DNA of 35,440 nucleotides from Deltaproteobacteria bacterium. Lineage in GTDB: Bacteria > Bdellovibrionota_C > UBA2361 > SZUA-149 > JADLFC01. The position numbers and the translations under genes are program-made. Under the pieces are notes generated by a model. It did not search any database. It saw only the letters and a list, made by a program, of their open reading frames with translations, and was not told where the DNA came from. The stretch covers positions 1 through 35,440 of the forward strand of contig JADLFC010000105.1 of NCBI GenBank assembly GCA_020845775.1, given 5' to 3'. Shown here piece after piece: positions 1 to 35,440 of this stretch. Each line of letters begins with the position of its first letter. Within the stretch, counting starts at the first letter, position 1.

Positions 1-2
1 AA

Positions 3-128
3 ATCAACCTAAACCTGCCAATAGATTCTTACGGCACCATAGTGCTAGAAACCGACAACAACAAAGTCGTAGGCCGAAACCTAATCAAAAAACCCAAACA
101 ATACGTCCTAAGCTTCCGAACTAAGTAG
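3..128 (+). CDS. C-terminal fragment of an unrecognised protein (5' end outside window)
   Basis: An open frame runs in from the left edge for 41 codons and ends in TAG at 126-128. The visible tail is rich in beta-branched residues and lysines (for example GTIVLETD and PKQYVLSFR). I recognise no family in so short a piece. The next gene lies on the opposite strand and ends at 175, so this is a tail-to-tail junction; no clear hairpin terminator is visible in the 46 bases between. Only the frame, the stop and the absence of a competing gene support it. Confidence 0.45.
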   Translation: MNLNLPIDSYGTIVLETDNNKVVGRNLIKKPKQYVLSFRTK

Positions 129-174
129 CGAAATCAAATTTAAATTATAGACAACGAGGAGAGTAAGGATTACC

Positions 175-1416
175 TCAAGCAGAAATTACCCAAGCGCCTT
201 TGCGGATTAACGGCATTTTCTCGCCAGAAACGGCGGTTGCGGTAACGTCCACTTGCTCTGAGGAAATCATCATATCGGTATGCACGGTGCTCTCATTACA
301 GCCGACTTCCTCGAGTTGTTTAGAAGTCATGGTTGCGCCGTCTTTAAGGCAAAATTTATAGGCCGAACCAATCGCGACATGACAAGCCGCGTTCTCGTCA
401 AAGAGAATTTCCTCAAAAACCAAACCACTCTTGTAAATCGGCGAATCTATCCCAACTAAAGCAACTTCCCCAAGACGCTTTGCGCCGTCATCGCTTTCTA
501 TATACTTCTGAAAGGTATCTGCTCCACTCGATGCCGAAAAATGAGAAATTTCACCTTGCTTAAATTCCAAATATAAGTCCCTTATCATCTTCCCATTTAT
601 CAAAAATGGCCTGGTAGTCTTAACCCTCCCCTCGGTACCTCGCCAATCGGGAGTAGTAAAAACCTCCTCGGTGGGAATATTCGGTTCAAAAGCAACGCCC
701 AAAGATCCTCCCTCCGCCCCACCTTTAAAAATTGCATTGCTGGATAAGCTAACCCTTAAATCAGTCTCGGGGCCACTAAAGTGAAGTTCCTTAATGTGCA
801 TCTCGGTCAATTTCTTAGCTCTGGTTTGCAACACTGCATTGTGTTCGCGCCAGGCTCCTAAAAAATCATCCCTATCTAGCTTGCAAATCCGAAATATCTC
901 TTCCCAAAGCCGCTTACAGGCGTCATCAGGACTTAATCGCGGAAAAACCTTTTGTCCCCATTTTGGAGTCGCAGCCGCGCCAATAGTCCAGTGAATGAGC
1001 GACTTGCCAATACCTTCATCGTAAAAATATTTGAGCGCCAAGTGCCTATGCAAGCGCATGCAATTAATTTTCCCCGGATCTAAATCTGCTAGTATGTCGG
1101 GCTCTTCACTCCCGATTATTCTTACATTTGCCGCTCTACTATCCACTAGCTCTACATATTGGCGCTTAATAAAATCTGGAACAAAGGCTAAGTTTTCTTC
1201 CTTAGAACCGAGGACGCGAACACGCCCCAACCGAGGATCGCCTAAATCCAAATTCACATACTTAGCACCAGCTTCGTACGCAAACTTGGCAACTCTAATT
1301 GCAAGATCTCGATGTATAGGCTCCGTAGTGATGTTAACAACCTGCCCTGGCTGCACATTGAGCGCATAAAAAACCAAAAGGCGTGCATACCTATCGAGCA
1401 TCTCTTCAAATATCAT
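175..1416 (-). CDS. M29 family metallo-aminopeptidase (AmpS/PepS type)
   Basis: This 413-residue protein matches the thermophilic aminopeptidase family M29, cytoplasmic dinuclear-metal exopeptidases that remove N-terminal residues from peptides. The family metal ligands can be seen: glutamates in the PTEEVFTTP stretch near residue 250, a glutamate in FEEILFDENA, the histidine of CHVAIGSAY and the His-Asp of VHTDMMI near the C-terminus. Length equals the family norm of about 410. The start is ATG with a short AGGT Shine-Dalgarno. It lies 23 bases downstream of a small hypothetical gene on the same strand, so the two are probably cotranscribed. Substrate preference cannot be read from the sequence. 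Confidence 0.93.
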   Translation of the reverse strand: MIFEEMLDRYARLLVFYALNVQPGQVVNITTEPIHRDLAIRVAKFAYEAGAKYVNLDLGDPRLGRVRVLGSKEENLAFVPDFIKRQYVELVDSRAANVRIIGSEEPDILADLDPGKINCMRLHRHLALKYFYDEGIGKSLIHWTIGAAATPKWGQKVFPRLSPDDACKRLWEEIFRICKLDRDDFLGAWREHNAVLQTRAKKLTEMHIKELHFSGPETDLRVSLSSNAIFKGGAEGGSLGVAFEPNIPTEEVFTTPDWRGTEGRVKTTRPFLINGKMIRDLYLEFKQGEISHFSASSGADTFQKYIESDDGAKRLGEVALVGIDSPIYKSGLVFEEILFDENAACHVAIGSAYKFCLKDGATMTSKQLEEVGCNESTVHTDMMISSEQVDVTATAVSGEKMPLIRKGAWVISA

Positions 1417-1439
1417 AATGTTGACCTAAAAACGCGAAC

Positions 1440-1760
1440 TCAGGAAGTAGCAGCAACTGTGCTCTTTTGACAAGTGGGCAATCTAAGCCCATTCCTGCCC
1501 TCAAACCAACTCTTATCATCAGTCTCAGTGACACCACTTTTTACCTTATGACACTGATACACCGCTAACTCACCACCGGGATGCTTCTGGTGACTTGGGG
1601 TGATAAAAAGCGCATCTCCTACCTGCGCTATATATCTTATCCAATACTTGGCTTGCTTAAAATCACTTGTATTAAACACTTCCTCTAGTTCATTCTTGCC
1701 TGTTACAGCTCTATAAACTACATACCTGGATGGCCATGATATATCACTGAGTTTGTCCAT
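1440..1760 (-). CDS. conserved-looking small hypothetical protein, 106 aa
   Basis: A 106-residue soluble protein with many aromatic residues (WPSRYVVYRAV, AKYWIRYIAQVGD). It has no signal peptide, membrane segment or recognised catalytic motif. Support for a real gene is an ATG with GGGGA about nine bases upstream, a frame filling the space, and 23-base spacing to the aminopeptidase gene on the same strand. Three histidines and two cysteines sit in the C-terminal half (SHQKH, QCHK, CQK) without an obvious metal-site pattern. I do not recognise the family and assign no function. Confidence 0.6.
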   Translation of the reverse strand: MDKLSDISWPSRYVVYRAVTGKNELEEVFNTSDFKQAKYWIRYIAQVGDALFITPSHQKHPGGELAVYQCHKVKSGVTETDDKSWFEGRNGLRLPTCQKSTVAATS

Positions 1761-2079
1761 GTCTACTTATCCCCTTATCATCTTAATAGTTAGATGGCTG
1801 CGACGTCCTGAAGTGTTCTCTAATGTCTATATCGGGCTAAGGCAAAAATGCCTTTAGGGGCGTAGTCCATCGACACCGCTAAATCGGCCGACACGCCCAA
1901 AAAAGCCTAAATGAGTTTCGCATAGATGCCGATAGAAAAAATTAGGCAGCTGGAGAAGCCATCACATAAATGTCTAAACCGGCTCTAAATTATCGAAATC
2001 GTAGCGACATTTGGCAACAGCTCGGACGTCACTACAAACGACTCTAATAGAGATTGCTAAATAGGGAGAGAACAATATT
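1761..2079. other. divergent intergenic region with possible sigma-28-type promoter and hairpins
   Basis: 319 bases without a gene separate the hypothetical gene (minus) from cheY (plus). Two inverted repeats are visible: AAGGC at 1839-1843 with GCCTT at 1850-1854, and GGGCGT at 1858-1863 with ACGCCC at 1893-1898. Downstream, TAAA at 1908-1911 is followed after 16 bases by GCCGATAG at 1928-1935, which resembles a FliA (sigma-28) promoter reading toward cheY. I see no small ORF with a ribosome binding site here. Confidence 0.4.
1908..1935 (+). promoter_or_regulatory. candidate sigma-28 (FliA-type) promoter upstream of cheY
   Basis: TAAA, a 16-base spacer and GCCGATAG come close to the sigma-28 consensus of TAAA, about 15 bases and GCCGATAA. 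It points toward cheY, whose ATG lies about 145 bases downstream. A FliA-like sigma factor is encoded in the same window at 18678. The match is by eye only, and the spacer is one base longer than usual. Confidence 0.35.
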
Positions 2080-2469
2080 ATGGCTATCGTCGACAAAACA
2101 ATTAGAGTTTTAGTCGTAGATGACTTTAGCACTATGCGAAGAATCGTAAAAAATATTCTTACAAGTCTAGGATTTCAAAACATCGAAGAGGCAGAAGACG
2201 GGAAAATTGCTCTTTCTAAAGTAAAGAACGGCAATATAGGCTTCATAATCTCTGACTGGAATATGCCAAATATGATGGGCATAGACTTCCTCAAGGAAGT
2301 TCGCGCCGACCCAAGTATTAAAGATATTCCCTTTTTAATGGTGACAGCTGAATCGCAAAAAGAAAATGTGGTCGAAGCATTAAAGGCTGGAGTGTCCGAC
2401 TACGTCGTAAAACCATTTACGGCCGATACTCTACAACAAAAACTCGAAGCTATTTTTAGTCGCCAGTAA
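2080..2469 (+). CDS. cheY: CheY chemotaxis response regulator (stand-alone receiver)
   Basis: A 129-residue single receiver domain. The acidic pocket is Asp14-Asp15, the phosphoacceptor is Asp59 in SDWNMP, the switch residues are Thr89 (VTAE) and Tyr108, and the conserved lysine is Lys111 (VKPF). In the CheY family phosphorylation by CheA lets the protein bind the flagellar switch or another output. Resemblance to classical CheY, including NMPNM and the TAE motif, is strong, and there is no output domain. The start is ATG with GGGAGAG upstream. A CheX-type phosphatase gene lies convergently 71 bases downstream, which fits a signal-termination partner. No CheA or flagellar gene is in the window. 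Confidence 0.93.
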
Positions 2470-2495
2470 TAAGAATTCTCAGCAAAATCTAGATA

Positions 2496-2524
2496 ACGCG
2501 AACTTTCTTAGGGAAAGTTCGCGT
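2496..2524. terminator. 12-bp hairpin between convergent cheY and cheX-type genes
   Basis: ACGCGAACTTTC at 2496-2507 pairs perfectly with 2513-2524 around a 5-base loop. It sits between two genes that converge, so it can serve both strands. There is no strong T-tract on either side, so it may act as a transcript-end hairpin rather than a textbook intrinsic terminator. Confidence 0.7.
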
Positions 2525-2540
2525 GGCTTATCTGCTAGCA

Positions 2541-3008
2541 TCAGGTCCTATACAAGCTCACCTCGACGACAAACTTGCCCTCTGCCGTCTCAAATGGAAT
2601 CTGAATCACAGGTCGTTTAGACAACTGCCGAATCTGAACATTCTTGCCCAACACCGTAATGGGAGTCGCCATATCTAACTTAATATCTAACCTGGCGAGA
2701 TCGGTCTTTGCGCCACCAGATATAATATTAGTCATCTCGCCTACTGCGTCTGCTATCTCTTCGTTAACCGAGGTAAATTCAGTATAAAGCATGCGCGAAC
2801 AGATCGGGAGAATGGCTCGCTCTTCAAAACTTACCACCATAGCTCCGCAAACACCTTGTCCTGCCAGCCCAAGAATACCAGAGACATCGCCAAACGAGAG
2901 ATTATCCGGCTTAAGTCCAGGAGGTCCAGCTGTCACTGGCGTCATGGCCATAGTCTGAATCACCTGAATGGTCGAGTTTAAGAACGGATTAATGTATTCA
3001 ACTTTCAT
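2541..3008 (-). CDS. cheX: CheX-family CheY-P phosphatase
   Basis: A protein of about 155 residues matching the CheX/CheC phosphatase fold. The family catalytic pattern E-x-x-N is present in GEMTNIISGGAK, following the helix NEEIADAV. The N-terminal half has the ITGLVGL-like strand of the family (SGILGLAGQGVCGAMVVSF). CheX dephosphorylates phospho-CheY in the cytoplasm. A GTG at 3012-3014 would add two residues, but it lies inside the likely ribosome binding region, so the ATG at 3006-3008 is preferred. Convergent with cheY, a pairing that suggests they act on the same signal. Confidence 0.85.
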   Translation of the reverse strand: MKVEYINPFLNSTIQVIQTMAMTPVTAGPPGLKPDNLSFGDVSGILGLAGQGVCGAMVVSFEERAILPICSRMLYTEFTSVNEEIADAVGEMTNIISGGAKTDLARLDIKLDMATPITVLGKNVQIRQLSKRPVIQIPFETAEGKFVVEVSLYRT

Positions 3009-3304
3009 AATCACCCAAGCCTTGAGTTAATGACCCTAAGGGACGCTTTTTTCCCATGCGTCACCCGAGTTAATTCTACCTAGCGCATTACTACGCAACC
3101 TCATCACCAGTTTTGATTACTATCCAAGCAGAAAAGCTACAAGAAATTTGAAAATTATTAAGCATTTAGCATGAATATACTCCTAATTGCTCTCCGCTAC
3201 AGCTCTCTTTAGAACTCGGCGATATCTGCCGAATAACGTAATAACAGGTGATTCGATTGAACCTATTGACGGGGCAATCCGTAGCAATATTCGGGAGACA
3301 AGCC
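3009..3304. other. divergent intergenic region
   Basis: About 300 bases separate the divergent cheX-type gene and the small gene beginning at 3305. It is AT-rich and should hold promoters in both directions. A poor sigma-28-like pair (TAGA about 3210, GCCGAATAA at 3228-3236) is the only motif seen. A GTG at 3248 opens the frame of the next gene earlier but has no Shine-Dalgarno. Confidence 0.3.
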
Positions 3305-3568
3305 ATGGGCAAGACAGCAGCTAAATCTTACACGCTAGACGAGTTGTTCATATTGGTGAACGACAAGAGCAAAAAATTTAAGGTAATTCTCGATAAATCG
3401 TCCAAGTGGATCGATTGGGAATCTTCGGTGTTTTTGACCGGAGAAGCGCAGATCATGGAAGTTAAACCAAAGGCTGAATGGCCGCTCATGGTTTCCTTTA
3501 GCGGAAGCATGATTGACACTCAACCAGTGCCATATGACCCAAAAATGGAATTTTATTGCAAAACCTAA
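3305..3568 (+). CDS. small hypothetical protein, 87 aa
   Basis: The frame is open from a GTG at 3248, but the ATG at 3305 has GGGAGA six bases upstream and is the better start, giving 87 residues. The protein is soluble and lysine-rich, with a helical N-terminus (SYTLDELFILVND) and a beta-rich remainder. There is no signal peptide or recognised motif. The stop codon lies inside a short hairpin with a T-tract (3560-3577), which suggests an independent transcript. The cinA-like gene follows after 43 bases. Function unknown. Confidence 0.6.
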   Translation: MGKTAAKSYTLDELFILVNDKSKKFKVILDKSSKWIDWESSVFLTGEAQIMEVKPKAEWPLMVSFSGSMIDTQPVPYDPKMEFYCKT

Positions 3569-3577
3569 AGGTTTTTT
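3560..3577 (+). terminator. weak intrinsic terminator after the 87-aa ORF
   Basis: AAAACC at 3560-3565 pairs with GGTTTT at 3570-3575 over a 4-base loop containing the stop codon, and T's run to 3577. The stem is short and AU-rich, so it would terminate poorly. Confidence 0.4.
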
Positions 3578-3582
3578 GCCAA

Positions 3583-3620
3583 AGGGTGCATTGAAAGTAT
3601 AAGATCCGTCTATGCACCCT
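3583..3620 (+). promoter_or_regulatory. inverted repeat that can hide the cinA-like start codon
   Basis: AGGGTGCAT at 3583-3591 is perfectly complementary to 3612-3620, which begins with the ATG of the cinA-like gene. In RNA this 9-bp stem with a 20-base loop would bury the start codon. No strong Shine-Dalgarno lies in the loop. Whether it regulates translation is inference. Confidence 0.4.
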
Positions 3621-4337
3621 AATATTACTGAGAGAACCATAAAAATATTTGGTTTATCGGAAGCTGAAATCGCCAAGAAATTGGAAAGTGAGCCGCTTGG
3701 CATTCCCGACGTGAGTGTTTCATTTGTAAACATCTTTCCGGAAGTTCACTTACGTCTGCGCGCGACAGAGCTGACAACAGATCTAATGACCGCTTGCCAC
3801 TCGATAGCCGAAAAAGTTGGCAAACAATATGTGGTTTCCGATGATTCGGAAATCAGCTTCGCCGAAAACATCCTCAACATACTTAGAACGAAAAAAGTAA
3901 GCATATCATTTGCCGAATCGTGCACAGGCGGGTTGATTAGCGCCATGATAACCGACATCCCAGGCTCGTCAGAACATTTCGCTGGCGCGATTGTATCCTA
4001 TAGCAATGAGTCAAAAATTAGATTACTGGAAGTAGATAGCGAGCTAATAGAGAACGACGGAGCCGTAAGTTCGTCCGTTGCGGCTGCTATGGCGCGCGGT
4101 GCCCGCAAACGTTTTCAAACCCACTATGCCGTATCCGTAACCGGCATTGCAGGCCCAACGGGTGGCTCAACTGAAAAACCCGTAGGCACTTTCTACGTTG
4201 GCCTAGCCTGTGATAATGGCATTACCTCATACAAATTCTTCCACCCTTCAACGCGCCAAGAAGTAAGAACATACGCTGCCTACGCGGCCCTAAATGTATT
4301 GCGCTGTAGCATCTTTGACTTTAGCATCCCACAGTAA
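3612..4337 (+). CDS. CinA-like protein lacking the N-terminal domain; PncC-type amidohydrolase
   Basis: 241 residues. Residues from about 85 to the end match the CinA C-terminal (PncC) domain, which deamidates nicotinamide mononucleotide in the NAD salvage cycle. Visible motifs are FAESCTGG near residue 100, IVSYSNESK and VTGIAGPTGG. Residues about 8-80 (RTIKIFGLSEAEIAKKL, PEVHLRLRA) match the middle domain of full-length CinA. The usual N-terminal COG1058 domain of about 170 residues is absent: an in-frame TAA lies at 3600-3602, just before the ATG. It is therefore a middle-domain plus PncC form, either a natural short version or a truncation. Confidence 0.85.
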   Translation: MHPNITERTIKIFGLSEAEIAKKLESEPLGIPDVSVSFVNIFPEVHLRLRATELTTDLMTACHSIAEKVGKQYVVSDDSEISFAENILNILRTKKVSISFAESCTGGLISAMITDIPGSSEHFAGAIVSYSNESKIRLLEVDSELIENDGAVSSSVAAAMARGARKRFQTHYAVSVTGIAGPTGGSTEKPVGTFYVGLACDNGITSYKFFHPSTRQEVRTYAAYAALNVLRCSIFDFSIPQ

Positions 4338-4370
4338 TCAGTCTGTCGTAAATGTGCGCTTGTTGGAAGT

Positions 4371-5276
4371 TTAGTGCGAAACAGAAATTGACTGTATCCA
4401 GGTGGTCGACGGCACTTTTGGATCGCTTCCATTATTTGAATAGTTACCGCTAATCCAATAACCTCCAAAGTTCTCCTCAAAAAAGTCGCCAACCGGCTGG
4501 TAATTAATCACATCCTGACCATTAACCAAAAACTTGATGTTCGGCTCAGAATAAACGAGTCTAAATTCCGTTGACTCTGTAAGCTCAGTCCCTACCGGTA
4601 GCGACTGCCAATCCTGCTCGTCGACATCTCCGCCATAAACCTGCAAATGAATCTTAGTGCCGCCCTCCTCTAGCTCGATAGTAATCTCCCTATATCCACT
4701 CTCCGCATTAGCCCAGAGTCGACAGAGTTTTAACGCTTTGGGGTATTGAAAATCCTTAGAAAACTTCTGCTTCCAAGCGAGCTGTATGCGCCCAAAATCT
4801 TCTTCATTCCCCAACATCAGCGGCTGTGACTCATCTGCTAGATAAGTAACCTTTAATCCATCTCTATCCGCAATTGCCTCTCCACTTAGCACAACCGCAT
4901 TCCTTGGGACATTGCTATCAGTATAACTTTCTTTAAAAGCTAAATCCCATCTTTCCTCCGCCTCGATTTCTTCCGAAGCACTCCTAGGAGGCATGACTAC
5001 CACTGACGGAAGCCCAACCGAGTTAATGGCAGTATCTTGCTCCCGTTCTTGCGATTCATCACTTACCTCCTCGCTTAAAGAATAGGAAGTTTCTTCTGGC
5101 GGTGGAACCACTACCTCGACATCAAGTTGAGGCGCTTCATTTACCGTCTCCGAAACCATGTCCTGTCCATTGTTAACAATAGCCTCCGACGTCGCTTCGC
5201 CACCATCAGAGTTTGAACTTTTGCAAGAATTCAAAACAACTACATACAACATGAGACACACCGCAATCCTAAACAT
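4371..5276 (-). CDS. secreted lipoprotein with C-terminal beta-sandwich-like domain, unknown function
   Basis: 301 residues starting with a lipoprotein signal peptide: hydrophobic residues 4-15 and lipobox LNSC with Cys18. Residues about 20-105 are acidic, rich in Glu, Ser and Pro, and look disordered, like a linker. Residues about 110-301 look like a single beta-rich domain of the concanavalin/LamG or polysaccharide-lyase type (for example GRIQLAWKQKFSK and IKFLVNGQDVINY), but this is a fold impression, not a family match. The start is ATG with a very strong GGAGGAG. It lies downstream of the NtrC-type regulator gene with a symmetric site between them. It probably sits in the outer membrane or periplasm. 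Confidence 0.7.
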   Translation of the reverse strand: MFRIAVCLMLYVVVLNSCKSSNSDGGEATSEAIVNNGQDMVSETVNEAPQLDVEVVVPPPEETSYSLSEEVSDESQEREQDTAINSVGLPSVVVMPPRSASEEIEAEERWDLAFKESYTDSNVPRNAVVLSGEAIADRDGLKVTYLADESQPLMLGNEEDFGRIQLAWKQKFSKDFQYPKALKLCRLWANAESGYREITIELEEGGTKIHLQVYGGDVDEQDWQSLPVGTELTESTEFRLVYSEPNIKFLVNGQDVINYQPVGDFFEENFGGYWISGNYSNNGSDPKVPSTTWIQSISVSH

Positions 5277-5346
5277 TTTAACTCCTCCTCGCGAATGGGA
5301 GTATTGGCATACCGTTTTGAAAAATGCTTTTTTGTAAATGCTATAA

Positions 5347-5362
5347 ATTGAAGTTCTTCAAT
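5347..5362. promoter_or_regulatory. perfect 7+7 dyad, candidate operator
   Basis: ATTGAAG-TT-CTTCAAT is a perfect dyad in the gap between the NtrC-type regulator gene and the lipoprotein gene. It lies 71 bases before the lipoprotein start. The two-base centre makes it a better DNA-binding site than an RNA hairpin. No sigma-54 -24/-12 pair is visible near it in the lipoprotein direction. Confidence 0.35.
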
Positions 5363-5390
5363 GTATGGCTATCCCCACAGCAAGCTCACC

Positions 5391-6779
5391 TCAAGACTGC
5401 CGATTGATCACCCTACTAATGCGCTTCCTATCGGTTTTTAGCACCTGGGCGGTGGCCGTCAAGTTTCCATCTAGCTCGTCATAAACGCCTTTTACAATTT
5501 TTTGCTCTACTTCCCTAAGTTGATCTTCTAAACTCGACTTAGCTGACGACTCCCCAGAATCCCCTTGCTGCTCCATCCCTAACATTTTAAAATCGCCAAT
5601 TTTAAGACTTCGGCTCTCATGGAAACTAGCGCAATGAAAACCTCGCTCTAATACCGCTTGAAGCTCGCGAACATTGCCAGGCCAGGTTTCATTTTCTAGC
5701 CAACGCACAGCTTCTGGAGAAATATCTCTTACCACAGATTTTCTGTTCGCCTTTATTAAATCATCGAGAAAGCCTTTTACCAAATTATAGATATCTTCCT
5801 TGCGCTCTCGCAAAGGTGGAATTCGCACTAATAAATGCGCAATCCTGTGGTAAAAATCGAGTCTCAGAGCATCCTTCGTTATCAAGCGATCTTGCGGACA
5901 ATTAGTTGCGCAAATCAGCCGAAAATTGGACTGCCTCCGCTTATTCGAGCCAACGGCATAATAATACCCTTCTTGCAGTAGTTCGAGAAGCGCCACCTGC
6001 GTGCTTTGCGGCAAACAATCCACCTCATCAATAAAAAGCGTCCCACCATCAGCCTCCGCAAAACGCCCCTCCCGATCACTAATAGCACCTGTAAAAGAGC
6101 CTTTCACATGACCGCACAATTCACTAAGAATAATGTCATGAGATCCATAATGCGGCGAAAGGCGAACGAAATTGGCACTTCGCCTGCTGCTGGCATCGTG
6201 TATCGCTCGCGCTATTACGCCTTTACCGACACCGGTTTCTCCGCACAGCAACACTGGTTGCTCTGTAGCAGCCGCAAACGACACGAGCTGCAACACCCTT
6301 TGCATCTGCTGATTATTGCTGGATAAACCTGCCAATGCGCCATAGCCTTTATCAGCACCTATTTCTCGGCCAAAAATGCGCCGCTGAAGTGACGTAACAT
6401 TAGAAGCATCGTTAATCAAAGCTAGGAGATGATCGGCATCGACAGGTTTTGAAACAAAGGAAGCCGCCCCAGCTCTAATAGCCTGAACTCCCCATCCTTC
6501 TGAGTTATGCCCGGTTAACACTATAACCCTTAGACTCGGGTCTTTATCGAGAATATCAGTGATGAGCTCTATCCCTGAATCCGGACCGACAACAGAGTCG
6601 AGCGATAAATCGACGATAGCCACATCAAATTGCGCTCTCGACAATTCAGCCATAGCCTCGGCACTCGTGCTAGCCTTAACAAATGAAATATTATCAACTC
6701 TTTTCTCAATCGAACGAATGAGTTGATCTATAAAGCTCACCTCGTCGTCGACAAACAACACCGACAACTCCTTTTTCAC
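5391..6779 (-). CDS. NtrC-family sigma-54-dependent response regulator
   Basis: 462 residues from GTG at 6777-6779, which has GGAGAG nine bases upstream; a TTG at 6812 would add 11 residues without a good site. Domains in order: receiver (1-120; Asp11-Asp12, phosphoacceptor Asp57 in IVDLSL, Lys111), AAA+ ATPase (about 145-385; Walker A GETGVGKG near 180, GSFTGA loop near 228, Walker B TLFIDEVD, arginine-rich IPPLRERKEDI, WPGNVREL), and a C-terminal Fis-type helix-turn-helix (NLTATAQVLKTDRKRISRVI). Family members remodel RNA polymerase-sigma-54 at promoters. The sigma-54 contact loop reads GSFTGA instead of GAFTGA. No partner histidine kinase is adjacent. Confidence 0.93.
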   Translation of the reverse strand: MKKELSVLFVDDEVSFIDQLIRSIEKRVDNISFVKASTSAEAMAELSRAQFDVAIVDLSLDSVVGPDSGIELITDILDKDPSLRVIVLTGHNSEGWGVQAIRAGAASFVSKPVDADHLLALINDASNVTSLQRRIFGREIGADKGYGALAGLSSNNQQMQRVLQLVSFAAATEQPVLLCGETGVGKGVIARAIHDASSRRSANFVRLSPHYGSHDIILSELCGHVKGSFTGAISDREGRFAEADGGTLFIDEVDCLPQSTQVALLELLQEGYYYAVGSNKRRQSNFRLICATNCPQDRLITKDALRLDFYHRIAHLLVRIPPLRERKEDIYNLVKGFLDDLIKANRKSVVRDISPEAVRWLENETWPGNVRELQAVLERGFHCASFHESRSLKIGDFKMLGMEQQGDSGESSAKSSLEDQLREVEQKIVKGVYDELDGNLTATAQVLKTDRKRISRVINRQS

Positions 6780-6895
6780 GGCACAATTCTCTCCAAAACA
6801 ACGTCTGACCAAATACCAGTACTAAAACACGCGTATATTACATAACCCTGCACGAAATTTCTACGTTACAGCGAGATTCTCTTAAAAATCAACTA

Positions 6896-6925
6896 CTTGT
6901 ACAGATGGACAAAGGTTCCATCATT
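6896..6925 (+). promoter_or_regulatory. possible heat-shock (sigma-32-like) promoter before hsp20
   Basis: CTTGTAC at 6896-6902, a 15-base spacer and CCATCATT at 6918-6925 loosely resemble the sigma-32 pattern CTTGAAA / CCCCATnT. The position is right, about 40 bases before the hsp20 start. The match is imperfect, so this is tentative. Confidence 0.3.
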
Positions 6926-6963
6926 CGCAATAATACCACTCTGTCTTGCAACAAGGAGAGGAT

Positions 6964-7353
6964 ATGCACATGAAGAAGCAAGCTTTTATTCGTTATTCAT
7001 CCACTACCACCGAACGCATAACTCGGGTTTACGAGGGCATGTATTGGCGGCCGCCAACGGACTTTTACGAAACGTGCGATGCCTTGATAGTTCGAGTTGA
7101 AGTTAGTGGCATTAGCGAAAGTGATTTTTCGATCTCTCTTGCGGGAACCACTCTTCGCATCGAGGGACTGAGACAAGAGTCATGTGAAAAACTTTGTTAT
7201 TTCCAAATGGAAATAGCGTATGGCGCGTTCTGTACTGAAATTAAGATTCCAGAGAATGTGCTTCTCGATTTCGAGCATTTAGAAACTGCTTACACTAATG
7301 GCTTCCTGTCGGTGCGTCTCCCAAAACTTCAACCCCAATTAAGCTCAATCTAA
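6964..7353 (+). CDS. Hsp20/alpha-crystallin small heat shock protein
   Basis: 129 residues from ATG 6964 (a second ATG at 6970 is equally possible), behind AAGGAGAGG. The alpha-crystallin domain covers most of the protein: LIVRVEVSGISESDFSISL, LRIEGLR, then the family's aromatic stretch EIAYGAFCTEIKIPENV and the ending NGFLSVRLPK. This corresponds to the usual EVPG and Y-G-x-F-x-R-x-I-x-L-P motifs in somewhat divergent form. Such proteins hold unfolding proteins in the cytoplasm. It sits 42 bases upstream of lon, a chaperone-protease pairing that implies a shared stress response. Confidence 0.9.
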   Translation: MHMKKQAFIRYSSTTTERITRVYEGMYWRPPTDFYETCDALIVRVEVSGISESDFSISLAGTTLRIEGLRQESCEKLCYFQMEIAYGAFCTEIKIPENVLLDFEHLETAYTNGFLSVRLPKLQPQLSSI

Positions 7354-7394
7354 TAAATCGCAAATAATCAATTTCGCCAAATGGACTAACTCTT

Positions 7395-9890
7395 ATGCCA
7401 CTCACCAACACCATAGACATGTCTCCTGAAATGGCTCGAGTAATGGAAGAGCACACAAAGCAAGAGGAAAATACGTCTGATACTTCGCCGAAAATTCCTG
7501 ACGTTCTTCCCATACTACCGGTACGAGATATTGTAATCTTCCCAATGACGATTGCGCCAATAATTATTGGACAACCCAAATCGATCCGCTTACTCGAAGA
7601 AGTGTCGATGAAGGATCGCCTATTTGGCCTCGTCTCGGCAAAATCGACTTCTACAGAGGATCTAAAATCGGCCGATTTATATAGCGTTGGGACACTTGCT
7701 AGAATTTTCAAGCTAATAAAAAGTCCTGACGGCACATTGCGCGTGCTCATTCAAGGGATTGAGCGGATTCGCGTTGACGAATGGATGGAAGATGAACCCT
7801 ATCTAAAAGCAAAAGTGTCCAAACATCCTGAAATACTTTCAAGCGCTGACGACATCGAAGCCGAGGCGATGGCGCGTAGTTTGGCTGCGCTTTTTGCCAA
7901 ACTTGCTGGCCTAGTACCACATCTCTCTAGCGAAGAAGCGCTTACCGCAGTAGATGTTTCGGACTCGCGCAGACTGGTATATTTAGTAGCAAGTAGCATT
8001 CAAATGGGCGTTGAGGAAGCTCAAGAAATTTTAGAACTCGATTCCATTGCCGAAAAAATTCGCCGCTTATCCACTCGCCTAAGCCATGAGATGGAAGTGG
8101 TAGAGTTGGGACAGAAAATCCAATCGCAAGCTAGGTCTGAAATTGAGAAAACTCAGCGCGAGTATTTACTGCGCGAGCAGCTAAAGGCCATTCAGCGCGA
8201 ACTCGGCGAAAAGGATGAGTTGCAGGTAATAGTTGAGGAATACCGAGAAAAAATTGCCAAGGCGAACATGCCCGAGGAAGCCAATAAGGAGGCACTGCGC
8301 GAACTAAGTCGCCTCGAAAAACTTCCATCTGCGGCTGCCGAATATAGCGTCATTCAGACTTATCTCGATTGGATGATTTCCTTACCATGGTCGAGCACTA
8401 CTGACGACGTTTTACAAATCGCCCATGCCCGCCAAGTATTAGACGAAGACCACTATGACTTAGAAAAAGTTAAGGAGCGCATTTTAGAGTATTTAGCAGT
8501 GCGCAAGTTGCGCCAAGACCGTGCAAAGGAGTCAAATGCAAGCACCGCCACAGACGAGCCAGTTTCTTTGCTAACTCGCCCAGAAAGAAAAGGAGCAATT
8601 CTTTGCTTCGTCGGTCCCCCGGGTGTTGGAAAGACATCGCTAGGCTTATCTATCGCCCGGGCTATGGGCAGAAAGTTTACGCGCATGAGCTTAGGTGGCA
8701 TGCGCGATGAAGCAGAGATTCGGGGCCATCGGCGCACATATATTGGAGCCATGCCAGGCCGCATCATTGAGGCGCTTCATCGCGTAAACTCTAAAAATCC
8801 GGTCATAATGCTGGATGAGGTGGATAAAATTGGTTCCGACTGGCGAGGCGATCCGTCTAGTGCATTGCTCGAGGTATTAGACCCTGAGCAAAATCGAGAT
8901 TTTAGAGATCACTATTTGGACGTTCCCTTCGATCTTAGCGAAGTCATGTTTATTACGACGGCAAATATATTAGATACAATTCCTTCACCTCTTCGCGATC
9001 GCATGGAGGTGTTAGAGCTTTCCGGCTACATTGAAGAAGAGAAGCTGCACATCGCCACCAAATACATCATTCCCCGACAAGTTAAGGAGAACGGATTACA
9101 CGCCGAAGAAGTTGTTATTTCGGACGAAGCCATTCGGGCAGTTATTCGCGACTACACGCGCGAAGCTGGAGTGCGCGAATTAGAGCGCCAAATTGGCGCT
9201 ATTTGCAGAAAGATTGCAACTGCGGTAGCGGAAGGCAGAGATGAGCGAAAAATTATCGATTGTGCAAACCTTGCTGATTATCTTGGCAAGCAGCGATATT
9301 TTTTCGAAGCTGCCGAGCGAACAGAGTTCCCTGGAGTGGCTACGGGTTTAGCAATGACGAGCGTTGGTGGTGACATCATTTTTATAGAGGCAACTCGCAT
9401 GCCTGGAAAAGGTGGTTTAGTGCTTACAGGCCAACTGGACGATGTCATGAAGGAGTCTGCACAAATTGCTCTAAGTTACGTGAGATCCCAGGCAGACGTT
9501 TTAGGACTTGAGCCAGGCTTTAGTGAAAAAAACGATATTCACATTCACGTCCCCGCAGGTGCTGTTCCTAAGGACGGCCCATCGGCGGGAATTACTATAG
9601 CTACAGCCTTAGCTTCACTTTTAACCAATCGCTGTGTTCGCCGAGGAGTGTGCATGACCGGCGAAATTACTCTACGCGGGAAAGTCCTTCCAGTTGGCGG
9701 CATTAAGGAAAAAGTTTTAGCAGCTCATAGGGCGGGTTTAGATACCGTCATTTTGCCTAAGCGAAACGAGAAGGATTTGGAGGATTTGCCCTCCAAAGTA
9801 CGAGAGGAGCTACGATTTGTTTTGGTGGACGAAGTTGTGGAGGTTTTTAAGAATTCTTTTGACGGAGATATTTTCCACAACTCTCGCTAG
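7395..9890 (+). CDS. lon: ATP-dependent protease Lon (LonA)
   Basis: 831 residues, typical of LonA. Order: N-terminal substrate-binding domain ([15 protein letters not shown] near 41), coiled-coil helices (about 235-310), AAA+ module with Walker A GPPGVGKT at 407-414 and Walker [12 protein letters not shown], then the peptidase domain with catalytic Ser730 in KDGPSAGIT and Lys773 in GGIKEK. It degrades misfolded and regulatory proteins in the cytoplasm. A stretch of roughly 20 residues (about 377-399, Ser/Thr/Glu-rich) interrupts the conserved join just before Walker A. The ATG at 7395 lacks a clear Shine-Dalgarno; Met9 is an alternative. It follows hsp20 and precedes a small secreted-peptide gene. 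Confidence 0.97.
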
Positions 9891-9952
9891 TGCTAGAGTG
9901 AGGATTACGAAAAGTAGTAAAATGCTAACAATCTTCAAGCGGAGGAGTTTTT

Positions 9953-10249
9953 ATGATGAATAAGAAAGTATTGTTCACCGTTATATTTGCTGGAGCCATA
10001 GCTTTCCAACTAGGTTCAGGCGCAGGAAGCGCTAGTGCGGTTCCAGAAACGCCTGAAAAATGGGAAAAGTGCGCTGGCGTCTCAAAAGCAGGAAAGAACG
10101 ATTGCGGTTCTATAGACAAGAGTCACGATTGTGGTGGTTTGGCAAAGAAGGACAACGACCCTAACGAGTGGGTTTTCGTTCCAGAAGGAACATGTGAAAA
10201 ACTTGGCGGGAAAGTTGTTGAAGTAGTTCCAGCTAAAGCGAAGGAATAA
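9953..10249 (+). CDS. DUF2282 / BufA1-type cysteine peptide precursor (bufferin-like), orphan
   Basis: 98 residues starting MMNKK behind a strong GGAGGAG. Residues 1-29 are a Sec signal peptide ending ASA-VP. The mature part has four cysteines (40, 51, 60, 81) in the pattern EKCAGVSKAGKNDC, SHDCGGLAKKDNDPNEW and GTCEKLGG, which is the DUF2282 signature. Members are precursors of bufferins, metal-binding ribosomal peptides whose cysteines are modified by a DUF692 enzyme (BufB) with a DUF2063 partner (BufC). Neither partner is in this window, so modification is uncertain. A strong hairpin terminator follows directly. A role in copper or metal stress is inferred from family knowledge only. Confidence 0.85.
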   Translation: MMNKKVLFTVIFAGAIAFQLGSGAGSASAVPETPEKWEKCAGVSKAGKNDCGSIDKSHDCGGLAKKDNDPNEWVFVPEGTCEKLGGKVVEVVPAKAKE

Positions 10250-10257
10250 TCATTATC

Positions 10258-10301
10258 AAAACGAGTGTTAAAAACTGTTATTGTTTTCCAACACTCGTTT
10301 T
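10258..10301. terminator. 12-bp stem hairpin between bufferin-like gene and waaA
   Basis: AAAACGAGTGTT at 10258-10269 pairs perfectly with 10290-10301, giving a stem with A's at the 5' foot and T's at the 3' foot on both strands. The 20-base loop lies in the last codons of waaA. It can terminate both convergent genes. Confidence 0.8.
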
Positions 10302-11554
10302 GCCACTCGCTCTGTTGCGCCTAAGTTCGATTTCCATACCTCGTAGCCGGCAGTGCCAATTTGTTGTCTAGTCTCTGAATCGGCCAGTAATTCGTGCAAT
10401 TTTTCCTCTAGTTCTTCCAAGTTCCTCACTTCCACTATTCCGTTACGAGCTTTCATCTGCTGCACCACATCGGCAACGTTGCTAGCATAGGGCCCAACGA
10501 CGACTGGACAACTGTGAGCCGCTGGTTCCAAGGGATTGTGTCCACCAATATCCACTAATGTTCCGCCCACGAAAGCTACATCTGCTAGTGCATACGCAAG
10601 CGCGAGCTCACCCAAACTATCGAGCAATACGACTTGCGCTTCTTTGGACTGCGAACCGAGACTACGGCGGCGGAATTTAATTGCATCTTTTTCTAGCACC
10701 TGCGCTACTCTTTCAAACTGCTCTGGATGCCGTGGGGCGATGATCATATGTAAAGCCGGGAAACATTTTAGTAGACTTTTGTACGCTTGAATCACTATTT
10801 CGTCTTCTCCTGGACGCACGCTTCCCGCTACAAAACAAAGCTCCTCACCTTTAAGCCCAATATCTCGCCTAAACTCTACTAATTTTTTTTCATCTACCAC
10901 TTCGCCCTTATCGTATTTTGTCGACCCAGTAATGGCGATTTTCGACTTATCCACCCCCAGTGCTAAAAACCTTTGATAATCGAGTCCACTTTGCACCATT
11001 AGCGCGCTAAACTCGGCTAAGACGACGCGAAAAAACCAACGAAATTTTAGATACCAAGGAAAGGAATAATCGGAGATTCTGCCATTAACTAAAACTATTG
11101 GAATCCTTTTTTTTGCCAACTCAAAAAAAAGAGCCGGCCAAATTTCAGTTTCGGCAATGACTACTAGAGTCGGATTTATATTTTTTACAAATCGCTTAAC
11201 CACCAGTGGATGATCCAAGGGCAGTATAAATGTTTCGCACGGCAATTTCCGCCTTATTACTTCCTCTTGGCCAGTTATCGATGCAGTAGAAATAACAATC
11301 CTAGTCTTAGCATCTTTGCTTTCCATCAGCCTAGTAATCACCGGCGCTATACCTGCAACCTCCCCTACCGAGGCAGCATGAAACCAAACCACTCGCTTTT
11401 CCTTCCCGACGAGCTCCTTAAAATCGACTCCCCAACCCAGGCGTTTTTTCAAACTAGCGCGCCAACGAGGTTTAGAGCACGTGAGCAAGACGATTAACGG
11501 CAGCCCCAGCCAAGCGAGAAGATAATAAAAACATTTTACAAACTTTCTATTCAC
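10268..11554 (-). CDS. waaA: Kdo transferase WaaA (KdtA)
   Basis: 428 residues, the usual length for 3-deoxy-D-manno-octulosonic acid transferase, which adds Kdo from CMP-Kdo to the lipid A precursor at the inner membrane. It has an N-terminal membrane anchor (about 8-26, YYLLAWLGLPLIVLL). The catalytic-base region is WFHAASVGE with Glu65, and the family motifs AETEIWPALF and GGHNPLEPA are present. It starts at GTG with no clear Shine-Dalgarno. It stands apart from the lpx cluster at 25-27 kb and is flanked by unrelated genes. Whether it transfers one or more Kdo residues cannot be told. Confidence 0.95.
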   Translation of the reverse strand: MNRKFVKCFYYLLAWLGLPLIVLLTCSKPRWRASLKKRLGWGVDFKELVGKEKRVVWFHAASVGEVAGIAPVITRLMESKDAKTRIVISTASITGQEEVIRRKLPCETFILPLDHPLVVKRFVKNINPTLVVIAETEIWPALFFELAKKRIPIVLVNGRISDYSFPWYLKFRWFFRVVLAEFSALMVQSGLDYQRFLALGVDKSKIAITGSTKYDKGEVVDEKKLVEFRRDIGLKGEELCFVAGSVRPGEDEIVIQAYKSLLKCFPALHMIIAPRHPEQFERVAQVLEKDAIKFRRRSLGSQSKEAQVVLLDSLGELALAYALADVAFVGGTLVDIGGHNPLEPAAHSCPVVVGPYASNVADVVQQMKARNGIVEVRNLEELEEKLHELLADSETRQQIGTAGYEVWKSNLGATERVAKRVLENNNSF

Positions 11555-11597
11555 AAGCAGTTACTATAATGTAAAATTTGCTCTTGAGAGAGAATAT

Positions 11598-11729
11598 ATG
11601 AAACGTTACGAGGAAAAGGAACTACAGAAGTCAGAGAAGAATGAGAAATCTATCATGCGCTCCTCGGCGGTGGAATACCACTCAAATTACCCCACTCAAA
11701 TTACCCTCGGAGCTAGTGGGATAGTTTAA
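11598..11729 (+). CDS. possible 43-aa small protein
   Basis: An ATG behind GAGAGAGA opens a 43-codon frame ending in TAA. The predicted peptide is highly charged at the N-terminus (MKRYEEKELQKSEKNEK) with no membrane segment. A 14-base tandem duplication (11678-11706) lies inside it; since 14 is not a multiple of three, copy changes would alter the frame, which argues against strong conservation. No family recognised. Confidence 0.25.
   Translation: MKRYEEKELQKSEKNEKSIMRSSAVEYHSNYPTQITLGASGIV
11678..11706. repeat. 14-bp tandem duplication
   Basis: CCACTCAAATTACC occurs twice head to tail (11678-11691 and 11692-11705) with one further matching base. It looks like a slippage duplication in the gap between waaA and the orphan receiver gene. 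Confidence 0.8.
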
Positions 11730-11806
11730 CTCGCTAAAAGCTAGCTTACATACATACTTGAAATCATTGGCGCTAATTCTAAACTCTAATTGGCGAATCT
11801 CGCACA

Positions 11807-11841
11807 TCTAGGTTGACAAATCCCTAGACTTAACGTTGGAT
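11807..11841 (+). promoter_or_regulatory. candidate promoter with dyad around the -35 box
   Basis: A perfect TTGACA (11813-11818) is followed after 17 bases by TTGGAT (11836-11841), a poor -10. TCTAGG (11807-11812) and CCTAGA (11823-11828) form a 6+6 dyad exactly bracketing the -35, as an operator would. It points to the receiver gene whose start is at 11904. Confidence 0.35.
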
Positions 11842-11903
11842 GAGAGTTATTTAAGGGCGTGTTTTTGGACATGCCATTTACTTTCCCTAGCTTTGGGTAA
11901 AAA

Positions 11904-12296
11904 TTGAACACAGCCGCTAAAAACATCTTAATTATCGATGACGATATAACTTCTCTCGATATTGTTTCCTTTCTCATTGAAGAAAATGGCTACAATGTAA
12001 CCCGCTGCACGGATGGTAGAAGCGCTATCGAATACGTAAAGTCTACTAAGCCAGATTTAATAATCGTTGACCTCATGATGCCATTTCTTAATGGCACAGA
12101 GACAGTTAAGCAGATTAGGCAACTCGAAAGAGGCAATGCTCCCATAATAGTGTTTACGGCAATTGACGACTCTAGCATGCACGCAGACGCCCTAGCCGCC
12201 GGATGCGACAAAGTCCTTACAAAACCCTGCAATTCCAAGAAACTTATTGAAATTATTCAATATTTTCTAATAAAAACCTCTACGCCTCACTGTTAA
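11904..12296 (+). CDS. orphan single-domain response regulator
   Basis: 130 residues, a single receiver domain beginning NILIIDDD. It has the acidic triad DDD (12-14), the phosphoacceptor Asp in IIVDLMMP near residue 57, Thr in VFTA and Lys in LTKP. No output domain follows. The start appears to be TTG at 11904; no ATG or GTG is available near the N-terminus. The receiver is closer to the PilG/SpoIIAA-associated and NtrC-type receivers than to CheY of this window (TA rather than TAE, shorter C-terminus). No kinase is adjacent, so partner and output are unknown. Confidence 0.88.
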   Translation: MNTAAKNILIIDDDITSLDIVSFLIEENGYNVTRCTDGRSAIEYVKSTKPDLIIVDLMMPFLNGTETVKQIRQLERGNAPIIVFTAIDDSSMHADALAAGCDKVLTKPCNSKKLIEIIQYFLIKTSTPHC

Positions 12297-12929
12297 CATC
12301 GCGCTCTAATTCCTGAAACAAGAGCTTTTGGATTGGCATCTAGCAATTAATAGGTTATAAGCAATTGAGTTTGGGAATTTTCGTCCCAAATGAAAGACTA
12401 ATAGATTAAGCGTTTTGCTGAATCTATTCAATATAGATTTACACTATGAATCTTATTGGCCTGGGAAGCGAAGAGGAATTTTTTTCGTTTTTTAAAGCAT
12501 TCCTGGCCAATAAATGTAGAGGATTAATGTAGAAGGCGTAATTGCCTTAAATAAGGCGATTTTTAGCGCGTTAGGTGTGTGTAACTAAGCGGAAGTAGAC
12601 AACTAAATTGTTGATATTATGCACCAAATAAATAAACGGCGCGACATCTCTCCTGGAAGAGATGCTAGCGGTCTATCCTTAAAGAATTTTTGCAACACTA
12701 AGGCACTAGTTTGTCTTTGCAAAGGCAAGGGTGGATTATTATTTAACGTAAACAATTTAGCGACTATTTTTCAACTTAGAAGTTTTCAGTCGGTCATCAG
12801 GAACTACATCAGAACATGAGTTTATTATTATCGATGCTTATTGACTATCCATACTTGTTGACCTGACCTGAAACACTGAAACGACACCAATAGCGTTACG
12901 CGCCAAGATACTTTACTTATTTACAAGGC
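12297..12929. other. gene-poor region with several inverted repeats; possible structured RNA
   Basis: 633 bases without a convincing gene. From left to right: hairpin TTTGGGA / TCCCAAA (12370-12376 with 12384-12390); three mutually complementary arms, AATAGATT (12400-12407), AATCTATT (12421-12428) and ATAGATT (12433-12439), that allow alternative pairings; a longer stem of 12455-12466 with 12500-12511 (ATTGGCC / GGCCAAT core); an intrinsic terminator at 12541-12564; then AT-rich sequence to the RNase gene leader. Two ORFs here (28 and 66 codons) lack ribosome binding sites. Confidence 0.5.
12541..12564 (+). terminator. intrinsic terminator without an obvious upstream gene
   Basis: ATTGCCTT at 12541-12548 pairs with AAGGCGAT at 12553-12560 (8 pairs, one G-T) over a 4-base loop and is followed by T's to 12564. 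It lies 245 bases past the end of the receiver gene, so it ends either a long 3' untranslated region or a separate small RNA. Confidence 0.65.
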
Positions 12930-12938
12930 GTGCGTAAC
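12895..12938 (+). promoter_or_regulatory. hairpin leader directly before the RNase E/G start
   Basis: GTTACGC at 12895-12901 pairs with GCGTAAC at 12932-12938, and GCC at 12902-12904 continues with GGC at 12927-12929, leaving two bulged bases. The stem ends one base before ATG 12939 and includes part of the AAGG ribosome binding site. This could control translation of the RNase, perhaps through cleavage by the enzyme itself, as known for enterobacterial rne leaders. Confidence 0.5.
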
Positions 12939-14798
12939 ATGACCAAAAGAATGCTAATCAATGCGGTGCACAAAGAAGAGTGCCGCATTGCGATAGTCGA
13001 AGATAATCAATTACTGGAATACGAAGTTGAGCGAGGAGATTCCGATCAGCTTAGAGGCAATGTCTACAAGGCGCAAATAACTCGGATAGAACCGAGCCTT
13101 CAGGCAGCTTTCTTAGATATCGGAGCGGAGCGAAACGGATTCCTTCAAATAAACGACATAAACCCCTCGTACTTTAGGAATTGGCCACCTGAAAACCCAC
13201 ACGCTGGTAAAAACGGAAGGGCAATTATTCAGGAAGTCTTGCAGGCAAATCAAGAATTAGTCGTGCAAGTTGTAAAAGAAGGCCGCGACACCAAGGGCGC
13301 GACGCTTACGACGAATATTTCGCTTCCTGGAAGATATCTCGTTCTAATGATTGGAAGTCAGCGCGGCGGAGTATCTCGCAAAATTATCGACGAGGGGCAG
13401 CGCTCCCGTTTGCGTCAAGCAGTCGAGAAGCTTCGGTTTCCGGCAGGAATGGGCGTCATCGTACGCACAGCCGGCATTAACAAGACCTATGGCGAACTAC
13501 AACGAGATCTCGACCGCCTGCTAGATATGTGGTTCGAAATAGTTCAAACGAGCTTTGATGCCTCTTGCCCACATCTTCTATACGAAGAAAGCAACTTGGC
13601 TATTAGGACTATAAGAGACTTCCTCACTTCAGATATAGAAGAAATCCTCATCGACGATTTTAAAACTCACGAAGACGTGCAGCGATTTATTCAGCAAACC
13701 ATGCCGGAGAATAAATCTCGGGTAATATATTACAACAAACCACAGCCACTCTTTGGAAGTTTTGATCTAGATCGACAGATCGACACTATTAACCTACCAG
13801 AAGTCATTCTACAATCAGGCGGCTCCATCGTCATAAACATTACGGAAGCAATAGTAGCTATAGATGTAAACTCCGGCCGCTCTACCAGCCAGGCGGATGT
13901 TGAGGAAACAGCTTTTAATACCAACAAAGAAGCTTCGCGCGAAATTGCTCGCCAGTTAAGACTAAGAGACATTGGCGGCCTAATCGTCATTGATTTTATC
14001 GACATGTGGGATCGGAAACACCGACAGTTAGTCGAAAAGTGCCTGCGCGATGCTCTCCGCAATGACAAAGCGAAAATCGAAGTTGGGCGAATTTCTAAAT
14101 TTGGCTTACTAGAAATGTCGAGACAGAGGCTAAAAGCTTCGCTCATTAGCCAAAGCCACGTGGCCTGTCCGCAGTGCAAGGGAAGAGGTCGCGTGAGGTC
14201 GGCAGAGGCAACAGCTCTCGAAGTTTTGCGAAAGATTCAATCGGCCGTATTCGCCGGTGGTATTAGTACGGTTCGCGTCAGGATGGCACCTGCCCCTGGG
14301 CTTTACCTTCTAAACCACAAACGCGCTATCTTATCCCACATAGAACAGCATACGGGAGCCGAGGTTTTGGTTTACGCTGATGGTCGTTTAAAGTCCGAAG
14401 AATACGAACTCGAACTAGACAGGAAGAAGCAAGGAGATTTTGGCTCATCATACGACAGCGCGAACCTTAGGCCATCGAGCCCGAGCAGCGCCCCCTCGGA
14501 TAGTAGCAATCAAGACGCACAGCGCAGAAAAGGCGACAGGAATTACAACAATAGAAGAAATAGAAACAAAAAATATAAGACCGAAGAGCACAGAACAACA
14601 GATAGCGAACAGCCAACGGACAACAGGCGATCCCAAAACAAAAGGAGAAGGCGGAGGAAGCAAAAGCCAAACGACAGGCCTATCGCTGAAAAAACGCTTA
14701 ATGCACAAAGCGATAGCTTGCCCGAAACTGAATCGCGCCCGCCATCTTCAGAGTCATCGATCTCAAATAAAGAGACCCCACCTGAGTTAGATTTGTAA
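12939..14798 (+). CDS. ribonuclease E/G family endoribonuclease
   Basis: 619 residues from ATG 12939 (GTG 12930 would add three, but AAGG is better spaced for the ATG). The N-terminus MTKRMLINAVHKEECRIAIVE and an S1 domain (about 35-120) match the RNase E/G family. Metal-binding aspartates are in AIDVNSGRS (Asp309) and VIDFIDM (Asp352), and the zinc-link cysteines in CPQCKGRG (410, 413). Residues about 495-619 form a disordered tail full of Arg, Lys and Asn, then Ser/Pro/Glu, likely an RNA- or protein-binding scaffold. The length lies between RNase G (about 490) and E. coli RNase E (1061), so I leave the symbol open. It acts in mRNA decay and rRNA maturation. Confidence 0.93.
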   Translation: MTKRMLINAVHKEECRIAIVEDNQLLEYEVERGDSDQLRGNVYKAQITRIEPSLQAAFLDIGAERNGFLQINDINPSYFRNWPPENPHAGKNGRAIIQEVLQANQELVVQVVKEGRDTKGATLTTNISLPGRYLVLMIGSQRGGVSRKIIDEGQRSRLRQAVEKLRFPAGMGVIVRTAGINKTYGELQRDLDRLLDMWFEIVQTSFDASCPHLLYEESNLAIRTIRDFLTSDIEEILIDDFKTHEDVQRFIQQTMPENKSRVIYYNKPQPLFGSFDLDRQIDTINLPEVILQSGGSIVINITEAIVAIDVNSGRSTSQADVEETAFNTNKEASREIARQLRLRDIGGLIVIDFIDMWDRKHRQLVEKCLRDALRNDKAKIEVGRISKFGLLEMSRQRLKASLISQSHVACPQCKGRGRVRSAEATALEVLRKIQSAVFAGGISTVRVRMAPAPGLYLLNHKRAILSHIEQHTGAEVLVYADGRLKSEEYELELDRKKQGDFGSSYDSANLRPSSPSSAPSDSSNQDAQRRKGDRNYNNRRNRNKKYKTEEHRTTDSEQPTDNRRSQNKRRRRRKQKPNDRPIAEKTLNAQSDSLPETESRPPSSESSISNKETPPELDL

Positions 14799-14880
14799 AA
14801 ATCGAGCTTAAACGACTTAGGGAGGAGAACTGAGGCACGCCTATTAAATTTATTTGCACGGGCATCTCTTTTAGGCCTTG

Positions 14881-14937
14881 AAAGGTTCTTATCCTAGTGC
14901 TAGCTTTAACTAACTTGACGCTAGGATATGTTCCTTT
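14881..14937 (+). promoter_or_regulatory. long stem-loop between RNase gene and GAF gene
   Basis: AAAGG (14881-14885) pairs with CCTTT (14933-14937) and, after a 4x4 internal loop, TATCCTAGTG (14890-14899) pairs with CGCTAGGATA (14919-14928). The structure ends 16 bases before the next ATG and lacks a T-tract. It could be a transcript-end or a leader structure. Confidence 0.45.
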
Positions 14938-14953
14938 AAAGGCAGCTTAATCG

Positions 14954-16537
14954 ATGAACCAGGCAAAGAATTCTATATACCTAGAGACCTCGCCGGAGGC
15001 GGCATCCTTACCACAACAAGCTTTAACTTCAGGCGAATCTGGCGAGCAAGAAGAACGCCTTTTTAGCGGCACTAGCTCAGTTAGCGCTGAATTCTCCTTA
15101 AATCCAGAGATCAAACGCGATTTATCCAGCCTGACCCAACTAATAGCAAACGCTACGGAGGCTTACACCGCAGCTATCTATTTGGCCGAGTCGAAGACTA
15201 AGACCTTGATACTAGGTGGGGTTCATTCTTTGAGCCGAGATTTCGACACATCGGCTAGCATAGAGTTCGGCTGTGGCTTAATCGGTTGGGCGGCACAAAG
15301 CGGTGAACGCATTGTCGTCTGCCCATTTGAGCGCGATGCAACTACACTTCTTTGTTACAAGCGAGACCAGGAGCTAAAGAGCTTTATCGCCATCCCCATT
15401 ATCGATCGACAGGGAAGATCGCGCGGAGTCCTGGCGTGCGACAGCAAGAAAAATTATGCTTTTGCTAAAGTTACGGAAAAAATTCTGCTGGGCTTTACCG
15501 AACAAGCTCTAAACTTACTAGAGCTGCACGGCAAACTGCTGCACAAGCAGAACAATACAAAAGCATTAGGAAATCCTCTGCCGCAGTTTCTCGAATCAAT
15601 TCGCAAATGTGGCACGGAAGAGCAACTGTTAACTAGTTCCGCAGGTATTCCCTCTGATATTATAGAACGCGATGCCTTGGTGGTTCTCGTAACTTCTCAA
15701 GGAGGTGTCGGGAGGGGAGTATTTTATTCAGCATCGTCTCCGCAGAACCAAACTGAGCATCGCTTGCTCGAACTGGTTTGTAGGCACAAAAAAATACTTT
15801 GCGCAGATCGCAGCGTCCAAGCCTTGCCACGCGCCGACGCGAGTGAGCGCTCTTTCTTGTCAGTGCCGTTTCAGGTTCTTGGGAAAGAAGCTGGCTCGCT
15901 AAACCTTCTTAGCAAACCCTGCCAGCCGTTTACAGCGGAACAGATTGCTTCACTCGAAGGCATTGCCAAAATTGTTGGAAAAGAGCTTGAGCACACGCGT
16001 TTGCGCGATAAATACGCCTCCAATATTGAGACTACGGGAACGCTTTCGTGGAATAGCTTCTCAATCCGCGGCAATGTAATACTCAGGGAGGCATCGCAAA
16101 CGAAAGTTAAGTTTAGCTTGGCACGCATCAGTGTAGAGAATCTCTCCGAAATTGAGAGATTAGCCGGAACTCAAGTCGCTCTAGGAGTTATGCAAAAAAT
16201 CATGCGGCTAGTGGAGCAGATTAAAAGAGAACCATCTGCTAGCTGCTATCTATACGGCTGTCAGATTCTTCTGCTAATGGAGGAAGCGCATATTCATCGA
16301 AGCATGGTTCGCCTGCGAAAACTGATGGGACTCGTCGACGTGAGTGAGTTTTCATCTACTAAGACGACTTTGGGTAAGACAAAATTAGGCGAGTTATTGG
16401 TGGAGGGAACCAAAGTCGCATTTAGCGAATTTCCGAAGAATGGCCAAACTATCAGCGAGTTGGCCTCCGAAGCTTTTCTCAACCTAGAAAACCAATCAAA
16501 AAGGGGAGCTGGATATGTTAAGATTTGGGGAAAATGA
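14954..16537 (+). CDS. GAF-GAF protein with degenerate GGDEF domain
   Basis: 527 residues, soluble. After a disordered Ser/Glu-rich head (1-50) come GAF1 (about 55-195, with CGLIGWAAQSGERIVV and SFIAIPI) and GAF2 (about 210-345, with SFLSVPFQVLGKEAGSLNLL). Residues about 360-525 follow the GGDEF layout: TGTLSWNSF at the start, LARISVENLSEIERLAGTQVA where the DxDxFKxxND helix belongs, YLYGCQILLLME where GGDEF should be, and SEFPKNGQTISELASEAFLNLE as the final helix. The catalytic motif is YGCQI, so cyclase activity is not expected. It may sense a ligand or bind partners. It overlaps mreB by 23 bases, so the two are translationally coupled. Confidence 0.82.
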   Translation: MNQAKNSIYLETSPEAASLPQQALTSGESGEQEERLFSGTSSVSAEFSLNPEIKRDLSSLTQLIANATEAYTAAIYLAESKTKTLILGGVHSLSRDFDTSASIEFGCGLIGWAAQSGERIVVCPFERDATTLLCYKRDQELKSFIAIPIIDRQGRSRGVLACDSKKNYAFAKVTEKILLGFTEQALNLLELHGKLLHKQNNTKALGNPLPQFLESIRKCGTEEQLLTSSAGIPSDIIERDALVVLVTSQGGVGRGVFYSASSPQNQTEHRLLELVCRHKKILCADRSVQALPRADASERSFLSVPFQVLGKEAGSLNLLSKPCQPFTAEQIASLEGIAKIVGKELEHTRLRDKYASNIETTGTLSWNSFSIRGNVILREASQTKVKFSLARISVENLSEIERLAGTQVALGVMQKIMRLVEQIKREPSASCYLYGCQILLLMEEAHIHRSMVRLRKLMGLVDVSEFSSTKTTLGKTKLGELLVEGTKVAFSEFPKNGQTISELASEAFLNLENQSKRGAGYVKIWGK

Positions 16538-17663
16538 AATCACCCCTGATTACGGGATGGACATCAGCGCTGGGCTCGTTCAGCACGATCTCATTAGAGC
16601 TGATTACGAGCCAACCGTGCCTAGAGAGCATGCACCAAGCTGGAAGTCGTTCTTTAGCGGGTGGATGGGCCAGGATATGGCCATGGATCTCGGCACTGCC
16701 AACACCTTAATTTACATTCGCAACAGAGGCGTAGTCCTAGATGAGCCTAGCGTAGTCGCCATAAACCGAAACGACGGCCGCCCAGTGGCGGTTGGTCGAG
16801 CCGCTAAGGAAATGTATGGCAAGACTTCCTGCGCAGTCCAGTGCGTCAGGCCGCTAAAGGACGGGGTCATTGCAGATTTTGAAATGACGCACATGATGAT
16901 TCGCGATTTCATCATGAAGGTTTCTCGAAGATGGCAACTTCGTCGACCCCGCTTAATCGTAAGCATTCCATCCGGCATAACTATGGTCGAAAAGAAGGCC
17001 GTAATAGATGCTGCCGAGTCTGCCGGCGCCCGACAAATTCACTTAATTGAAGAACCTACTGCTGCCGCAATCGGTGCGGGACTACCAGTAAATGAGCCTA
17101 GTGGTAATATGATTGTCGACATAGGCGGGGGTACAACTGAAGTGGCAGTAATTAGCATGGGAGCAACTGCTTATTCAGAATCAGTTAGAATTGCGGGCGA
17201 TGAGATGGATGAGGCTATTGAGCAATTTGTTAGAAGAACCTTTAATCTTCAAATTGGTATTTTTGAGGCGGAGCGAATCAAGTTAGCCATTGGTTCAGCG
17301 ATGCCAATGTCCGAATCGAGAGAGATAAAAGTATTTGGGCGCGATTTAGCCACTGGGGTTCCACGCGAGCTAGTGATTGACGACGCAACTGTGCGCAAGG
17401 CATTATCCGAACCAGTCGGTGCTATCGTCGATGCCGTGCTTCGCGCACTTGAACGAACCAGCCCAGAACTAGCCGAGGACATTATTCGCAATGGAATACA
17501 TATTGCCGGAGGTGGCGCGTTATTGGCGGGACTACCCGAGCGCCTAAGCCTAGAAACGGGGCTAAGATTTTATCGCGCTGCAAATCCTCTAACCGCTATC
17601 GTTAGAGGAGCCGGAACTGTCCTCGAATCATTTAAGGAATTTAGACATGTTTGCATTGCGTAG
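16515..17663 (+). CDS. mreB: MreB/MreB-like actin-family protein with N-terminal extension
   Basis: 382 residues. From residue 55 on it is a full MreB: phosphate-1 MDLGTANTLIYI, IPSGITMVEKKAV, EEPTAAAIGAG, phosphate-2 IVDIGGGTTEVAVIS and the adenosine motif IAGGGALLAGL. MreB polymers guide cell-wall synthesis at the inner membrane. The start ATG at 16515 has GGGGAGC eight bases upstream. This places about 42 extra residues before the point where MreB normally begins; they are acidic with no obvious membrane helix. A shorter start at Met51 is possible but has a poorer site. mreC and mreD do not follow; a LysM lipoprotein gene overlaps its end instead. Confidence 0.93.
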   Translation: MLRFGENEITPDYGMDISAGLVQHDLIRADYEPTVPREHAPSWKSFFSGWMGQDMAMDLGTANTLIYIRNRGVVLDEPSVVAINRNDGRPVAVGRAAKEMYGKTSCAVQCVRPLKDGVIADFEMTHMMIRDFIMKVSRRWQLRRPRLIVSIPSGITMVEKKAVIDAAESAGARQIHLIEEPTAAAIGAGLPVNEPSGNMIVDIGGGTTEVAVISMGATAYSESVRIAGDEMDEAIEQFVRRTFNLQIGIFEAERIKLAIGSAMPMSESREIKVFGRDLATGVPRELVIDDATVRKALSEPVGAIVDAVLRALERTSPELAEDIIRNGIHIAGGGALLAGLPERLSLETGLRFYRAANPLTAIVRGAGTVLESFKEFRHVCIA

Positions 17664-18051
17664 GAATATGCATTGCGGTCGCGTTTTTTTCCGCCAGATT
17701 TTTGTTTTCTGCTTCACTGCTATGCTTCTAGGTGGCTGTGTCGTTTTAGAAAAACTTCCTTCAAGACAATCCAAGGAGGAAAAGCAAGTTGAAGTTTTAA
17801 CTTCTGGAGACATTATTCATCGCGTCACATATCAAGGCGAAAATGTTGGCACAATAGCTAGGTGGTATACTGGCGACATTTCAAACACTGGAAGAATTGC
17901 GCGAATTAACGACTTAAACGAGCACAACGCTCTACCTCTTGGCTCGCGCGTGAGGATACCTAGATATTTACTGACTACTAACTTACCCCTGCCCTACGCT
18001 CAAGTTGGGCCGCAAGCTGAGTCGGGGGCTACAACGAGTAGTCCAAAATAG
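17647..18051 (+). CDS. LysM-domain lipoprotein
   Basis: 134 residues beginning with a basic stretch, a hydrophobic helix (17-30) and lipobox LLGGC with Cys31. Residues about 57-112 form one LysM-like domain (IIHRVTYQGENVGTIARWYTG, ARINDL, LPLGSRVRIPRYLL), a peptidoglycan-binding fold. The tail is short and disordered. The ATG has AAGGAA seven bases upstream and overlaps mreB by 17 bases. A lipid-anchored peptidoglycan binder next to an actin-like cell-wall organiser suggests a shared role at the envelope. Whether it serves the T3SS next door is inference. Confidence 0.85.
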   Translation: MFALRRNMHCGRVFFRQIFVFCFTAMLLGGCVVLEKLPSRQSKEEKQVEVLTSGDIIHRVTYQGENVGTIARWYTGDISNTGRIARINDLNEHNALPLGSRVRIPRYLLTTNLPLPYAQVGPQAESGATTSSPK

Positions 18052-18057
18052 AAACTG

Positions 18058-18519
18058 ATGAAGACAGAACCTCCTCCTGCCTCCAAAGACGCATACCGAA
18101 TCGAACCCCTAACAAGCGAAGACGACTGGCGCAGGGCGTGGCCATGCATGAATTCGCTAAGGCCAAACGTTTCCCTTGAGCAATTTTTAAATTATAGAGA
18201 TGATTTTTTAGCTAACGGCTATCAACTTTTCGGCGCAGTAATCGATGACGAGGTAGCTTGCGTCGCAGGCCTAATAATTTACCCGCACATCGTTCGCAGA
18301 AGAGATTGCTGGGTCTATGATTTAGCAACTTTGGAAAATTACAGATCCCAGGGGCACGGAAAACGAATGCTCGAGTTCTTGGAGAAGTACGCTCGCTCGC
18401 ATGGTTGCAGTAGACTATGCCTCCACACTAACGTCGCAAATTTGCGAGCTCAACATTTCTATGAAAACCATGCCAATTACAAGAAATTTGGCTACGTCTA
18501 CATAAGCGAACTAGCCTAA
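18058..18519 (+). CDS. GNAT-family N-acetyltransferase
   Basis: 153 residues with the GNAT fold. The acetyl-CoA binding motif is RSQGHGKRMLEFLEKYA near residue 99, preceded by the strand WVYDLATLENY. The C-terminal part LCLHTNVANLRAQHFYENHANYKKFGYVYI carries the family's N-x-R-A-x-x-F-Y pattern. It follows the LysM lipoprotein gene after six bases and is probably cotranscribed. The substrate is unknown. Confidence 0.9.
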   Translation: MKTEPPPASKDAYRIEPLTSEDDWRRAWPCMNSLRPNVSLEQFLNYRDDFLANGYQLFGAVIDDEVACVAGLIIYPHIVRRRDCWVYDLATLENYRSQGHGKRMLEFLEKYARSHGCSRLCLHTNVANLRAQHFYENHANYKKFGYVYISELA

Positions 18520-18677
18520 GGGGCATTCCACCCCACAAGGCAGGGCAAAACGCCACGCCCTACTTAGCGCAACCTATTGATCTTACAGTGCTTTTTTGCT
18601 CCGTCTAAACTTGGCACGCCTTGCAATAGATTAGTTAGTTTTAAACAAACTTACTTTAATCAATGGGAGCAAACAAA

Positions 18678-19430
18678 ATGAAAACGCGCAATTTCTTAAC
18701 AAGCGCACAATCTGCACTTGTAGTTGACCACATAGGGTATGCCGATCGCTTAGCTGAGGCCTTTCACTTTTCAAAGCAACTTCCTGAATATAGCTGTGAC
18801 GACTTTAAGAGTGCAGCATATTTTGGACTATGCGAAGCTGCCCGAAATTACGATTCCACCAAAGGCTGCGCCTTCAAGACATACGCTTACTTTCGCATTC
18901 ACGGCGCAATGTATGACATACTGAGAGACGGGAGCGAATCCAGAAGATTAGACATTCATGGCGAATCTAGTAACAAATTCAGCAACTTCGCCAAAATATC
19001 AAGACCAGCAAAGAACGACTCTCCTGAAACAACGGTAGAAGACTTTAAAAAGAAGCGCGCCCCCAAGCTAATCAAGACGTCTAAGGAGCTCGCGGAAGTC
19101 ATCAATCGCTCAGCCGATCTCAATATGACAGTCCACAATTCTAGCAAGGGTCGCGCACAAATTAGTTATCGCTGCGACTCTACTCCTGAACAACGCACTC
19201 TCGTTAAATCCTCGCAGCAACATCTTCGCCGCGTTATTTCAACACTATCGCCTCAGCAGAGGCGCGTAATTGAACTAAAGTATTTTGAGGATAAGACAAT
19301 GGATGAAATTCGCTCATACTTGGGCGCATCGTCGAGAAGCTGGATATCGCGCCTGCACTCCACTGCGATTAGCCACCTTCGCAAGAAGTTGCGAAATAGC
19401 GAGCTAGAGCACTGCGAACTATTCGCTTAA
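18678..19430 (+). CDS. FliA/sigma-28-like RNA polymerase sigma factor
   Basis: 250 residues from ATG 18678, preferred because GGGAG (18665-18669) is eight bases upstream; an ATG at 18663 would overlap it. Region 2 is SCDDFKSAAYFGLCEAARNYDSTKG followed by FKTYAYFRIHGAMYDILRD, which is the FliA/WhiG form. Region 3 is poorly conserved and contains a lysine-rich insert (about 115-150). Region 4 is TLSPQQRRVIELKYFEDKTMDEIRSYLGASSRSWISRLHSTAISHLRKKL. It sits 62 bases upstream of sctJ, so it probably controls the secretion genes, and may also read the sigma-28-like promoter before cheY. No anti-sigma factor gene is adjacent. Confidence 0.92.
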   Translation: MKTRNFLTSAQSALVVDHIGYADRLAEAFHFSKQLPEYSCDDFKSAAYFGLCEAARNYDSTKGCAFKTYAYFRIHGAMYDILRDGSESRRLDIHGESSNKFSNFAKISRPAKNDSPETTVEDFKKKRAPKLIKTSKELAEVINRSADLNMTVHNSSKGRAQISYRCDSTPEQRTLVKSSQQHLRRVISTLSPQQRRVIELKYFEDKTMDEIRSYLGASSRSWISRLHSTAISHLRKKLRNSELEHCELFA

Positions 19431-19492
19431 ATGATTCATCAACCTAGAGGAGTAAACAAACACTTCATCTACAAAGGACATTTGGACAGTCA

Positions 19493-20377
19493 ATGAAAAT
19501 ACTTACGCCAACAAAATATGCGCTGCTTTCGTTCATACTTCTACTAACTAGCTGCAAGGAGACGATCCTTCACAACCTAGACGAGCGCGAAGCAAACAAA
19601 GTAACGCTTGCGCTTGCCCAGGTCGGAATTGAGGCTAATAAACGCGTATCGCCCACAGGATGGGAAGTGGAGGTCGATAGAGCTAAATCCACTACTGCGT
19701 TACAGACAATTGAGGAGCACCGCCTCTTTAAACCATTATCCGATACGCAAACGCGACATTCTCAAAGTCTAATGCCTAGCAGAGAGGAGCGTTCGCACTT
19801 TTTCGAGCGCCAGCTTGCATCAAATCTCGAATACACCCTAGAGCGCCTGCCAAATGTATTAGAGGCACACGTGCACTTGCAGATATCTTCTGCGCCTAGA
19901 TTCTCATTGGCATCGGGGCAACGCATTCAGTCTGCTAGCGTGCTCTTAATCTCTAAGACTGATAACGCTGTAGATATAGCCAAAGTTCAGAAACTGATTT
20001 CTGGAGCCACCGGTAGCGATGATAAGTCGGTCGTGGTTCTCGTCACAACAGCCGAATCATATACTGGGTCTGCCACTTCCTCGCTCGCTCTACCACAAAC
20101 TCCCCAAGCGGGCGGCATAAAAGCCATAGCGGACAATTATTACCTTCTAATCCTTGCTGCCCTACTCCTCGTCTCTGCGGTCGGCACCGTAGCTTTCTTT
20201 CATCTTAAGAAGACAAGACGCCTAGCCGCCAGAGAATCGACCAATGGCGCGAAATCACCTCTACTACGAGAGGAGGAATTCTTTAACAGCGAGACAGCAG
20301 CCGCAATGCTTCGCCCCTACTCGCCATCGTCCAATGGTCACAATACAAACAACAACATAACAACGGGAGGATTTTAA
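19493..20377 (+). CDS. sctJ: type III secretion inner-ring lipoprotein SctJ
   Basis: 294 residues with signal peptide, lipobox LLTSC (Cys21) and the SctJ core beginning HNLDEREANKVTLALAQVGIEA. A second YscJ-type ring motif follows (LERLPNVLEAHVHLQI), and a transmembrane helix at about 215-237 leads to a basic, cytoplasmic tail of about 55 residues rich in Asn and Ser. SctJ forms the periplasmic part of the inner-membrane ring of the injectisome. Flagellar FliF is longer and lacks the lipobox, so this is a non-flagellar T3SS gene. It is the first gene of the block after the sigma factor. Confidence 0.93.
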   Translation: MKILTPTKYALLSFILLLTSCKETILHNLDEREANKVTLALAQVGIEANKRVSPTGWEVEVDRAKSTTALQTIEEHRLFKPLSDTQTRHSQSLMPSREERSHFFERQLASNLEYTLERLPNVLEAHVHLQISSAPRFSLASGQRIQSASVLLISKTDNAVDIAKVQKLISGATGSDDKSVVVLVTTAESYTGSATSSLALPQTPQAGGIKAIADNYYLLILAALLLVSAVGTVAFFHLKKTRRLAARESTNGAKSPLLREEEFFNSETAAAMLRPYSPSSNGHNTNNNITTGGF

Positions 20378-20378
20378 A

Positions 20379-20603
20379 ATGATATGCAAAACACTACAGA
20401 TAAGTTGCTCAAAACGCTGCGAACTTCTAATGGCACTCTCATATGTCCTAGCTCCAAACAGCATTCTGCCAATCGCTTACAAACTGGCCCCAAATAAGGA
20501 TAACTCGGCCGTTACTATCGCGCGCGCATTGACCAAGTTGCCGCGCTCGGCAGCAACGCGCTTAGCCAAGGCAACAATAGCAGGTGAGGATTATTTAGCG
20601 TGA
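20379..20603 (+). CDS. small T3SS-block protein of unknown function, 74 aa
   Basis: ATG at 20379 has GGGAGG eight bases upstream, and its stop overlaps the next start (GTGA at 20600-20603). That points to translation in series. The protein is mildly basic and has a short hydrophobic helix (LLMALSYVLAPNSILPIAY). It occupies the place of a SctK-like gene in some T3SS loci, but it is much shorter than SctK and I see no clear similarity. No family recognised. Confidence 0.7.
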   Translation: MICKTLQISCSKRCELLMALSYVLAPNSILPIAYKLAPNKDNSAVTIARALTKLPRSAATRLAKATIAGEDYLA

Positions 20604-21340
20604 CACATAATATTCCTGACATTAAGTCTTTAGCACCCGCTACATCGCCAATAGAGTTGTTTGAGGTCCTCACTATAGAGAAAGCCCCTAGCAAACGCCT
20701 GTCGCCCAACAAGTCCCATAATCTATTGTGCACCACCCCAGTGCAGCGCGCCATTTCTTCATTCCTAAAAAAGATTCAGCGCAGCTTGGCTAGTGACATA
20801 AATATCCAGATAGCTTTATCAATCCATAGCAACTACGCAACGCACATTTTTAGATGTGGCGATTCCGTTTCCTCTGCTAGCTCCTTCCTCCTTGTGCGCC
20901 TAAGCCTTTTTCAGGAGCCACTACTGCTTGTTCTACCAATCCCCTTAGCCCATCATTTAGCAGCACTGCTATTAACAACTGCGCCGCATCTAGCAGAGAT
21001 TAACGACATTACGGCGGAGGCTGCAATGTGCTTTATATTGGCTAAGGTAATAGCCGAAAGCGACATTCTCCAACACCAGCACCTACTTATTGATTCGAGC
21101 GCAATAGCGCACGTTAACGATATTGAGAGCACATCTGAAAATCTTACGGAACATTTATTTCTGTCGATAAACGCCATAATTGACGGTTCCAAGCAATATA
21201 CCATCGATATTGGATTGCCACCTACTGTTATAGCTCGCATTGCCGCTGCTACATCTAGCAACTGCAAGCATGACGTTTATTTAGAACTTCTATCAAAACT
21301 ATTGGCCACTAACACTCTTTTTAAGGATAACGAGCAATGA
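20600..21340 (+). CDS. probable SctQ N-terminal-half protein (split SctQ)
   Basis: 246 residues starting at GTG 20600. Its leucine-rich middle (SSFLLVRLSLFQEPLLLVLPIPLAHHLAALLL, then LAEINDITAEAAMCFILAKVI) resembles the N-terminal part of SctQ/FliM-type sorting-platform proteins, though the similarity is weak. No SPOA domain is present. The next gene, joined by an ATGA overlap, supplies a SPOA domain. This arrangement looks like a two-gene SctQ, as known for HrcQA/HrcQB of Pseudomonas syringae. It would act at the cytoplasmic face of the injectisome. The assignment is positional plus pattern-based; SctK or SctL remain possible. Confidence 0.6.
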   Translation: MTHNIPDIKSLAPATSPIELFEVLTIEKAPSKRLSPNKSHNLLCTTPVQRAISSFLKKIQRSLASDINIQIALSIHSNYATHIFRCGDSVSSASSFLLVRLSLFQEPLLLVLPIPLAHHLAALLLTTAPHLAEINDITAEAAMCFILAKVIAESDILQHQHLLIDSSAIAHVNDIESTSENLTEHLFLSINAIIDGSKQYTIDIGLPPTVIARIAAATSSNCKHDVYLELLSKLLATNTLFKDNEQ

Positions 21341-21750
21341 CCGATACACTGACACCTATTACACCAATGCCTACGCCACGCCCTACTAGACACGAATGTT
21401 CCGAGGAAGCGCCTGCGACTACTTCCCAGCAGACACTAGAGCAGTCGGTGAGCGTTTCTATAACAGTTGGTGCCTGCGAGTTGTCTATTCAAGATTTAAT
21501 CTCGCTAAGTACCGGACAGTACCTGGGATTCCAATTTAATCCCCTTAAGCAGCTTACTCTCTCGATTCAGGACGAGCCAATTGCCACCGCTCGTCTCGTT
21601 TCCCTAGCAGACGGAGCACTTGCGCTCGAAATTCTTGGGACGACGACGACTATCTCAGCGAAAAGCGAAAGCATCGTTACAAACAATGACTTTTTGGTGA
21701 ACATTGACGCGAACTGCGGCGATAATATTGGCAGGTCAACTAACATTTAG
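21337..21750 (+). CDS. SPOA-domain protein, SctQ C-terminal half / FliN-like
   Basis: 137 residues. After a Pro/Thr-rich head (1-45) lies a SPOA (SctQ/FliN) domain: VSVSITVGACELSIQDLISLSTGQYLGF and then PIATARLVSLADGALALEIL. SPOA domains form dimers in the cytoplasmic sorting platform or C-ring. It is coupled to the preceding gene by an ATGA overlap (21337-21340). Flagellar FliN is an alternative name on domain grounds, but the surrounding genes are of injectisome type. Confidence 0.82.
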   Translation: MTDTLTPITPMPTPRPTRHECSEEAPATTSQQTLEQSVSVSITVGACELSIQDLISLSTGQYLGFQFNPLKQLTLSIQDEPIATARLVSLADGALALEILGTTTTISAKSESIVTNNDFLVNIDANCGDNIGRSTNI

Positions 21751-21799
21751 TTAGTAGGAATCATTAGTTATTAGACATTAACTTTGGAGAATTAGTTTT

Positions 21800-22108
21800 A
21801 TGAGCGATTTAAAATCAACTTTTTCGATCGGCGACCTTGCTGGCGCGGCTGCCTCAGTAGCCCGCTATTTGCCGCAACCAGCGAGCGCTGGTGTGGGACT
21901 GTTTAAAGACGTCATGACATCTGCGAAGCAGTTTGCATCAGATTTTATTGGTGGCGTTGAAAACGTCCCTACAGGCGACTTTGCCGAACTAATCGAGCTA
22001 CAAATCGAGGCTCAAATGGAAATGCAGACTACCACAATGGTCTCAAACATAGAGCGCTCAAAGCACGAATCGAAAATGGCAGCTATTCGCAATATTAGGG
22101 TAGGTTAG
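21800..22108 (+). CDS. T3SS inner-rod-like protein (SctI candidate)
   Basis: 102 residues with no signal peptide, GGAG at about ten bases before the ATG. The C-terminal half is amphipathic: FAELIELQIEAQMEMQTTTMVSNIERSKHESKMAAI resembles the conserved helix of SctI inner-rod subunits (LLxLQxxxQ, then a second short helix). Size, order just before the needle candidate, and lack of other domains support it. The N-terminal glycine/alanine-rich part is less typical. I am moderately sure. Confidence 0.6.
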   Translation: MSDLKSTFSIGDLAGAAASVARYLPQPASAGVGLFKDVMTSAKQFASDFIGGVENVPTGDFAELIELQIEAQMEMQTTTMVSNIERSKHESKMAAIRNIRVG

Positions 22109-22132
22109 TTAATTTATTTGAGGTAGAAAAAA

Positions 22133-22402
22133 ATGAGTGCAATAAGTTCAAGTTCAGCGAATTCGGGGAACATAAGCAAAGCAGACGCCGCGTGGCTAAA
22201 AAATGCTGAACGCGTAATGCTCGATTTGAATTCGTCTACAGAAGACATAATGAAAGTGGCAAACGCTACTGAAGGCAAGTATGGAAATACGACGGCTTTG
22301 GGGGACCTAGTGGCCAAGAGGGCAAACCTCGCAACTATGGTAAGCAATATCATTCGCGCCTTAGCCGACACTATGCAGAACATAATTCGAAACATTCGCT
22401 AG
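22133..22402 (+). CDS. T3SS needle subunit candidate (SctF-like)
   Basis: 89 residues, no signal peptide, GAGGT upstream of the ATG. The protein has a helix-turn-helix outline: a polar N-terminus, two predicted helices joined near KYGNTTALGDLV, and a C-terminal helix ATMVSNIIRALADTMQNIIRNIR. SctF needles such as PrgI and YscF are 80-90 residues and end in a similar helix finishing in II-x-N-F/I-R. It lies next to the inner-rod candidate and directly before sctV. Size, composition and position agree. Confidence 0.7.
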   Translation: MSAISSSSANSGNISKADAAWLKNAERVMLDLNSSTEDIMKVANATEGKYGNTTALGDLVAKRANLATMVSNIIRALADTMQNIIRNIR

Positions 22403-22421
22403 TAGAGGATCGCTTCAATTT

Positions 22422-24494
22422 ATGGCCACTCTTACAACTAAAGCTGAAACAAGGGATTTACTCCTACCATTAGCAGTTGTCGCGGTTGTTGGGTTGATGA
22501 TATTGCCCTTGCCAGCCTTTCTTCTCGATACCTTGCTAATGTGCAACATTGCTTTTGCGCTATGTCTGCTCATTAGCTCGGTATACCTATCCGAGTCGGA
22601 GGAGTTTTCGTCGCTCCCTATGATGTTGCTTCTAGCTACTCTGTTTCGGCTAGGTCTAAACATTTCGACGACTCGACAGCTCCTTAGTAGCGGAGAGCCG
22701 CCCGAGATCGTTGCGGCCTTTGGCAACTTTGTCGTGGGTGGCAATTTGGCAGTGGGAGTGGTTATTTTCTCAATTATTACCGTCGTTCAGTTCCTGGTCA
22801 TTTCTAAGGGCGCTGAGCGCATTGCCGAAGTTGCAGCGCGGTTTACGCTCGATGCCATGCCGGGAAAGCAAATGGCCATCGACGCGGACGTGCGCGCGGG
22901 AATTATCGGACTAGGAGAAGCTAAGGAGAAGCGCAAGGCGCTCCATAGGGAGTCAAAGCTGTTTGGCGCTCTTGATGGCGCGATGAAGTTTGTTAAGGGA
23001 GATGCCATCGCCGGCCTGCTAATAACAATCATTAATATTACAGCTGGCGTCGTAGTTGGGGTTACCCAGCAGGGTTTAGACTTAGGAACGGCTTTTCGCA
23101 AATTTACGCTATTTACCGTGGGCGATGGTTTAGTATCCCAGGTGCCGGCCTTGCTGGTGGCGGTAGCGGCTGGAATCGTAGTCACCCGGGTGGAGAACAA
23201 AGACCGCGGTTTTATCGGCCGTGAGATGTTTGCACAACTGGGCAGAGAGCCGCAGGCGTTGGGGACTTGCGCTGGCGTGATGTTGATTCTTGCGTTCGTA
23301 CCGGGCATGCCTACAGTGCCATTTTTGGGAGCGTCGATTTTATTTTTTCTTATTGCAAAAAAGGGAGTGCTGGAGCGCGCACAGGCGGCTAAGGAAGATG
23401 TCGATTCTACCTTTCAACCAAAGATCTTTTCGCCGCTGGTCCTTAGACTTAGCCTCGATGCGGCTCGCGTGTTGCAGCAGGAGGCGCACTTGCCACAGCT
23501 GATTAAGCAACTGAGATCAAAGACATTCGATACGCGAGGCGTGACCATTAGTGCGGTTGAGTTTGACATCGACGACTCACTGGTTGACATACAGGCAAGC
23601 ATTTTCGTTCACGGAGTCGCCATGGAAAAGATCTCTTTCGCAAACGAAGGCAACTCAGGCGGCGATAAGGCTAATGGTTCAGCATCTATGAATGGCTTTA
23701 GTGCTAGAATTGCAGATTCATTGGGCCGCCTAGTGGAGAAAAACTTACTAGAGTTCATCGATGATACGCACACTAGAATATTGTTGGAGGCTCACCAGGC
23801 GACAGCTGAAGATTTGATTAATAGCGTCGTGCCTAAACTCATTAGCATTACTGGCTTAACGACACTTTTTAGGCAGCTATTACTAGAAAACGTAAGCATA
23901 AGAGATATGCGCCGAATCTTGCAGGCAATAAGCGAGTATAATCTAAACCAAAAGGCTTCTGCAACGAATCAGCCGTCGTCATCGCCACAAATGCAGCTTT
24001 CTGCATCGCTTAGTCAAAACAGTCGATTTCCACATGAAATGTGTGCCCTGTTGGCCCACGTCCGGGAGGCATTAGGTCGGACGATTTCTGCCGATATTAC
24101 ACACGGAAGCTCAACGCTTGAAGCCTTTGTATTGTCACCAGAACTCGACTACTTGTTTGCCAAGCTCAGCATTCTCAACTTGCCTCCTGAGCCGGATTTT
24201 GCTGACAGGATTACCTCAATTATTAGAGGCCTTAGAGAAAGAGATCCGGAGCTATTCGTCGTTCTCACCTCTCGCTCGGCCAGACTGCCGTTTTCTCAGC
24301 TCATGGCAGGCTACATGCCAGATATGCGCGTAATATCCGTGAGTGAGCTGTCAGCAGATATTAAACTTACGCATCCCATTTACGTTGAAGTTGAAGGCTT
24401 AAGCTTAAACGGCAAAGCCCCTAGTGAGTTTTCGGAAACTACCAACATGCCAAATGCCGCAGCTTTCTCAATGCCCTCTATGGAGACCCATTAA
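22422..24494 (+). CDS. sctV: T3SS export-gate protein SctV (FlhA/LcrD family)
   Basis: 690 residues, the normal length. The N-terminal half holds about eight membrane helices (first at 12-35) and the family signatures LFRLGLNISTTR (75-85), GNFVVGGNLAVGVVIF and RFTLDAMPGKQMAIDADVRAG (140-160), then TVGDGLVSQVPALLVAVAAGI. Residues about 330-690 are the cytoplasmic domain that forms the nonameric ring. The protein drives export-substrate docking in the inner membrane. The family includes flagellar FlhA, but SctJ, the rod and needle candidates next to it make SctV the better name. A linker rich in Ser/Gln/Asn (about 520-540) interrupts the cytoplasmic domain. Confidence 0.95.
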   Translation: MATLTTKAETRDLLLPLAVVAVVGLMILPLPAFLLDTLLMCNIAFALCLLISSVYLSESEEFSSLPMMLLLATLFRLGLNISTTRQLLSSGEPPEIVAAFGNFVVGGNLAVGVVIFSIITVVQFLVISKGAERIAEVAARFTLDAMPGKQMAIDADVRAGIIGLGEAKEKRKALHRESKLFGALDGAMKFVKGDAIAGLLITIINITAGVVVGVTQQGLDLGTAFRKFTLFTVGDGLVSQVPALLVAVAAGIVVTRVENKDRGFIGREMFAQLGREPQALGTCAGVMLILAFVPGMPTVPFLGASILFFLIAKKGVLERAQAAKEDVDSTFQPKIFSPLVLRLSLDAARVLQQEAHLPQLIKQLRSKTFDTRGVTISAVEFDIDDSLVDIQASIFVHGVAMEKISFANEGNSGGDKANGSASMNGFSARIADSLGRLVEKNLLEFIDDTHTRILLEAHQATAEDLINSVVPKLISITGLTTLFRQLLLENVSIRDMRRILQAISEYNLNQKASATNQPSSSPQMQLSASLSQNSRFPHEMCALLAHVREALGRTISADITHGSSTLEAFVLSPELDYLFAKLSILNLPPEPDFADRITSIIRGLRERDPELFVVLTSRSARLPFSQLMAGYMPDMRVISVSELSADIKLTHPIYVEVEGLSLNGKAPSEFSETTNMPNAAAFSMPSMETH

Positions 24495-24496
24495 AA

Positions 24497-25126
24497 ATGA
24501 TTGCTAAAACGTTGACTAAACTCATTTCAATCGCAATATCGGCTCAATTGCTCCTAGCAAGTGGATGTGCAACTTACGAATTCTCGCGTTCCCTATCTCC
24601 AAACCAAGAGGCCATGCTAAACCGAAAGTTAATTTCCATAATGAATCAAGTAACTCGCCATTTAGATAGTGACTCTACGAGCGCATTTGACAGTGCGCGT
24701 GCCCTGCTCAGTTTGGCCGAATCGCTTTCCCCGGACGATCCGCGGGTAGCAGATGGTTTTGGCTGCCTTGCCTGGAGAGAAAATGATTTCGATTTGGCTG
24801 AGGAGTATTTCAAGAAAGCTGTTTCACTCGATAGCAACTACGACCGAGGCTATGCTCATTTAGCACTTGTGGCGATGCAAAATGGCGATCGCGAGGCCGC
24901 GAAAAAATTGTTTGAGATTGCTCTATACCTAAATCCACTGAACTATCGAGCGCGAAATAACTTTGCTGGCCTTCTGATTGAAGGCGGCGAGACTAAGGAA
25001 GCTTACGAGGAATTGTTAAAGGCTCAGGGAAGCGGTGCAACAGACGAATGGGAAATACAAAATAACCTGCATCTCACCACGACTACTGCAAAAGAGACTC
25101 ATGTAAACGAGTTGTCGAAAGACTGA
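24497..25126 (+). CDS. TPR lipoprotein, possible T3SS pilotin/assembly factor
   Basis: 209 residues beginning two bases after the sctV stop, so coupled to it. A lipoprotein signal peptide ends LLASGC (Cys24). Residues about 75-175 form three tetratricopeptide repeats (PRVADGFGCLAWRENDFDLAEEYFKKAVSLD, then RGYAHLALVAMQNGDREAAKKLFEIALYLNP and a third). A polar tail follows. TPR lipoproteins of this kind (PilF/SctG-like) help outer-membrane secretins insert. No secretin gene is in the window, so the pilotin role is an inference from position. Confidence 0.75.
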   Translation: MIAKTLTKLISIAISAQLLLASGCATYEFSRSLSPNQEAMLNRKLISIMNQVTRHLDSDSTSAFDSARALLSLAESLSPDDPRVADGFGCLAWRENDFDLAEEYFKKAVSLDSNYDRGYAHLALVAMQNGDREAAKKLFEIALYLNPLNYRARNNFAGLLIEGGETKEAYEELLKAQGSGATDEWEIQNNLHLTTTTAKETHVNELSKD

Positions 25127-25150
25127 CTAATATACTAGGAGAGGTAAAGC

Positions 25151-25195
25151 ATGTCAGCTACAGCCGACGAGAACTATTTTATGCTTGTTCGCTAA
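25151..25195 (+). other. well-started 14-codon ORF antisense to lpxI end (possible remnant)
   Basis: AGGAGAGG lies six bases before an ATG at 25151 that opens only 14 codons (MSATADENYFMLVR) and then TAA. Most of it overlaps the last codons of lpxI on the other strand. It sits right after the T3SS block. It may be the 5' stub of a lost next gene, or chance. Confidence 0.25.
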
Positions 25196-25978
25196 TTCAA
25201 TCATTTTTTCTTTTTCCATCATTAGGGTCTTTCTCGCTTCTATAGCTAAAACATTGGCCTTAACCTTAACCATGGTCTCTAATGTTTTACACCCCACTGT
25301 TGGTATATCAAAGCGCATGTCCTGTGTTGATTTAGCAAATTTTACGACCACAACTCCAGGTCCGCCCAATTCTCCACCGCGAGTTATCGCTGCATCGCTA
25401 CCCTCTACCGCCTCAACGGCAACGACTACACCATCTTTTACAACCACCAATTGCCCTATATGCTCAGCGCTCATAGCGCGCAATGCTGACACACCTACCT
25501 CAATGTCAGCACGCTGAGTAGCTGTTGGCTTACACCTACCCAGAACGCCTTCAGCCGCAAAGGAATCTTCCATAAAAGTAGCACAACTTATTACCTCAAT
25601 TCCTTCCTTTTCAAGCTCTTCAGCAATACCTCGCATAATCAGGTCATCCTTGGTAGAGCGAATCCTAGCAAGTAACTGAATACCTCTCACGTCGAGCTTG
25701 ACTCCCTTAAACAAGCTAATTCGACTGATCCCACCAGCCATAGCCACCCTCTCTACTCCAAAGGAAAGAAAAGAGGATATTAACTTGCCCAACTGACCTA
25801 CTTTAATCCACACCGCCTCATCCACGAGCGATTCAATAGCCTTATCCGTTTCGCCGATGTGACAAACTGCAAACACTTTACAAGCATTGCGCTTGGCACC
25901 GCGAACAAACTCCAGCGGAAAGGCTCCGTTTCCAGCAATTACTCCAATTATTCGCTCAGGTGTTTTAGTGGTGTGCAA
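25154..25978 (-). CDS. lpxI: UDP-2,3-diacylglucosamine pyrophosphatase LpxI
   Basis: 274 residues. LpxI hydrolyses UDP-2,3-diacylglucosamine to lipid X, the fourth step of lipid A synthesis, and replaces LpxH in many non-enteric bacteria. The N-terminal domain (IGVIAGNGAFPLEF) and C-terminal domain with GGPGVVVVKFAK and FDIPTVG are characteristic. Asp224 in the latter matches the catalytic Asp225 of Caulobacter LpxI. The TTG at 25976-25978 has GGAGAGA five bases upstream and is accepted as the start. It overlaps lpxA by 31 bases. Last gene of the envelope run. Confidence 0.95.
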   Translation of the reverse strand: MHTTKTPERIIGVIAGNGAFPLEFVRGAKRNACKVFAVCHIGETDKAIESLVDEAVWIKVGQLGKLISSFLSFGVERVAMAGGISRISLFKGVKLDVRGIQLLARIRSTKDDLIMRGIAEELEKEGIEVISCATFMEDSFAAEGVLGRCKPTATQRADIEVGVSALRAMSAEHIGQLVVVKDGVVVAVEAVEGSDAAITRGGELGGPGVVVVKFAKSTQDMRFDIPTVGCKTLETMVKVKANVLAIEARKTLMMEKEKMIELANKHKIVLVGCS

Positions 25979-26748
25979 ATCGTTCTCTCCGAACTTTGGA
26001 TAAACTCTATCAAAGGTCGAATCCGAAGATGGCCACTGAGCTCAGGTGGCAAGTTGTTAATTTTTTCTTCCAATCTGCCCATTTTAGAAAAGAGGTGGCG
26101 ATATACTTTCTTAATTATCAATATCTCATCCTCCGATACACCACCTCGCCTAAGTCCAACTATGTTAACACCTCTTAAGTGACAACGATCTCCCTGCCCT
26201 ATGCAATATGGCGGCAAATCGTGCGCCAACATTGAACCTGCACCAGCTATTGCCATATCGCCAATGCGACAAAACTGATGCACGCCAACCATCCCACCAA
26301 GCACTATTCTATTTCCAATCGAAACGTGCCCTGCCAGCGCAACTCCGTTAGACAAGATGTTATTGTTCCCAACGCTACAATCGTGCGCAACGTGAGAACC
26401 AACCAAAAACACATTGTCGTCCCCAATTACAGTCCGCATGTGCCCGCCTTGGGTACCTGGATTTAATGTAACATGCTCGCGAATAATATTTCGCGAGCCC
26501 ATCTCCAGCGTCGAACTTTCTCCCTTGTACTTTAAATCTTGCGGTGCTGAACCAATTGACGCAAACTGAAAAATCACGTTCTCTTCGCCAAGCGTGGTAT
26601 GCCCTTCGATAACCACGTGCGATCGAATTTCGCACCCCTCGCCAATGATAACATTAGGGCCAATAGTGCTATAGGCTCCGACTGTTACTGAGGTAGCTAG
26701 CCTAGCTTGCGAATCAACTATCGCAGTTGGATGAATGTTAGCTCTCAT
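25948..26748 (-). CDS. lpxA: UDP-N-acetylglucosamine acyltransferase LpxA
   Basis: 266 residues with left-handed beta-helix hexapeptide repeats (VTVGAYSTIGPNVIIGEGCEI) and a C-terminal helical part. The catalytic histidine is His122 in HVAHDC, with HQFC at 157-160. LpxA adds the first 3-hydroxyacyl chain from acyl-ACP to UDP-GlcNAc in the cytoplasm. At the position of E. coli Gly173, the chain-length ruler, the sequence has Ala170, and QGDR stands in place of E. coli QGNH. These may change acyl length, which cannot be predicted firmly. It follows fabZ after 32 bases. Confidence 0.96.
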   Translation of the reverse strand: MRANIHPTAIVDSQARLATSVTVGAYSTIGPNVIIGEGCEIRSHVVIEGHTTLGEENVIFQFASIGSAPQDLKYKGESSTLEMGSRNIIREHVTLNPGTQGGHMRTVIGDDNVFLVGSHVAHDCSVGNNNILSNGVALAGHVSIGNRIVLGGMVGVHQFCRIGDMAIAGAGSMLAHDLPPYCIGQGDRCHLRGVNIVGLRRGGVSEDEILIIKKVYRHLFSKMGRLEEKINNLPPELSGHLRIRPLIEFIQSSERTICTPLKHLSE

Positions 26749-26780
26749 CGTTACCTATAAAAAAAACGCAAAACAACTTA

Positions 26781-27233
26781 TCAGTTTACTTCTGTTGCCT
26801 TTAAAATCGCGTCTGCAACAACTTGATCGCCAACTCGCGCAATCGCTCGCATCTTCCAATGAACGAGCTTTCTTCTCGGAGACGAGCACTCTAACGTAAT
26901 GACGTCACCGGGAACTACGGGCTTTCTAAACCGAGCCGATTCCACACCGGAAAAAACTATCAATTTCTCCGCCGAAGCTCCGCCAGTGCTAATTTTAACA
27001 AAAATAGCTCCCACCTGAGCCAAGGCTTCCAGTATCAAAACCCCTGGCATTAGTGGCCTCCCCGGAAAATGACCTTCAAAAAATGGCTCATTTACCGATA
27101 CATTCTTCACCCCAACAATTTTTACGCCATCGACAAACTCTATTATCCTATCGACAAATAAGAATGGATACCTATGAGGTATAATGCGCTGAATGTCATT
27201 AACTTCTAAAGGGATTTTAATATCTGTAGTCAC
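26781..27233 (-). CDS. fabZ: 3-hydroxyacyl-ACP dehydratase FabZ
   Basis: 150 residues with the single hotdog domain of FabZ. Catalytic residues are His55 in EGHFPGRPLMPG and Glu69 in LEALAQ; IIPHRYPFLFVDRI is the N-terminal signature. It dehydrates 3-hydroxyacyl-ACP in fatty-acid synthesis and competes with LpxA for the same substrate, so the pair is often coregulated. The start is GTG. In the usual order lpxD precedes fabZ; here skp does, with 78 bases between. Confidence 0.96.
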   Translation of the reverse strand: MTTDIKIPLEVNDIQRIIPHRYPFLFVDRIIEFVDGVKIVGVKNVSVNEPFFEGHFPGRPLMPGVLILEALAQVGAIFVKISTGGASAEKLIVFSGVESARFRKPVVPGDVITLECSSPRRKLVHWKMRAIARVGDQVVADAILKATEVN

Positions 27234-27311
27234 TTAGATTTTCCTCGCCTACAAATTTCTACCGCATTAAGTAATAACGCTTTCTTGGTGGCACTGCGCC
27301 ACAAACACTAC

Positions 27312-27854
27312 TTACTGGGTTTTGTCGAACTGCTGAATAACTTTATCGGTAATGTCAATTTTGTTATCTGCGTAAAGCACTGCTTGCGAACTTTTTTCAA
27401 GAATAATAGTAAAGCCGTCGCGACGACCAACCTCGTCTACTACAGCATGTAGCTTTTTTAATAAATCGCCAACGACCTTAATATTCTCTCGGCGAAGAGA
27501 TTCTTGCGAATCTTCAAATAGGCGCTTTAGATCCTTTTCCACAACAATGAGTTTTTCTTCTTTCTCGGTTCTAGCGAGCTCGTTCAGACTAGCCTTCTGC
27601 TTCCCAAAATCTTCCCTCATGCGGGAAAACTCTTGCTTTTTCTTGTCCAGTTCCGACTGTACCGATTTAACCTTCTGCTCATACTCTTTCTGGGCTTTCT
27701 TCCCCTCAATGGAAGAACTGAGCGCTCTTTGCATATCCACAAACCCAACCACCATCGCCTCCTTCTCGGCAAGAGCATTGCTAACCCCAAGGGTTAATAA
27801 TAAGAAGATTACCAACAAAACGCTAAGACCATAAAGACGAGAAAGAAAAGACAT
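27312..27854 (-). CDS. skp: periplasmic chaperone Skp/OmpH
   Basis: 180 residues from ATG 27852-27854, with GAGG five bases upstream (a GTG six bases earlier lies inside that site). A Sec signal peptide (about 1-30, LSVLLVIFLLLTLGVSNALA) precedes VGFVDMQRAL. Long charged coiled-coil helices (about 55-140) form the tentacles that hold unfolded outer-membrane proteins, and the end IILEKSSQAVLYADNKIDITDKVI is typical. It directly follows bamA, its functional partner. Confidence 0.9.
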   Translation of the reverse strand: MSFLSRLYGLSVLLVIFLLLTLGVSNALAEKEAMVVGFVDMQRALSSSIEGKKAQKEYEQKVKSVQSELDKKKQEFSRMREDFGKQKASLNELARTEKEEKLIVVEKDLKRLFEDSQESLRRENIKVVGDLLKKLHAVVDEVGRRDGFTIILEKSSQAVLYADNKIDITDKVIQQFDKTQ

Positions 27855-27993
27855 AATCACCTCACATTACTTTGCATCAAGAACAAGAGCTGCAATTAAT
27901 TTAAAAAGAACACATACTATAATTAACTCAAGATTACAACAACACACAGCGCCTAAGCCGCATCGGTATCAATATCAATAACTACAATTTTAT

Positions 27994-30270
27994 TTACAGT
28001 GGCGCGCCAAAGGAAAACAAAGTTACCACTGAATCTTCCCCTTCTTTTCTTTCTAAAGGATAGCCAATCTCCACTCTTATTGGCCCCAAGGGTGAATTCC
28101 ACCTAACTCCCCATCCTACCGCTTGGCGCAGATCTGCAAATTCAATATTTTCATCATCATCAAAAGCATTGCCTATGTCGTAAAAAGCTACACCCTTTAG
28201 CCCCATGGCAGAAAATATTGGAAAAATGAGTTCAAAATTGGCAACTAGTTCTTTATTGCCACCAAATTCGTTTCCATTTGCATCTTTCGGGCCAAGCTCT
28301 CGAGATTTAAAACCTCGAACCGAGTTAATGCCTCCAGGGAAGAATCGTCGAAACAACGGAAATGTTTCGCCATCAAAAGTATCACCATACCCAAAATCAA
28401 CTCGCTGAGAGAAGACAAAATCACCAAATGCCGGTCTCCAGATGGGTCTATAAATGGTGTTTGACAGTTCCGCTAACCAAAACTCCTCCGAGCCACCTAA
28501 GCCAGCCAATGAAACGCTTACTAACTGCCGAGAGCCAGTTAGTGGACTTAGCGGATTATCGATAGTGTTGCGCACTAATCTCGGCGTAATGCTCGAAGAC
28601 GTACTAACGCCTTTTTCGTTTTGTATGAGCTCAGGCGCATCTTCGCTGATATTATCGATGTCGATTTCTAACAACTCATAACGCAACGAAAACCTGACAT
28701 CATCGACATTCTCTGGCCCAAAAAACATCAGTGGATAACCCGCCGTTAGCGATCCTCCTCGTTGCTTTCGGTCAAAATCGTCAAATTCCCTCTCTGTAGA
28801 CAGCAAATCGATACCGCCTGACCAGTAAGAATCGTTTATCCTGGGATTCGTAAAAGAAAACACATAATTTTCGTTTATCGTTCCCACGTTTACGTCAGTT
28901 ACAATCGAATTGCCTTGCCCAAAAAGGTTATTTTCGGACACGCGAACATTAAAGATAAAACCTTCATCTGAGCTAATTCCTGCTCCCGCGCTAAATGTTC
29001 CCGTAGCTGCCTCGCGCACTGCGAGGAGTAGATCCACGCGCTCCTTTTCCTTAGATGGTTGTGGCGTGATGCTGACTTCCTCGAAAAAACCCAGCCTATT
29101 TAGCAGCTCCTGACTACGCCTAATCTTTGAACTAGAAAATAGATCCGTTTCCTGGATTTTTAACGACCGCCTAATAACATTGTCAGTAGTCTTGCTGTTA
29201 CCGCTAATGTTAATGCGATCGACGTAGGCTAATTTGCCCCGGCTAATTTCAAAAACAACATCGACTTCGCGACTTGTCCTATCCAAACTCGTTGCTGGCT
29301 CAACGTTAGCAAATGCATATCCGACATCAGTAAATTTATCTAAAATATGGAATGTGCTTTGGCGAATTGTATCGATATTAAAAGTGTCGCCCCTTTTTAC
29401 CTGGACTCCTTCCAAGGTTTTCTCAGTATCGCCATTGACGAGGTCGCCCTTTACTCCAATATTTCTCAAACTAAATATTGGTCCCTCCTCGATCTTAAAG
29501 GTGAGGACAAGGCCATCATCTACTTCCTTAATCTCAGGCTCACCTACCCTAACATCCGCATAGCCCTTTGTAAGGTAGTACCGAGAGATCAATTGAACGT
29601 CGTTAGTAAGTTGATCGGCTTTTACGACACCCGAACCGGTAAGCCAAGAGCTCCACCACTTATACTTACGCGTCATCACTACGCCTTTCAATTCGGAATC
29701 AGTTATCTCATCATTTCCTTCAAAAAAAATCTTTCGGAGCTTCTTTTTTTCGCCCTCGTCCACTACGAAAGTTAGATCCACCTGGTTATTTTCAACAGAC
29801 GTAATTGAATAATCTATGCTCGTATCATAGAAGCCCAAACTCTGATAATAGAGTTTAAGTTGCTCAATTCCAGCCTTTATCTTTTTCTTATCTAAAAACC
29901 GAGCAGCAGAAATCTCGAGCTTTTCTTTTAAAACTTCCTCGCTTAGCTCTTCATTGCCCTTTAAGAAAACTTGCCTGAGCGCTGGTCTTTCCACTACGCT
30001 AAAAGTCAATACGCCATCTTGACCTCGAACGCGCAAACCCGCAACGACCTTCTCAAAGAAACCAGTCTTGTAAATTTGCTTAATATCAGCATCTATTGCT
30101 GCCTTGTCGAGCTTCTTGCCGACTAAGGTTGATAACTGATCCCTAATCGTCTCTTCGCTTACTCGTTCATTTCCTCTTATCTTGATCTCAGAAATCACGT
30201 CCCGCTCCTCTGCTACAGCATCTACGCCACAACAAAAAAGCAATACAGTTATCCAAATCAATCTCTTCAC
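27994..30270 (-). CDS. bamA: outer-membrane protein assembly factor BamA
   Basis: 758 residues. A signal peptide (1-20) is followed by five POTRA domains (about 22-345; the first opens ISEIKIRGNERVSEETIRDQL) and a 16-strand barrel from about 400. The loop-6 motif VRGF (NSVRGFKSRELG) is present. BamA inserts beta-barrel proteins into the outer membrane. It starts at GTG, overlapping the lolD stop by four bases. The C-terminus reads FSFGAPL: the last residue is Leu rather than the aromatic Phe/Trp normal for barrel proteins. Confidence 0.97.
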   Translation of the reverse strand: MKRLIWITVLLFCCGVDAVAEERDVISEIKIRGNERVSEETIRDQLSTLVGKKLDKAAIDADIKQIYKTGFFEKVVAGLRVRGQDGVLTFSVVERPALRQVFLKGNEELSEEVLKEKLEISAARFLDKKKIKAGIEQLKLYYQSLGFYDTSIDYSITSVENNQVDLTFVVDEGEKKKLRKIFFEGNDEITDSELKGVVMTRKYKWWSSWLTGSGVVKADQLTNDVQLISRYYLTKGYADVRVGEPEIKEVDDGLVLTFKIEEGPIFSLRNIGVKGDLVNGDTEKTLEGVQVKRGDTFNIDTIRQSTFHILDKFTDVGYAFANVEPATSLDRTSREVDVVFEISRGKLAYVDRINISGNSKTTDNVIRRSLKIQETDLFSSSKIRRSQELLNRLGFFEEVSITPQPSKEKERVDLLLAVREAATGTFSAGAGISSDEGFIFNVRVSENNLFGQGNSIVTDVNVGTINENYVFSFTNPRINDSYWSGGIDLLSTEREFDDFDRKQRGGSLTAGYPLMFFGPENVDDVRFSLRYELLEIDIDNISEDAPELIQNEKGVSTSSSITPRLVRNTIDNPLSPLTGSRQLVSVSLAGLGGSEEFWLAELSNTIYRPIWRPAFGDFVFSQRVDFGYGDTFDGETFPLFRRFFPGGINSVRGFKSRELGPKDANGNEFGGNKELVANFELIFPIFSAMGLKGVAFYDIGNAFDDDENIEFADLRQAVGWGVRWNSPLGPIRVEIGYPLERKEGEDSVVTLFSFGAPL

Positions 30271-30950
30271 AGTACTTTCTCAACCAATTTACCAGCTGTT
30301 AGTTCCACAACTCTTCCCATGGATTTTGCCAACTCTAACGAGTGCGTAACAACAATTAAAGTCATTTTTACTTCTTCCTGAATGGCAAGAAGCAACTCCT
30401 GAACTTCTTTAGCAGTACGAGTATCGAGATTGCCCGTCGGCTCGTCTGCAAGAACTACCCCAGGTTTAGAACTCAAGGCTCGCGCAATAGCAACCCTCTG
30501 CTGCTCTCCTCCAGAAAGAGCTGCTGGTCTGTGCTTCAAGCGAGCCTCCAATCCAACTCTTTTTAGCAAAATTTCAGCTCTTTCCATAGCGTCGACACGC
30601 CTTTCCCCTTGCAATATTAGTGGCATGGCAACATTTTCCTGGGCATCAAACTCTTGCAACAAATAGTGAAACTGAAACACAAACCCTATATATCTACCGC
30701 GAAACGCCGAAAGAGCCGCGTCATCCAAACACTTTTCAGTGACGCACTTGCTGCCGATAAATACCTCTCCCGATGTGGGCTTTTCAAGGGTACCTAGTAT
30801 TTGCAACAAAGTCGTTTTACCTGCCCCGGACTCCCCTACAAGCGCAAGGCTTGTTCCAGATTCAACCTCTAACGAAAGATCTGCAAATACTTCTATCATT
30901 CGACCTGCGTCATTAAACCGCTTGGCGATATTTCTAGCCTCAACTCTCAT
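30267..30950 (-). CDS. lolD: lipoprotein-releasing ABC ATPase LolD
   Basis: 227 residues, complete ABC ATPase: Walker A GESGAGKTT near 40, Q-loop VFQFHYLLQEFDAQENV, signature LSGGEQQRVAIARAL and Walker B VVLADEPTGNLD. With the LolC/E-type partner encoded just upstream (four bases away) it extracts lipoproteins from the inner membrane for transfer to the outer membrane. The MacB group is similar, but the neighbouring permease and bamA point to Lol. Its stop overlaps the bamA start. Confidence 0.93.
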   Translation of the reverse strand: MRVEARNIAKRFNDAGRMIEVFADLSLEVESGTSLALVGESGAGKTTLLQILGTLEKPTSGEVFIGSKCVTEKCLDDAALSAFRGRYIGFVFQFHYLLQEFDAQENVAMPLILQGERRVDAMERAEILLKRVGLEARLKHRPAALSGGEQQRVAIARALSSKPGVVLADEPTGNLDTRTAKEVQELLLAIQEEVKMTLIVVTHSLELAKSMGRVVELTAGKLVEKVL

Positions 30951-30954
30951 GCGA

Positions 30955-32232
30955 CTACTCGTACCTCAGAGCCTCAACGGGATCCAGTTTAGCAGCGCGC
31001 CTAGCAGGATATACCCCAGCAAGCGATGTAATGATTAGAGAGGAAATTGCCACTATAATAAAATTTATTGGCTGCATCTCCACCGGAACCGTATCAAGAG
31101 AAAATACCGAGCGATCGATTTCAAATCCATAGCTCCTTAAAGCCAAGCACCCAAACACACCCAGAATAGTTCCCAAAAAAGTGCCGCTTGTTCCTATAAG
31201 GGCGCCCTGTATAAAAAAAATCTTCATTATAGAATCTGCACTGGCGCCCATGGACTTAAAAACAGCAATATCCTTTCCCTTCTCCATAACCACCATCACT
31301 AAAGTGCTAACAATAGAGAAACTGGCAACGAGGATTAACAATAATAGCACGATAAAATACACGCGCTTTTCCAAGCGTATTGCCTCCCATAGAGGCTTAT
31401 TTGGCTCCGTCCAGTCAGTGGCATAATAGCCATCATCCAGCGCCTGCAAAGCATTCGCGAGATTATCGGCGATAGCAGTTGCCTCAAATATATTTTTAAC
31501 AACTACTTCCAAACCAGTTACGCCTTTCTCAAACTTAAAAAACGACTGCGCTGCTTCTAAAGAGGTATAGGCCATGCCACTTTCGTATTCCACTAAGCCC
31601 GAACTATAAGTTCCTACCACTACGAACCTGCGCTGCTTGGGGATTAGCCCTTGAGGTGAAGACATCAAAGTGGGCGCAAAAAGGCTTACGATTGAACCAT
31701 TTTCTAATCCCATAGAGCGAGCAAGTTCTCGACCGATAATCAGAGGAGAAAGTTTAATTAAATCCTTTTGCCCGTCCGGTCGCAGAATTTCAACTTCGGC
31801 AGGAGAGAACAAACTAGACATCGTTGTTCCGGCTTCTAAGTATTGCTCCAATTTCTCTTTAGCTAGAGGTTCATCCGCAATGCCTTTAATAATAAGTCCT
31901 CGAGCGCCGCCAGAAACGGTAAGCATAGCCTGATTGTAGGTATAGGGGAAAACGCCCTTTATTCCATTTTGGCGAACTACCAAGTCAGAGACTTCTTTCC
32001 ACTGCTCCACATTCCCCCCAAACTTGCGAATCACCACATGAGCATTAGCGCCAATAAGCTTAGCCCTCAGCTCATTCTCAAAACCAGTCATAACCGACAA
32101 CACAATGTCGAGAACCATCACGCTGATTGCGACGCTTAAAATAGAAACTACAGCGATAATCGAAACAAAGACTTCTTTTCGCTTACTTCGCAAATAGCGA
32201 AAAGCGATAAATAGTTCAACGGATAGGATCAT
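30955..32232 (-). CDS. lolC: lipoprotein-releasing permease LolC/LolE type
   Basis: 425 residues with four transmembrane helices: one near residues 23-48 (SIIAVVSILSVAISVMVLDI) and three near the C-terminus (about 285-310, 330-360, 380-405). A large periplasmic domain lies between (about 50-270). The N-terminal ELFIAFRYLRSKRKE is the family hallmark, and the tail ARRAAKLDPVEALRYE is the FtsX/LolE C-terminal motif. With LolD it forms the lipoprotein exporter. Only one permease gene is present, so the transporter may be a homodimer (LolF-like) or the partner may be elsewhere. It abuts lysS with no spacer. Confidence 0.92.
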   Translation of the reverse strand: MILSVELFIAFRYLRSKRKEVFVSIIAVVSILSVAISVMVLDIVLSVMTGFENELRAKLIGANAHVVIRKFGGNVEQWKEVSDLVVRQNGIKGVFPYTYNQAMLTVSGGARGLIIKGIADEPLAKEKLEQYLEAGTTMSSLFSPAEVEILRPDGQKDLIKLSPLIIGRELARSMGLENGSIVSLFAPTLMSSPQGLIPKQRRFVVVGTYSSGLVEYESGMAYTSLEAAQSFFKFEKGVTGLEVVVKNIFEATAIADNLANALQALDDGYYATDWTEPNKPLWEAIRLEKRVYFIVLLLLILVASFSIVSTLVMVVMEKGKDIAVFKSMGASADSIMKIFFIQGALIGTSGTFLGTILGVFGCLALRSYGFEIDRSVFSLDTVPVEMQPINFIIVAISSLIITSLAGVYPARRAAKLDPVEALRYE

Positions 32233-33720
32233 CTAGGTTAAGGGTCGCATCTGAGGGAAAAGAATTACATCGCGTATACTCGTTGCACCAACAAGAATCA
32301 TTACTAGCCGATCTATGCCGATACCTTCTCCGGCAGTCGGAGGCATGCCATATTCTAAAGCCGTGACAAAATCTTCGTCCATATCCATAGCCTCTTCATC
32401 CCCCTGCATCTTTGCCTTGAGCTGATCTTCTAATCGCCGATGCTGCTCAAAAGGATCATTTAACTCGCTAAACGCATTAGCTAGCTCCATGCCCGCTACT
32501 ATTAACTCAAACCGATCCACGAAACGACCATCATCCGCAGATGCCCTAGACAATGGCGAAATCGAGAGTGGATGTTTAGTGATAAAAGTAGGCGAAACTA
32601 TGCGCTCCTCAATACAAACATCAAACACTTCATAAACGGCTCTGCCGTAATCATCAAGAGAATCAATGCCATCAAATCCCAACACTTTAGCCGCTCTCTT
32701 TATCCCATCTAGCGACTCAAGAGAAATACTAGAATCTATATTGCCAAACTCCCTAATAGCTTCGACCATAGTAATGCGCTTCCAAGGAGGTGTGAAATCC
32801 AACTCCCTATCTTTGTAGTTTATCTTTAACCCGCCGGTTACTTCTTGGCAGAGTTTAACGATGAGCTCTTCAGTCAGATCCATTAAGGAATTATAAGTCG
32901 CATATGCCTGATAGAACTCCAAGATAGTAAATTCGGGATTATGTTCAGTGGACATTCCTTCATTGCGAAAAACTCTTCCCATCTCATAAACGCGCTCAAA
33001 GCCACCTACAAGCAAGCGCTTTAGGTGCAACTCAGGAGCAATCCTAAGATACAAATCGAGCGACAACGAATTGTGATGAGTCAAAAAGGGTTTAGCAGCA
33101 GCCCCACTCGCGACGGAATGCATCATCGGGGTCTCCACTTCTAAATACTCTCGAGAATTAAAAAATTCGCGAATAAGACCGAGAATTTTAGCTCGAGCCA
33201 AAAAGACGTCACGGCTTTGCTTGTTAACGATTAGATCGACATAGCGCTTTCGATATCGAGTTTCTACATCTGTCAATCCGTGCCATTTTTCTGGCAATGG
33301 ATGCAAACACTTAACCAACAACCTATACTTTTCCGCATGCAAGGAAGGTTCGTTTGTCTTGGTGCGAAAGGCATAACCAGTAACTTCTATGATGTCGCCG
33401 AGGTCGAGAGATTTAAAACGCTCAAATGCCGCCTCTCCCAAATCATCGCGCTTAACATACACCTGAATCTGCCCATGGCGATCCTGAACGTGACAAAACG
33501 CCGCCTTACCCATCAATCTAATAGTCATTAATCGACCGGCAAGCGTTACTCGCTTGCGGTCGGCCTCATCCAATTCTACCTCTGCATCGACGTTACCCCT
33601 AACGCGCTCGCTAGTAGCTGTCACCACTACGTCATTCGGAAACGGATCGCCGTGCTGTCGCAACTCGCTAAGCTTCTCAATGCGAACCAACTCCTGTTCA
33701 CTTCTAGTGTTAGACATCAT
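32233..33720 (-). CDS. lysS: lysyl-tRNA synthetase, class II
   Basis: 495 residues of the usual size. An N-terminal OB-fold anticodon-binding domain (about 55-150, VTLAGRLMTIRLMGKAAFCHVQD) precedes the class II catalytic core. Motif 2 reads VYEMGRVFRNEGMSTEHNPEFT and motif 3 ends GIGIDRLVMILVGATSIRDVILFP. It charges tRNA-Lys in the cytoplasm. It is followed without a gap by lolC, so translation is probably coupled. The two initial ATG codons make either start possible. Confidence 0.97.
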   Translation of the reverse strand: MMSNTRSEQELVRIEKLSELRQHGDPFPNDVVVTATSERVRGNVDAEVELDEADRKRVTLAGRLMTIRLMGKAAFCHVQDRHGQIQVYVKRDDLGEAAFERFKSLDLGDIIEVTGYAFRTKTNEPSLHAEKYRLLVKCLHPLPEKWHGLTDVETRYRKRYVDLIVNKQSRDVFLARAKILGLIREFFNSREYLEVETPMMHSVASGAAAKPFLTHHNSLSLDLYLRIAPELHLKRLLVGGFERVYEMGRVFRNEGMSTEHNPEFTILEFYQAYATYNSLMDLTEELIVKLCQEVTGGLKINYKDRELDFTPPWKRITMVEAIREFGNIDSSISLESLDGIKRAAKVLGFDGIDSLDDYGRAVYEVFDVCIEERIVSPTFITKHPLSISPLSRASADDGRFVDRFELIVAGMELANAFSELNDPFEQHRRLEDQLKAKMQGDEEAMDMDEDFVTALEYGMPPTAGEGIGIDRLVMILVGATSIRDVILFPQMRPLT

Positions 33721-33792
33721 TTGGCCAAGAAAAAATTGATAGTTCCACCGAGCTCCATAGCGGCTTTAGCAACCGACCACTAACAACTAATA

Positions 33793-35091
33793 TTAATAGC
33801 GATAGTGCTGCGGCTTATAGGGACCGTCTATGCTGACGCCCAGATAGCCCGCCTGCTTTGGATTTAACTTAGTTAGCTTAACCCCTAACTTTGGCAAATG
33901 CAATCGAGCGACTTTCTCATCGAGCTCCTTTGGCAGCATGTGCACGCCAACTGAATACTCGCTGTTTCTAGTCCACAACGCAATCTGTGCTAGCACTTGA
34001 TTCGTAAACGAATTTGACATCACAAAGCTCGGATGTCCGGTCGCACAGCCCAAATTGACTAGCCTCCCGCGCGCCAACACTATTAAGGAATTGCCATTTG
34101 GTAAAATAAACTGATCGACTTGCGGCTTAATGTTTATTTCGCGCACTCCCGGATTGCTCTCTAACCAGGCAATATCTATCTCTGAATCGAAGTGGCCAAT
34201 GTTACATAGTATCGCCTCATTCTTCATCTGCAAGAAATGTTCGGCAGTAATAACGTCGCAGCAGCCAGTAGCAGTAACGAAAATATCGCCTCTCACCGCT
34301 GCTTCCTCCATCGTTACAACCTCAAATCCATTCATTGCTGCCTGCAAGGCACAAATTGGATCTATTTCAGTAACCAGCACGCGTGCGCCGAAGCCCTGCA
34401 TGGATTCGGCACAACCCTTCCCCACATCTCCATAGCCCGCAATGACAACCACTTTACCAGCTACCATGATATCCGTAGCTCTCTTTATCCCATCTGCTAG
34501 AGATTCTCTGCAGCCGTACAAATTGTCGAACTTAGATTTAGTTACGGAATCATTCACATTAATTGCTGGCGCCCTTAGCTTACCCTCGGCATGCATAGTA
34601 TACAGGCGATTAACTCCAGTGGTAGTTTCTTCACTAATTCCAACCACTTCTTTTATCATTTCCGGATAACAGTCGTGAACGAGTTTAGTTAAATCTCCGC
34701 CGTCATCTAAAATCATATTGAGAACTTTGCCATCAGAAAAGCGCAGTGTCTGTTCTATGCACCACTCGTACTCTTCTTCGGTCTCACCCTTCCATGCAAA
34801 AACAGGGATACCGCGCTCGGCAATAGCCGCAGCAGCGTGATCTTGAGTTGAAAAAATATTGCAACTAGACCACCTCACCTCTGCACCAAGTTCTATTAGC
34901 GTCTCAATCAAAACAGCAGTTTGAACCGTCATGTGCAGGCAACCAGCAATCCTAGCCCCGCTTAACGGCTTAGACTTGCCAAACTCTTCCCTAAGAGCCA
35001 TCAAGCCAGGCATTTCGTTTTCAGCTAACCTAATTTCTTTTCTACCCCACTCTGCTAACTTCAAATCCGCAACTTTAAAATCTTCTTTCAT
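33793..35091 (-). CDS. ahcY: S-adenosylhomocysteine hydrolase (adenosylhomocysteinase)
   Basis: 432 residues, the short form without the roughly 40-residue insert seen in many proteobacterial enzymes. Visible motifs are [15 protein letters not shown] (substrate region), the NAD-binding [20 protein letters not shown] and the C-terminal KPQHYRY that completes the partner's NAD site. The cytoplasmic enzyme splits S-adenosylhomocysteine into adenosine and homocysteine and so relieves methyltransferase inhibition. It is first in the minus-strand run, 72 bases before lysS; a shared transcript is possible but not shown. Confidence 0.97.
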
Positions 35092-35406
35092 TATAATCTC
35101 ACTTTGATGCGCCAGAACCTAACAGACAAAAATCCTGGCGAAAAAATAATTTCGTCTCCTATGAGCCGGCAAAACTAAACTAAGCAATAATTTCTTATCT
35201 TTGTTTGGTAAAATTTAGCTTTGCAAGACCGCGTTATTCTTAATCTAAGCAACCGGCAGTCTACAAGAGAAAATATAGACAAACAAGTAGACCAAAAAAA
35301 CAATGTGAATGCTGGGGGGGGATGTATTTCAACGCTCCCTATCTCATAAAAAAGATTGCCAATCTTATTACTTAGAAACTAATACTTTAGCATTTGATGA
35401 GGTGTT
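35092..35406. other. divergent intergenic region upstream of ahcY
   Basis: About 315 bases without a gene. A 6-bp stem (CGCCAG at 35110-35115 with CTGGCG at 35135-35140) lies in the ahcY leader. A run of eight G's occurs at 35314-35321. A dyad AAGATT-GCC-AATCTT (35352-35366) sits 41 bases before the next plus-strand start. I do not see a SAH or SAM riboswitch core. Confidence 0.4.
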
Positions 35407-35440
35407 ATGAACTTTCTCGCAAAAACTCGCCTTCTGCCCT
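35407..35440 (+). CDS. N-terminal start of a gene running off the right edge
   Basis: ATG at 35407 with GAGGTG just upstream opens a frame (MNFLAKTRLLP) that stays open to the window end. Only 11 codons are visible, so identity is unknown. Confidence 0.35.
   Translation, partial: MNFLAKTRLLP

Follow-up and report, generated by a model that had tools for sequence, protein, structure and literature searches.

A DUF2282 (Buf1-type) gene of the copper-buffering bufferin family within the 35,440-nucleotide stretch analyzed here (the window) is an orphan not merely locally but genome-wide: its genome yielded neither of the bufferin-modifying proteins BufB (MNIO) and BufC (DUF2063). The same genome encodes a PF13618 protein and a GMC flavoprotein belonging to a distinct subfamily that neighbors DUF2282 in other MNIO-free genomes. 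The combination of an MNIO-free DUF2282 gene with a candidate flavin-type pair hints at an undescribed, MNIO-independent version of the bufferin system. DUF2282 genomes without MNIO have been reported already; what is new is their recurrent adjacency to, or co-occurrence with, this PF13618-GMC subfamily. Bufferins have so far been treated as MNIO products, and a recurrent MNIO-free context makes it possible to test directly if DUF2282 peptides function without modification or undergo processing by enzymes of a different class. An MNIO-independent system would explain the rare genomes that hold a precursor but no MNIO, and the PF13618-GMC pair could serve as a marker for finding further such systems.

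The orphan gene, its product and its neighbors

The initial annotation, made from the sequence, had placed the product in DUF2282. The PF10048 profile agrees, with 74.6 bits (E 6.2e-21) against a curated Pfam cut-off of 22.4, a match far beyond chance, while the NCBIfam models gave zero matches to the protein. The four-cysteine pattern noted there was also confirmed: C40, C51, C60, and C81, spaced C-x10-C-x8-C-x20-C, are all invariant across 54 aligned members of the family. The last residue of the putative leader, A29, is invariant across 52 sequences, and the mature part contains the family motif WEKCAG...GKNDCG. In the published Buf1 scheme, modification affects the central two cysteines, while a disulphide links the outer two (PMC12452194). 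An AlphaFold2 model built from 52 sequences is confident over approximately residues 40-90; Foldseek gave zero matches of this model to the PDB at E<=0.001, as did a PDB sequence search with the protein. A phage or mobile origin of the gene was set aside, as a scan of viral contigs found no relative. A plasmid search returned 89 DUF2282 records with the window protein as query and 83 with a Sedimenticola-type protein.

Table 1 Features of the window and of the PF13618-GMC locus of the same genome (contig C122).
Feature	Position	Strand	Basis and details
hsp20-type small heat-shock gene	6946..7353	+	PF00011, 43.3 bits; 41 bp ahead of lon
lon, second copy in the genome	7395..9890	+	Pfam Lon domains; 62 bp upstream of the DUF2282 gene
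RBS-like GGAGGAG	9941..9947	+	read from sequence; 5 bases ahead of the start codon
DUF2282 (Buf1-type) gene, 98 aa, sole copy in the genome	9953..10249	+	PF10048 profile match
Sec-like leader, residues 1-29, ending ASA	9953..10039	+	translation judged by eye; cleavage ASA/VP
Four-Cys span of the DUF2282 protein	10070..10195	+	C40 10070-10072, C51 10103-10105, C60 10130-10132, C81 10193-10195
Perfect 13-bp inverted repeat with 20-base loop, between convergent DUF2282 and waaA	10257..10302	.	sequence; absent from terminator-scan output
PF13618 gene, Tat-type MFSRRDFF leader	G000:C122 1993-2553		44.7 bits
GMC gene, overlapping the PF13618 gene	G000:C122 2550-4235		PF05199 63.4 bits, PF00732 57.4 bits; A3 profile 913 bits

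The genome assembly comprises 2.57 Mb in 189 contigs (95.77% complete, 0.17% contaminated), so that about 4% is estimated to be missing. Within it, PF10048 matches only the gene at 9953-10249, PF05114 (MNIO/DUF692, BufB) has no match at E<=10, and PF09836 (DUF2063, BufC) has none over its cut-off of 27.2, the best reaching 13.2 bits (E 0.23). A profile made from two BufB proteins of the same order gave zero matches in this genome. As a control, PF05114 was also searched in 14 named genomes, and 2 of them, including that of Caulobacter vibrioides, gave a match at its cut-off. The lack of bufB and bufC beside the gene, pointed out in the initial annotation, is thus matched by the whole assembly: the adjacent genes encode Lon protease and a Kdo transferase (Pfam), DUF692 and DUF2063 were not found elsewhere, and there is no other DUF2282 gene with which a bufB/bufC pair could be associated. 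Modification in trans by MNIO and DUF2063, raised there as one option, is unsupported because neither was found in the assembly.

PF10048 matches are uncommon in the class, occurring in 4 of 45 genomes: the window genome, G004, G011, and G019. Two of these (G004 and G011, from one family of the same order as the window genome) have contiguous DUF2282, MNIO, and DUF2063 genes. G019 comes from another family of the class, is 95% complete, and has a DUF2282 orphan with a dinB gene (by eye) behind it and with neither PF05114 nor PF09836 in the genome. In a tree of 86 DUF2282 proteins, built on few columns and with many open forks, the window and G019 orphans pair with support of 85/78, below the strict mark, and group weakly near MNIO-linked Ferrimonas proteins; the G004 and G011 proteins fall elsewhere. 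DUF2282 was present in 53 of 146 genomes drawn around a Sedimenticola MAG, and 7 of the 53 had no PF05114; the genome at the centre of the draw is included, as are MAGs whose completeness is not stated. According to PMC12452194, DUF2282 genomes lacking MNIO are rare (21 of 4072 fully assembled genomes with DUF2282), and sizeable proportions of both Buf1 and Buf2 genes do not adjoin MNIO genes. At one locus (L036, 5944-7147), a DUF2063-like gene directly follows DUF2282 with no MNIO between, and the two MNIO genes of that genome lie elsewhere.

The position of the gene next to stress genes, also noted initially, holds in a sharper form, the neighbor being a second lon paralogue (the other copy is on contig C148) that itself stands behind an hsp20 gene. 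The hsp20, lon, and DUF2282 genes lie on the same strand, separated by 41 and 62 bp, and the Kdo transferase gene (waaA; Pfam) is convergent on the far side. Promoter and terminator scans gave 4 promoter-like and 2 terminator-like signals versus 4.9 and 3.9 expected from shuffled sequences; with both at or below the shuffled counts, we infer an hsp20-lon-DUF2282 operon from strand and gaps alone. The inverted repeat that follows is possibly a two-way terminator. The window lon has best full-length matches in the same order that are merely 44-48% identical, and the lon genes of other same-order genomes sit behind clpX-type or different genes (by eye). A lon-DUF2282 linkage was not seen at other loci: tblastn found no strong lon match in the other DUF2282 loci compared, the only match being a weak one of 90 residues at L036, and elsewhere in the order DUF2282 and the lon matches of a genome are on different contigs. 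Farther along the window (19493-24494), genes resembling those of a T3SS or of flagellar export were seen by eye, among them those for an SctJ/FliF-like lipoprotein and an FlhA/SctV-like protein.

A PF13618-GMC pair in MNIO-free DUF2282 genomes

Among 80 DUF2282 loci of named genomes, 66 had an MNIO gene in the fetched stretch and 14 did not (70 of 87 with MNIO when 7 further loci are counted). Six of those 14 genomes are without any PF05114 (G057, G058, G064, G065, G066, and G069); G058 (L034) was excluded from the MNIO-free set as an assembly split, because its DUF2282 gene is at a contig end and a DUF2063 gene over the cut-off starts another contig. In each of the remaining five, a PF13618 protein and a GMC flavoprotein are encoded beside DUF2282, together with DoxX in four (the Sedimenticola/Chromatiaceae group). 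A set of 112 loci was counted after removal of L002, L006, L007, L039, and L140, which were duplicates or did not represent DUF2282 loci. GMC or PF13618 genes neighbor DUF2282 in 7 of the 23 MNIO-free loci of this set versus 0 of the 89 with MNIO (Fisher p 7e-6, related loci each being counted); most of the loci L111-L139 have flanks of about 1.5 kb, so that absence of MNIO or GMC there is no proof.

A profile made from four DUF2282-neighboring GMC proteins (A3) was then searched in 30 genomes, all of them DUF2282 carriers. It matched in 12 of 13 MNIO-free genomes versus 4 of 17 MNIO-positive ones (Fisher p 2e-4), and since every genome of this set carries DUF2282, the co-occurrence could in part reflect common descent or lifestyle. 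The MNIO-free carriers are the window genome (G000), G019, G057, G064, G065, G066, and G069, together with G131, G132, G165, G178, and G187, these last five and G193 having been classed by PF05114 alone. The sole MNIO-free exception is G193, whose DUF2282 match is partial and weak (34.6 bits), and the MNIO-positive carriers are G070, G077, G101, and G114. The MNIO-free side comprises 13 of the 14 such DUF2282 genomes known by then; the 17 MNIO-positive genomes are 13 of the 46 DUF2282 genomes with a PF05114 match in the Sedimenticola-centred draw plus G004, G011, G063, and G070. G063 and G070 had been picked because their DUF2282 gene lies apart from MNIO, and without them the comparison is 12/13 versus 3/15. 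Removing the discovery genomes leaves 6/7 versus 3/16 (p 0.005), and collapsing the MNIO-free lineages gives 5/5 versus 4/17 (p 0.005), with ancestry incompletely corrected.

In eight MNIO-free genomes (G057, G064, G065, G066, G069, G131, G165, and G178) and in two with MNIO elsewhere (G070 and G101), no more than about 3.2 kb separates the pair, or its GMC member, from DUF2282, or both are in the same short locus. In the window genome, G019, G132, and G187, the pair is on a contig other than that of DUF2282; the G019 pair, on contig C99, is cut by the contig end. The DUF2282 gene of G132 (L172, 4033-6343, contig C106) forms a pair with DoxX, without MNIO and with the GMC gene on a different contig, and this DUF2282-DoxX pair is divergent from genes for a sigma-70-type factor and a possible anti-sigma protein (by eye). 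The presence in the window genome of a pair from this subfamily (Table 1) had not been foreseen in the initial annotation.

Properties of the GMC protein and a plasmid-borne relative

The closest solved relatives of the GMC protein are FAD glucose and fructose dehydrogenases (6a2u, E 6e-57; 7w2j, 3e-50). When the A3 alignment is compared with 6a2u, Leu and Pro occupy the positions of the glucose dehydrogenase His (in NNHITG) and Asn (in GTVNVT), which we take to be its catalytic pair; the motifs are the same in the window genome. Three cysteines of the GMC protein align with a cysteine-rich stretch of glucose dehydrogenase, presumably its Fe-S cluster site. FAD dehydrogenases of this type work together with a three-haem subunit and with a small subunit that serves as a Tat hitch-hiker (PMC9727119). 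On contig C122 of the window genome, there was no CxxCH frame for a multihaem c-type subunit, and the CxxCH frames in the other 15 fetched regions were antisense or overlapping only, with no c-type cytochrome gene. The Leu/Pro replacements and the lack of a neighboring c-type cytochrome make it doubtful that the protein is a plain sugar dehydrogenase. A structure predicted for the GMC protein from 4 sequences was discarded (pLDDT 36).

Among 72,556 plasmid records, one GMC match was found at E<=1e-60, on the Sulfurospirillum plasmid pSulSP (50% identity). With the pSulSP protein as query, all 95 other records were below 60% identity, the best among the matches listed being at about 31%, and this low identity marks the GMC subfamily as distinct. 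On the plasmid (L175, 7180-9656), the PF13618-GMC pair is divergent from a gene whose 73-aa product has a secretion-type leader and contains the motifs GKCGG, AKCGG, and AKCGA. Beyond this peptide gene come a two-component system, msrP, and a ferric-reductase-like gene. The annotation of pSulSP 105000-200667 includes no MNIO. The peptide scores below the cut-offs of the HvfA models and hence shows a resemblance to, rather than membership of, the EGKCG group, another class of thiooxazole precursors. Some EGKCG clusters carry oxidored_molybd and ferric reductase genes (PMC12452194), and the pSulSP locus may possibly be an EGKCG-type cluster without MNIO.

Possible roles and relation to known systems

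Our leading, though tentative, reading is that the window gene encodes a genuine, selected Buf1-fold protein, a Sec-exported, thiol-rich buffer made under stress without BufB and BufC, with the C122 pair as its most likely partner. The protein would be synthesized under protein stress as the product of the third gene of the hsp20-lon-DUF2282 run, exported through Sec to the periplasm, and there buffer a metal (copper-type) or an oxidant via its cysteines, BufB and BufC being dispensable for this work. The Tat-exported PF13618 subunit and the GMC protein would act on or with the peptide, by maturing it, by holding its thiols in a given state, or in another step.

Alternatively, the DUF2282 protein could act unmodified and alone, as a periplasmic metal buffer that has four thiols, can form disulphides, and requires no enzyme, the job of the GMC pair being unrelated. 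The negative search for modifying enzymes and the separation of the GMC pair from DUF2282 in the window genome are in line with this, and PMC12452194 proposes unmodified activity for the rare MNIO-free genomes. Nevertheless, GMC genes in 12 of 13 MNIO-free genomes, 8 of them with adjacency, argue against it, and we regard it as possible but rather unlikely. Still more speculative is a stronger form of partnership, in which metal-binding peptides that rely on cysteines would be served by a second machinery independent of MNIO, namely the Tat-exported pair: once DUF2282 (and KCG) peptides have been exported, a flavin/Fe-S protein whose active site has been rebuilt would oxidize their cysteines, replacing the cytoplasmic BufB/BufC.

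It is improbable that a BufB/BufC pair is present in the organism, missing from the draft assembly, and modifies the peptide in trans. The incompleteness and the 189 contigs of the assembly leave room for such a gap, and two genomes of the same order have full bufABC sets; however, the G019 genome also lacks both genes at 95% completeness, the chance of a joint miss being estimated at about 0.2% if gaps are random and independent, and the DUF2282 locus is unbroken, further genes flanking it on either side.

Purifying selection bears on the last reading. The window and G019 proteins share 60 of 92 aligned residues, with different codons at 33 of those 60, and their genes give dN 0.31 and dS 2.7 (NG86, dS saturated), so that the window gene looks selected rather than decayed. 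A relic of a lost bufferin cluster with its function or expression gone, an option that PMC12452194 raises for such uncommon orphans ("no longer expressed or functional"), is therefore the least probable reading, given a dN far below dS, a good ribosome-binding site, and an intact putative leader and cysteines.

In the literature covered, which was mostly without subscription papers, supplements, and the founding bufferin paper, we found no work pairing DUF2282 with GMC, none joining MNIO with a GMC family oxidoreductase or bufferin with GMC and RiPP, and none linking GMC oxidoreductase, gluconate 2-dehydrogenase subunit 3, and copper; the main text of neither PMC12452194 nor PMC12668002 contains "GMC".

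The window protein shares with the Buf1 bufferins, encoded by bufABC with DoxX (PMC12452194), its family HMM, four cysteines, and size, and by eye it seems to have a leader as well, but its genome is without MNIO and DUF2063, contains a PF13618-GMC pair, and has the gene behind hsp20 and lon. The pair resembles the FAD glucose/fructose dehydrogenase complexes (6a2u and 7w2j; PMC9727119) in its GMC catalytic-type protein and its PF13618 small subunit with a Tat leader, and differs from them in the Leu/Pro replacements, in the lack of a cytochrome gene in the fetched clusters, and in its association with cysteine peptides. The pSulSP locus is similar to the EGKCG/oxazolin (HvfA-type) clusters (PMC12452194) in its KCG motifs and in the nearby msrP and ferric-reductase-like genes, whereas it has the PF13618-GMC pair and, within 105000-200667, no annotated MNIO. 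In Tepidiphilus (L084, 6001-9462), DUF2282, PF13618, GMC, and DoxX genes stand in a row on one strand, MNIO genes being elsewhere in the genome: compared with the published bufferin core, the positions of MNIO and DUF2063 are taken by PF13618 and GMC.

Follow-up and report, generated by a model that had tools for sequence, protein, structure and literature searches.

A compact block of type III secretion genes

The window, by which we mean the whole stretch of DNA analysed, is an entire contig (C105, 35,440 bp); the draft genome to which it belongs has 2.57 Mb in 189 contigs and is 96% complete. Between positions 18663 and 25126 it carries a block of type III secretion system (T3SS) genes, hereafter locus A, in which a sigma factor, SctJ, a 74-aa ORF, a split SctQ, two small needle-like proteins, SctV and a TPR lipoprotein are encoded head to tail. 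The spacing is tight, with 4-nt overlaps at 20600 and 21337 and gaps of 1-62 nt elsewhere, and all nine ORFs listed in the initial annotation are present where it had placed them:

18611-18624, forward strand: putative element of sigma-54-like -24/-12 appearance, TTGGCACGCCTTGC, 5' of the sigma gene
18663-19430, forward strand: T3SS-associated sigma factor, FliA/WhiG family, 255 aa (FliA_WhiG E=1e-26)
19493-20377, forward strand: sctJ, inner-membrane ring lipoprotein, 294 aa (YscJ_FliF E=7e-12; TIGR02544 E=3e-20)
20379-20603, forward strand: 74-aa ORF between sctJ and sctQ, in an SctK-like position, with homologues at the same place in relatives
20600-21340, forward strand: sctQ N-terminal half as a separate, fast-evolving ORF, 246 aa (assigned by position)
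21337-21750, forward strand: sctQ C-terminal SPOA half, 137 aa (FliMN_C E=6e-6; SpaO_YscQ E=3e-6)
21800-22108, forward strand: needle-like secreted-protein candidate, 102 aa, with an invariant C-terminus ..SNIERSKHESKMAAIRNIRVG, kept in the class
22133-22402, forward strand: SctF (needle) candidate, 89 aa (weak T3SS_needle_F match at the C-terminus, E=0.05)
22422-24494, forward strand: sctV, export-gate subunit, 690 aa (FHIPEP E=4e-161; non-flagellar side of the tree)
24497-25126, forward strand: TPR lipoprotein directly 3' of sctV, 209 aa (TPR matches)

The sigma ORF has an alternative start, with start codons at both 18663 and 18678. SctJ, the C-terminal half of SctQ and SctV score better against injectisome than against flagellar models (TIGR02544 73 bits vs FliF 13 bits; SpaO_YscQ 27 bits vs FliN 21; hrcV 494 bits vs FlhA 465), and with SctV on the injectisome side of its tree the block stands as the non-flagellar T3SS it was first taken to be. 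The opposite outcome, in which these genes would match FlhA/FliN-type families best beside a complete flagellum, was also considered at the outset; a complete flagellum does exist on other contigs (C41, C57 and C90), yet the genes of the window score as Sct, and no flagellar ring, motor or rod genes accompany the block.

The smaller ORFs are harder to name. HMM scans gave no convincing match to the 74-, 246- and 102-aa ORFs taken singly, and a database search with the 74-aa ORF returned none. Homologues of the latter were nevertheless detected by HMM at the same place in four relatives (L139, L141, L144, L148), and the TPR lipoprotein has a detectable homologue in 20 neighbourhoods. Since relatives have the same gene order and counterparts of these ORFs with about 30-50% identity, the small ORFs of locus A are real genes and not chance reading frames. 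The two sctQ ORFs of the window (20600-21750) overlap by an ATGA, as they do throughout most of the order, whereas L143 and class members have an unsplit sctQ, one longer ORF bearing the match of the C-terminal half.

The remaining core genes lie at two other loci

FHIPEP, FliP and FliI/SctN-type genes each number three in the genome, and one set of them is flagellar and complete. Locus B (C127, 3605-7906, minus strand) encodes SctU, SctT, SctS, SctR and FliO-like, SctO-like and SctI-like proteins and continues after SctU with a GAF/PAS histidine kinase, and locus C (C16, 8336-10342) encodes SctN and SctL. Among the NCBIfam models, SctN is preferred to FliI, SctL to FliH, SctR to FliP and SctU to FlhB; for SctT of locus B, FliR scores higher. 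All of the non-flagellar (NF-T3SS) core genes, SctR, S, T, U, V, N, J and Q, are thus in the genome, with J, Q and V in the window, R, S, T and U on C127, and N together with SctL on C16. That the SctN and SctL of C16, and not of C116, belong to the system of the window is a probable assignment resting on best-hit patterns and isolation. The lack of SctN, SctL and SctRSTU noted initially is therefore true of the window, a whole contig, but not of the genome, and the description of the system as incomplete fails for the gate, ATPase and stator, which two other contigs supply; it stands for SctC and a complete SctD, which are absent from the window and were not found in the genome either.

A second non-flagellar T3SS lies at C51:19902-38434 (L007, L008), where it adjoins the Tad-pilus genes CpaB, CpaF, TadB and TadC and is accompanied by a Ser/Thr kinase and FHA proteins. 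It resembles the Myxococcus Kil and T3SS* combination (PMC10433427), here in one cluster. Most class genomes outside the order carry two SctV-type genes plus FlhA, often with only one SctN besides FliI (E<=1e-60), and judging from these gene counts the two systems of such genomes may share one ATPase.

Conservation and phylogeny

In a search over 78 genomes, two or more FHIPEP genes were present in the majority of order and class members, and genomes outside the class usually had none or one. The neighbourhoods of loci A, B and C in relatives reproduce the arrangement seen in the genome of the window, so that the suggestion of a divergent or scattered system is borne out in the form of three loci kept by relatives. 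Two class members (G029, G042) have locus A broken up, with the 102-aa-like ORF still abutting SctV and sctJ located elsewhere.

The FlhA/SctV tree separates a non-flagellar side of 46 rows from a flagellar side of 63 rows with 99% support. The SctV of the window falls on the injectisome side within a clade of 28 rows (99%), apart from the SctV of Chlamydiae, Myxococcota and proteobacteria, and the C51 SctV sits on a long branch. Because the tree was built with FastTree, its exact branching order is uncertain.

Secretin, SctD and small exported proteins

None of the 46 class genomes has a protein above the TIGR02516 cut-off for SctC, and what matches there are cover mainly the common secretin domain; similarly, none of the 46 exceeds the TIGR02500 cut-off for SctD. 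Class genomes contain about two secretins each. In the genome of the window these are GspD, in its gsp operon, and PilQ, adjoining aroKB. An FHA protein encoded after the SctU C-domain of locus B (L169) passes PF16697 and ends in a membrane helix, with no periplasmic part. The HMMs could miss a secretin or SctD that has diverged, and the system would then be a complete conventional injectisome, either with its own highly diverged secretin and SctD or with a GspD or PilQ borrowed from its usual pathway. The presence of SctF-like and SctI-like subunits, and of GspD and PilQ themselves, would suit such an arrangement. We consider it unlikely, since none of the secretins in the class reaches the SctC cut-off, the genome's own two both reside within their own pathways, and the SctD-like FHA protein is without the periplasmic domain.

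The small proteins are most likely needle or rod subunits, although structure prediction is too poor to decide. Across the class, the loci that reach its position encode the 102-aa protein with an invariant C-terminal motif. Its AlphaFold2 (AF2) model, of low confidence, has a long C-terminal helix, and no match was found in PDB or by Foldseek; fold assignment of the 102- and 89-aa proteins by AF2 and Foldseek was accordingly set aside (pLDDT about 65, no meaningful match). The initial annotation of the 102-aa ORF as SctI is not supported. A better candidate on sequence grounds is the 110-aa protein encoded by the first gene of locus B (C127), which matches PF17001 at E=0.053 and has an SctI-like C-terminal motif throughout its family. 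For the 89-aa ORF, the SctF candidate, needle-family matches are weak, at E values of 0.05-1; the protein occurs in the order only, and its family profile matches PrgI/MxiH at E 0.24-1. ARM-repeat PDB matches of the same profile proved to be repeats of one 20-residue match and were discarded.

An operon-encoded sigma factor and a common promoter motif

The FliA_WhiG match of the sigma factor (94 bits) extends over positions 15-224 of 224, that is regions 2-4, and lies below the curated cut-off of 190. Its gene directly precedes sctJ, in many cases with an overlap, in each of the 32 class loci that have both genes plus upstream sequence. A tree of T3SS sigma factors (31 rows) and flagellar FliA proteins, the C90 FliA of the genome of the window among the latter, places all of the former in a group of their own. 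We can thus confirm that the block is headed by a FliA-family sigma factor of its own.

The classical sigma-28 consensus is TAAAGTTT-N11-GCCGATAA. The T3SS upstream regions carry (G/C)GAAACTTT-N13-CGATTA, a variant of sigma-28 promoters of the TAAA-N15-GCCGATAA type. A weight matrix for this motif was trained on the sigma-gene upstreams of 20 class genomes outside the order, with the threshold placed at the 99th percentile of Markov controls. When it was applied to the upstreams of locus B, which had been held out, 13 of 19 exceeded the threshold where 0.19 were expected, and none did so on the reverse strand. As the motif is present, outside the order, both 5' of the sigma gene and, in held-out sequences, 5' of locus B, control of the T3SS loci by the sigma factor encoded in the operon is plausible.

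The order has its own form of the motif, distinct from that in the remaining class members. Here 7 of 16 upstreams of locus B or C have [GCT][CG]AACA-N15-17-CGA[ATG], compared with a mean of 0.14 in controls and with 5 of 297 other upstreams; this result is descriptive, since the expression was chosen after viewing the same sequences, and that from the class is the cleaner test. In one genome (G005), loci B and C are preceded by 28-base sequences that closely resemble each other. In the genome of the window, locus A is without the motif of loci B and C. A candidate pattern there, GAAC-N17/18-CGATAA, was barely above chance (24 sites vs 16 in the reversed control), too weak to be used alone. 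We also observed in this genome a family of near-identical GAAC..TGC.AAATTTTTCGATAA sequences (C1:94, C12:11347, C32:12969, C156:40, C175:158; L247, L248, L252, L268, L270), several of them near contig ends, which are possibly repeats or promoters.

A different sequence, TTGGCAC followed by a short spacer and TTGC, precedes the sigma gene in 10 of 10 loci of the order, in none of 21 in the rest of the class and in none of 661 other ORF upstreams. We call it sigma-54-like because, although it is kept in the order, its GG..GC spacing is 1-2 bp (2 bp in the window) too short for a sigma-54 site.

Flagellar FliA might instead drive the loci, leaving the encoded sigma factor with some other role. 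Both sigma factors are encoded in the genome, and AAACTTT-N13-CGATWA has sigma-28-like spacing when set beside the classical consensus. It is nonetheless quite unlikely that FliA is the regulator, given that only 1 of 32 flagellin upstreams has the T3SS motif, that in the class the upstream of the encoded sigma gene itself bears it, and that the T3SS sigma factors form a clade of their own with a motif that varies between the order and the remaining class members.

The motif may also serve more than the T3SS sigma factor, because in two class members it occurs at other genes and in a repeat. In G042 (L279, L280 and other loci), a dispersed non-coding repeat (CTTAGGAAACTTTT..CCCCGATAAGCCATCGTGCTTT..CTTGTACCAGA) includes a T3SS-like promoter motif, and since this repeat accounts for part of the enrichment (18 sites vs 0 in the control) we did not retain the sites as a regulon or effector list. 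In G033 (L295, L297, L299, L292, L303), T3SS-like motifs lie shortly 5' of REP-type transposases, dprA and recA; these sites, which also precede toxin-antitoxin and DNA-uptake genes, were likewise rejected as an effector list.

That the block represents the surviving fragments of a decaying T3SS is very improbable: SctC and a full SctD are missing, the loci are dispersed and several proteins fall under their family cut-offs, but all remaining core genes are intact, recur in relatives in the same order at the identities given above, and keep their common upstream motifs. Locus A is no relic; it belongs to a non-flagellar T3SS that is dispersed over the genome and kept throughout the class of this organism.

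SctU is encoded in two pieces

In all 12 genomes checked (our own and 11 others), the SctU of locus B is only 256-282 aa long and breaks off near '..V(R/K)xAKVxIV', just where an NPTH autocleavage motif would be expected. Neither any of these 12 ORFs nor the separate C-domain ORFs contain NPTH, which the genome's flagellar FlhB does have. A separate ORF of 81-120 aa for the SctU C-domain lies 3' of the kinase gene in 10 of the 11 loci that reach past the kinase, the sole exception being G006 (L163). The two pieces divide PF01312 between them, SctU covering positions 2-256 and the separate ORF 257-332, and the profile of the C-domain family matches solved post-cleavage FlhB chains (3b1s_B E=2e-19). 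In our genome (L020; C127, 432-4435) a gene for a 954-aa GAF/PAS histidine kinase divides SctU from its C-domain, and the layout is the same in relatives. Since SctU itself is naturally without the domain, the separate gene is the only source of it found in the locus. Among named genomes of other phyla, 50 of 50 FlhB/SctU ORFs, most of them flagellar, retain the length of the C-domain. In a side observation, the SctU of the C51 cluster (275 aa) likewise is without C-domain and NPTH.

Taken together, the data probably describe a class-wide non-flagellar T3SS in three loci, with a motif read by the operon-encoded sigma factor, no dedicated secretin and SctU in two pieces. A sensor kinase or another input would turn on the sigma operon, and the sigma factor would recognise the common motif and switch on loci B and C, so that separated loci would be co-expressed. 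In the order, another regulator may start the sigma gene at TTGGCAC..TTGC, possibly by way of the NtrB-type kinase encoded in locus B. The machine would then export small helical needle- or rod-like subunits through the inner-membrane gate without a dedicated secretin, as Myxococcus T3SS* may do. SctU would act as two polypeptides from the outset, and its switch would in that case be independent of autocleavage. We lean slightly towards the more specific proposal that SctU has been fixed as two polypeptides at the autocleavage site, with the kinase gene between them, and that a sigma-28 paralogue with its own promoter code coordinates the three loci.

Comparison with known systems

HrpL and BtrS are ECF sigma factors dedicated to a T3SS. 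The present sigma factor is like them in being encoded with a T3SS that it is thought to control, but it belongs to the FliA/WhiG family and is associated with a sigma-28-like motif; to our knowledge, the dedicated T3SS sigma factors are all of the ECF type. Chlamydiae also possess a sigma-28, and a chlamydial secretin, CdsC, exists. The T3SS genes of Chlamydiales are similarly scattered over several loci (PMC3459982), whereas their SctV belongs to another clade and the L103 SctU has its full length.

The 'needleless' T3SS* of Myxococcus xanthus has, as here, the NF-T3SS core genes without a secretin (PMC10433427, PMC3459982), and this Myxococcus group is still classed as NF-T3SS (PMC3459982). 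A FliO-like protein, such as that of locus B, has likewise been reported in myxococcotal NF-T3SS (PMC12248157). The two systems differ in that T3SS* forms one cluster and ours three loci, and in that ours has its own FliA-family sigma factor, a histidine kinase in the gate operon, a split SctU and needle-like proteins beside sctV. Its SctV also falls in a separate clade, and both of the Archangium SctU examined are of full length. The present system is a further, deep branch of secretin-less T3SS, conserved throughout the class and associated with a FliA-family sigma factor, and it suggests a way for a scattered secretion system to remain co-regulated.

HP1575 (FlhX) is described as a stand-alone FlhB C-domain besides an intact FlhB, and the C-domain of Xanthomonas HrcU as functional in trans (PMC3040844, citing Wand 2006). 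These cases share with ours a stand-alone C-domain able to work uncut from a parent protein, but their natural form is full-length FlhB or HrcU, whereas SctU is here naturally without its C-domain. In the literature searched we found no natural system that has a split SctU/FlhB as its sole form. A naturally split SctU in a system that apparently never cleaves makes the debate over cleavage event versus cleavage product testable; if our reading is correct, it would be a natural test of the idea that what counts is the cleaved form of SctU/FlhB and not the act of cleavage. The genome of the window also encodes a second stand-alone FlhB C-domain, FlhX-like and 131 aa long, on C90 (L006, 7259-7654), near the flagellar flhB and flhA genes and beside a full-length FlhB.
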